Shown here piece after piece: positions 1 to 42,073 of a stretch of 42,073 bases of DNA. The stretch is from Minisyncoccota bacterium (GTDB lineage Bacteria > Patescibacteriota > Microgenomatia > UBA1400 > PJMF01). Each line of letters opens with the position of its first letter. The first letter of the stretch is position 1. Where the stretch lies: the NCBI GenBank assembly GCA_009991965.1, contig JAACWQ010000004.1, forward strand, positions 1-42,073, read 5' to 3'. Made by a program: the position numbers and the translations under genes. The notes beneath the pieces are model-generated. The model was not told where the DNA came from. It did not search any database and worked only from the letters and a program-made list of their open reading frames with translations.

Positions 1-36
1 TCTCTCTCCTAGATAGCTTTTCTCGAGAACTCCCTG

Positions 37-42
37 TACAAT
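37..42 (+). promoter_or_regulatory. Possible -10 box (TACAAT) of typA
   Basis: TACAAT ends 13 bases before the typA ATG at 56, so a transcript would have a leader of only about 6 bases with no purine-rich ribosome site. No convincing -35 is visible in the short upstream sequence. It is inferred from position and hexamer only. Confidence 0.4.
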
Positions 43-55
43 ACGCCCTTCGGCT

Positions 56-1882
56 ATGCAGAAACATACACAACAACTATTACGTAACGTCGCCATCATT
101 GCCCACGTTGATCATGGCAAAACAACCTTGGTGGACTCGATGCTGAAGCAGACGAGAACGTTTGCAGCGCATCAAAAAGAAAACCAACAGACGACTATTA
201 TGGATTCCAATGATCTGGAGCGAGAGCGTGGCGTTACGATTTTGGCCAAAAATACTGCAGTTTTTTGGGAAGAGTATAAAATTAATATTCTCGATACGCC
301 TGGTCATGCCGACTTTAGTGGCGAAGTAGAGCGCGTCTTGAACATGGCGGATGGCTGTGTACTTTTGGTTGATGCAGCCGAAGGCGTACTTTCGCAAACT
401 CGTTTTGTGCTTGCACTTGCTTTGCAACTTGGACTTATCCCGATCGTCATTATCAATAAAGTCGACCGCAAAGACCAACGAGTGGTAGAAGTAAGAAATG
501 AGATTGACGATCTCTTTCTTGAGCTCGCTACCAATGAATCACAACTCAACTTTCCTCTACTCTACGCTCGTGGTTTCGAAGGCATTGCTGGGTTTGATAT
601 AGAAGAACAGGCAGACCATTCGCTCAAAATTACTGATAGCACAGACCTCACTCCCGTATTCAAAACGATTGTCGAGACTGTTCCCTTTCCAAAAGGTGAT
701 CTCGACGGACCACTGCAGCTGCAAATAACCAACGTCGATTACGACGACTACCAAGGCAAGTACGCCATTGGTCGCATCGTCCGCGGCAGTATCAAGCGAA
801 ATCAGCAAATTGCCCTGCTTCGCTCTGAGACAGAATCAAGTACAGAAAAAGTTAAGGGTCTGTTTACCTATTACGGACTCGATCGCATCGAGATTGAAGA
901 AGCCTCTGTCGGAGAAATTGTTGCTATAACTGGACTCAATGATCCACATATTGGCAACACGCTGACTGATGTTTCTGCAAAGGATCTACTCCCAGCACTT
1001 AATATCAGTGAACCAACGGTCAAAGTACAACTGTCTGTTAATACTTCACCATTTGCTGGTCGTGAAGGCCAATTCTCTACGTCTCGCCAACTACGAGAAC
1101 GACTCAAAAAAGAACTCGAGACCAATGTCGGACTACGCGTGACGGACGGTACAACCGGTGAGCGCGTCACACTCATTGGACGCGGCGAGCTACATTTGTC
1201 AATTCTAGTCGAAACTATGCGTCGCGAGGGGTACGAATTTTCACTTTCGAGACCAGAAGTGGTTATCCGAATCACCGATGGCCAGCAAGAAGAGCCATGG
1301 GAGTACGTGACAATCGACGCACCAGAAACTCGCACGGGCGTGATCACGAGTAACTTGGCACAACGACGCGGAGAGTTAATCTCGATGCAAACAACACAGA
1401 GCGGTACGCGATTTACCTATGAGATTTCTACCTCAAACATCATTGGTCTGCGCAACGAGCTTATGACTTCAACCTCGGGTGAAGCAGTGCTCAATAGTTC
1501 ATTTCTTGAATATCGACCGCTTTCTGCTCGTATTGAAGCAAATCGAGGTGGCGCTATCATCAGTCACGAAATTGGCACAGCAACAGCGTACTCAATCGAA
1601 AAAGCACAAGACCGCGGCATGCTCATCGTCAACCCAGGTGAAGAAGTGTATGGCGGTCAAGTCGTCGGCATCCACAAACGAGCAGAAGATATTGTCATGA
1701 ATGTCAGTAAGGGTAAAAAGTTGACCAACATGCGCGCTGCTAGCGCAGATGCAACTGTCGTACTGGCTCCAGCATGGAAACCCTCGCTCGAACAATTCCT
1801 CACCCTGATTGCAGATGATGAAATTCTTGAAGTCACTCCATTAAATATGCGCCTGCGCAAAATTGATCTTATCCGAAAATAA
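56..1882 (+). CDS. typA: Translational GTPase TypA/BipA
   Basis: Ribosome-binding translation-factor GTPase of the EF-G-like family, acting on 70S/50S ribosomes in assembly and stress adaptation. At 608 residues it has the usual family length. The GTPase motifs are complete: AHVDHGKT at residues 16-23, the switch I RGVTI near 58-62, DTPGH at 80-84 and NKVD at 134-137. EF-G-like domains follow, including GRGELHLSILVETMRREG, and then the TypA-specific C-terminal domain. No Shine-Dalgarno is seen before the ATG. Its 3' end overlaps the convergent glycosyltransferase gene by 14 bases. Confidence 0.97.
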   Translation: MQKHTQQLLRNVAIIAHVDHGKTTLVDSMLKQTRTFAAHQKENQQTTIMDSNDLERERGVTILAKNTAVFWEEYKINILDTPGHADFSGEVERVLNMADGCVLLVDAAEGVLSQTRFVLALALQLGLIPIVIINKVDRKDQRVVEVRNEIDDLFLELATNESQLNFPLLYARGFEGIAGFDIEEQADHSLKITDSTDLTPVFKTIVETVPFPKGDLDGPLQLQITNVDYDDYQGKYAIGRIVRGSIKRNQQIALLRSETESSTEKVKGLFTYYGLDRIEIEEASVGEIVAITGLNDPHIGNTLTDVSAKDLLPALNISEPTVKVQLSVNTSPFAGREGQFSTSRQLRERLKKELETNVGLRVTDGTTGERVTLIGRGELHLSILVETMRREGYEFSLSRPEVVIRITDGQQEEPWEYVTIDAPETRTGVITSNLAQRRGELISMQTTQSGTRFTYEISTSNIIGLRNELMTSTSGEAVLNSSFLEYRPLSARIEANRGGAIISHEIGTATAYSIEKAQDRGMLIVNPGEEVYGGQVVGIHKRAEDIVMNVSKGKKLTNMRAASADATVVLAPAWKPSLEQFLTLIADDEILEVTPLNMRLRKIDLIRK

Positions 1883-2834
1883 TTTTTCTCGTTCTTGTAG
1901 CTAAACCAGCGAGTGTCCCAGCTAGCACAGCTGCGTCGGCAGTGTACTGCAATACTGGCAACCACAACCAACTTTTTGGTGCGTAACGAACGTTTTTATC
2001 TACCGCCCACATGCCGTACAAAACTCCAAGCGGCACCCAGAGCTTGAGAACAAATTTCGGTTCGAGGAAATACAAAATAACAAGCGAAGCACCGAGCAAC
2101 AGCACATAGCGAAAAAAAAGCAGCGCCACTTTCGGTCGAAACAATCCAGCCTGTGCATCCCCACGCGCAAAACGAAAAAGCATAGAAAAGAAGTCTCGCA
2201 AATTTGATCTTGGTTGCCACGAAACAATTGCATTTTTTGCAAAGGCAATTGAAATTTTTTGCTGTTGCAGTCTTCGCGCAAAATCGTAATCTTCGTTGTC
2301 AGAAAGAGATTCATCAAAGCCCTTGAGTTTCTGCCAAACTGCTTTGGTCATAAGCATTGAGCGCGTGGCCGGAAGAAAAGTGTTTTCATTTATCCTGTCT
2401 GGCATCACGAGCGTATAGGGAATACTTGCTTCTTCAAATGAAGTTGTTGCAATTCCTTTGTAGTAACCGGCGATAACCGCAGCCTGAGTCTTGAGTTGTT
2501 TTTTTACCAGCTGTTCGAGCCAGTTTTTTTCTGGAATGCAGCCAGCATCGGTGATGGCAAGTAGCGAATATTTTGCTTTTTGTAGAGCCAGATTACGACC
2601 GACACTCCTGTTGCCTGTAAGGGAAAACAGCCTAATGTTAAGCGAGGACTTTTTTGCGAATTGTGTAACTATATCGCCTGTGCCATCTGGCGAATCAGCG
2701 TCGACAATGATGATTTCTGCTGGTGGCAAGGTTTGTCGTTCGAGCGCCTGAAGCAGTGTAACAATTGTTCTGCTTTCGTTAAACGTTGTGATGATGACGG
2801 ATACCAATGTCGTAGATTCAGAATTTATTGGCAT
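1869..2834 (-). CDS. Glycosyltransferase family 2
   Basis: Inverting GT-A glycosyltransferase that transfers a sugar from a nucleotide-sugar donor, probably to a surface glycan or lipid carrier. The N-terminus carries the family 2 nucleotide-binding pattern (VSVIITTFNESRTI) and a DADSPDGT stretch; SDNEDYDFARRL near residue 180 fits the acceptor/catalytic region. The last ~90 residues are hydrophobic with two or three membrane segments, so it sits at the membrane. It is the last gene of a three-gene glycosyltransferase operon and its start overlaps the end of the preceding gene by 10 bases. Donor and acceptor cannot be told from sequence. Confidence 0.88.
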   Translation of the reverse strand: MPINSESTTLVSVIITTFNESRTIVTLLQALERQTLPPAEIIIVDADSPDGTGDIVTQFAKKSSLNIRLFSLTGNRSVGRNLALQKAKYSLLAITDAGCIPEKNWLEQLVKKQLKTQAAVIAGYYKGIATTSFEEASIPYTLVMPDRINENTFLPATRSMLMTKAVWQKLKGFDESLSDNEDYDFARRLQQQKISIAFAKNAIVSWQPRSNLRDFFSMLFRFARGDAQAGLFRPKVALLFFRYVLLLGASLVILYFLEPKFVLKLWVPLGVLYGMWAVDKNVRYAPKSWLWLPVLQYTADAAVLAGTLAGLATRTRKIIFG

Positions 2835-3952
2835 ACTTTTTGTAATATGACTTCGTACTGCTTCGCAGTACGCTCTATTGTATAGTGCGCCAAAAATCTC
2901 TGGTGACCTGCGCTGCCCAAACGATTTGCCAGACTGTCGTCTGTGAGCAGGCGAATTATATTATCTGCAAACGCCTGCAAATCCCCATCTGATGCAAGTA
3001 GACCAGTTTTGTTGTGCATAATAATTTCATTACCTGGCCCATGATCAAATGCAACAACCGGCTTGCCAAATGCCATTCCCTCACAAGATACCAAACCAAA
3101 TCCCTCAAGTGGCCAAATAGATGGAACAGCGCATACTCTCGCAGTTGCCAAGATTTTGAGTGCATCGGGCACACGACCAGTGCAAGTGATCGATTTTGAT
3201 AATTGCAGTTTTTTTACCAGCTTGCGAACAGTTGCCAAAAATGCACCCTCACCAACTAAAGTCAGATGTGCGTGAGGAATTTTTTTCTGCACTATCGCAA
3301 AAATCTTAACCAATAGATCTTGCCCTTTTCCCGCTTCCATCCGTGAGATACAAATTATTTCTGGTTTTTTTGGGAGTGTTGCAAACGGTGCAGGGCGAAT
3401 ATTGCGGCCGCAGGGAATCATCGCAAGTTGCTGTTTCGTCAAAATCTTTTCTGCCAACAAACCTCGCTGTGAGTGGCGCGAAGAGGTTATTACTGTTGCA
3501 ACAAATTTGGCAGCGAGCTGATACCAAAACCGAGGTAATCCAAAGAATTTATCAAGTACTGTAGCCATTGGGGCAAACTCTATCCAAACTACCGAGACGC
3601 CAAAGACTCTCGCCCACCATGAGACGAATAGTTTTTCGGCAAAACCAGAAATGAGGAAGACGTCTACTTTGCGCTCCTTCCAAACAATCAGACCATAGAT
3701 AATCCAAGCAGCTGGCAACAATATCGCTGCCTTCAGTAATCCTTTCCAGTCACCAATAATATCGATCTCTACGGGAATGCTTTGCGCCGAAATCCCCTGT
3801 TGTTGCAGTAATTTTTGAAACGGTTGGTAGTTTGTGTATGCCGTCACCGCATGCTGCTTTTGTGCCAACGATCCAAGTAGCTCACTCACAAAGGTCTCAG
3901 CGCCACCCAAGCCAAACGTTTGCGAAATATAACAAATGCGAAGTGGCTTCAC
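2825..3952 (-). CDS. Glycosyltransferase family 4 (GT-B), first paralogue
   Basis: Retaining GT-B glycosyltransferase with the glycine-rich N-terminal loop (QTFGLGGAETFVSELL) and the C-terminal donor-site signature PLEGFGLVSCEGMAFGKPVVA, whose EGFG...E pattern is typical of GT4. It has 375 residues, a normal length. It starts with GTG, and the GTGA at 3949-3952 overlaps the stop (TGA) of the upstream glycosyltransferase, indicating translational coupling. A hydrophobic patch around residues 75-95 may help peripheral membrane attachment. It is likely part of cell-surface polysaccharide or glycolipid assembly with its two neighbours; substrate unknown. Confidence 0.9.
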   Translation of the reverse strand: MKPLRICYISQTFGLGGAETFVSELLGSLAQKQHAVTAYTNYQPFQKLLQQQGISAQSIPVEIDIIGDWKGLLKAAILLPAAWIIYGLIVWKERKVDVFLISGFAEKLFVSWWARVFGVSVVWIEFAPMATVLDKFFGLPRFWYQLAAKFVATVITSSRHSQRGLLAEKILTKQQLAMIPCGRNIRPAPFATLPKKPEIICISRMEAGKGQDLLVKIFAIVQKKIPHAHLTLVGEGAFLATVRKLVKKLQLSKSITCTGRVPDALKILATARVCAVPSIWPLEGFGLVSCEGMAFGKPVVAFDHGPGNEIIMHNKTGLLASDGDLQAFADNIIRLLTDDSLANRLGSAGHQRFLAHYTIERTAKQYEVILQKVCQ

Positions 3953-4923
3953 TTTTTACTCCACAGCTCATGGTACTGTTGGGCTAGTTTTTTCCATGTT
4001 TGTTTGTGACTCCACGAACGCGCGGCAGCTGCTAGCGGAACTAGGTCTGTGTATGCAGCAACAATTTGTGTGGGAGAATTTGCAATCGAAATCCAAGACG
4101 CAAACGGCGTCATTTGCAAGTAATCTTTTTTAAACTCGGTTTTGGCATATGCGATAACTGGAACGCCCGCAGACAAGCTCTCTAGGATTGCTAAGTATTG
4201 ACTCACAAAGGCGCAGGAGTATCGACCGATCAATGCGCCTGCATTTGGTACAAAGCCATAGAATGTTACTGGCAGTTTGTGCCGTCGAACGTACTGTTCT
4301 GCCCAGGATCGCTGACTGCCTTCGCCATAAACATCGAGGTGAATTTTACTGCCATTTTTCTTTGCCAATGCAACTGCTTGCATGTAACTACCAAATCCCG
4401 TATCTGACTCTAGTCTTCCAATAAATACAGCTTTTTTGATTGTGGTATGCGGTTGTTTTTGCACTCTTGCAACTGCGCCGTAGGAAATTTGGTTACTCGT
4501 TACTCCATACCATTTTGTGTGAAAGCCACCGATACAGATAGTGCCTCGTGTTAGCCACGAAGCTAACTGATGCCAAAACTTCTGCGTCTGACTTGGCCCT
4601 GCGACTGACTCATAACCATGAAATGTTATATAGATTCGCTTCCACCAAAGGAGGGGCAAAAAAGGCAGCAGCCACCAAAAAACATCGTGCACATGAATGA
4701 TTGCTGCTTGCCACAATGCCGGCAGTTGTCGAAACATTCCGGCCCAAACTGCAAGTTTGTGCGAACGAATTCCCCCTGAGTGATCTAACAACATCTGTTC
4801 ATTGAGAATCGAAGAATGATAACCAAGCTTTTGTAACTCAGGAATCAGTTGCGACAAATGTGACTCAACCCCACCAATTTGCGGTGCAGAACGACGAGCG
4901 AGATGAAATACTGTTTGTTGCAT
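3949..4923 (-). CDS. Glycosyltransferase family 4 (GT-B), second paralogue
   Basis: GT-B glycosyltransferase with an IGGVESHLSQLIPEL N-terminal loop and a C-terminal domain including AVFIGRLESDTG, VYGEG and ILESLSAGVPVIAYA (donor-binding Glu region). An upstream in-frame start at 4965 exists, but it would run into the divergent dus gene. I chose ATG 4923 because GGAGA lies 5 bases before it and homologous N-termini begin near this point. First gene of the glycosyltransferase operon. It is read from a palindromic -10 shared with dus. The terminal TGA (3949-3951) overlaps the next gene's start and shows that UGA is a stop here. Confidence 0.87.
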   Translation of the reverse strand: MQQTVFHLARRSAPQIGGVESHLSQLIPELQKLGYHSSILNEQMLLDHSGGIRSHKLAVWAGMFRQLPALWQAAIIHVHDVFWWLLPFLPLLWWKRIYITFHGYESVAGPSQTQKFWHQLASWLTRGTICIGGFHTKWYGVTSNQISYGAVARVQKQPHTTIKKAVFIGRLESDTGFGSYMQAVALAKKNGSKIHLDVYGEGSQRSWAEQYVRRHKLPVTFYGFVPNAGALIGRYSCAFVSQYLAILESLSAGVPVIAYAKTEFKKDYLQMTPFASWISIANSPTQIVAAYTDLVPLAAAARSWSHKQTWKKLAQQYHELWSKK

Positions 4924-4931
4924 GTTCTCCA

Positions 4932-4942
4932 GGTATAATACC
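4932..4942. promoter_or_regulatory. Palindromic -10 region shared by divergent dus and glycosyltransferase operon
   Basis: GGTATAATACC is a palindrome around its central base. On the plus strand it offers TATAAT (4934-4939), ending 8 bases before the dus ATG at 4948. On the minus strand it offers TATTAT (4940 down to 4935), 11 bases before ATG 4923. Both genes lie within 25 bases, so one element probably directs transcription both ways. No strong -35 boxes are visible; those positions are inside the coding sequences. Confidence 0.6.
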
Positions 4943-4947
4943 CTCCT

Positions 4948-6000
4948 ATGAACTTTTGGCAACAACTACAGCAACCGATAATTGGTCTCTCACCCATGGA
5001 TGGAGTGACCGACCATCCCTATCGTCATATGCAAAAGAAATATGGCAATCCCACGGTGATCTACACAGAATTTGCGAGTGTCGAAGGACTCTGTCGTGGC
5101 GCAGCGAAATTGCTGAAAGATTTTTTGTTTGATGAAATCCAGCGTCCGATCGTTGCGCAAGTTTACGGTACGACGCCAAAGTTTTTTCGCCAAACCGCGG
5201 TTGTGCTCTGTGAGCTTGGTTTTGACGGTATTGATATAAATATGGGCTGTCCCGCCAAGAACGTGGCACATAGTGGGGCTGGAGCGGCATTGATCAAAAC
5301 ACCAGAACTGGCCCAAGAAATAATCCGAGAAACAAAAGCGGGTGTGGAGGATTGGCTCCAGGGAATGAAAATTGCAGATCTACCAGATATCACTCCAGAA
5401 ATTGCGAAAATTGTACAAGCACGCCACGATGCATTGCCGCAAGCATATCAAGAAAAAAGAGCGCTACCAATCAGCATCAAAACGCGCGTTGGGTATGACG
5501 CACCAGTAATTAGCGAATGGATTCCTCGATTACTCGAACTCGAACCAACTTGTATCGCTATACACGGCCGCACCTTGCGCCAACAGTATTCTGGAGTAGC
5601 TGACTGGGAACGCATTGGCGAGGCTGCCGAACTCGCTGCTGGCAGCAACACGCTCATACTGGGCAATGGTGATGTGGACTCTCTCGAAACAGCGCGCCAA
5701 AGAACAGAAGAATATAAACTTGCGGGTGTATTGATTGGACGCGCAAGTATGGGCAATCCGTTTGTTTTTCGGGCCTCACAACTAGATGAGCCTTCGCTAT
5801 TTGCAATTGCCGTTGAACATGCCAAATTGTTTGAGGCGACATACCAAATAAATGATTCCTATGCATTTTTGCCCATGCGCAAAAATTTGGGTTGGTACGT
5901 TCGCTCAATTCCCAACGCAAAAGAGGTGCGTGCGGAGCTTTTTCAGGCAAACACAAGTCAAGAAGTACGCGAAATTCTTAAACGCCACGGTCTTGTGTAA
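4948..6000 (+). CDS. dus: tRNA-dihydrouridine synthase
   Basis: Flavin-dependent enzyme that reduces uridines in tRNA D-loops with NADPH. The FMN TIM barrel is evident: LSPMDGVTDHPYR at residues 14-26, the NMGCPAKNV catalytic-cysteine motif (C101), then IAIHGRTLRQQYSGVADW and LGNGDV for phosphate binding. It has 350 residues including the C-terminal helical tRNA-binding domain. The ATG at 4948 follows a TATAAT by only 8 bases and lacks a Shine-Dalgarno, so translation is likely leaderless. A tRNA gene, its substrate class, follows 23 bases downstream. DusA, B or C assignment is not attempted. Confidence 0.95.
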   Translation: MNFWQQLQQPIIGLSPMDGVTDHPYRHMQKKYGNPTVIYTEFASVEGLCRGAAKLLKDFLFDEIQRPIVAQVYGTTPKFFRQTAVVLCELGFDGIDINMGCPAKNVAHSGAGAALIKTPELAQEIIRETKAGVEDWLQGMKIADLPDITPEIAKIVQARHDALPQAYQEKRALPISIKTRVGYDAPVISEWIPRLLELEPTCIAIHGRTLRQQYSGVADWERIGEAAELAAGSNTLILGNGDVDSLETARQRTEEYKLAGVLIGRASMGNPFVFRASQLDEPSLFAIAVEHAKLFEATYQINDSYAFLPMRKNLGWYVRSIPNAKEVRAELFQANTSQEVREILKRHGLV

Positions 6001-6001
6001 A

Positions 6002-6010
6002 TGCTATAAT
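6002..6010 (+). promoter_or_regulatory. Extended -10 promoter of tRNA-Val
   Basis: TGCTATAAT (TGn plus a perfect -10) lies 13 bases before the tRNA 5' end, immediately behind the dus stop. It would let the tRNA be transcribed independently of dus. No clear -35 is present, which an extended -10 can tolerate. Confidence 0.6.
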
Positions 6011-6023
6011 TGCCAGGTCATTT

Positions 6024-6097
6024 GGTCGCATAGCTCAGTTGGTTAGAGCGCTGCATTCACATTGCAGAGGTCAAAGGTTCGAATCCTTTTGCGACCA
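6024..6097 (+). tRNA. tRNA-Val (CAC)
   Basis: All cloverleaf parts are visible. The acceptor GGTCGCA (6024-6030) pairs with TGCGACC (6090-6096). The D arm is GCTC...GAGC. The anticodon stem CTGCA/TGCAG encloses loop TTCACAT with anticodon CAC at 6058-6060. The T arm is AAAGG-TTCGAAT-CCTTT, and discriminator A is 6097. CAC reads GUG, hence valine. The 3' CCA is not encoded, so a CCA-adding enzyme is required. A CAGCTG-TATGC-CAGCTG hairpin (6098-6114) follows but has no T-tract, so I do not call it a terminator. Confidence 0.97.
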
Positions 6098-6122
6098 CAG
6101 CTGTATGCCAGCTGAAAAATAA

Positions 6123-7745
6123 TTACTTAAAAAACTTTGCTTGTAGTTGTGCAAATTTTTCTGGGTCTGATTCCTTATATGTTTCAATAAATAATCTCAG
6201 TGATGCAGTATCTTGTGGTTCTAATAGGTAGGCTGTCCACAAATTTTTGCGAGCCTCTTCCAATCTTTTTTGATCAATTTGCAATCGACCAAGATTTAGA
6301 TATGCCAATGAAAATGCAGGATTAATCTCAATTTCTTTGAGATACAATTGTTCTGCTTGTTCAAGATCACCTCTCTCATATGCAATCAACCCCAAATTGC
6401 CATGTACCATTGGCTCCTCAGCATGCAGTTTGAGTGATTGCTGATACGCAAACTCAGCTTGATCTGGATTGCCTGCAAGTTGATACATTGCTGCTCTGTT
6501 TCGATGTGCAAATGCAGACAATGGTGACGTTTTCACCGCTTGATCCCAAAATACTTCGCGACTGATAAATGACCTGCTATATACGAGCGTCTTTGCTGCA
6601 AAGATTACAATTATTAAACCAATGGCTGTGAAATATAGCTTTTGCCATTTTTTATTTCGAAAGTATACAAATACTTCTAGCAAAAAAATCAGCATGCCAA
6701 TGCTTGGTACATACAATCTATGTTCTAGCTGTACATCCTGACCCAGCGCAAAACCCTCATTGTGGAATAAGATTACAGGAAACAGAAAAAGGGAAAACCA
6801 AGTTAGGCCAAAAGTTGCTCGCAAAAAAACTGTACGTTTTTTTCTTAAAAAGAATAGTATGCCAACAAATACAGCAAAGACAAATACGCCGAGATTTGGG
6901 GAGTATCCATTTACAATGGGAAAAACTGACTGGTGGATTGGGATAATAAGTTTGCCTAAGTAAACGAAGAAGGCTGAGTAGTTATGAATAAATGCTGCGA
7001 TAAATCCAACAATAGAAAACGAAGTAGAGCTAATGACCACATTGCTTCGTGCCACAAACCAGACAAGGTAGACCGTGAGCAACCCCATCATTAGCACCCA
7101 CTGATATAAAAACGCTGGCTTTTTTTTGTTCCAGGCAACTACCAAAGGTAGTATCAGCAAAGGAAACATTGCCGCCGATTCCTTTGTAAAAAGCGCCAAA
7201 GCAAATGTGACAACACCTGCTCCCAACCACACCCAAGATTTTTTCTCTAAGAAATGTAAAAAACTGAGGATACTCAACAATAAAAAAAGGGCTAGTAGTG
7301 AATCATTTCTCCCCGGAATCCAAGCAACCGCCTGAACAAATGCTGGGTGCACTAAAAAGAGTAAACTACTGAGAAAGCTTACGCGTTTGCTATATCCCAA
7401 TTTTTGCAAAAAAAAGTATAACAGCACCACAACTGCACCATGCAGCATGATATTACTAAAGTGAAATGGTAGTAAATTGTCTGGGCTTCGAGCGAAAAAT
7501 GCATCTATTGCCAGTGAAACAGTCACGAGCGGACGATAATATATGGCAGTTGTGCTCAAAAATACGTCTCGGGTAAATGCTTGAGTAATGCCGGAGGAAG
7601 AACCAATAAACCAAAAATTATTTGCAACCAGCCGATCATCGTCTAGATAGGTGTACCCAAAAAACAAACTCTGGGCGTACAAAATAAAAGCTAACACTGC
7701 CAATGTACTGGGCAAAAACCACTTGTGTTGCATGAAATTTGGCAC
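6123..7745 (-). CDS. Polytopic membrane protein with C-terminal TPR repeats (TMTC / GT-C-like)
   Basis: The first ~380 residues hold about ten hydrophobic segments. Before them comes a loop with an acidic cluster, YTYLDDDRLV, as in GT-C glycosyltransferases of the TMTC/O-mannosyltransferase type. Residues ~405-520 form TPR-like repeats (SAFAHRNRAAMYQLAGNPDQAE, then two more with GNLGLIAYERGDLEQAE and AYLNLGRLQIDQKRLEEA). The probable role is sugar transfer from a lipid carrier to exported proteins, inferred from fold only. The start is uncertain: GTG 7745 (5 bases after a TACTAT at 7756-7751) or ATG 7733. The gene is richer in A+T than its neighbours. Confidence 0.75.
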   Translation of the reverse strand: MPNFMQHKWFLPSTLAVLAFILYAQSLFFGYTYLDDDRLVANNFWFIGSSSGITQAFTRDVFLSTTAIYYRPLVTVSLAIDAFFARSPDNLLPFHFSNIMLHGAVVVLLYFFLQKLGYSKRVSFLSSLLFLVHPAFVQAVAWIPGRNDSLLALFLLLSILSFLHFLEKKSWVWLGAGVVTFALALFTKESAAMFPLLILPLVVAWNKKKPAFLYQWVLMMGLLTVYLVWFVARSNVVISSTSFSIVGFIAAFIHNYSAFFVYLGKLIIPIHQSVFPIVNGYSPNLGVFVFAVFVGILFFLRKKRTVFLRATFGLTWFSLFLFPVILFHNEGFALGQDVQLEHRLYVPSIGMLIFLLEVFVYFRNKKWQKLYFTAIGLIIVIFAAKTLVYSRSFISREVFWDQAVKTSPLSAFAHRNRAAMYQLAGNPDQAEFAYQQSLKLHAEEPMVHGNLGLIAYERGDLEQAEQLYLKEIEINPAFSLAYLNLGRLQIDQKRLEEARKNLWTAYLLEPQDTASLRLFIETYKESDPEKFAQLQAKFFK

Positions 7746-7785
7746 AGACGATAGTATCGCATGTTTCTACACTTAACGTCATGTT

Positions 7786-8448
7786 GTGTCGCTATCATCA
7801 TTTTTAGTGCTACAAACATTGCTCACACTCGGCAAGGAACTATTCTGGCCACAAACCTGTGCTGGCTGTGGCACCTGGTTTTCACCCCTCTGCCCGTACT
7901 GTTACAACAAACTTTCATTCTATATGCTGCCAAAAAAGTTTACGCTGAGCGACGATTCCTCTATGACTGTCTGGAGCATGCTAGAGTTTGATGAACGAGT
8001 GCGTACGCTCATTCACCGACTTAAATACCAAGGTATGTACGAGACTGCGCCGCTGCTGGCTGATCTTTTGTACTTCGCAAGTTATATCCCTCCAGTAGAT
8101 ATGATTGTACCCATACCCTTGCACAGAAGCAGAAAAAAGGCGCGTGGATACAACCAGTCCGAATTAATTGCTATGCGCTTGGCGCATCATTTACAAATTC
8201 CAGTCATCCCCGCCGTACTTCGAGTCGTCGCTTCTGCCCAACAGGCAAAGACAAGTTCTCGAGACGAACGACTCCATAATTTGGCAGGACACTTTGTGCT
8301 TGCGCCAGAATATCAAGCAAGTCTACAAGGCAAACACATCCTGCTGCTTGATGATGTACTGACCACTGGCGCCACCCTAACTGCCTGCGCAGAAGTACTC
8401 CAGCGAGCCGCGCCAAAAGAGATTTCCGGACTGACCGTTGCGCATTAA
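7786..8448 (+). CDS. comF: ComF/GntX-family phosphoribosyltransferase-like protein
   Basis: The ComFC family combines an N-terminal zinc ribbon with a type I phosphoribosyltransferase fold and is linked to DNA uptake in competent bacteria. Both parts are seen: C25-x2-C28 and C36-x2-C39, VPIPLHRSRKKARGYNQSE (the family hallmark), and the PRPP loop LLLDDVLTTGATL near residues 184-196. The GTG start at 7786 is chosen because the next candidates would cut into the region before the zinc ribbon. A GTG at 7807 is an alternative. Length (220 residues) is normal. Biochemical activity of this family is not settled, and no competence genes are in the window. Confidence 0.88.
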   Translation: MSLSSFLVLQTLLTLGKELFWPQTCAGCGTWFSPLCPYCYNKLSFYMLPKKFTLSDDSSMTVWSMLEFDERVRTLIHRLKYQGMYETAPLLADLLYFASYIPPVDMIVPIPLHRSRKKARGYNQSELIAMRLAHHLQIPVIPAVLRVVASAQQAKTSSRDERLHNLAGHFVLAPEYQASLQGKHILLLDDVLTTGATLTACAEVLQRAAPKEISGLTVAH

Positions 8449-8465
8449 TTAAAATACCCTATAAT
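8438..8465 (+). promoter_or_regulatory. Promoter of tmRNA
   Basis: A perfect -10 TATAAT lies at 8460-8465 with TTGCGC at 8438-8443 as a partial -35 (16-base spacer, inside the end of comF). The -10 ends 12 bases before the mature tmRNA 5' end, leaving a short leader for 5' processing. Confidence 0.6.
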
Positions 8466-8477
8466 CTTTTTCACGTC

Positions 8478-8886
8478 GGGGATGTATTGCTTTGACGTAT
8501 GGCGCTCATTAACATCGGCAGGTCATCTTTGATAACAGATGTAAAACAGATCAAAACATAACTGCAAATTCAATTCGCAGCACAGTTGCAAAGGCAGGTA
8601 AAGCAGTCGCTGACTTCTTCACCATCACCCCAGCAACTTCAGCTTACGCTTTAGCGTAATATGACATTTAACATTTCACTCTCATGGGTGGTGAGTGTTA
8701 GGTGGAAACCCAGCCCGTGTGACTTGATGAATTATTTGGTTTATTCATCACTAAGCAACTAACGACCGAGGTTGTCTCTGTATGGTTTGGTCATTCACCG
8801 CAGCGACAATTAACCAAAAATGTTCTATACCTGTAGATGCTGTTTTTGTTCACATACGGACGGGGGTTCATTGCCCCCCATCTCCA
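8478..8886 (+). ncRNA. ssrA: Transfer-messenger RNA (ssrA) with a 31-residue tag
   Basis: This RNA fills the only gene-free stretch above 300 bases. The tRNA-like ends pair perfectly: GGGGATG (8478-8484) with CATCTCC (8879-8885), one G-U pair, discriminator A 8886. The T arm GGGGG-TTCATTG-CCCCC is at 8862-8878. A tag reading frame opens with resume codon GCA at 8564 and ends TAA at 8657-8659. It encodes 31 residues beginning ANSIRSTVAKAG and ending TSAYALA, the usual YALA-type degron. A hairpin TGATGAAT/ATTCATCA (8725-8750) lies in the pseudoknot region. CCA is not encoded. The T-loop has U where A58 is usual. The long tag is unusual compared with the ~10-residue textbook form. Confidence 0.93.
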
Positions 8887-8900
8887 CAAATTTAGGCTAT

Positions 8901-9164
8901 TCAGCGATAGATATCTCTTCTGTGCCCGATTCTCAAAATTAAAACTGTCTTTTTAAACTCATAGATATCGTAGAGAACTCGGTAATCCCCAATTCTTAGT
9001 CTGCATTGTGCAATCTCATGACGGACTAGCGGCTTAAACTGTTGTGGCCGCTGGTTAATTTTTAAATCTTGAATTGCTCTAATTATTTTCTTCTGAGCAG
9101 GCGAGGAAATTTTCTTCAGATCTTTCTTTGCTTTACTCGAAATTTGAATAGAAAATTTTGACAC
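8901..9164 (-). CDS. RelE/ParE-family toxin
   Basis: Eighty-seven residues with the RelE-superfamily layout: a basic N-terminal helix pair (SSKAKKDLKKISSPAQKKIIRAI), then RLRIGDYRVLYDIYEFKKTVLILRIGHRRDIYR, whose R-x-G-x-Y-R-V-x-Y and terminal HR-x-x-x-Y patterns are typical of ribosome-dependent mRNA interferases of the RelE/YoeB/StbE kind. It starts with GTG (9164); a GAGG overlaps that start. It follows the antitoxin by 9 bases on the same strand, the standard type II order. The gene ends 14 bases from the tmRNA 3' end. Confidence 0.87.
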   Translation of the reverse strand: MSKFSIQISSKAKKDLKKISSPAQKKIIRAIQDLKINQRPQQFKPLVRHEIAQCRLRIGDYRVLYDIYEFKKTVLILRIGHRRDIYR

Positions 9165-9173
9165 CTCGTCAAA

Positions 9174-9446
9174 CTACTTTTCTAATTCCAATACAAACTG
9201 ATCAAAATCAGTTGCTTTTCCTTGCTGATACTCTTCTCGCGCTTGAGCAATTTCTTTTTTTAGTTTGGGAGAGCTCAGCTCCATCATGATATCTTGTATT
9301 TCCTTATAGTCATCAAAAGAGATTGCAACAAAAGCTGGCTTACTACGATTAGTCACTACATAGTGACCACCTACATCGCTGATCTGCCGAGCCAAAGCGG
9401 GCAGTTGTGTCTGAAACTGTTTAATACCAAATACATTTTGTAACAT
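9174..9446 (-). CDS. Phd/YefM-family antitoxin
   Basis: Ninety residues. The N-terminal half (GIKQFQTQLPALARQISDVGGHYVVTNRSKPAFVAISFDDYKEI) is a Phd/YefM DNA-binding domain. The acidic C-terminal tail (REEYQQGKATDFDQFVLELEK) should wrap and inhibit the RelE-type partner encoded 9 bases downstream. Expression is probably autoregulated through the palindrome in its promoter. The ATG lies about 9 bases after the putative -10, so the mRNA leader is nearly absent. Confidence 0.88.
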   Translation of the reverse strand: MLQNVFGIKQFQTQLPALARQISDVGGHYVVTNRSKPAFVAISFDDYKEIQDIMMELSSPKLKKEIAQAREEYQQGKATDFDQFVLELEK

Positions 9447-9455
9447 ATATTGTTA

Positions 9456-9484
9456 AGTATGTCTTAAAGTACGTACTTTGTCAA
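9456..9484 (-). promoter_or_regulatory. Toxin-antitoxin promoter with palindromic operator
   Basis: Reading the minus strand, a perfect -35 TTGACA occupies 9484-9479. After a 17-base spacer comes CATACT (9461-9456), a 4/6 match to the -10. The spacer contains the perfect 14-base palindrome AAAGTACGTACTTT (9466-9479), which abuts the -35. A repressor bound there would block RNA polymerase, as expected for antitoxin autoregulation. Confidence 0.6.
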
Positions 9485-9489
9485 TTTGG

Positions 9490-10359
9490 TTAAAAGGAAA
9501 GCGAATTTAAAAACTTCTCAAAACCAGTGGCTTGCACTTCCTCACGTACTTCTCCTGTTTCATCATTAAGTATTATTTCCGCTGGAACACTACGTTTGAA
9601 GAAACCAAATAGACGCTTGGTCACCCCCACCTTTTGTCGATACTCAAGCTGTTGAGTATCCGAATTTACGGCAACCTCGATTGGCTCAGCACCATTGTCA
9701 AATAAACCAACCTCCTGCATACGCGCGATGGCTTGATCTGGCAGGTGATTGAGTGTCTTTTGCTCACCAGATGGAGTGGTTAGTGTTATTTCGTTGGTTT
9801 CAGAATTCAGTTCAAACCGCAACCCTTCGGGGATTGTCGCTTTGATTTGACGAGATTCCAGCTCAAGTCTGTGCCCGCCATCTACGTCTCTTGATTCCAA
9901 TTTTACTTTTTCCAACTCAGTTTTTCGCTCTACTCGCTCTTTGTGCACCTCTTCAATTTTAGCGTTGAACTCTTTTTCCATTTCTTGACGCTTTTCTTGC
10001 AAGACTGAGGGTTCAAATTTCATTTCCAAACGATCGGTTTGCAGTTGTTCAACTTTTTTGACCTGTTCCAATTTCTCTTTTGTCTTTTGCGCTTGAGGTA
10101 CAGTAGGCTTAATCTCAATTTCAGTGTGGTCACCACTTTTTTCGACCCGAATACTTTGCTTTTGCCGACTTAAAATTTGTTCACGCTTTGTATCTTGTAC
10201 TTCTTCTTTTCTTTCGCCTGAATCCGACTCACCTAAAACACTATTTTTGTATACAGAGATTACTCCTTTTGAGACATCAACCTCAAGAGCAACAGCTTGC
10301 TTTGTAATTACAAAGGAAAACACAAAAAAAACATCCAGCACAACTAACTTTTTCAGCAC
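9490..10359 (-). CDS. Exported coiled-coil protein of unknown function
   Basis: No family recognised. I place the start at GTG 10359 rather than ATG 10395. A perfect TATAAT (10371-10366) ends 6 bases before it, and the protein then begins with a compact signal peptide (LKKLVVLDVFFVFSFVITKQAVA). After cleavage come ~100 highly charged Lys/Glu-rich residues with heptad character, then a region alternating short beta-like stretches (EGLRFELNSETNEITLTTPSG) and a C-terminal KRLFGFFKRSVPAEIILNDETGEVREEVQ. It has the style of exported cell-envelope proteins. It is divergent from murI and upstream of the toxin-antitoxin pair on the same strand. Confidence 0.6.
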   Translation of the reverse strand: MLKKLVVLDVFFVFSFVITKQAVALEVDVSKGVISVYKNSVLGESDSGERKEEVQDTKREQILSRQKQSIRVEKSGDHTEIEIKPTVPQAQKTKEKLEQVKKVEQLQTDRLEMKFEPSVLQEKRQEMEKEFNAKIEEVHKERVERKTELEKVKLESRDVDGGHRLELESRQIKATIPEGLRFELNSETNEITLTTPSGEQKTLNHLPDQAIARMQEVGLFDNGAEPIEVAVNSDTQQLEYRQKVGVTKRLFGFFKRSVPAEIILNDETGEVREEVQATGFEKFLNSLSF

Positions 10360-10365
10360 AACATC

Positions 10366-10371
10366 ATTATA
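10366..10371 (-). promoter_or_regulatory. -10 box of the exported coiled-coil gene
   Basis: Perfect TATAAT on the minus strand, followed by GATGTT and then the GTG at 10359. The 6-base gap fits a leaderless start and decides against the longer reading frame from 10395. Confidence 0.55.
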
Positions 10372-10382
10372 GTGAAGACTGT

Positions 10383-10388
10383 TAAAAT
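10383..10388 (+). promoter_or_regulatory. -10 box of murI
   Basis: TAAAAT followed after 7 bases by the ATG at 10396, the spacing expected for transcription starting on the start codon. It is back-to-back with the minus-strand -10 at 10366-10371. Confidence 0.45.
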
Positions 10389-10395
10389 ACGCCAT

Positions 10396-11142
10396 ATGAT
10401 AATTGGCCTCATAGATTCTGGCATCGGTGGTTTTTCAATTTTACGCGCAACGCAAAAAGCGCTGCCGCACCATATGTACGTGTACTTGGCTGATCAAGCA
10501 AACTTTCCTTATTCACAGCGATCGACGAAAAATCTGATAGAGCTTGCAAAAGAACATGCTCGCGTTCTCATCGAAAAACACAACTGTTCTCTCATTGTCC
10601 TGGCCTGTAATACACTCAGCGTGGCAGCTCTCGCTGCTGTTAGAACTGCCTTTCCAGATACTCGATTTATCGGCACCGTGCCACCAGTCAACGTTGCAGC
10701 AAAATCACTCGGCAATGATGCAAACATCTTAGTTCTCTCCTCGGAGCGAACGGCTAAAAGTGAATATCTGCAACAGTTATTGGAAAATTTGTCTGGTCCA
10801 AATTGGGAAATACTTGGCTCAACAGATCTTGTCGAAGCGATTGAGGCAGGAGACGCAGCAAAAGTCAAACAGGTGCTCACTGCTATACGAGATTCGTACC
10901 CAAAAATTACATTTTCTGGAATTGTTTTAGGTTGTACACACTTCCCCTTAGTCGCCAACGAAATGCAAGAAACGTGGCCAGATGCTGAACTATTTTCACC
11001 CAGTGATGGCGTAGTGAAACAACTCAAGCAGATTTCGCCTGTAGAACCTACAGAACAACTAAGTTCTACTCCGCTGTTTTTGACAACGCCAGATTACTCA
11101 AGTTCTCTGCAACTGGAAAAACGCTACCATGCTACGCTATAA
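10396..11142 (+). CDS. murI: Glutamate racemase
   Basis: Makes D-glutamate for peptidoglycan by cofactor-independent racemisation with two cysteines. Both are present: ACNTLS (C71) and GCTHFPL (C180), along with the N-terminal IGLIDSGIGGFSILR loop and the YLADQANFPY segment. It has 248 residues from ATG 10396. I prefer this start to an ATG at 10372 because homologues begin right before IGLIDSG and a -10-like TAAAAT sits 7 bases upstream. The next membrane-protein gene begins 3 bases after the stop, so they are probably co-transcribed. Confidence 0.93.
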   Translation: MIIGLIDSGIGGFSILRATQKALPHHMYVYLADQANFPYSQRSTKNLIELAKEHARVLIEKHNCSLIVLACNTLSVAALAAVRTAFPDTRFIGTVPPVNVAAKSLGNDANILVLSSERTAKSEYLQQLLENLSGPNWEILGSTDLVEAIEAGDAAKVKQVLTAIRDSYPKITFSGIVLGCTHFPLVANEMQETWPDAELFSPSDGVVKQLKQISPVEPTEQLSSTPLFLTTPDYSSSLQLEKRYHATL

Positions 11143-11145
11143 CCC

Positions 11146-12876
11146 ATGAAACATCGACTTTCATTACTGTTTATTTTAATCATTTGCCTTCTGGCTGCAC
11201 GCACTTTATTTACCAACCAAATTGTGCGCGGCGATGATAGTGATTTTCATGGCGCAAGACTGGCAAATTATTATCTAGCTATCAAGCAAGGTCAGCTGCT
11301 GCCAGCTTGGGCTCCCAACCTCAATTATGGATACGGATATCCAATGTTTTTGTTTTCTTACCAAACATTGTATCTACTTGGATCATTTTTTTTTGCACTT
11401 GGCTTTAGCATTGAGCTGAGTGTAAATCTTGTCCTCGTACTTTCAATATTTTTGGCCGGTACTGGCATGTACATCTTTGGAGTTTTGGAAACCAAGCGTC
11501 CATGGCTTGCAGCCGTTGTAGCAGCTGTGTATGTCACCTCGCCATATCTATTGCTTGATATTTTTGTGCGCATTGCAGCAGCAGAAGTAGTTTTTCTAGG
11601 ACTTCTTCCGTGGATGCTGTTACTTATCAAACTACGAAATAAGTTGGTTTATCAACCTTTGCTTTGGTTTCTATTCTGGTCTCTTACAGTAGCTTGGCTA
11701 TTGTCGCACCCCTTGCTGGTAATGCTGTCCGTACCACTCCTACTCGGCTTGCTTTGGAGAGACGGTTTTTTTGTCGAATTACAACAAAAAGTCTGGCAAC
11801 CATGGTTAAAGTCATTTCTACTACTTGCTGCTGTTAGTATCGGCAGCTCTTTGTTCTTTTGGCTGCCACTCATTTTTGAAAAAAAGTTCACAGTTCTTAG
11901 CAGCAATATTTTAGTGAAAGAATACTATCTGCGCTTCCCAACACTTCTTCAGCTGTTTTGGACGGGTTGGGGCTATAACGGATTAGAAAATAATGGTGCC
12001 ACAAATATCTTTCCCATCATGATCGGTCCTATCTTTTGGTTATTATTTGCAATCTCTGCATTTCTCATTTTTCGTCGTAAAAAAACCAATAAACTACCAA
12101 AAACTCTCTACTTTTGGAGTATCGTATTTACAGCAAGCACATTTCTCCTTACATCGTACTCAAAAACGATATGGGATATTAGCCTAGTCCTCCCACTTCT
12201 CATGTTTCCCTGGCGATTGCTTTGGATGCCAGTGCTCGCAGGCAGCATGCTATTGCTGATTATCGGAAAACATCATCTATTGCAAAAAAAGTTAGAATTG
12301 AGTTTACTTATTTTGGTAGCAACTGTCGCTTCCTACCAAGCAATATTTTATGCACGTCCTGCGAGCTATATCAGCAAACCAGAAATTGAGTGGTTTGAGT
12401 ACCCAATGACCGCTACCACATGGGATGAATTACTAACCCGTGAGTGGGATGCACATAAAAATCTACGCCTTACTGAGGCAGTCGTTCTTAAGCCTGCTGG
12501 CAAGCTGCTTTTTGACGACAACAACGAAATAATAGGGAGTATTGGTAGCGTACAACAACAATTTTGGAACGGTACACAAATGAGATACTCTATAAAAACA
12601 GATCAACCTGCCACAATTGTGCAAAAAACAATGTATTTTCCTGGTTGGGTGGCAAGAGTTGACGGCATTACAACGGAAATTATTCACTCTGATCCTGAAT
12701 TTCCTGGTAGATTGGAAATTCCCGTTACGGCAGGCGAGCACACTATTGAAGTACAATTCACCAAAGAGACCTGGCCAAAAAAGCTCGGACTGTATATTTC
12801 TATCGCCAGTGTTGCTATTGGACTACTTACTCTTAAGCGCACTACCAGCCAGCGAAATCACAAACGTCACCGGTAA
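11146..12876 (+). CDS. Large polytopic membrane protein (6-pyruvoyl-tetrahydropterin-synthase-related type)
   Basis: 576 residues with about ten hydrophobic helices to residue ~420, then a ~130-residue soluble tail of beta character (MYFPGWVARVDGITTEI, HTIEVQFTKE) and a final helix. The N-terminus FHGARLANYYLAIKQGQLLPAW and GYGYPMFLFSY resembles the PTPS-related/GT-C membrane proteins common in uncultured bacteria, which recall YfhO and family 39-like glycosyltransferases. A role in envelope glycan transfer is an inference. It is in an operon with murI. Its last 54 bases overlap the convergent DUF4349 gene. Confidence 0.72.
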   Translation: MKHRLSLLFILIICLLAARTLFTNQIVRGDDSDFHGARLANYYLAIKQGQLLPAWAPNLNYGYGYPMFLFSYQTLYLLGSFFFALGFSIELSVNLVLVLSIFLAGTGMYIFGVLETKRPWLAAVVAAVYVTSPYLLLDIFVRIAAAEVVFLGLLPWMLLLIKLRNKLVYQPLLWFLFWSLTVAWLLSHPLLVMLSVPLLLGLLWRDGFFVELQQKVWQPWLKSFLLLAAVSIGSSLFFWLPLIFEKKFTVLSSNILVKEYYLRFPTLLQLFWTGWGYNGLENNGATNIFPIMIGPIFWLLFAISAFLIFRRKKTNKLPKTLYFWSIVFTASTFLLTSYSKTIWDISLVLPLLMFPWRLLWMPVLAGSMLLLIIGKHHLLQKKLELSLLILVATVASYQAIFYARPASYISKPEIEWFEYPMTATTWDELLTREWDAHKNLRLTEAVVLKPAGKLLFDDNNEIIGSIGSVQQQFWNGTQMRYSIKTDQPATIVQKTMYFPGWVARVDGITTEIIHSDPEFPGRLEIPVTAGEHTIEVQFTKETWPKKLGLYISIASVAIGLLTLKRTTSQRNHKRHR

Positions 12877-13728
12877 CCAAATAAGCATGTACAGGGCGGT
12901 GAGTAACGCCGTATTCCAGCCGAAGTGCCAAAGTGCAGCCAACATTCCCCAGCCCATTTCAAGCATTTCCCAACCGGTGGGTCGTGCACTTGGATCAAAG
13001 TAACGCGCACCATCTGCAACAGATACATCAACGCGGGCATACTGCACAGTTTCTTCGACCGAATCTTTTGAATTCTCTAGACTTTTGATCTGTGCTTGTA
13101 ATCGCTGCAACTGTAGTTCTAACTTACGTCGAGCGCCATCACTCAGACCATTCTCTGTATCTGCCAGATCAGCTTCTATCACTGAAGCTTCGTCTTGCAG
13201 TGCTGTGATTTGATCAGTTATTGAAACATACTGGCCTGTTTCATCTTGAATCGACGTATTCTCTGAAACAACCGTAACTACACCCTCCTTGATTGTTGCC
13301 AACACACTTGCGACTTTTTCACTTGGAACACGAGCTGAGATGTTGCCAACTTTGTAACGACCATACTTTTCAATGCTTTGAGAAAGTACGCGTCCGTCTT
13401 GAGCCAAGATGGCAGTGCGAATTCGCTCTGTGTAACTGCTGACATCTTTGACAACCAATTGTGAGTACGAACTTGTGCTATACAAGCGTTGATCGACACT
13501 GAGCGCATCATCCTGTTGCCAGGTCTCATCACTGAAAGGCATCATTTTTTCTGCAACACCTAGGTTCAATGTAGCTTCTTGCATCATGCCAAAGTCACCA
13601 CGTGTTTGTGTGTACATACCAACTGGTTGATATCTGGTAAAGAATTGAAAGCTAAGGTGCAACACCGCGGTCGCCAAAGAAAGAAAAAACGCAATGGCGA
13701 TCAATTTTTTTGAAAAAAGTTTTGACAT
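12823..13728 (-). CDS. DUF4349-type membrane-anchored protein
   Basis: Residues ~8-30 form a signal anchor and ~265-295 a C-terminal hydrophobic segment. Between them lie a beta-rich domain (YSQLVVKDVSSYTERIRTAI, YGRYKVGNISARVPSEKV) and a coiled coil (ARRKLELQLQRLQAQIKSLE), the arrangement of DUF4349 lipoprotein-like proteins. Function unknown. The start is ATG 13728: AGGAG sits 7 bases upstream, and the longer frame from 13758 would run deeper into ftsK. Only 4 bases separate it from the ftsK stop, so it is co-transcribed. The 3' end overlaps the opposing membrane-protein gene by 54 bases. Confidence 0.78.
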   Translation of the reverse strand: MSKLFSKKLIAIAFFLSLATAVLHLSFQFFTRYQPVGMYTQTRGDFGMMQEATLNLGVAEKMMPFSDETWQQDDALSVDQRLYSTSSYSQLVVKDVSSYTERIRTAILAQDGRVLSQSIEKYGRYKVGNISARVPSEKVASVLATIKEGVVTVVSENTSIQDETGQYVSITDQITALQDEASVIEADLADTENGLSDGARRKLELQLQRLQAQIKSLENSKDSVEETVQYARVDVSVADGARYFDPSARPTGWEMLEMGWGMLAALWHFGWNTALLTALYMLIWLPVTFVISLAGSALKSK

Positions 13729-13732
13729 AGAA

Positions 13733-15916
13733 TTACTCCTGTATTTCTCCTGCTTCAACGCTACGCAGGTGATCCATTATAGCTGATACCATTACTTCTC
13801 GTGGTTTACTGCCTTCTTGGGGGCCAACCATGCCAGCCGCGTGTAGTTGATCCAAAATGCGCGCTGCACGATTATATCCAACTGAGAATTTTCGTTGAAT
13901 CATCGACGATGAGCCCTTGCCCGCACTAGCTGCATACTGCGCTGCTTGAGTAAACAATGGATCGCGATCTTCTATTTGTACTTCTCCATCGGTTGCAATC
14001 GAACTTCCACCCTTACCAGTCATCGTGTACTTTGTGGTGACATCATCTTCGTACTCTGGCTTCTGACCCTGCGCCTTGATGAAATCTATGAGTGAACGAA
14101 TTTCGCTATCTGAAACATATGCGCCTTGGATTCTTGAAGGCTTTGCTTGATCAGGTGGAATAAACAACATGTCTCCACGTCCAAGCAGTTTCTCGGCACC
14201 TGGCGTGTCAAGCACAACTCGAGAATCAGTCATAGAAGAAACGTTGAAAGCTATGCGAGCAGGAATATTTGCTTTGATTAAACCGGTAATGACGTCAACC
14301 GATGGTCGTTGTGTCGCCAACACCAAGTGAATACCAACTGCACGTGCCATTTGGGCAATCCGAGTAATACTCTCTTCTACCTCTGCTGGAGCAAAAAGCA
14401 TCACATCTGCTAACTCATCGATAATAATGACAATACTTGGCATGGCAGAATGACCAGCGAGTTCGTTGTAGCCCGCAATATTTTTGACACCAACCTCTGC
14501 CAATTTCTTATAGCGCTCCTCCATTTCGTGCACTGCCCATTTGAGGGCCGAGACAACCTTCTTCGGTTCGACGATAACTGGGACGAGGAGATGTGGAATA
14601 TCATTGTAGCCAGTCAATTCAACACGTTTTGGATCGACCAAAATAAAGCGAACTTCGGCTGGACTGGCGCGGAACAACATTGAACACATAAAGGCGTTAA
14701 TCGCGACTGACTTACCAGATCCCGTGGCACCAGCAATCAGGACGTGTGGCATCTTGGCAATATCCATAACCACGGGCTGACCTGCAACGCTGATACCCAG
14801 TGAGGTAGCGAGCTTGGACGGATGCTTCTTCATCTGTTGCGAGGCGAGCATTTTTCGCAGGGTAACGTACTGTGCGGTGTAATTTGGCACTTCGACGCCG
14901 ACCAGCGAACGTCCTGCAATCGGAGCTTCGATACGAATCTGTCCTGTTGGAGCAGCCAATGCGAGCGCAAGATCAGTTGCGAGTCCAGTAATCTTTGAAA
15001 GCTTGGTGCCACGGGTAATTTCTAATGCGTATTGCGTCACAGACGGACCATAATTTACCTCAGACACTTTTGCTTTGATGCCAAAAGAGTCGAGGGTTGC
15101 CTCAATCGTTGCCGCATTCTTCCGCACATCACCGCGGTCTGCCTCACCACCTTCTGATTCATTCAAAAGTGACAATGGCGGATACTCCCAAATCATCTGG
15201 GCGTTTGAGGGAGTAAAGCCAGCTGGTAACTCACCGTCTTTGCCTGCTTGGGCGATTTGCCTGGCAGCCTCAACAGCTGTGCCAGTTTTGCTTGTCGGGT
15301 CTTCCTCGATCGCTTTTCCTTGGTTAATCTGAAATGGTGTCGCCCCCCCAGTTTTGCCAAATGGAAAGGTAATTTTGGGAAGTGACAATCTACTTTTAGA
15401 TTTTGGCTCCTCACTTGCAGCAGCAATATCAGCCGCATCTTTTTTCTGTCGCAGGCTAGCGAGCCAATCGGCCAGCTCAACAAACGAGGTTTGGAACAAG
15501 ACAAGTAACCCAGCAACAAGGACGGCTAAAAAGAGAAAGTAGCTACCGATGGGTGTGAGTAATGCACCAATGTTTGCAGCGGTGACTACGCCAACACTAC
15601 CGGTCTGAAAAAACCCAAGTATACCGGTAAAACAAAGTACAGCGCCCAAAAATGAGTGTGGTCGTGCCCAAATCCAACGACTGCGAAAGAATACCACTCC
15701 ACCTGAGAAAAACAAGAATGGCAAAAGCAACGCGGATAAACCCAACTTTGCGAACAGAAATGCATTAATTGTCTGAAGTAATTTGCCTTGCCCAGAGAAT
15801 GAAACGATAACTAGAATGCCGCAGAGAAACAAAGTCACTGCAGCCAAAGAATGCAGGGTGCCATCTTTCAATTGCAGTGGTGATTTTTTCTTGTTTCTAC
15901 GCTTACGTTTCTTCAT
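13733..15916 (-). CDS. ftsK: DNA translocase FtsK/SpoIIIE
   Basis: Hexameric DNA pump that clears chromosome ends through the division septum. There are four N-terminal membrane helices (residues ~22-145) and a short linker (~150-245), much shorter than in E. coli. The motor has Walker A GATGSGKS at 396-403, Walker B IVIIIDELAD and the LVLATQRPS motif. The C-terminal gamma winged helix (FSVGYNRAARILDQL) reads KOPS-like polarity sites. 727 residues, typical for compact genomes. A TATAAT ends 8 bases before the ATG, suggesting a leaderless mRNA. Confidence 0.96.
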   Translation of the reverse strand: MKKRKRRNKKKSPLQLKDGTLHSLAAVTLFLCGILVIVSFSGQGKLLQTINAFLFAKLGLSALLLPFLFFSGGVVFFRSRWIWARPHSFLGAVLCFTGILGFFQTGSVGVVTAANIGALLTPIGSYFLFLAVLVAGLLVLFQTSFVELADWLASLRQKKDAADIAAASEEPKSKSRLSLPKITFPFGKTGGATPFQINQGKAIEEDPTSKTGTAVEAARQIAQAGKDGELPAGFTPSNAQMIWEYPPLSLLNESEGGEADRGDVRKNAATIEATLDSFGIKAKVSEVNYGPSVTQYALEITRGTKLSKITGLATDLALALAAPTGQIRIEAPIAGRSLVGVEVPNYTAQYVTLRKMLASQQMKKHPSKLATSLGISVAGQPVVMDIAKMPHVLIAGATGSGKSVAINAFMCSMLFRASPAEVRFILVDPKRVELTGYNDIPHLLVPVIVEPKKVVSALKWAVHEMEERYKKLAEVGVKNIAGYNELAGHSAMPSIVIIIDELADVMLFAPAEVEESITRIAQMARAVGIHLVLATQRPSVDVITGLIKANIPARIAFNVSSMTDSRVVLDTPGAEKLLGRGDMLFIPPDQAKPSRIQGAYVSDSEIRSLIDFIKAQGQKPEYEDDVTTKYTMTGKGGSSIATDGEVQIEDRDPLFTQAAQYAASAGKGSSSMIQRKFSVGYNRAARILDQLHAAGMVGPQEGSKPREVMVSAIMDHLRSVEAGEIQE

Positions 15917-15924
15917 ATTTATTT

Positions 15925-15930
15925 ATTATA
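15925..15930 (-). promoter_or_regulatory. -10 box of ftsK
   Basis: Perfect TATAAT on the minus strand ending 8 bases before the ftsK ATG at 15916. The position 17 bases upstream carries only TGAAGA as a weak -35. Confidence 0.55.
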
Positions 15931-15969
15931 GGATATAACAAATTTTATCTTCATGGCAAGTACTAAAAT

Positions 15970-17625
15970 CTATACATCAAGTATAACTGGTACGATAAGT
16001 GGCTCACGCTTGATAATTTTATAGAGTTTGCGTGCCAGACGCTTTTCGATCATATGGCGCAATGCCTCGTCTTTTGTCTTCTTTTCTCTGGAGACAATAT
16101 CTGCAACTTCTTGTTTGATAAACTCGATCACTTCTTGGGCATCTCGTACAAAGATAAAACCGCGCGAAATAACTTCCGTTTGCCGAAGATCAAAACCATT
16201 TTGCCCACGGATAAGCACAACAACCACAATACCTGCCTTGGAAAGCGCAATTCGATCGGCCAAAACCATCGGTCCGACATCTCCGATACCAAGTCCGTCA
16301 ATGATTGGTGGTTTAAGATCAACGTGACCGACCGTGCTCGCACTTGTGGCCGTCAATTCAAGTATATCGCCAGAACTCGGCAAAAGTACGTCATGTACAG
16401 AATAACCCAATGGCTCTGCCACAGACTCAAAGAACTTGTAGCGATGGCGATCTGCGCCACCGATCGGCAAAATAAACTTTGGTCGCACGAGCTCAAGTAA
16501 TTCTCGCTGCTCTGTCATGCTGGCATGACCAGATTGGTGCAATCCTGGCAATACATCTGGGTACACAACATGTACTTTATTGCGAGCAAGCTCGTCTATT
16601 GCGCCAAAATAATTTAGTTCGTTACCGGGAATCGCGTCTGCCGAAAAAATTACCGTGTCATCATCAGTGATCTTGATCATGCGATGCTCACCATAAATCG
16701 CCCGCATCATCGAAGAACCCTCTTGTCCCTGACTACCAGCAACAATCACACACAGCATTTTATCTGGGTATTGATTCATATCATTTTTGTCGATCAAAAC
16801 ACCTTCGGGAAAATGCAACTTGTGCAAACGCATCGCCTCGGCAATATTGCGTTCGACCGAGCGACCAATAAACGCGACTTTTCTGCCAAGCCTACTCGCC
16901 GCATCTACAACTTGTTGAATCCGGTGAATGTGCGAACTCATCAGTGTAATGACACTTTTCCCTCTAGTTTCTGCCATAATTTCTGCAATCACTGGCCCAA
17001 CAGTTCGCTCAGACGAAGTACGTACCGTCCGCTCGACACGCAAACAATCGATGAGCATGCACAAAACACCTTCATCGCCAATCGCTTTAATCGAAGCAAG
17101 ATCACTTGGCTCTCCATCTACTGGGGTCGGATCGAGCTTGAAGTCACTCCCGTGGTACACGATGCCCACTGGAGTACGAATCACAATATGACGGGTATCT
17201 GGCACAGAGTGTGTAATGGGAATCAACGAAGCGGAAAACGACCCAAGTGTAAACGGCCTGGTGTTATCGATCACGGTTACTTTGTGCTCTGTCCCTGCTT
17301 CACGCATACGATCCTCTGCAAATCCGGCAGTCAGTGGCGAGGCATAGATTGGAAAGTTTGGCAGATGTGGCAAGATGTGCGCGGTAGCTGCAATGTGGTC
17401 GTCGTGGCCGTGACTCAAAATCATACCAACAATTTTTTTACCTGCTTGCAGCTGCTCCAAAACATACGAAATATCTGGGATCAAAATGTCAACGCCAGGC
17501 ATCTGTATATCAGGAAAACCAATGCCACAATCAACGAGCAAAAGCTCATTTTCGTACTCGTACACGTACATATTTTGGGTAACGACACCGCTCCCACCGA
17601 GAGAAATTATTTTTAAACCATTCAC
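15970..17625 (-). CDS. rnj: Ribonuclease J
   Basis: Metallo-beta-lactamase/beta-CASP ribonuclease with endo- and 5'-3' exonuclease activity, central to mRNA turnover and rRNA maturation. The zinc motif SHGHDDHIA (H72, H74, D75, H77) is intact. The beta-CASP region follows (TLMSSHIHRIQQVVDAA, VIVAGSQGQEGS, QSGHASMTEQRELLELVRPKF) and then the C-terminal domain. 551 residues is normal. It starts with GTG 17625, which shares GTGA with the upstream gene's stop. AGGAG lies 7 bases before it. PNPase, a usual partner in decay, is at the other end of the window. Confidence 0.96.
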   Translation of the reverse strand: MNGLKIISLGGSGVVTQNMYVYEYENELLLVDCGIGFPDIQMPGVDILIPDISYVLEQLQAGKKIVGMILSHGHDDHIAATAHILPHLPNFPIYASPLTAGFAEDRMREAGTEHKVTVIDNTRPFTLGSFSASLIPITHSVPDTRHIVIRTPVGIVYHGSDFKLDPTPVDGEPSDLASIKAIGDEGVLCMLIDCLRVERTVRTSSERTVGPVIAEIMAETRGKSVITLMSSHIHRIQQVVDAASRLGRKVAFIGRSVERNIAEAMRLHKLHFPEGVLIDKNDMNQYPDKMLCVIVAGSQGQEGSSMMRAIYGEHRMIKITDDDTVIFSADAIPGNELNYFGAIDELARNKVHVVYPDVLPGLHQSGHASMTEQRELLELVRPKFILPIGGADRHRYKFFESVAEPLGYSVHDVLLPSSGDILELTATSASTVGHVDLKPPIIDGLGIGDVGPMVLADRIALSKAGIVVVVLIRGQNGFDLRQTEVISRGFIFVRDAQEVIEFIKQEVADIVSREKKTKDEALRHMIEKRLARKLYKIIKREPLIVPVILDV

Positions 17626-18422
17626 TTGCGCTCCTGTCTAGTTTTATTCATTACCTCATACTGAAAACCCCAATTGGGTCGTTTGAATTTATCAAAAAAT
17701 GCACTCAATGTTTCAAACTTCACCGCAAACAGTGAGTACAAAACAGAGGTGACCGATGCACCAAACGAAACCCAGAACACACTCATTCTGCCCGCAAATG
17801 CCGGAGAATACAAGAAGTAAGCAATAACATGAATCATAAAGAAAAAAGCGAAAGCCAACTTCATAACCCGCATGAAGTTTTCCTTACCTGGATTAGAAAG
17901 CCAGACCACCATAAATTGGATAGTGCCAAGAACAGCAGACATGAAAAAGAGCCCATAAAACTGGAGCTTGGTCAACTCAGCCTCAAGTGGAAAGAAGATA
18001 TTTCCAATACCAAATGCGGCGAACAACAACATATACCCGATATACATAATCAAGTGCGACAACCAGAGGTGAAAATACTCTGTGTGTTCAAATAAATCGT
18101 GTAACGGATCTTTGTACATTTTTCGATTAAATGAGGTAGTCAGTGAATGAATAACAACGAATGCGTAGACAATGAGCGCGAGTGTACTCAGCACCGTATC
18201 GATAATAAACAAATTATTTGGCGATAACGGCGGCTGGATTTCTTTTGACAAAACAAAGTAGAAAAAACTCTTTATCCAGATGAACATGACCGGTGCAATC
18301 ACAAAACTATAGACAAACTGGACGACGTCAAAACGCAGAATTTCCCGTTTGCCATCGTGACGATAGAGCAACAAACCGCTCGCAAGTACTAACAACGGAA
18401 TTACTGTCAGAAAGATGATCAT
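17622..18422 (-). CDS. Seven-helix membrane protein of unknown function
   Basis: I do not recognise a family. 266 residues with about seven hydrophobic helices (around 2-18, 30-55, 72-95, 125-150, 165-185, 200-220, 225-245) and a basic C-terminal tail (KRPNWGFQYEVMNKTRQERK). A loop with HDLFEHTEYFHLWLSH holds several histidines and glutamates that could bind a metal or heme, but this is speculation. It is translationally coupled to RNase J through GTGA, so the two may be functionally linked. Its -10 box TATAAT overlaps the stop codon of the uracil-DNA glycosylase gene. Confidence 0.65.
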   Translation of the reverse strand: MIIFLTVIPLLVLASGLLLYRHDGKREILRFDVVQFVYSFVIAPVMFIWIKSFFYFVLSKEIQPPLSPNNLFIIDTVLSTLALIVYAFVVIHSLTTSFNRKMYKDPLHDLFEHTEYFHLWLSHLIMYIGYMLLFAAFGIGNIFFPLEAELTKLQFYGLFFMSAVLGTIQFMVVWLSNPGKENFMRVMKLAFAFFFMIHVIAYFLYSPAFAGRMSVFWVSFGASVTSVLYSLFAVKFETLSAFFDKFKRPNWGFQYEVMNKTRQERK

Positions 18423-18430
18423 AGTAACTG

Positions 18431-18436
18431 ATTATA
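18431..18436 (-). promoter_or_regulatory. Extended -10 box overlapping the upstream stop codon
   Basis: TGT-TATAAT on the minus strand ends 8 bases before ATG 18422. Its internal TAA (18434-18432) is the stop codon of the uracil-DNA glycosylase gene. Confidence 0.55.
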
Positions 18437-19064
18437 ACAATGCTGTAGCCACTTGTTGCTTAAACATTTTTGTCTCGTGTTGCTCCTGCACCCAAACAAG
18501 TGCTTTGGGAATTTTTTGCATATCGAGAATAAATTGCTCTTTTGTGCGGGTTGCTCTCAGCGCTGCAGCTGGATGATACATCGGGAGGACATACTGGTTC
18601 TGCTCGTTCCAGACTACTTGATGTAATCTGCCATGTACTTGCGAAATACGTACGTCTGGTAAAAATTTAGCCATCGAAAATCTGCCCAATGTGACGATCA
18701 ACTTTGGTTGCAAAATGGCAATTTCTTGATTGAGATACGGTCGAAATGCTTCAATTTCTTCTGGTGAGGGATCTCTGTTGTCTGGCGGGCGGACTTTGAC
18801 AATATTTGAAATGTAGTACTCTTCTGGAGCAAGGCCAATCTGCTCTAAAACTTGACGTAGGAGTTTGCCGGATCTGCCGACGAATGGTCTGTGATCAACA
18901 CTTTCTTGATAACCAGGGGCCTCACCTATAAAAAGAATATCCGCCGTCGGTGATCCTTCGCCAGGAACAATATCTGACTGAGATCTCGCCAGCAACAAAT
19001 TGCCGAGTGATGCTTCATTTTGTAGCGTTGCATAGAGTTCAACAAGCTGCGCTGCTGCATTCAT
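18432..19064 (-). CDS. Family-4-like uracil-DNA glycosylase lacking Fe-S cysteines
   Basis: Should remove uracil from DNA at the start of base-excision repair. Family 4 features are clear: VPGEGSPTADILFIGEAPG (residues 33-51), RPFVGRSGKLL, NIVKVRPPDNRDPSPEEIEAFRPYL (88-111), TLGRFSM and MYHPAAALR (162-170). Family 4 enzymes normally carry four cysteines binding a [4Fe-4S] cluster: a CxxC near the N-terminus, then VKCRPP and a Cys ~16 further on. Here the N-terminal pair is absent, the third is V91 and the fourth is F107. The 210-residue protein has no cysteine at all. ATG 19064 follows TGT-TACGAT by 6 bases. Confidence 0.88.
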   Translation of the reverse strand: MNAAAQLVELYATLQNEASLGNLLLARSQSDIVPGEGSPTADILFIGEAPGYQESVDHRPFVGRSGKLLRQVLEQIGLAPEEYYISNIVKVRPPDNRDPSPEEIEAFRPYLNQEIAILQPKLIVTLGRFSMAKFLPDVRISQVHGRLHQVVWNEQNQYVLPMYHPAAALRATRTKEQFILDMQKIPKALVWVQEQHETKMFKQQVATALL

Positions 19065-19070
19065 ATCGCT

Positions 19071-19076
19071 ATCGTA
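19071..19076 (-). promoter_or_regulatory. Extended -10 box of the uracil-DNA glycosylase gene
   Basis: TGT-TACGAT on the minus strand ends 6 bases before ATG 19064, the leaderless spacing seen at other unit-leading genes here. Confidence 0.45.
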
Positions 19077-19088
19077 ACACGGAGAAAA

Positions 19089-20147
19089 TTAGTATTGTGG
19101 CAAAAATATCTTTTGATTTTCTGGCGTAATGACAATTTTTGGATAATTTTTTTCGACGATAATTCGAGCAGCCTTGCGTACTGCACCCTCAAGCGTCCGC
19201 TTGAGCGTACGAATACCAGCATCATATCCGAGTGGTCTGGTGATACTCGGCCACACGCTCTCTGCCATCACAAACTGTTCTGGACGTAAACCAGATTTTT
19301 TGAGTAAATCTGGCAAAATATACTGCTGCGCAATAACAATTTTCTCATGATCGGTGTACGACGGCATCGTAATTTTCTCGAGACGATCCATCACCGCAGT
19401 CGCAATTGCGGTGGTGTTATTGGCGGTAGCTAAGAAAATCGCATGTGATAAATCGATCGGATAATCGATAAACGCATCGCGGAAAGAGTGATTCTGTGCT
19501 GGATCAAGCAACTCAACCAGTACACCCATGATGTCTTTGTTTGCTTCTTCGGCAACACGGTCAATTTCATCGAGCAAAATAACGGGATTACGCACTTTGG
19601 CCTCGACTAAACCCTTCACAATTCTGCCAGGTTCTGATTCTATGTTGAGGCGCGTACTTCCCCGCAACTCTTTGGCAGAACTCATGCCACCAAACGGAAT
19701 ACGGACCAACTTACGACCAAGCGCCTCGGACAATGAGTAGGCGAATGTCGTCTTACCCGTACCAACCAAACCAACGAGCAACAAAATTGGCGCCCGAAAT
19801 TCCTCATCTGCCATCTGTGTCTGTCGCAACTGTAATACGGAGATGTATTCCAAAAAGCGGTTTTTTACATCCTGCATACCAAAGTGATGTTTGTCGAAAA
19901 TTTGTTTCGCTGTTTCGATTGAAAGCCGATCAGTTGTTTCTTCTGTCCATGGAATGCCAAGCGTCCACTCGATATAGCGAGAAACTTTTTCATATTTTTC
20001 GTCATATGAACCAAGTGCCACTGAGCGCTCCAGAGCGACAATATCCTTGTCTACTTTTCGGCGCAATTCTTCTGGTAATGTCGCCGCCGCCACACGTGTG
20101 CGCAGTTCATCTATTTCTTGCTCGAGGAGCTTGTTGTAATCTTGCAT
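19089..20147 (-). CDS. Lon-type AAA+ ATPase without protease domain
   Basis: Closest to the central part of Lon protease. A helical stretch (LPEELRRKVDKDIVALERS...YIEWTLGIPW, residues 24-66) matches Lon's segment before the ATPase. Then come Walker A GLVGTGKT (126-133), FGGMSSAKELRGST (Lon pore-loop region), Walker B VILLDEID (189-196), sensor-1 ATANN (240-244), arginine finger MDRLE and sensor-2 GIRTLKR. The frame ends at residue 352, just after the small ATPase domain. Both the N-terminal LON substrate domain and the Ser-Lys protease domain are missing. ATG 20147 directly abuts the PfkB stop. It may act as an unfoldase or chaperone, or partner with a separate peptidase. Confidence 0.85.
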   Translation of the reverse strand: MQDYNKLLEQEIDELRTRVAAATLPEELRRKVDKDIVALERSVALGSYDEKYEKVSRYIEWTLGIPWTEETTDRLSIETAKQIFDKHHFGMQDVKNRFLEYISVLQLRQTQMADEEFRAPILLLVGLVGTGKTTFAYSLSEALGRKLVRIPFGGMSSAKELRGSTRLNIESEPGRIVKGLVEAKVRNPVILLDEIDRVAEEANKDIMGVLVELLDPAQNHSFRDAFIDYPIDLSHAIFLATANNTTAIATAVMDRLEKITMPSYTDHEKIVIAQQYILPDLLKKSGLRPEQFVMAESVWPSITRPLGYDAGIRTLKRTLEGAVRKAARIIVEKNYPKIVITPENQKIFLPQY

Positions 20148-21074
20148 TTATACTTGCTCTTTCAAAAAATCGTCCTGTCTGAGCAAGCCTGCCTTGCCAC
20201 CAAAGTGTTGAACGACTGCAGCAGCGTTCTGCTTTCCCCAAAGACATGCTGTCTCTAGCGTTTCATTTCGCAGACGTGCAGACACAAAACCAACGACAAA
20301 TGCATCGCCTGCGCCCGTCTCGTCTACCGCTTTTTCTACCTCTGCAGTGTACGGCATCCAGCCACTACCCTGAGTAAATACTCTCCCGCCATGTGAGCCA
20401 TCGGTAACCACAATAGTCGGAGCTTGCGATTCTATTTGTGGAACCACATCGTGCAACTGTTCCCACTCTTCTTTGTTTAAAATAAATAACTCACAGCCGA
20501 GATCCGCTGGCAAAATTTGCTGTGTGCGGATCATTTCTAATTCCTGAGAACCAGGATTCCAAGACAGATGCCTTGCTTGGTGTCTAGCGGCTGCGATCGT
20601 CTGCAGTGTCGGCAATCGCCCTGAGATGCTACTGAGGTGAACCCAACCAACTCGGGCAACTGCATCTTGCGGAACGTCTTCTGGATCAAGCTGAGAGGCT
20701 GCGCCCCGATGCACAAGGACCGAGCGTCCGCCATCTTGGCCGACCAAAATAACTGAGCCACCTGTTTGCTCTTTTTTCTCCTGAATAACGTAGTTTGTGC
20801 TGACTGTCTCTTTGTGAAAATCCTGCAAAATCACCTGAGCTAGAGAATCTTTGCCCGTCTCACAAAGAATTGCTGCATTGAAGCCAGCTCTGGCAAAACC
20901 GACAGCTGTATTGCCACCGCCACCGCCAGTCAGAACGTAGAACGAGTCGACATCCACCTTATTGCCGTAATCTTGGCACAACAACACATGGTCGTGTTCT
21001 GACCTAAGTTCAAATTGATCTGATTGGATAAAAATATCGATCAAAGCCGAACCAATGGACAGAACATCGTGCAT
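20148..21074 (-). CDS. PfkB-family carbohydrate/nucleoside kinase
   Basis: Phosphorylates a sugar or nucleoside with ATP. The ribokinase fold is shown by the N-terminal SIGSALIDIFIQS, the di-glycine-rich substrate loop LTGGGGGNTAVGFARAG and the C-terminal anion-hole motif DETGAGDAFVVGF with its catalytic Asp. The start is ATG 21074: homologues begin right before DVLSIGSALID, and TACCAT (21086-21081) ends 6 bases upstream. A longer frame reaching 21158 would overlap the SufT gene. Length is then 308 residues. The substrate (ribose, fructose or adenosine type) cannot be determined. It is followed with no gap by the Lon-like ATPase. Confidence 0.88.
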   Translation of the reverse strand: MHDVLSIGSALIDIFIQSDQFELRSEHDHVLLCQDYGNKVDVDSFYVLTGGGGGNTAVGFARAGFNAAILCETGKDSLAQVILQDFHKETVSTNYVIQEKKEQTGGSVILVGQDGGRSVLVHRGAASQLDPEDVPQDAVARVGWVHLSSISGRLPTLQTIAAARHQARHLSWNPGSQELEMIRTQQILPADLGCELFILNKEEWEQLHDVVPQIESQAPTIVVTDGSHGGRVFTQGSGWMPYTAEVEKAVDETGAGDAFVVGFVSARLRNETLETACLWGKQNAAAVVQHFGGKAGLLRQDDFLKEQV

Positions 21075-21080
21075 AACTCT

Positions 21081-21086
21081 ATGGTA
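21081..21086 (-). promoter_or_regulatory. Possible -10 box of the PfkB gene
   Basis: TACCAT on the minus strand ends 6 bases before ATG 21074, in the 19-base gap after the SufT gene. The match is 4/6 without a good -35, so it is tentative. Confidence 0.35.
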
Positions 21087-21093
21087 CGACAAA

Positions 21094-21459
21094 TTAGTGA
21101 GGGACTCCAGTGGAGTGTTCTGTAGAGATGTCAAACCCCAACTCTGCCTTTGCCTCATCCGTCATCATGTCCTGCACCCAGGGCGGGTCAAAAACCAAAG
21201 TAATTGCCAAGTCGCGGTAGGGATCAAACCCAGGAATATCGAGCAATTGTTGTTTTACCAAATCTTCAAACACGTGCGCGAGCGGGCAACCAGGAGTCGT
21301 CAGCGTCATGGTAATCGTTGCTTCTAGTGGGACAACACCATCTGGCGCCACAACCTGGTAAATTAACCCCAAACTGACGATGTCGATACCAAGCTCTGGG
21401 TCGATAACGTTTGCTAAACCTTTCCAAATATGTTGTTCTAGTTCAGATTTTTTTGTCAT
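21094..21459 (-). CDS. sufT: MIP18/DUF59 family protein (SufT/PaaD-like)
   Basis: Small Fe-S-assembly auxiliary protein. VIDPELGIDIVSLGLIYQV (residues ~17-35) is the DUF59 signature (DPE.....LGL) and TMTLTTPGCPLAHVFEDLV carries the conserved cysteine motif (T.PGCP). 121 residues from ATG 21459. A GTG at 21471 is rejected because it lies inside the terminator stem. The rest of the SUF machinery is encoded further along the same strand (24.6-26.3 and 32.2-35.4 kb). The start lies only a few bases after a strong terminator hairpin, so how it is transcribed is unclear. Confidence 0.85.
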   Translation of the reverse strand: MTKKSELEQHIWKGLANVIDPELGIDIVSLGLIYQVVAPDGVVPLEATITMTLTTPGCPLAHVFEDLVKQQLLDIPGFDPYRDLAITLVFDPPWVQDMMTDEAKAELGFDISTEHSTGVPH

Positions 21460-21466
21460 ATACAAA

Positions 21467-21492
21467 AACACCCCCCATTGCTGGAGGGTGTT
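21467..21492 (-). terminator. Rho-independent terminator
   Basis: Read on the minus strand, AACACCCTCC - AGCAAT - GGGGGGTGTT forms a 10-bp stem with one U-G pair and a 6-base loop, followed by TTTTTGTAT. On the plus strand the same position would be a C-A mismatch, so the minus-strand reading is favoured. It ends the 69-residue small-protein gene (stop at 21515). Confidence 0.82.
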
Positions 21493-21514
21493 ATCTTATT
21501 TCATTCGAAACAAA

Positions 21515-21724
21515 TTACTTGTTACTCTTCTTGAGAACAGGCATGTTGGTTCGTTTGGTCTCCATGACCTCATAACCAGCTGGAACTGCATCGAGCGAAC
21601 CATCTGCGCGAACATCTCGTGCAAAGAAGTAAATGCGTTGTACACGACCATTCTTAAGAGTCACCTCTTTGGTGTGTAGGTAGTAGGCCTGACCTTTGGC
21701 GTTTGTGTAGCTAAATGCTGCCAT
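21515..21724 (-). CDS. Small conserved-looking protein, function unknown
   Basis: 69 residues: a beta-rich N-terminus (FSYTNAKGQAYYLHTKEVTL), an aromatic RVQRIYFFARDVR stretch and the tail GYEVMETKRTNMPVLKK. Similar small proteins with a KRT..P.LKK ending occur in other uncultured bacteria as far as I recall, without assigned function. It has an excellent ribosome site (AAGGAG, 5 bases before ATG) and its own terminator, so it is probably a strongly expressed monocistronic gene. It is basic and has no membrane segment. An inverted repeat precedes its ribosome site. Confidence 0.72.
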   Translation of the reverse strand: MAAFSYTNAKGQAYYLHTKEVTLKNGRVQRIYFFARDVRADGSLDAVPAGYEVMETKRTNMPVLKKSNK

Positions 21725-21741
21725 AGTATCTCCTTTTTTTC

Positions 21742-21761
21742 TTTTCGCAATTTTGCGAAAA
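21742..21761 (-). repeat. Perfect inverted repeat in the 5' region of the 69-residue gene
   Basis: TTTTCGCAA-TT-TTGCGAAAA, nine base pairs around two bases, 18 bases before the ATG and next to the AAGGAG site. A TATAAA (21775-21770) lies just upstream on the minus strand. It could be an operator or, in the transcript, a 5' hairpin. Confidence 0.5.
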
Positions 21762-21881
21762 TTAATACGTTTATACCTTGCTACTTAATCTAGCGTTACT
21801 CTCAGTACTCAGCACCGTAATCGAGTAGCAGTTTTTGTAAGAATAGCATACTCGACGGGCACATCAAGAAGCAAACTTCGT

Positions 21882-22424
21882 TTACTCCTGTGTTTCCTCG
21901 AGTGCTGGACTCAGTATCCCACGGAGGACAACGTTGTCTAGGACCTTTGTTTTGTCGCTACTCGTACTTACTACAACCTCTACAGGCAATAAATCTGAGT
22001 TGATTGCAGCGGTGCCAACCAAGCCACCTTTACCAGCAACTAAGTCAAACGCTGGCGATAACTCATTGGTGTCTGTGTCGTGCAGCCAGACATGGTATTC
22101 ATCTGTTTGCATAGCAGTCACGATGACGCTAAAAAGGACTTTGCCATCTGTAACTTCATAGCGGATGACGCCGGTAACATCTTGCTTCACCATTACATCA
22201 TCTGATGCTTCTGGAGAAAGATTGACTGTGTCGTAATCACCTGCGGCCTGTAACATAGTTCGTTGCTGATCTTCACTGAGGTTCTCGATCTGGATACCTT
22301 CGGAGAAGTTTAGCTCGTTGTTTGCTCGCTCACTGCGCAGTTGGAACCAACGGAAGATTAAGAAGAAAACAAGTAAAAAAACGAGTAATGGAAATATGTA
22401 CGGTGTGTATTTTTTTAGATTCAT
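21882..22424 (-). CDS. Membrane-anchored extracytoplasmic protein, function unknown
   Basis: 180 residues. One helix (about residues 8-27, YIFPLLVFLLVFFLIFRWF) anchors an exported domain of beta character. The stretch VTDGKVLFSVIVTAMQTDEYHVWLHDTDTNE, followed by GGLVGTAAINSDLLPVEVVVSTSS, recalls the extracellular domain of anti-sigma factors of the RskA kind (a VWL motif between beta strands). No cytosolic anti-sigma part is present, so this is only a fold hint. It is the last gene of the SufS-to-DsbA run, 27 bases after the DsbA-like gene. Downstream, 21762-21881 shows only an imperfect TCGAGTA/TACTCGA inverted repeat. Confidence 0.6.
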   Translation of the reverse strand: MNLKKYTPYIFPLLVFLLVFFLIFRWFQLRSERANNELNFSEGIQIENLSEDQQRTMLQAAGDYDTVNLSPEASDDVMVKQDVTGVIRYEVTDGKVLFSVIVTAMQTDEYHVWLHDTDTNELSPAFDLVAGKGGLVGTAAINSDLLPVEVVVSTSSDKTKVLDNVVLRGILSPALEETQE

Positions 22425-22451
22425 GTTAGCCCTTTTTCCTCTACGTACAGT

Positions 22452-23111
22452 TTACTGTGTAGCAGAGTGTTCTTGTACTATTGCGGTCACCAGGTCTCGC
22501 AATTGTGGGGCAGTGGCTTTTTGACCATTCACAAAGAAAGTTGGCGTTGCGTTTATGCCGACTTTGGTACCTAGATCTGCATCTTTTTGTACCAAACTAG
22601 AATATACGCTACTATCCTGTATCTTAGCGCCAAAAGTCTCCTCGTCAAGTCCAAGCTCTACAGCATATTGAGTAAAGGTAGTTTTTGCCTCTGCAACTGA
22701 GCCGAGTGTTGACCAGTCTGCCTGGCGTTCGAATAACAGATCATGCATTGGCCAAAACGCGCCATCTTCGGCAGCAACTTCGGAAGCTACGGCTGCAGTC
22801 CGGGCAAGTGGATGGAGTTGATCAAGCGGAAAATGTCGATATACAAGGCGAACTTGGTCACCAAATTCTTTGACTACCGCTTGGACGAGTGGCTCACTCG
22901 CCGAACACGCTGGACATTGAAAGTCGCTAAACTCGACAATTGTTGCTACAGCAGACTCGTTACCGAGAATATTGCGTGCATCTGCGACGAGCTCAGCTGT
23001 ATCAAGTACTTGTGTCGTAGGCGTTGTCTCTTTGGAAAAGAAAAAGGCTATGCCACCGATCAATAGCAACGTGCCAATGATTGTACCGAGGAGTAAGGGA
23101 AGATTTTTCAT
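22452..23111 (-). CDS. Membrane-anchored DsbA-like thiol oxidoreductase
   Basis: Thioredoxin-fold protein for disulfide formation or exchange outside the membrane. It has an N-terminal helix (residues ~5-25), the active site FSDFQCPACS (C66, C69), the helical insertion of DsbA proteins and the cis-proline segment GINATPTFFVNG. 219 residues. The start is ATG 23111, whose ATGA overlaps the ferredoxin stop. An upstream TTG is disfavoured. The exported glycosidase-like proteins encoded nearby contain several cysteines, so it may help fold them. That link is inference. Confidence 0.88.
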   Translation of the reverse strand: MKNLPLLLGTIIGTLLLIGGIAFFFSKETTPTTQVLDTAELVADARNILGNESAVATIVEFSDFQCPACSASEPLVQAVVKEFGDQVRLVYRHFPLDQLHPLARTAAVASEVAAEDGAFWPMHDLLFERQADWSTLGSVAEAKTTFTQYAVELGLDEETFGAKIQDSSVYSSLVQKDADLGTKVGINATPTFFVNGQKATAPQLRDLVTAIVQEHSATQ

Positions 23112-23356
23112 AGTGGCCAAACTTGTTTGCCCGACTCCGTGTCGGTTACTATTACTGCCATTGTTGGACAGCTTTGGGCTGCCAACAATTTTGTTTCGTC
23201 GTCGTTACCATCCTGGCTAATCACCCGAGCGATCTGCTCTGCATCGAGATCAAATACGCCGGGAGCAATTACAACGCAACTCGCCGCACTAATGCACTTT
23301 TCTCGAATGACTTCGACTTTGTATTTACCTATCTGCTTCACTTGTGGATCTGCCAT
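23108..23356 (-). CDS. Ferredoxin with three cluster cysteines (likely [3Fe-4S])
   Basis: Small electron carrier of 82 residues. The pattern is C21-x5-C27 in EKCISAASCVVIAPGVFDLD, followed by C63-P in QSCPTMAVIV. The second cysteine of the usual CxxCxxxC is alanine (A24), which is the [3Fe-4S] type. AAGGAG stands 3 bases before ATG 23356. It lies 20 bases after the ferredoxin-reductase gene, and its stop overlaps the DsbA-like start. The adjacent reductase is the obvious redox partner. Confidence 0.87.
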   Translation of the reverse strand: MADPQVKQIGKYKVEVIREKCISAASCVVIAPGVFDLDAEQIARVISQDGNDDETKLLAAQSCPTMAVIVTDTESGKQVWPL

Positions 23357-23376
23357 AACTCCTTCTTATACTTTTG

Positions 23377-24087
23377 CTAATAAAACTTTTCGTGATGAAT
23401 GCGTTGCTCTGTCACTCCTTTTGCAAGTACTGTTTGGCTCACATCTGTAATCATCTTTGTACTGCCACAAAGATAATAGCCTACTCCCGCTGCTTGCTCA
23501 TGGGTATTGAGACAGTCAGTCACTCTACCACGACACAGTGGCCAAGCTTGCTCTGCCTGTGAAAGCACCGGATGAAAGGAAAAGTTAGGAAACGACTGCG
23601 CGAGTTCTTCAAACTCATCTTCCCAGAACAGAGTGTTGGCATGACGCATACCCCAATACAAGGTGATTGGTCGTGTGTCTTTTACTACCTGGAGACGCTC
23701 GAGCAACATAGAGCGAAATGGAGCAATACCAGATCCAGTGGCAACGAGTGCGAGTGATGTCTCTGCTTCGTCAGCGACGATGGTAAAAATTCCGAGGGGC
23801 GCAAGCAGTTCAATTTCTTGGCCAAATTGCAGATTTTCCAAATAGGTACAACCAACACCTGCAGGTTGATGATCAATCAGTAGTTCGAAACCATGCGAGA
23901 CTGCTGGAGAGGAACAAATTGAGTATGATCGACGCTCACCTTTCTCTGACACTTTGAGTGAAGCGTACTGTCCAGCCGAAAAGACCAACTCATTTGGCTC
24001 GACTAATTCAAAATAGTACTGCACAAAACGCTCGTTGAGCTGTTGCTTATCTTCTAGCTTGGCACGGTATTGTTTCGGAGGATTCAT
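23377..24087 (-). CDS. FAD/NAD(P)H-dependent ferredoxin reductase-like oxidoreductase
   Basis: Ferredoxin-NADP reductase superfamily. The FAD-binding barrel carries GERRSYSICSSP (R-x-Y-S at residues 53-56). The nucleotide domain has ALVATGSGIAPFRSML, and YYLCGSTKMITDV fits the NAD(P)-site CG motif. 236 residues without an extra Fe-S domain, so it needs a separate ferredoxin, which is encoded next. It is in one strand run with sufS, sufU and yjjX-like genes, suggesting it supplies electrons for Fe-S assembly or another ferredoxin-dependent step. Confidence 0.87.
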   Translation of the reverse strand: MNPPKQYRAKLEDKQQLNERFVQYYFELVEPNELVFSAGQYASLKVSEKGERRSYSICSSPAVSHGFELLIDHQPAGVGCTYLENLQFGQEIELLAPLGIFTIVADEAETSLALVATGSGIAPFRSMLLERLQVVKDTRPITLYWGMRHANTLFWEDEFEELAQSFPNFSFHPVLSQAEQAWPLCRGRVTDCLNTHEQAAGVGYYLCGSTKMITDVSQTVLAKGVTEQRIHHEKFY

Positions 24088-24093
24088 TGTGTA

Positions 24094-24633
24094 TTATTTT
24101 TTGATATCTTGCTCCCAGTCACGACCAAACCACAGACCGAGTGCGAGCTTTGCAATACTAGCATACTCTGTGGTGCGATCAACAAAATTGCGGGTAATCA
24201 CTCCTATTGCGCCCTGTTTTTGTTTGATGTTGTCGCCAGCGAAAAGCGCACTGACCGCTGGACCCATTTCTGCTCCAGCAGCGAGTTTGTCTGCGATTAC
24301 TTTTGGCAATTTAAAGCGTGCGCCATTGCTTTCATAGTAATTCCCTGCTGTATCGAGCACTGCAGCCCAAACTGTTGACCAGAGCTCACCATTGAAAGTG
24401 TGAACACCACCTTCGAGTCCAAGACCAAGTTGGGTTGTTTTTCCACCTGCTGTAAGGGCGGCTTGTGCCCGAGCGCACGCGCCCTGGCGAGTTTCTTCGT
24501 CGCTGCGCGGTTGCTCTGAAACACCACTCTGGACTTCGAAACCTGCAACAACTACATCTGGCCACTGACCTTGGGCGGCAACACGTACTGCATTGAGTTT
24601 TACTGGGTTGGTGCTACCGACTGCGATTTTCAT
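24094..24633 (-). CDS. yjjX: Inosine/xanthosine triphosphatase (YjjX/NTPase family)
   Basis: House-cleaning enzyme that hydrolyses non-canonical ITP/XTP. The N-terminus MKIAVGSTNPVKLNAV is the family substrate loop. Further motifs are SDEETRQGACARAQAAL, GLGLEGGVHTF and the C-terminal GAIGVITRNFVDRTTEY. 179 residues from ATG 24633, which overlaps the sufU stop as ATGA. A longer frame to 24681 is rejected because homologues start at MKIAVGS. Coupling to sufU is unexpected functionally. Confidence 0.9.
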   Translation of the reverse strand: MKIAVGSTNPVKLNAVRVAAQGQWPDVVVAGFEVQSGVSEQPRSDEETRQGACARAQAALTAGGKTTQLGLGLEGGVHTFNGELWSTVWAAVLDTAGNYYESNGARFKLPKVIADKLAAGAEMGPAVSALFAGDNIKQKQGAIGVITRNFVDRTTEYASIAKLALGLWFGRDWEQDIKK

Positions 24634-25004
24634 GTTTTTGCTAACAATTTTTGTACCGTGTTTAAACCAAGAAGTAAACACTTCTTGCGGGCAGTGGAAA
24701 ATGACTCAATACCAAGCCAACCAAGGAGTGTTTGTTCGTCCCAAGCAAGTACTTCGATAACCTTTTTTCCTCGGATATGGTCTGAAAGTAAACTCAGGCT
24801 CGCTGTACTGATGACGCAACCAGTCCCTTCCCAAGACAAGGTTGAAATACTCCGTTTGTCATCGCTTAGTTTGAGAAAGATGTGGCAGCTATCACCACAA
24901 GAATTGGTCGCTGGTGGAGAGCTGAGGTCAGCATCTGGCAACTGCCCTTTATTGTGAGGGTTGCGTGCCGCCTCGAGTAGTTCTTCGTGATATAGATCGT
25001 CCAT
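24630..25004 (-). CDS. sufU: SufU-like Fe-S scaffold / sulfur acceptor
   Basis: IscU/SufU family protein receiving sulfur from SufS. Conserved ligands are visible: NSCGD (C36, D38), EGTGC (C63) and ARKKC (C109), matching the Cys-Asp-Cys-Cys zinc/sulfur-transfer site of SufU. The N-terminus LYHEELLEAARNPHNKG is also typical. 124 residues, about 20 shorter than the B. subtilis protein. It is encoded 10 bases after sufS on the same strand. Confidence 0.9.
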   Translation of the reverse strand: MDDLYHEELLEAARNPHNKGQLPDADLSSPPATNSCGDSCHIFLKLSDDKRSISTLSWEGTGCVISTASLSLLSDHIRGKKVIEVLAWDEQTLLGWLGIESFSTARKKCLLLGLNTVQKLLAKT

Positions 25005-25014
25005 CAGATTCTTT

Positions 25015-26268
25015 CTATACTTTGAAAACTTGCCGCACTTTTGCCAAACCAGTTACGAGCGCATCAATGTCTGCTGTCGTATTATAGATGTTGCAGCTTG
25101 CCCGCACACTCGCGACCCAACCAAACTGCTCATGCAGTGGCATTGTGCAGTGATGGCCACTGCGAACTGCCACACCGACACTGTCGAGCACCTGCGCTAC
25201 ATCGTGGGCGTGAACACCTTTGTAAATGAAAGCTACAGAGCCAACGCGATCGACTTCACTTTCACTAAAATCCTGCGGGCCGATGATTTCTAGTTCTGGA
25301 ATTGCTGAGAGTTTTTCGAGCGCATAGAGTACCAGTTCCAAATCGTGCTGACCGACATCACTCATGTGCAATTTGGTGAGATACGCGCAGGCTGCTGCTA
25401 GACCAACTGCGCTGGCTACATCTGGTGTACCAGCTACAAACCGCTCACTGAGTTCATCGGTGAAAGTAGTCGCGTCTTTGGTAACCGCGGCAATCATACC
25501 GCCACCAAACAACCATGGTCGCATTTCACCAGACTGCAGTAGCGATTGGCGAACAAGTAAGCCACCAATCCCCATCGGACCGAGCATTTTGTGGCCACTA
25601 AAAACGAGAAAATCTACATCTAGTTTGGCAAATGAAACAGGAATGTGCGGTGCAGACTGCGCAGCGTCGATGAGTATACGAATGTCTGGTTGCAGCGCGC
25701 GGGCTTGCACAATGATTTCTGCAACTGGATTGAGTGTACCGAGTGTATTTGAAACGTGTGTGAGTGCGAGCAACCGCACTTTTGGTAATGAAAGTTTGGC
25801 TGCAAGTGATTTTTGGTCTAACCGTCCCTCTTTTGTGATCTCGATGTACTCGACAGTGGCGCCGGTGCGCCGGGCAAGTTCTTGCCAACACACAATGTTT
25901 GAGTGATGCTCCATGAGCGTGGTGAGAATAATATCGCCAAATTGTACATTGTGATCGCCCCAACCATACGCAACGCCATTGATTGCTTCCGTCGTATTGC
26001 GCGTAATAATCAATTCTTCTGGATTGGCATCAAAAAACTTTGCAATCGTAGCCCTACTCTCGTCCCAAACTTGCGTGCTTCTGTCTGAGAGCTGATGGAC
26101 ACCGCGGTGCACATTGGCATTGCTTGTCTGGTAATACTTGGTAATTGCGTCAAGAACTACTTGTGGTTTTTGGCTCGTAGCCGCGCTGTCGAGATAGACA
26201 AGTTTCTCTCCCCGTGGATTTTGGGAAAAAATGGGAAAATCTTGGCGAATAGTTTTTGGGTTGAACAT
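25015..26268 (-). CDS. sufS: Cysteine desulfurase SufS (group II)
   Basis: PLP enzyme that takes sulfur from cysteine and passes it to SufU. It shows YLDSAATSQKP, the TTEAIN/THVSNTLG segments, the PLP lysine in FSGHKMLGPMG (K227) and the persulfide cysteine in VRSGHHCTMPLHE (C374), a group II/SufS pattern. 417 residues from ATG 26268; a TTG 12 bases upstream is rejected. It follows the first glycosidase-like gene by 8 bases without a visible promoter, so it may be read from the promoter of that secreted-protein gene. Confidence 0.95.
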   Translation of the reverse strand: MFNPKTIRQDFPIFSQNPRGEKLVYLDSAATSQKPQVVLDAITKYYQTSNANVHRGVHQLSDRSTQVWDESRATIAKFFDANPEELIITRNTTEAINGVAYGWGDHNVQFGDIILTTLMEHHSNIVCWQELARRTGATVEYIEITKEGRLDQKSLAAKLSLPKVRLLALTHVSNTLGTLNPVAEIIVQARALQPDIRILIDAAQSAPHIPVSFAKLDVDFLVFSGHKMLGPMGIGGLLVRQSLLQSGEMRPWLFGGGMIAAVTKDATTFTDELSERFVAGTPDVASAVGLAAACAYLTKLHMSDVGQHDLELVLYALEKLSAIPELEIIGPQDFSESEVDRVGSVAFIYKGVHAHDVAQVLDSVGVAVRSGHHCTMPLHEQFGWVASVRASCNIYNTTADIDALVTGLAKVRQVFKV

Positions 26269-26276
26269 CCTGGTCT

Positions 26277-27506
26277 TCAAATCCTTACATCAAAATTGGC
26301 AACAATGGTCGCTAGATCATCGGCATTTATAACACAGTCCCCGATTTGGTTGTACGCACAGTTTTGCTGCATATAATACTGATAATCCAAGTTGTAATCA
26401 AAAATGTCAACTTGATTATCTTTATTTAGATCCCCCAGCAAAGGAATCGGACTAGGTGAAGGGGTTGGTGTGGGAAAAGGTGTGGGAACTGGAGTTGGAA
26501 TTGGGGTTGGCAACGGTTGCGGACAATACCGAGTAGCGTAATCATGAAACACTGTGTATGTCGGCCTTTTTCTACCCGTCGCATCAATCAGTCCCATTCT
26601 CAAAGTGTCTGCAAAATCCATAACTGTATGAAATGACGCGATCTCAACAAATGAGAACTCGTTTGAAAGCAAACGATCAAACGTTTGACGCAAATAATCC
26701 GCTGCCTCATTTTCTGAAATGCTATGTTCGTAGCCCTGGGCGACATTCCACCCATACTCAGTCATCCAAATCGGTTTGTGATATTTTTCGTACATGTGCT
26801 TAACACCATCTAAATTGGCTGGACCAAACCAGTTGTACGGATGCAAAGTCATCACATCATACGATCTCCCGCCAGGACTATTGTGCAATACGTCCATAAA
26901 TCCTTCATCGTTTCCGTCTAGTCCACCCACAGAAAGCTGAATCTGAGGATTTATTGCTTTTAAAGTTTTGTAGGTGACATCGAGCCAGTATGCATACTCT
27001 CGCACTGACTCTTCAGTATTTCTGCAGCCGTCCACATTCGAACCACAGCCATTTTGTTCATTCCAAAAAATATATCGATTCACCTGAGGATGCCTGGTAG
27101 CAAGAGCACGAATAAATTGTTCGTAATCTGCTTGTGCGTCTCGTCTCGGCAAAGCTTTGTGTGGTGGTAAATTACCCTCCTTTGCCCAATCAGGAGTACA
27201 ACAAATCATCACAGTATTACCTAAATTTCTGGCCTCAGCTTGCGCTAAAGTCGAGTCAAAAAGGCTGAAATCAATTGCGCCTCGAGTTGGCTCGGCAATA
27301 TCCCAATTTACGGCCAAACCCACGTAGGTAGCGCCAGCTTCCTGAATTGCTGCATAAACAGCGGGTTCATCCGTAGCTTTGTTGAGACCAAACAGCAGCG
27401 GACGAGTTGTGTTTTGGCAAGTTGGATCAGCTGCGCAAACGGGTGAGACTAGATATAACAAGCAAAAAAATACTGAGAACAATAAAATGCCTGTCAATCG
27501 TTTCAT
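26277..27506 (-). CDS. Secreted GH-A clan glycosidase-like protein with dockerin-like tail (copy A)
   Basis: Signal peptide (MKRLTGILLFSVFFCLLYLVSPVCA) then a (beta/alpha)8 glycosidase-like domain. FWNEQNG (E150) fits the acid/base Glu and WMTEYGWN (E250) the nucleophile Glu, as in GH39/GH5-like enzymes. A Pro-Thr linker (PTPIPTPVPTPFPT) leads to GDLNKDNQVDIFDYNL and a second, weaker repeat NQIGDCVINADDLATI, the duplicated calcium-loop layout of type I dockerins. Seven cysteines lie in the mature domain. The start is ATG 27506, 7 bases after TACAAT. It is a tandem paralogue of the next upstream gene. Its glycan substrate is unknown. Confidence 0.82.
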   Translation of the reverse strand: MKRLTGILLFSVFFCLLYLVSPVCAADPTCQNTTRPLLFGLNKATDEPAVYAAIQEAGATYVGLAVNWDIAEPTRGAIDFSLFDSTLAQAEARNLGNTVMICCTPDWAKEGNLPPHKALPRRDAQADYEQFIRALATRHPQVNRYIFWNEQNGCGSNVDGCRNTEESVREYAYWLDVTYKTLKAINPQIQLSVGGLDGNDEGFMDVLHNSPGGRSYDVMTLHPYNWFGPANLDGVKHMYEKYHKPIWMTEYGWNVAQGYEHSISENEAADYLRQTFDRLLSNEFSFVEIASFHTVMDFADTLRMGLIDATGRKRPTYTVFHDYATRYCPQPLPTPIPTPVPTPFPTPTPSPSPIPLLGDLNKDNQVDIFDYNLDYQYYMQQNCAYNQIGDCVINADDLATIVANFDVRI

Positions 27507-27513
27507 AAGAAAA

Positions 27514-27542
27514 ATTGTAATCTGGTTGGGTACAGACCACAA
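27514..27542 (-). promoter_or_regulatory. Promoter of glycosidase copy A
   Basis: On the minus strand, TTGTGG (27542-27537), a 17-base spacer and TACAAT (27519-27514) end 7 bases before ATG 27506. The spacing is ideal and predicts a leaderless mRNA. Confidence 0.5.
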
Positions 27543-27566
27543 GCACAACCGAAGTTGCTGTGGCCT

Positions 27567-28790
27567 TCAAATCCACATATCAAAATTGGCAACAATTGCT
27601 CCAACGTCATCTGCGTCTATCATACAGTCTCCAACTAGATTGTAAGCACAGTTTTCTTGCGAGAAATACTGATACAACAAATTGTAGTCAAAGATATCTA
27701 CCAGGTTGTTTCTATCAAGATCCCCCAGCAAAGGAATTGGAGTTGGCGTGGGGGTATGTATTGGGGCTGTAGGAATAGGAGTGGGGGTAGGTTGTGGACA
27801 AAGACGGGTGGCAAAATTTTGAAATACCGAATACCACGGTCGCTTATTTCCGTTGTTGTCAATCAGTCCCATTGCAGGGTCACTAGAAAAGTCTCCCATC
27901 GTGTGAAAAAAGGCTGCCGTCACAAAAGAAAATTCATCAGAGGTCAATCTTTGGAGTGTTGCCGACAAATACTCTGCTCCCTGTGCTTCTGTACTTGAAG
28001 TGTCTGCGCCCGGCATAACATTCCAACCGTACTCAGTGATCCAAATAGGTTTTTGTACAATTTGATATAAATGCTTGACGCTATCGAGATCGGCTGCACC
28101 ATGCCAACTGTATGGATGGATTGAAAACACATCATAGGAGTGCCCACCAGGACTGTTGTGCAAACGATCGACAAATGCATCATCCATACGATCCAAACCG
28201 CCTACTGAGAGTTGTATCGATGGGTCAACACCTTTGAGTGCTGAATAGGTGACGTCAAGCCAATAGGCGTACTCTCTCACAGAGTCATCCGTATTACCGC
28301 AGCCGCCTGCGCTAGAACCGCAACCATTTTGCTCATTCCAAAACTCATATCGCTTGATTTGAGGGTACCGTCTCGCTGCTGTCTGAATAAAACGTACGTA
28401 CTCTTGAGCAAACTCGCGCTTTGGCAAAGCTTGGTGCGCAGGAAGACCTCCTTCTTTTGCCCAGGCTGGCGTACCAGTGATAAGTACTGTCAATGCAAGC
28501 TTATATTTCTCTGCTTCCTTTGTGTCTGCGTCCAATTGCGCAAAATTATACGTGCCATGATTCCTTTCAGATAAATCCCAATTGAGCACTAATTTTGTTG
28601 CGGTTCCTCCTACATTGCTGATTGCCTGATACATGTTGCCGACATTTCCCCCAGGATTAATGCCAAATAACAACGGGCGACTAAAATTTTGGCACGTCGG
28701 ATCTGCGGCTGTTACCGAAGGTATTTTTGAGATAGAGAAAAAAACAATCGAAACAAAAACTAAAACGCCGGAAAAAAGTATAAATTTCAT
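27567..28790 (-). CDS. Secreted GH-A clan glycosidase-like protein with dockerin-like tail (copy B)
   Basis: Paralogue of copy A along its whole length. It has a signal peptide (MKFILFSGVLVFVSIVFF to SVTA), the same ADPTCQN mature start, FWNEQNG (E153), WITEYGWN (E253), a PTPTPIPTAPIHTPTPTP linker and the GDLDRNNLVDIFDYNL plus VGDCMIDADDVGAIV dockerin-like repeats. The start is ATG 28790, or GTG 28793 lying just before it and 6 bases after TACAAT. It differs from copy A mainly around residues 45-100, suggesting sequence divergence near the substrate face. Both copies end in the same NFD-x-x-I tail. Confidence 0.82.
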   Translation of the reverse strand: MKFILFSGVLVFVSIVFFSISKIPSVTAADPTCQNFSRPLLFGINPGGNVGNMYQAISNVGGTATKLVLNWDLSERNHGTYNFAQLDADTKEAEKYKLALTVLITGTPAWAKEGGLPAHQALPKREFAQEYVRFIQTAARRYPQIKRYEFWNEQNGCGSSAGGCGNTDDSVREYAYWLDVTYSALKGVDPSIQLSVGGLDRMDDAFVDRLHNSPGGHSYDVFSIHPYSWHGAADLDSVKHLYQIVQKPIWITEYGWNVMPGADTSSTEAQGAEYLSATLQRLTSDEFSFVTAAFFHTMGDFSSDPAMGLIDNNGNKRPWYSVFQNFATRLCPQPTPTPIPTAPIHTPTPTPIPLLGDLDRNNLVDIFDYNLLYQYFSQENCAYNLVGDCMIDADDVGAIVANFDMWI

Positions 28791-28799
28791 CACAAAAAA

Positions 28800-28805
28800 A
28801 TTGTA
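28800..28805 (-). promoter_or_regulatory. -10 box of glycosidase copy B
   Basis: TACAAT on the minus strand, 6 bases before GTG 28793 and 9 before ATG 28790. The same hexamer followed by a T-run precedes copy A, so the promoter seems to have been duplicated with the gene. Confidence 0.5.
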
Positions 28806-28851
28806 GGCGAGTTGGGCGCTGATCACAAGGAGGGGGTGTTATTGTACAGTG

Positions 28852-29477
28852 TTACGGGCGCCAGTTCGCGCGGCCAACTTTAGAAACTTCTTGCATATAC
28901 CTCTCATATGCTAGCTTATCATCCTCTCCTAAAATTCGAGCCCAAATTCCTGGGAGGTCGCGATTTAACTCGCTTGAATCAATACCAAAGCCTTCAACCC
29001 AAATGAGTAGCGGCGTTTTGAAACCAATCCAAACTTCTTGAGCAAGTTTGAAAAATAAGTTTTCCTCAGACACATCAACTTTGGCCAATAAAACAGCCAG
29101 CTGTAGCGAACAAGGTTCCAGCGAAGCAACAAAGATCAAAATTTTCTTTAAAGTCTCTCCTGAATCAATAATATCATCCATTACAAGCACATGTGCTCCC
29201 TCAATAAGATGAGGTTTTTTGATCGGCTCAACAAGAGGTTCTCCCGTGGCAACCAAGTTTTGCCCATAGCTACTTGCAGAAATATCATCTATTGTCGTGC
29301 GCACACCAAGTTTATACAGGTCTATCTGTAAAAAAGTTGCAAACACTCATCATCATTCGACCTAACTTTTTTAAAGTTATTTGCTATTTCCCCGGCCAAC
29401 TCAGTAATTCTTTGCAAGACTACCTCATGTGGGATCAAAATTTTGGATTCTCCGGGAAGCTCTGAGTGTTTCGGCAC
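28852..29477 (-). pseudogene. Hypoxanthine phosphoribosyltransferase-like gene, frame-disrupted
   Basis: Two parts in different frames make one HPRT. From GTG 29477 the first frame gives a typical N-terminus (KILIPHEVVLQRITELAGEI) but stops at TAG 29324-29322. The second, open from 29346, continues as LQIDLYKLG, SSYGQ, the PRPP loop VLVMDDIIDSGETL and GFGIDSSELNRDLPG to the normal C-terminus. Compared with E. coli Hpt, about 9-11 residues holding the pyrophosphate-loop segment (VGLLRG in E. coli) are missing at the junction. This indicates a small deletion with frameshift. A perfect TATAAT sits 7 bases before the GTG. It could be a true pseudogene or an assembly error. Confidence 0.8.
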
Positions 29478-29484
29478 AAAAACT

Positions 29485-29490
29485 ATTATA
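29485..29490 (-). promoter_or_regulatory. -10 box of the disrupted HPRT gene
   Basis: Perfect TATAAT on the minus strand ending 7 bases before GTG 29477, the same leaderless layout as elsewhere. It helped identify the true 5' end of the broken gene. Confidence 0.5.
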
Positions 29491-29551
29491 AACTATATCA
29501 AAAGCCTCTAAGTCGGCTGCAGAAAAGTAGTTGTTTTATCTTCGCTGGAGG

Positions 29552-29584
29552 TTTCAACTGTTCCCGAAATGGGAATGGTTGAGA
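29552..29584 (+). repeat. 14-bp hairpin in the intergenic gap 29478-29644
   Basis: TTTCAACTGTTCCC and GGGAATGGTTGAGA pair over 14 positions around loop GAAAT. On the plus strand three positions are G-U pairs; on the minus strand those become A-C mismatches. The asymmetry suggests a plus-strand RNA, if it is RNA at all. No T-tract follows on either strand. The rest of the gap shows nothing recognisable. Confidence 0.4.
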
Positions 29585-29644
29585 AATTTACAAGCTATTA
29601 GTTCGGCCTCTGTTTGAGCTGCTAAGTTTTACCTAACACTTGAA

Positions 29645-29848
29645 CTATAGAAACGAGCCACTTGTTTTTCTTACCCTGTCTTTGGCTTCAGAATGCCGAA
29701 CATATAGGCTCATCAAATAGTCATGTCTCTCAAGTACATAGATATACTCACCAATGGATTCGTTATAGCTTACTCCACCAACAGTAAAAGTCTTTCCTTC
29801 ATAACGAACAGAGTCGCCTTTCTCGAACAATGGTAAGTCTTTAGGCAA
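29645..29848 (-). CDS. Small protein of unknown function next to the nuclease-helicase
   Basis: 67 residues, no family recognised. The N-terminal two thirds look like a small beta barrel (EKGDSVRYEGKTFTVGGVSY, IGEYIYVLERHDY), similar in style to short YorK/DUF-type SH3-like domains. The tail is basic. It starts with TTG 29848, supported by GAGG 8 bases upstream, 15 bases after the nuclease-helicase stop. It probably belongs to the same transcript as that gene. Confidence 0.5.
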   Translation of the reverse strand: MPKDLPLFEKGDSVRYEGKTFTVGGVSYNESIGEYIYVLERHDYLMSLYVRHSEAKDRVRKTSGSFL

Positions 29849-29863
29849 TTATGACCTCACTTT

Positions 29864-31702
29864 CTATAAAGAACCCCTCATATCCTCAAAATGCTTTCTC
29901 GTCTCTTCGTCCAAGAAGTAAACATATACTCCCTTATGAGCTCTCGACATCAAAACTCTATAAACATTCTTTAGATGCTCCTCTATCTGCTTATTTCCTC
30001 GCTTTACCATACTATCAAAAGACTTGTCTGGTTGGGCAATCCAGCCTTTGTTCTCTCGCCAAACTAGATCATCGCCAAAGATTACAGCAATATAATCAAA
30101 CTCAAAACCTTGTGCTGTATACACCGTTCCAACTTGTTCCATACCTGATTCGTCTGTTGCCCACTTCCAAAAATCTTTCTTGTGCTCCCACGGCATTGCA
30201 AAGTCACCAATCACCACATCGCTTACTAGCTGACCATTTTTTAGCGGATCACTCCAAGTCCAGCAGAAGCCTGCCACAATTCTGGCTGAGTTATGTTTTT
30301 CCTTATTTCTCAGCCTGACTTGTTCCATCATTGTCGTGGGTTTATCAAAAATTTTAAACTCCATTTTTGTATCAAACTGCATAATTTCAGATTCTTGAAT
30401 TCCCAGTGCAGCGTCCAACCACTGTAAGTATGAGTCTGAACCGCTGCATCTAAACTGAGTTTCCAGTTGGTACTCAAATACCTTTGCTCCAAATTTTTTC
30501 GCTGATTGTTTAATCAAGTCCACACTGCCAATTTCTGTGGGTCGTACAACCTGTCGCTCATCAATAAAAAAAATGGAAATTTTTGCAGGAGAAATCAAAT
30601 CGTCAATCTGAGGATTCTTTGACTTGAACATGAAAGGAACTCCCCAATCATTACTGTGTGCTCTAAGTCTATGCGCCTCATCACAAATCAAGACATCAAT
30701 AGAATTTTCTTCATTTTTAGTAAAACTATAAAAATATTTGAAAAACATTGAGGATCTCGTGCCAGCAATTTTTCTGAAAGTTTTTGTTAGCGCAGAAGAA
30801 CCAGTCGCATAAAAGGTGGTAAGGCCTTTTCGCATCAGCTGAACCATGGTCTCAAGTGCAATTACTGACTTACCAGTCCCCGGCCCACCTCTCACAATTA
30901 TTACGCTTTTTATTTTTTCCTTTGAGAGCCGACTCACCTGATCCTTGATTGCGTTGTAGGCAGCAATCTGCTCATCGATAAGATTGAATACTTGTTGACC
31001 TCTAATCATATGACCAAATTCCTCTAAGAGTCTTTTTGATGGTCTAACCTTACTAGAATCGAATCTTGCCAACACAGCAGAACCTTTTCCATTGAGCATG
31101 TGGTGCTTGAGATATTCGCCCAATTGAGCAACCTGCCCCTTAGTAAATAGTGGGAAGCGGGCCAAGTCTGTCTGATACTCAGAGTTAAGTAGCGGATCAT
31201 CATTTTCATTTTGAACATAATTGTGGCAATACACACATGCTCGAAGCAGTAGAGGATCTTTTTCTTCAAAAACACTGTACGAATCCTCCATCTCCCGCAC
31301 ATATGCTTCAACCTGAACTGAAGGATGTGCTACCTCTCTAAATCTGCCCGCAATCGGTGTCGACACATTTCCAACTATTTCAGTCTTATGTACCTCAGTC
31401 CATTGTTTTAACTCAACAATCACTGAAGAGTCTTGTGCTTGAGTGTTTTTTGCAAAAAGTAAGACATCAATCCTCTTTGCGGTAAAAGGCAACTCATGCT
31501 CTACAGCAATATGAAAGTCATTTAGCGACACTATATCCAAGGAATCTTTCACGAACCGTAGCGAGTTGTACCACGAACGATATTCGCCTGGACCAACCTT
31601 TCTGCGATAATAATCAGAATATGATTGCGCCAATTGATCGGCGATGGTGTTGTTCATGACATCAAAACGGAAATCTGAAGCTGAAGCTGAATATAATCTC
31701 AT
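29864..31702 (-). CDS. PD-(D/E)XK nuclease fused to a DUF2075 (Schlafen-group-3-like) helicase
   Basis: 612 residues. The N-terminus (MRLYSASASDF, GPGEYRSWYNSLRF, VEHELPFTAKRIDVLLF) is the usual start of DUF2075 proteins. D79 in KRIDVLLF with E97 and K99 in IVELKQW forms a PD-(D/E)XK-type nuclease site. The superfamily I motor has Walker A GGPGTGKS (272-279), Walker B VLICDEAH (337-344), YTAQGFEFDYIAVIFG and RVLMSRAHKGVYVYF. It may cut and unwind nucleic acid. Homologues are often found in defence or mobile-gene contexts. It lies 9 bases after the MazG-like gene in an A+T-richer stretch. Confidence 0.85.
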   Translation of the reverse strand: MRLYSASASDFRFDVMNNTIADQLAQSYSDYYRRKVGPGEYRSWYNSLRFVKDSLDIVSLNDFHIAVEHELPFTAKRIDVLLFAKNTQAQDSSVIVELKQWTEVHKTEIVGNVSTPIAGRFREVAHPSVQVEAYVREMEDSYSVFEEKDPLLLRACVYCHNYVQNENDDPLLNSEYQTDLARFPLFTKGQVAQLGEYLKHHMLNGKGSAVLARFDSSKVRPSKRLLEEFGHMIRGQQVFNLIDEQIAAYNAIKDQVSRLSKEKIKSVIIVRGGPGTGKSVIALETMVQLMRKGLTTFYATGSSALTKTFRKIAGTRSSMFFKYFYSFTKNEENSIDVLICDEAHRLRAHSNDWGVPFMFKSKNPQIDDLISPAKISIFFIDERQVVRPTEIGSVDLIKQSAKKFGAKVFEYQLETQFRCSGSDSYLQWLDAALGIQESEIMQFDTKMEFKIFDKPTTMMEQVRLRNKEKHNSARIVAGFCWTWSDPLKNGQLVSDVVIGDFAMPWEHKKDFWKWATDESGMEQVGTVYTAQGFEFDYIAVIFGDDLVWRENKGWIAQPDKSFDSMVKRGNKQIEEHLKNVYRVLMSRAHKGVYVYFLDEETRKHFEDMRGSL

Positions 31703-31711
31703 CTGTGATAG

Positions 31712-32059
31712 TTATAACCTAGAGTACTTGGTGTGCTTGCCTTTTGCTTTTGAAATAGGATATTTTTTTTCATTAATTATTAGTTTTCTTCTCAGAGCCT
31801 CCGATACATCAATACCAAAATCATTTGCCATCAGCAAAACCCAATAAAAAACATCTGCTAACTCTTCGCCAATTTCTTGCTTGTGACTGCGCAAGTATGC
31901 AGTTAGTTCTTGCTCATTCTTCCACTGGAAATGTTCTGCTAATTCTGATAATTCCAACAAAAGTGAAATTACTAGGTCTTTTGGCGTGTGAAATTGCTTC
32001 CAATCCCGTTGATCACGAAATTTTATAATTTGTTTAGTTAGGTCTTGTATATCTGACAT
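31712..32059 (-). CDS. MazG-like nucleotide pyrophosphohydrolase
   Basis: All-alpha NTP/dNTP pyrophosphatase of the small iMazG/RS21-C6 kind. Magnesium ligands are visible in LLELSELAEHFQW (E39, E42) and EEIGEELADVFYW-like EELADVFYW (E66, D69). 115 residues from ATG 32059; an upstream TTG is rejected. TAGAAT ends 6 bases before the ATG. It removes abnormal or excess nucleotides, typically dCTP analogues in this subgroup. It is first in a run with the nuclease-helicase and the 67-residue protein. Confidence 0.88.
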   Translation of the reverse strand: MSDIQDLTKQIIKFRDQRDWKQFHTPKDLVISLLLELSELAEHFQWKNEQELTAYLRSHKQEIGEELADVFYWVLLMANDFGIDVSEALRRKLIINEKKYPISKAKGKHTKYSRL

Positions 32060-32065
32060 GATCAA

Positions 32066-32071
32066 ATTCTA
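32066..32071 (-). promoter_or_regulatory. -10 box of the MazG-like gene
   Basis: TAGAAT on the minus strand ends 6 bases before ATG 32059. The 140-base gap upstream (32066-32205) otherwise holds only the inverted repeat after sufD. Confidence 0.4.
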
Positions 32072-32183
32072 CTCCAATCGCAGAAATTAATTTCTTTTTT
32101 TTCTTCCCCCAACCAACTCCTCAACCTCCCGATCAAAATCAGAGACGAATGCTCTGTCCAATCAGCCATTGCCATCGCTGACA

Positions 32184-32206
32184 GTTATTAAGTATTGCTT
32201 AATAAC
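32184..32206. repeat. A+T-rich inverted repeat behind sufD
   Basis: GTTATTAAG-TATTG-CTTAATAAC, nine perfect base pairs with a 5-base loop, beginning at the sufD stop codon. No T-run follows on the minus strand, so it is a weak terminator candidate or a 3' stabilising hairpin. Confidence 0.45.
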
Positions 32207-32709
32207 TAAATCTGATTACTAGATTCTACCCCCAAAAACCCCTCCACAATCAACTTCTCCGCTTCTTTTCGACTCACCCCGCGACTCATGAGATAAAACA
32301 GTTGGCTCTCTGGGATAGAGCTGATACTCGCCGCGTGCGAACACTTGACATCATCGGTCAAAATCTCAAGCTCTGGTACCGCTTCCGCTTTGGCCTGTGG
32401 TGAAAGTAGGAGGATTCGCTCAGTCAAAAAAGAATTGGTATCCGGACAATCCGGATCAATTTTTATTTTCCCCCAAAAGGAAATGAAAGCGCTGTCTGCA
32501 ACCACGCCGTGCAATTTAGTTTTTGCTAGCGTGTGTGGTGCTTGGTGATGGATCGTAATTCTAATGTTGATGCGCTCACTGCCAGTAGCGTGAAAACTGC
32601 CGCTGAGTGTAAACTCCACTCCTGGTTTGGTTAAAAAGTACTCGTACTCACCAGGCTTGGAAACGGTGATACTTTGTGACTCGCTGATAGTTGTTTGGAT
32701 TGCAGACAT
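32206..32709 (-). CDS. sufD: Short SufD-like Fe-S assembly protein
   Basis: SufB/SufD beta-helix core protein reduced to 167 residues, against about 400 in standard SufD. The retained part is the C-terminal core: IKIDPDCPDTNSFLTERILLLSPQAKAEAVPELEI matches the SufD stretch with conserved P-E-L-E-I, followed by DDVKCSHAASISSIPESQLFYLMSRGVSRKEAEKLIVEGFL. That ending parallels the end of SufB next door. It overlaps sufB by one base (TAATG). It probably forms a SufB-SufC2-SufD scaffold in reduced form. Confidence 0.85.
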   Translation of the reverse strand: MSAIQTTISESQSITVSKPGEYEYFLTKPGVEFTLSGSFHATGSERINIRITIHHQAPHTLAKTKLHGVVADSAFISFWGKIKIDPDCPDTNSFLTERILLLSPQAKAEAVPELEILTDDVKCSHAASISSIPESQLFYLMSRGVSRKEAEKLIVEGFLGVESSNQI

Positions 32710-34136
32710 TAGCCGATGCTCCCTGCCATCTCGTGATCGATGAGTCGATTCATCTCAACCGCGTACTCCAATGGTAGTTTTTTGATCAAATCACCGATAA
32801 AGCCATGCACGATCATTTTGCGAGCAGCTTCTTCGTTGACGCCACGACTCATGAGGTAGAACAACTGCTCGTCGCCAATTTTGGAGACTGTTGCTTCGTG
32901 CTGGATTGCTACATCAGAAGCGAACACTTTATCGACTGGATAGGTATCTGAGCGCGACTCTGGGTCGAGCAAAAGCGCGTCGCAAATGACTGAGTTTTGG
33001 CTGTGATGGGCCTTGGGCCCAACAGAAACTAGACCGCGGTAGCTCGTGCGGCCACCATTTTTACTAATAGATTTTGAGACAATTGTGGAGCTCGTATACG
33101 GTGCCAAGTGAATCGCCTTGCTGCCGGTATCCTGGTGTTGTCCCTCGCCCGCTAGCGCCATGCTGAGGGTCTCACCCCTGGCACCTTTACCCGCCAGGAT
33201 GAAACTCGGATACTTCATGGTCACTTTGGAACCCATATTGAAATCCGTCCAGATCATTTCGCCTTCGGTCTCTACGCGAGCGCGTTTGGTGACGAGGTTA
33301 TAGACATTTTTGTACCAGTTTTGAATGGTAGTATATTGGCAGCGTGCGCCAGCTTTGACATAAATCTCGACGACTGCGGAATGGAGCGAGCCGCTCGAGA
33401 AACTTGGTGCTGTACAACCTTCTACATAATGCACTTTTGCCCCTTCATCAACGATAATCAGTGTGCGCTCAAACTGGCCAGCATTAGGAGAGTTGATGCG
33501 AAAATACGTTTGGAGCGGCAGCTGGACGTTGACGCCTTTTGGAATATAGACAAATGAACCACCCGACCAAACTGCGGAATTCAATGCCGCGAAAGTATTA
33601 TCGCCGCTCGGGATCAATTTGCCAAAGTATTCTTTGACCAAATCAGGATACTGCGCCAAACCCTCATCCATCGAGAGAAAAATGACGCCGTCTTTGGCGT
33701 AAGCAGCTTTGAGTGAGCCGTAGACAACTTCGCTGTCGTACTGGGCTTTGACGCCTGCCAAGACGCCACGCTCTGCTTCTGGAATGCCGAGTTTATCGAA
33801 AGTTGCTTTGACCTCTGGTGGCACGTCGTCCCAAGATTTTGACGGCGCATCGGTTGGCTTCAGGTAGTAATGAATGTCCTCAAATGCAATGGCCGACAAA
33901 TCTGCACCCCAAGGTGGCAACTGCATGTGCTCGTATTGCTCAAACGCTTTTAGACGCAGCTGGTGCATCCAGTCTGGCTCGTCTTTCATCGACGAAATTT
34001 CTTCTACTACCCATTTTGATAATCCAGGCTTGGCAATATGCTTGTAACTCGCCGTCGAAGAAAAGTACCCATGCTCATAGTTGGTGTCTTGACTTGGAGT
34101 AAAGGCGGTGGTGTTTTTCTGCGCAAACCGAGCCAT
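32709..34136 (-). CDS. sufB: SufB Fe-S cluster scaffold subunit
   Basis: Core scaffold on which Fe-S clusters are built, with SufC and SufD. 475 residues, normal length. It has the long beta-helix region (GGSFVYIPKGVNVQLPLQTYFRIN, VDEGAKVHYVEGCTAP), the SKSISKNGGRTSYRGLVSVGPKAHHSQNSVICDALLLD segment and the end HEATVSKIGDEQLFYLMSRGVNEEAARKMIVHGFIG. ATG 34136 overlaps the NUDIX stop by one base (TGATG). The gene is noticeably G+C-richer than the nearby 29.5-32 kb stretch. Confidence 0.96.
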   Translation of the reverse strand: MARFAQKNTTAFTPSQDTNYEHGYFSSTASYKHIAKPGLSKWVVEEISSMKDEPDWMHQLRLKAFEQYEHMQLPPWGADLSAIAFEDIHYYLKPTDAPSKSWDDVPPEVKATFDKLGIPEAERGVLAGVKAQYDSEVVYGSLKAAYAKDGVIFLSMDEGLAQYPDLVKEYFGKLIPSGDNTFAALNSAVWSGGSFVYIPKGVNVQLPLQTYFRINSPNAGQFERTLIIVDEGAKVHYVEGCTAPSFSSGSLHSAVVEIYVKAGARCQYTTIQNWYKNVYNLVTKRARVETEGEMIWTDFNMGSKVTMKYPSFILAGKGARGETLSMALAGEGQHQDTGSKAIHLAPYTSSTIVSKSISKNGGRTSYRGLVSVGPKAHHSQNSVICDALLLDPESRSDTYPVDKVFASDVAIQHEATVSKIGDEQLFYLMSRGVNEEAARKMIVHGFIGDLIKKLPLEYAVEMNRLIDHEMAGSIG

Positions 34137-34597
34137 CAGATGTTACTCCGGCTCAAAATTTGGCGAATAAGTCCATTGGTCTCACCAGCAAAACCAAAAT
34201 CATAGAGAGCAATCTCGGCAAAAGAAACCCAAGCAAACTCAGTGTGCTCAGCACTCATACGTACTTTTTGCAGCCCGGACAATGCAACTTTCCAGCCAAC
34301 AATGAGCGTATAAAGTTGCTTCTCTCCGTCAAAGTAGGTGTCAAAAAAAATCGGTCGCGTAAACATGCTATCGGCCAAAGAAATTCCAGTCTCTTCCAAG
34401 ATTTCTCGCGTAATATCTGCTTGGTGTAAACTCCGCTCTGTCTGTTTTGATTGTGGCCACTCACTATTACCGCCTGGCAAATCCCATTGACCAGCGCGAG
34501 TTGCACTGTCATCTGCCCGCTTGAGAATCAAGACTCTGTTGTCTGCGACCAGCGCGGCTTTTTGTAAAACTTTTACTGTGTCTGTTAGTTGATGCAT
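34136..34597 (-). CDS. NUDIX hydrolase with a stretched Nudix box
   Basis: 153-residue pyrophosphohydrolase of nucleoside-diphosphate-linked compounds. The catalytic helix DITREILEETGI is intact, and RADDSATRAGQWDLPGG precedes it. About seven extra residues separate the GG from REILEE compared with the consensus GX5EX7REUXEEXGU. AAGGAG lies 5 bases before ATG 34597. It is inserted between sufC and sufB, overlapping sufB by one base, so it is expressed with the Fe-S machinery. Substrate unknown. Confidence 0.87.
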   Translation of the reverse strand: MHQLTDTVKVLQKAALVADNRVLILKRADDSATRAGQWDLPGGNSEWPQSKQTERSLHQADITREILEETGISLADSMFTRPIFFDTYFDGEKQLYTLIVGWKVALSGLQKVRMSAEHTEFAWVSFAEIALYDFGFAGETNGLIRQILSRSNI

Positions 34598-34599
34598 CG

Positions 34600-35358
34600 T
34601 TACTCCTTGAGGGCTGCGTAGCCTGTTTTTTCGAGCTGTTCGACTAGTTGAGGACCACCCGATTGCTTAATCTTACCCGCAACTACTACGTGCACAAAAT
34701 CTGGTTTGAGGTACTGCAAAATACGCTGATAATGGGTGATGACTAGAACACCAAGTGACAATTTTTTTTGTAAAAGCGCAACTGCCTTGGCGACTTTTTT
34801 GATTGCGTCGATATCGAGTCCAGAATCTGTTTCATCGAGAACAACGTACTTTGGCTCGAGCACGGCGAGTTGTAAAATCTCGAGCTGCTTTTTTTCACCT
34901 CCGCTAAAACCTTCGTTGAGTCCGCGGGTTAGAAATGCCTGACTAATCTCGAGCTCATCGGCAATTGCTTGTAAATGTTTGCGAAATTCGAGCACCGTTT
35001 TGAATAACCGCCTCGGTTCACTAGCGAAACGAGCTTGGTACGCTTGACGGAGGAAATTCTGGACTGAAACACCGGGCACTTCAACCGGATATTGAAAAGC
35101 CAAAAATAAGCCTTTTTGTGCCCGCTCGTCTGGAGAGAGTGAAATAATATCTTCACCGTCTAGGGTAACTTTTGAACCTGAGAGGATGGTGTATGACGGG
35201 TGACCTGCGAGCGCGTACGCCAGCGTACTTTTACCCGAGCCGTTGGGGCCCATGATGGCGTGCGTCTCACCAGGGTTTACAACCAGCGATACACCCTTGA
35301 GAATCTGCTTCTCATCGATCGAAACTGCTAAGTTGGTGAGTACTAAACCCTGTGACAT
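34600..35358 (-). CDS. sufC: SufC ATPase
   Basis: ABC-type ATPase that drives SufBCD remodelling. Walker A GPNGSGKST at 37-45, the signature NEGFSGGEKKQLEIL near 148-162 (ENGFSGGEKKR type, specific for SufC) and Walker B KYVVLDETDSGLDID. 252 residues, typical. It is the first gene of sufC-NUDIX-sufB-sufD. A TGT-TATAAT ends 11 bases before ATG 35358 and overlaps the stop of the secreted-protein gene. Confidence 0.97.
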   Translation of the reverse strand: MSQGLVLTNLAVSIDEKQILKGVSLVVNPGETHAIMGPNGSGKSTLAYALAGHPSYTILSGSKVTLDGEDIISLSPDERAQKGLFLAFQYPVEVPGVSVQNFLRQAYQARFASEPRRLFKTVLEFRKHLQAIADELEISQAFLTRGLNEGFSGGEKKQLEILQLAVLEPKYVVLDETDSGLDIDAIKKVAKAVALLQKKLSLGVLVITHYQRILQYLKPDFVHVVVAGKIKQSGGPQLVEQLEKTGYAALKE

Positions 35359-35369
35359 ATGCAGGGGGG

Positions 35370-35375
35370 ATTATA
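35370..35375 (-). promoter_or_regulatory. Extended -10 box of the sufCBD operon
   Basis: TGT-TATAAT on the minus strand, 11 bases before the sufC ATG, followed by a C-rich tract. The TAA inside the hexamer (35373-35371) is the stop codon of the preceding gene. Confidence 0.55.
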
Positions 35376-37317
35376 ACAGCACCTGCTCTTCAAACTGCTT
35401 TTTTTGCTCAAAAAAGCGTAGCTTGTCTGCCAACACCGATCGCAGATACCAATAGGCTTGTTGTGGATGACTTACACAATAGCGGAATTCTTTCGCACAA
35501 TTTGGCGCTAAGTAAACAATTTCCTCCTGTGAATACTTGTCACTTGAAATTGTCACAGTCACCTGCAGTGGCTTTTGTGAAGCAATATCGATAAAAATCA
35601 TGCCGTTGCTGCCATGTGCTGGCTGACTACTTGCCGTCGCTTCTATCTGTGAAAGTGAGATTTCTGGAGGCTCGGAAAGCAAAACAGGAAAATTTTGTTC
35701 ATCCCGAGGATACAAAACCAATCGAGCGGGGTTTCTACCAGCAATTGCATAGCGGTTGTTGATGTAGAGCGTTGTTTTTTCTGAGTGTGGCTCGCCCAAT
35801 TGTATCTCGGGAAATAATAAGCCTTTCTGGTTTTTACGTTCTGATATTAGTAATTCTGGTATAGCAAAGGGAACAAACTGATTCTCTGTTTCTTCAAAAC
35901 CCCAAGCTGTTTTCCCCTCTGTCGCTAGCCACTGCAAATCAATCATTGGGGTATTTTCTAATAACTCAAATGAATCGGGAGAAAAACGAATTACAGATTT
36001 ATTCAATTCGTCAAATGAAATCTCAGGCAAATCGCTTGCAAGCTGCCAAAAATTTGCTTCAGGAAATGAACTCGGTCTATTTTTCAGCACATCATTGCGC
36101 GCAGCTTGGCCCACCTGTGTACTACTCCCTCTCGAACCATCGAGGATAAATGGCGCAATCCACCAACCCATACTTTTTGCCGTGTCAGTTACATACGGAT
36201 CGGGAAATTTCTCATCATAAATTCGCAAGTCTGTAATAGAAAGTACGCCATCGCTCAGACGTAGTCGAGCTCTGTACTTGAGAGTTGTTATCCACCAAGC
36301 TTGTTCGGTCTCGTCTGTTTGACTAACACCGCCATAGATTGAAATTTGTTGTACTGGCTGCGTTCTCAACCAAGCGTAAAAATCTTTTGCTGCTAATACT
36401 TTGCCTTGCGAATTATTTTGCCACTGCGCTACCAAATCAAGTTGATTGAGAAACTCCTGCTGACTTTCTGCTGTGAGTGAATTTTCTATCCCAAGCATGG
36501 CAAAGGTATAGCCGTTGCTCAACGGTTGATTATGGGCCTGTAAAAACAAATGCGAAAAATAGTCGGTAGTAGCACCGCGCAATCTGTAGTCATTTGGCTG
36601 CGACGTATAGCTACTCGTTTGGTCGCCATAGTTGTACACAGGATCAGTTATGGTTTGACGAAGCATAAGCGTCGAATCAGCTGCACCCTCGCTTGGCATC
36701 AGTGCCCAATCTTTTCCACTCCAATACGGATAGTGTGGTGGCCCACCGTAGAGTGTGTACGAGTCTGTACCAAACTGCTCGCGGGTGATTTCGTGTGTGG
36801 TGACACCATATTGATCTCGCAACAGCTTGAGCGAAAACGGGTCGATCATCCACGCCGTCGTCGTCTTCGGATAGAAATTAAAAACTGCTTTGAACTGCTC
36901 CATATATGCGTCTATCAGGGCTTCTCGTTCACTTTGAGTGAACCCCACCAAAAATACGTGCTGGGCCTCAAACCAATTGTCTGACGTGCTGCGATACTTG
37001 ACGCCCGCTGCCTCGGCAAGCGCAGGAGTTATTTCGAGCAACCCGCCATACTCAAACGCAGGATATTTTTGGATTGCAGCAACAAATTCTGGATCACTAA
37101 GCGCGTCATAGCGGATGGTGAACGTGGCAGAAAGATTTCTCTGTTGCAACTCTGCTTGTTGCTGTGCAAATGCTGCAACGGTACCAGCATCACAACACTC
37201 CGTCCCCCGCACTTGATTAATAATCACGGTGTAATGGGGAATAGTTTCTGCGGCAAATACTTGAGAATACGTGCCGAAAAAACTGAGCAAAAACAAAACA
37301 AAAAGTAAAACTCTCAT
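35371..37317 (-). CDS. Large secreted protein, possibly polysaccharide-deacetylase-like fold
   Basis: 648 residues with a signal peptide (MRVLLFVLFLLSFFGTYSQVFA). The first ~330 residues have a barrel-like flow (TVIINQVRGTECCD, SATFTIRYDAL, TTTAWMIDPFSLKLLRDQYGVTTHEI), recalling polysaccharide deacetylase or glycoside-hydrolase barrels. I do not find the NodB D-D...H-x3-H metal motif, so activity is uncertain. The second half looks like beta-sandwich domains with many aromatic residues. GGAGAAG precedes ATG 37317, and it starts one base after the NUDIX stop. It is probably surface or secreted glycan-related. Confidence 0.6.
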   Translation of the reverse strand: MRVLLFVLFLLSFFGTYSQVFAAETIPHYTVIINQVRGTECCDAGTVAAFAQQQAELQQRNLSATFTIRYDALSDPEFVAAIQKYPAFEYGGLLEITPALAEAAGVKYRSTSDNWFEAQHVFLVGFTQSEREALIDAYMEQFKAVFNFYPKTTTAWMIDPFSLKLLRDQYGVTTHEITREQFGTDSYTLYGGPPHYPYWSGKDWALMPSEGAADSTLMLRQTITDPVYNYGDQTSSYTSQPNDYRLRGATTDYFSHLFLQAHNQPLSNGYTFAMLGIENSLTAESQQEFLNQLDLVAQWQNNSQGKVLAAKDFYAWLRTQPVQQISIYGGVSQTDETEQAWWITTLKYRARLRLSDGVLSITDLRIYDEKFPDPYVTDTAKSMGWWIAPFILDGSRGSSTQVGQAARNDVLKNRPSSFPEANFWQLASDLPEISFDELNKSVIRFSPDSFELLENTPMIDLQWLATEGKTAWGFEETENQFVPFAIPELLISERKNQKGLLFPEIQLGEPHSEKTTLYINNRYAIAGRNPARLVLYPRDEQNFPVLLSEPPEISLSQIEATASSQPAHGSNGMIFIDIASQKPLQVTVTISSDKYSQEEIVYLAPNCAKEFRYCVSHPQQAYWYLRSVLADKLRFFEQKKQFEEQVLL

Positions 37318-37318
37318 A

Positions 37319-37858
37319 TTACTTCTCCAAGGTATCTACAAGTGCGAACCCATGTGTAAGTTGTGCTTTCATATCTTCACTCAAATCAAAACTTGTTACT
37401 TCCTCGCGGGAAATCCAGCGAATCTGCGTTACTTCTTCCATCTGGGGAGACAAATCTAGTGTGCCAACCGATCTAACCATATACACAAAGCCTACGTGCT
37501 GTTCACAACCCTTCATCCGCAGCGGTGCTTTCGCATAGGCTTTTGGATCACTTCTGCGTTCCTGAAAGTTCTGCTCACAAATCCAGTGCAAATTGGTCTC
37601 TACCGGTGATGGCACGTACTCTGTTATTTTTGAATTTCTCGTATAGAGCGGATCATAGGTCTCGACCTTGACCCCTGTTTCTTCCAAAAATTCTCGCTCT
37701 GCTGCTTGGTGTGGCAACTCTCCGTCCTCCATATGTCCGCCAGGACAAAGCCAAAGGTGCAATTTCTTGTGATGGATAAGTAACACTTTGTTGTCGTGTA
37801 TCAACATACCTGCGGCGGTGTGACAAATTTTGGCGGGATATTGTTGGAGGTTGGCCAT
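37319..37858 (-). CDS. NUDIX hydrolase
   Basis: 179 residues with a canonical Nudix box GGHMEDGELPHQAAEREFLEETGV (G-x5-E-x7-R-E-x-x-E-E-x-G). It hydrolyses a nucleoside diphosphate derivative of unknown identity. A flanking KVLLIHHKKLHLWLCP strand and a longer C-terminal part (MRSVGTLDLSPQMEEVTQIRWISREEV) fit the fold. It lies 4 bases after the exonuclease gene, on the same strand, with no promoter of its own. Confidence 0.9.
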   Translation of the reverse strand: MANLQQYPAKICHTAAGMLIHDNKVLLIHHKKLHLWLCPGGHMEDGELPHQAAEREFLEETGVKVETYDPLYTRNSKITEYVPSPVETNLHWICEQNFQERRSDPKAYAKAPLRMKGCEQHVGFVYMVRSVGTLDLSPQMEEVTQIRWISREEVTSFDLSEDMKAQLTHGFALVDTLEK

Positions 37859-37862
37859 AGTA

Positions 37863-38447
37863 TTACAACAAACTCATCTGCATCCCCGTCTGTTTTTTTG
37901 GGGTAAAGCTAAAGTCTACCGGACAATCGACAAGCCTATTCCATTTATTGCGAAACTTCACTTCACCCTTAGTCCTACCGTAATCATAGACATCTCTTGT
38001 CACTGCAACATCTTGCAAACAATATTTTTCGAGTGCATCAAAATTATGAGTGTTGTAATACTTGACCGCATCGAGCCCATCACCACTTTTGCCTATGCCG
38101 AGTGTCGACTGTGCCACTGCGTCCAAGCTAATTCGGTGACCCGCGCTTTTTTTGATACACGTCAGCAAATCGAGCGTCGGGATGAGCGTAATATCTCCCT
38201 TGTAGTACGGGACCATGGTCTGCATATCGAAGCCGTCGATGTTGAAACCAATCACGACGTCAGCTGTCTCAAGCAAGGGGAAAAGATCCGGAAGATCATC
38301 CTCGAAAAAACTTCGCATCTCGCCTTGGCCCATAGTGCCTTCGCGGATGCAAACACCAACAAACGAGATTCCCAGTCGATCAGGGAAAAACCCACCAACA
38401 TCATCAAAAATCTTTTTGGTTTCTACATCGAGAATAATCTGTCGCAT
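37863..38447 (-). CDS. DEDDy-type 3'-5' exonuclease (RNase H-like fold)
   Basis: 194 residues with all three exonuclease motifs: IILDVETKK (D, E), ADVVIGFNIDGFDMQTM (second D) and YCLQDVAVTRDVY (Y-x3-D, DEDDy class). Similar to the stand-alone proofreading-like domains of DNA polymerase B and YprB-type proteins. Acts probably on DNA or RNA 3' ends. ATG 38447 follows TGG-TACAGT by 8 bases, with the hexamer touching the SOD stop. Confidence 0.85.
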   Translation of the reverse strand: MRQIILDVETKKIFDDVGGFFPDRLGISFVGVCIREGTMGQGEMRSFFEDDLPDLFPLLETADVVIGFNIDGFDMQTMVPYYKGDITLIPTLDLLTCIKKSAGHRISLDAVAQSTLGIGKSGDGLDAVKYYNTHNFDALEKYCLQDVAVTRDVYDYGRTKGEVKFRNKWNRLVDCPVDFSFTPKKQTGMQMSLL

Positions 38448-38453
38448 GACAGA

Positions 38454-39065
38454 CTACTGTACCACTGCCGCGTAGCACGCTTCAACCTTTGCCCAATCGA
38501 GCACCTGCCAAAATGCCTGAATATAATCTGGCCGTTTGTTTTGATACTTGAGATAATAGGCATGTTCCCAAACGTCGAGCCCGATAATCGGCTTGTCTGC
38601 TTGGAGCAATGGCGAATCCTGATTTGGCGTGCTGTTGACCGCAAGCGTGCCATCAATTTTTTGCACCAACCAAGCCCAACCGGAACCAAATTGACCTCCA
38701 GCAGCTTCAGCGAATTTTTGCTTGAACACGTCCATGCTGCCAAACGTTTTCGTCAGTGCAGCTACCAAAGTTGGTGCCTGTGCCTCGGTCGTACCAACAC
38801 CGAGAATACTCCAAAAAAGCGAGTGATTGGCGTGCCCACCACCGTGGTTGCGCACCGCCATTTTTATCTCTTCTGGTAAAGAGGATAGTTTGCCAAGTAA
38901 AGCCTCGACTGACAAACTTTGTAAGTCAGCGTGTTTTTCGAGTGCTGCATTTAATTTATCAACATAAGCCTGGTGATGCTTGGTGTAATGGATTTCCATT
39001 GTCCGGGCATCAATGTGTGGCTCGAGAGCGGTGTACTCAAATGAGAGTGGAGGAAGTATGTGCAT
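38454..39065 (-). CDS. sodA: Superoxide dismutase, Mn-type of the Fe/Mn family
   Basis: Detoxifies superoxide. Metal ligands are H26 (EIHYTKHHQAYV), H81 (GGGHANHSLFW), D164 and H168 (DVWEHAYYLKYQN). STPNQDSPLL carries the Gln typical of Mn enzymes, and GGQFGSGWAWLV is conserved. 203 residues, normal, no signal peptide, so cytoplasmic. ATG 39065 follows TGC-TATAGT by 8 bases; the hexamer contains the aldolase stop TAG. Presence suggests exposure to oxygen. Confidence 0.95.
   Translation of the reverse strand: MHILPPLSFEYTALEPHIDARTMEIHYTKHHQAYVDKLNAALEKHADLQSLSVEALLGKLSSLPEEIKMAVRNHGGGHANHSLFWSILGVGTTEAQAPTLVAALTKTFGSMDVFKQKFAEAAGGQFGSGWAWLVQKIDGTLAVNSTPNQDSPLLQADKPIIGLDVWEHAYYLKYQNKRPDYIQAFWQVLDWAKVEACYAAVVQ
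38456..38461 (-). promoter_or_regulatory. Extended -10 box of the exonuclease gene
   Basis: TGG-TACAGT on the minus strand ends 8 bases before ATG 38447. Its last base is the first base of the SOD stop codon TAG (38456-38454). Confidence 0.45.
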
Positions 39066-39073
39066 ATTAGGCC

Positions 39074-39079
39074 ACTATA
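39074..39079 (-). promoter_or_regulatory. Extended -10 box of sodA
   Basis: TGC-TATAGT on the minus strand, 8 bases before ATG 39065. The TAG inside it (39077-39075) is the stop codon of the aldolase-like gene. Confidence 0.55.
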
Positions 39080-39911
39080 GCATAACTTCTTGCCGAATCC
39101 GCTCAAGTTCTATTGCTCTATCTCGCGCAGTGGTAGCAAAAAACTCTGCCACACGCTCTGGCGAGCGCTGTTCATGTGGGACTTCTGCTGGCAAAAGTTG
39201 CGAGCCAATCACATAGCCTTGCGCACCACTTTCAAATGAAGCGCGCACCTGATCTTTGAACTCCTCATACGGCACCCCACGACCAGAAACAACCCAAGGT
39301 ACATCGAGACTTGCGGTAAGCGTAACAGCCGAAAGTGGATCAATTGGGTACTCTAGGAAAAACAAATCGCAGTACTCTTGCAACTCAGCAATTGAGTCGA
39401 GCTGTAATTCCAAAAATTGCGCCTGGTATTTTTCCTTAGCTGTTTCTAGATACAAAACTAAATCGAGAATAAAGGCGATACCTTCATGCCTGCAGTAATC
39501 TGCCAACTCCACCACCATTTGTTTTTTGGAGCGCGCGTCTTCTTCTTGTGGATTATAATAAAGCTCGAGCTTGGCAAGCCCGTAGTTATTGCGCGTTTGT
39601 TCTACTCCCCAAGTCTGCGCCAACACTGGCACTGTCAGCGGATCCTTCGCGCGCACCATGTCAGAAAGTTCGAAAATGACGCCCGCATTCTTGGGCAAAC
39701 TTGCCACGGCAGAAAATCCAATATCTGGAGCCAGACACACACCGCTCACATGGGGAGCCAACAATGTACTTGCTTCTGAAATGAGGCTGGCTACTTCTGC
39801 AGCATGATCTAGATTTTGGAGCGACAAACCTGCGTGATCTGCCACTGCCAATGGATCAGCCAAACTGAGTAGTGAATAACCTGAGTCAGCGCGTATGGCA
39901 TCGAGTGTCAT
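39075..39911 (-). CDS. LacD/tagatose-bisphosphate-aldolase-like TIM barrel lacking the Schiff-base lysine
   Basis: 278 residues. LAKLELYYNPQEEDARSKKQMVVELADYCRHEGIAFILDLVLY aligns with the LacD stretch KLLVYYD...C..E.IPFFLE. The barrel ends with VVSGRGVPYEEFKDQV and a GYVIGSQLL phosphate-binding-like segment. In LacD the catalytic Lys lies in DVLKVEVP; here the matching DLFFLEYP has Phe (F185). The YY-preceding lysine (K114) is kept. Class I aldolase chemistry is therefore doubtful. ATG 39911 follows TATACT by 6 bases. Confidence 0.65.
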   Translation of the reverse strand: MTLDAIRADSGYSLLSLADPLAVADHAGLSLQNLDHAAEVASLISEASTLLAPHVSGVCLAPDIGFSAVASLPKNAGVIFELSDMVRAKDPLTVPVLAQTWGVEQTRNNYGLAKLELYYNPQEEDARSKKQMVVELADYCRHEGIAFILDLVLYLETAKEKYQAQFLELQLDSIAELQEYCDLFFLEYPIDPLSAVTLTASLDVPWVVSGRGVPYEEFKDQVRASFESGAQGYVIGSQLLPAEVPHEQRSPERVAEFFATTARDRAIELERIRQEVML

Positions 39912-39917
39912 ACACTC

Positions 39918-39923
39918 AGTATA
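39918..39923 (-). promoter_or_regulatory. -10 box of the aldolase-like gene
   Basis: TATACT on the minus strand, just behind the PNPase stop (39928-39926), ends 6 bases before ATG 39911. Confidence 0.5.
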
Positions 39924-39925
39924 CC

Positions 39926-42073
39926 TTAGCGGCGATCGTAACGATCGCGTGAGTTGCTGCCACCGCCTCGTCTATCTCCACCACCTGGTCGGCCACCGCG
40001 GAACGGAGGTCTGCCTTGTGGTCGGTTGGATCGTGCTGCTGCTTGCTCTTCAGCGGAGAGCAGTGAGAGACCGATTTTGCCATCTTCTTTGATCTCTGAA
40101 ACACGGACATGGAGGGAATCGCCAAAGGCAACTTTTTCATGTGCGTCAGGTACAAACTCTGTGCTCATAGCAGATACGTGAACTAAGCCTTCTCGGCCGG
40201 GTAAGAACTCAACGAAACAGCCGTAGTCTTCGACTCTCGTAACCGTACCATCGAACTCATCATTCTCATGAATCTCGCGGAACATGTTTTCTATCGCTGT
40301 CTTAGCCGCAGAAATGGCTGCTTGATCTGGAGAAGAGATAGAGACGATACCGACTTGTTTCTCTTTGTCCTCATCTACATTGATTTCACAACCTGTGCGT
40401 TCGATTAATGCTTTGATATTTTTGCCACCTGGACCAATTAACTCACCAATCCTATCACCAGGAATCGTGATTTGCTCAATCTTTGGTGCATACTGTGAAA
40501 GCTCTGCTCTAGGCGCTGCCAAACACTTGTTCATCTCACCCAAAATATGGAGACGACCCAAACGTGCTTGTTCGAGTGCTTGCTCGAGAACTTCGCGAGG
40601 AATACCAGTTAATTTGATATCCATCTGAATAGCAGTAATGCCCTCAGTTGTTCCGGCAACCTTAAAGTCCATATCACCAACGTGATCTTCCAAGCCCTGG
40701 ATGTCGGAAAGCACTACATATGTTTTGCCATCAGACATGAGGCCCATGGCAATTCCAGCTACCGGTCGTTTGAGTGGCACACCTGCTGCCATGAGTGAAA
40801 GAGTTGAACCACAGACTGAAGCCTGGGAAGTTGAACCATTGGAACTCATGATTTCAGATACAACGTGAATTGCGTAGGGGAACTCCTCTTGTGAAGGGAT
40901 CATCGGCAGGAGCGCTCGCTCTGCGAGTGCGCCATGACCAATTTCTCTCCGTTTTGGAAATCCGAACCGACCTGCTTCACCAGAAGCGTAGGGAGGCATA
41001 TTGTAGTGATGCATGTAGTGTCTGGTCTCCTCACCTTTGATGCTCTCGATGAGTTGACCCAAACTTGGGGCACCAAGGGTGGTGATTGTCACCGCCTGAG
41101 TTGCACCGCGTTTGAACATAGCACTCCCATGTGTACGAGGGAAAACATCGACTTCACACCAAATGGGACGAATCTCATCAGTCTTACGACCATCGGGACG
41201 AATTTTATCTTCAATGATCATAGTGCGAGCAATCTGCTTGGTGATCGAAGACAAGGCAGAACTGATTTCTCCTTCAGTGAAGGGAACTTCACTTTCTGGT
41301 TGCTCTTCGGCGATTTGGGTTACCAATTCTGCAAAACCTGAGGGTTCAAGCTTGGCATCTTTGGCTACAACTACTGTCGCTGGTTTCTCATATTTCTTCT
41401 CGATGTGGGCGACGAGTGTTGCTTTGCGGGCTTCGGCCGCTTCATCTTTGGTGACAAGTTCTACTTTTTCTTTACCGATTTCTTTTGCGATGGCTGCAAT
41501 TTGTTTACACACCTTTGCAAACTCTGCCTGTGCCTTGAGCATACCCTCAAGCACAACTGCTTCGGATACCTCACTTGCACCAGCTTCGACCATAACGATT
41601 GCATCACCAGTACCAGAAACGATCAAATCGAGATCGCTTGCTGCCTGCTCTGCTTGCGTTGGGTTGAAAATATATTGCTTCGTTTCTTTGCTGTAAGCGA
41701 TACGCGCACCAGCCAATGGACCATTGAAAGGAATTTGGGAAATCGCCAATCCGATCGTGCTACCGAGCAACCCAAGCATATCTGGTTCATTTTCGCCATC
41801 GTAGGAAAAGACGGTCGAAATAACCTGTACTTCATTGGTAACGCCATCGGGAAATAATGGACGAAGTGAACGGTCAATAACGCGAGCTTTCAAAACTGTG
41901 TCATCGAGTGGGCGACCATCACGCTTGACCCAACGAGAACCTTTGATGATTCCTGCTGAGTATAATTTCTCGGCAAATTCTACCGAAAGGGGGAAGTACC
42001 CGAGGTTAACTTTGCGACCGAGCGCAACAGTAGTGTGCACCACGGTATCGCCCATGCGGGTGATAACAGCGCC
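39926..42073 (-). CDS. pnp: Polyribonucleotide nucleotidyltransferase (PNPase), 5' end outside window
   Basis: Phosphorolytic 3'-5' exoribonuclease. Two RNase PH-like cores are present (LPLSV.FAEK...GSRWVKRDGRP early on; EIRPIWCEVDVFPRTHGSAMFKRGATQAVTI in the second), with SDIQGLEDHVGDMDFKVAGT as the catalytic part. A KH domain (IGPGGKNIKALIERTGCEINV) and an S1 domain (FDGTVTRVEDYGCFVEFLPGREGLVH) follow, then an Arg-Gly-rich tail. The ATG at 42055 is internal: the frame stays open to the window edge and reads AVITRMGDTVV, a mid-protein family motif. About 25-30 N-terminal residues are missing. Confidence 0.95.
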   Translation of the reverse strand, partial: GAVITRMGDTVVHTTVALGRKVNLGYFPLSVEFAEKLYSAGIIKGSRWVKRDGRPLDDTVLKARVIDRSLRPLFPDGVTNEVQVISTVFSYDGENEPDMLGLLGSTIGLAISQIPFNGPLAGARIAYSKETKQYIFNPTQAEQAASDLDLIVSGTGDAIVMVEAGASEVSEAVVLEGMLKAQAEFAKVCKQIAAIAKEIGKEKVELVTKDEAAEARKATLVAHIEKKYEKPATVVVAKDAKLEPSGFAELVTQIAEEQPESEVPFTEGEISSALSSITKQIARTMIIEDKIRPDGRKTDEIRPIWCEVDVFPRTHGSAMFKRGATQAVTITTLGAPSLGQLIESIKGEETRHYMHHYNMPPYASGEAGRFGFPKRREIGHGALAERALLPMIPSQEEFPYAIHVVSEIMSSNGSTSQASVCGSTLSLMAAGVPLKRPVAGIAMGLMSDGKTYVVLSDIQGLEDHVGDMDFKVAGTTEGITAIQMDIKLTGIPREVLEQALEQARLGRLHILGEMNKCLAAPRAELSQYAPKIEQITIPGDRIGELIGPGGKNIKALIERTGCEINVDEDKEKQVGIVSISSPDQAAISAAKTAIENMFREIHENDEFDGTVTRVEDYGCFVEFLPGREGLVHVSAMSTEFVPDAHEKVAFGDSLHVRVSEIKEDGKIGLSLLSAEEQAAARSNRPQGRPPFRGGRPGGGDRRGGGSNSRDRYDRR

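Follow-up and report, generated by a model that had tools for sequence, protein, structure and literature searches.

Can a family-4 uracil-DNA glycosylase (UDG) do without its iron-sulfur cluster? Enzymes of this family are known to bind [4Fe-4S] through four cysteines and are commonly described as the [4Fe-4S] UDGs, the cluster being discussed both as a structural element and as a redox sensor. The question is raised by one gene in the window, by which we mean the whole analysed stretch of 42,073 nucleotides. Its ORF at 18432-19064 reads on the minus strand from an ATG, and the plus strand there has many stops. The initial annotation had described the product as holding no cysteine anywhere, and the translation indeed has 0 cysteines in 210 amino acids. 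It is the only PF03167 gene returned by a profile search of the whole genome, a Patescibacteria draft assembly of 854 kb in 26 contigs that is 93.6% complete. The gene and its sites are as follows:

18432..19064, minus strand: cysteine-free family-4-like UDG, 210 aa (profile matches, structure model)
18996..19007, minus strand: L20 to L23 codons, L-x2-L in place of the family-4 N-terminal C-x2-C (alignment)
18909..18926, minus strand: motif A region, G47-E48-APG to Y52, with E48 conserved (alignment)
18774..18806, minus strand: DNA-facing loop from N87 to R97, with R92 and R97 retained (alignment)
18792..18794, minus strand: V91, third ligand column, VKC changed to VKV (alignment)
18744..18746, minus strand: F107, fourth ligand column (alignment)
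18567..18575, minus strand: motif B, H164-P165-A166 (alignment)

Identity and descent of the cysteine-free gene

The family motifs listed in the initial annotation, GEAPG (47-51), RPFVGRSGKLL, RPPDNRDPSPEEIEA and MYHPA, are all present. We take N87 to be the Asn of the uracil pocket, and the roles of the loop residues are likewise assumed from what is known of family 4. Profile searches gave 174.1 bits with the family-4 model TIGR00758 (cut-off 125.3) and 124.6 bits with the Pfam UDG model (cut-off 24.3). An AlphaFold2 model built from a 55-row alignment had a mean pLDDT of 96.7 and a pTM of 0.92, with no segment below 50, and its best structural matches were 4zby (Z 27.2), 4zbx (27.1), 1ui1 (26.6) and 1vk2 (26.3). 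Z reached 26-27 for six family-4 entries and was lower for UdgX (23-25), family 5 (19.9) and TDG. In the family-4 matches 181-188 residues were aligned and the ranges in the model began at residues 1-6; thus, the former cluster region is covered and the N-terminal segment is held in place in the model without cysteines.

A family-5 identity was rejected, as the sequence comparison gave 35.9 bits for family 5 (2d3y, Z 19.9) against 135.7 bits for family 4 (Z 27). A UdgX identity was rejected as well, with 95.7 bits to TIGR03914 against a cut-off of 189.95 and no KRRIH insertion. The suggested comparison with families 4, 5 and UdgX by profile and structure therefore puts the protein nearest family 4 on both counts. 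Its score, active-site motifs (GE[AG]PG, the Asn and HP[AS]), fold and common descent are those of family 4, and the four cysteines are missing; since it has no cysteine at all, we class it as a family-4 derivative that lacks the cluster rather than as a canonical member.

An error of sequencing or assembly could in principle have removed the cysteines, the genome being a draft in 26 contigs. The initial annotation had held that close homologues with the cysteines restored would point to such an error. The same-genus orthologue (81% identity) likewise has no ligand cysteines, and the ligands are absent from every usable UDG of the organism's family, in independent assemblies; at locus L029, whose N-terminus is masked, the single C in the ligand columns is an alignment artefact. 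The same-genus pair gave a dN of 0.13 and a dS of 1.40, that is, a dN/dS of about 0.09, a ratio that is approximate since dS is high. Four separate codons are changed in an intact ORF under selection and the relatives' assemblies share the cysteine-free state, so that sequencing error is excluded, its chance being negligible. The window UDG is a genuine, conserved, cluster-free family-4 derivative.

Gene order gives a picture of its descent. The conserved neighbours are:

13733..15916, minus strand: FtsK/SpoIIIE-like translocase (named from sequence; gene order)
15970..17625, minus strand: RNase J, downstream of the UDG gene (profile match, gene order)
19089..20147, minus strand: Lon-like AAA+ ATPase, upstream of the UDG gene (profile match, gene order)

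The Lon-like ATPase lies upstream of the UDG gene in the window clade and in some other Patescibacteria. The order UDG-RNase J-FtsK is common to the window clade and to two Chloroflexota loci with all four cysteines (L040 and L059), which marks the gene as vertically inherited, with loss of the cluster. A phage origin was rejected, as phage relatives all showed less than 60% identity (about 43% for the best listed); it is also opposed by the four phage sequences examined, which keep two to four ligand cysteines. A phage-annotated family-4 UDG (L313, record MW462191.1, locus 10-840) has only 2 of the 4 ligand cysteines and reads IPWRPPGNR where VKCRPP is expected, and a phage DNA polymerase (L312, MW202455.1) bears an N-terminal four-Cys family-4 UDG domain.

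Ligand columns and the number of losses

Aligned over 210 rows, the window UDG has L20, L23, V91 and F107 in the four ligand columns, just as the initial annotation had read V91, F107 and the missing CxxC. For ligand statistics near-duplicates were removed from the 210 aligned loci, leaving 71 sequences without any ligand cysteine and 104 with three or four. All 71 of the former have an aromatic residue in the fourth column (Y in 44, F in 27), where the latter have C in 104/104; the second column is mostly Leu in the cysteine-free set (50/71). Both sets show virtually no variation at E48, E54, F61, R97 and H164, and very little at N87 and R92. The DNA-facing loop of family 4 lies between cysteines three and four and carries two arginines of importance, which the window UDG retains as R92 and R97.

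Our in-depth survey covered Patescibacteria and their Chloroflexota neighbours. Ligand patterns ranged from CCCC (68 loci) and CCHC (27) to types without any of the cysteines, with CCYG, ECYC and KCYF in between, and ligand loss across the surveyed phylum is graded and repeated. A His serves as third Fe-S ligand in the CCHC UDGs (L088, L115, L116 and 24 other loci), as it does in UdgX; the third column also holds Ser or Thr in some Chloroflexota loci and Asp in two Patescibacteria loci. One genome (G072) encodes two family-4 UDGs, one of CCHC type and one cysteine-free with LSDY (L122 and L123).

How many times the cluster was lost was examined on a 60-row tree inferred after removal of the ligand columns. 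Here the window UDG is nested among CCHC and CCCC rows, and its clade groups with cysteine-free UDGs of other Patescibacteria, adjoining CCHC sequences. Four changes between the cluster-type and cysteine-poor states were counted, and 0% of the bootstrap trees had only one. A single clade of all cysteine-poor rows was rejected by the AU test under one model (p-AU 0.018), for a group that was defined after the sequences had been seen and on a tree whose deep branches are weakly supported. A larger tree of 200 rows, built more quickly, agreed in kind: here the fully cysteine-free label changes 10 times, and starred branches force no fewer than 6 of these changes. Given the post hoc group and the modest deep supports, the losses cannot be counted with certainty, and the reading that these sequences favour is more than one independent loss within Patescibacteria.

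Scoring the Cys columns on a tree of homologues, as had been suggested, thus shows the window UDG nested in family 4 and no single origin of the cysteine-poor state. As for the "new subfamily" that the initial annotation had offered, the cluster-free version is real and clade-wide, but by tree and gene order it is a derived family-4 orthologue.

Cluster assembly and other repair glycosylases

The initial annotation had also pointed to SUF machinery, and the corresponding ORFs do lie within the window:

21094..21471, minus strand: SufT/DUF59-like Fe-S assembly protein, close upstream of the UDG gene (profile match)
24630..25004, minus strand: NifU_N/SufU-like protein, below the SufU equivalog cut-off (profile match)
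25015..26280, minus strand: SufS cysteine desulfurase (profile match)
32206..32709, minus strand: short SufD-like protein (profile match)
32709..34136, minus strand: SufB (691 bits, cut-off 346)

Of the SufBD core, the SufD-like proteins of the window genome and related genomes span just the C-terminal half.

The presence of SUF had been thought to make the loss of the cluster surprising. This expectation gains no support, and neither does the relocation of repair away from oxidation-sensitive cofactors that the initial annotation had suggested, as SUF is equally common with and without the UDG cysteines: SufBD matches were found in 14/38 ligand-kept and 14/41 ligand-lost genomes (p 0.82). The same counts bear on the idea that the UDG lost its cluster after the cell had lost cluster assembly. 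Though 52/80 genomes have no SufB or SufD match, the window genome encodes SufB, SufD and SufS and has two radical-SAM matches as well, and with the SUF counts above we rejected this idea for the 80 genomes and regard it as very improbable.

The sole HhH-GPD protein of the window genome resembles MutY (181 bits to TIGR01084, whose cut-off is 286) and has no C-x6-C-x2-C-x5-C motif (L242, G000:C10, HhH-GPD match 3758-4105). The MutY of the same-genus relative (L241) likewise has no [4Fe-4S] motif. Nth was not found in the 93.6%-complete window genome, and neither were matches to UvrC (TIGR00194), the DEAD_2 helicase (PF06733) or the AP endonuclease families Exo_endo_phos (PF03372) and AP_endonuc_2 (PF01261); these last three absences (AP endonuclease families, UvrC and DEAD_2) are weak, as the draft is incomplete to that degree.

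Perhaps UDG, Nth and MutY of Patescibacteria shed their Fe-S clusters together, as one broader trend under a shared pressure, for instance iron economy or oxidant exposure. Such a pressure would add a cause to the explanation that we prefer and would not exclude it, and we hold it possible, if somewhat doubtful. Besides the motif-free MutY-like protein and the lack of DEAD_2 helicase and UvrC matches in the window genome, it is favoured by the Nth motif, which is kept in 12/12 UDG-kept genomes vs 9/17 UDG-lost genomes (Fisher p 0.009, relatedness ignored), and by MutY, which is clusterless in 14/20 UDG-lost genomes (one of these, G053, being a fragment). On the other hand, with relatedness allowed for, the co-loss of UDG and Nth comes down to 2-4 independent pairs, too few to reach significance; thus, we treat co-loss as a lead. 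The MutY comparison has a single UDG-kept genome with MutY on its other side, two genomes of the window organism's own family (G016 and G030) keep an Fe-S MutY beside a cysteine-free UDG, and there is no association with SUF presence.

The clusterless MutY-like protein and the Nth and MutY proteins of several relatives, which also have no Fe-S motif, fit the general idea of the initial annotation, repair moved off Fe-S cofactors, at a level that is not significant once relatedness is counted. That Patescibacteria have repeatedly stripped [4Fe-4S] from the unrelated UDG, Nth and MutY, some of them, the window genome included, keeping SUF and radical-SAM proteins, is a more speculative proposal still, and we consider it rather unlikely as it stands. 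If true, base excision in such cells would run without the redox cluster on which damage search relies in the DNA charge-transport model.

Proposed working and comparison with known systems

The reading that we prefer, and consider quite likely, is that the window UDG is a family-4 orthologue that works without [4Fe-4S] and most likely excises uracil in the usual way. The UDG fold is predicted with confidence and all conserved active-site positions are kept; uracil excision itself would follow from sequence and model. In cluster-bearing family-4 enzymes the N-terminal segment is anchored by two of the cysteines and the DNA-contacting arginine loop by the other two. In the window UDG the hydrophobic L20, L23 and V91 and the aromatic F107 take the place of these anchors; judging from the substitution patterns and the confident model, they probably pack together where the cluster used to sit and keep the DNA loop in position, which would then rely on packing rather than on Fe-S for its anchoring during excision. 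On this reading the cluster disappeared in a patescibacterial ancestor and, independently, in other lineages of Patescibacteria, probably because the family-4 cluster is structural and not catalytic. According to PMC5295032, the Pyrococcus and Archaeoglobus family-4 UDGs lose only about 40% of their activity on Cys-to-Ser changes, and the substrate-binding loop is stabilised by the cluster. Weighing against this reading, no AP endonuclease of the Exo_endo_phos or AP_endonuc_2 families, which would act after uracil removal, turned up in the 93.6%-complete genome.

The protein might instead have kept the fold and ceased to excise uracil, as a binder of uracil-DNA or a remnant. UdgX binds uracil-DNA rather than releasing uracil, and the window UDG does score 95.7 bits with the UdgX model and folds close to the UdgX structures (Z 23-25). 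Yet that score is far under the UdgX cut-off (190), the KRRIH insertion with its His is missing, the protein is closer to family 4 in sequence as well as in fold, the catalytic positions are conserved as in active family-4 enzymes, and the dN/dS of about 0.09 also speaks against it; we regard this alternative as improbable.

The window UDG is known in kind, cluster-dispensable glycosylases having been described; what is new is the spread, the repetition and the consistent aromatic replacement. No account of a cluster-free family-4 UDG in Patescibacteria was found in the open-licence papers searched. Natural losses that recurred, each time with an aromatic residue in the same ligand position, offer a clean test of what the cluster contributes, and such lineages also probe the need for redox signalling through DNA in base repair. 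A protein annotated as "family 4, Fe-S" need not contain a cluster.

The closest known systems are the family-4 UDGs (TthUDGa 1UI0, TM0511 1VK2 and S. tokodaii 4ZBX/4ZBY), which share with the window UDG the full-length fold at 32-40% identity, the GEAPG motif A, N87, the HPA motif B and the RPP-NRDP loop, and differ in that their four [4Fe-4S] cysteines are L, L, V and F here. UdgX of M. smegmatis (6AIL) belongs to the same superfamily and has the same fold (Z about 24), with a His in the third ligand column as in the 27 surveyed CCHC sequences; it has C-x2-C, the fourth Cys and the KRRIH insertion, whereas the window UDG has none of these. Where the aligned UdgX chain, a mutant, shows the insertion, the window UDG reads VKVRPPDNRDPS without one; the wild-type motif is, we assume, KRRIH with the cross-linking His.

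The clusterless MutY homologues are, like the window UDG, Fe-S DNA glycosylases minus the cluster, but their HhH fold is unrelated, and the MutY cluster is thought to bind DNA directly. For these proteins PMC5295032 has Trasvina-Arenas et al. 2016 in its reference list, and "clusterless" MutYs are mentioned in PMC11078426. The Pyrococcus and Archaeoglobus C-to-S mutants of family 4, as cited in PMC5295032, retain activity after removal of ligands, which compares with the cluster-free window UDG; those mutants were made in the laboratory, whereas the window UDG represents a natural lineage with replacement residues of its own.
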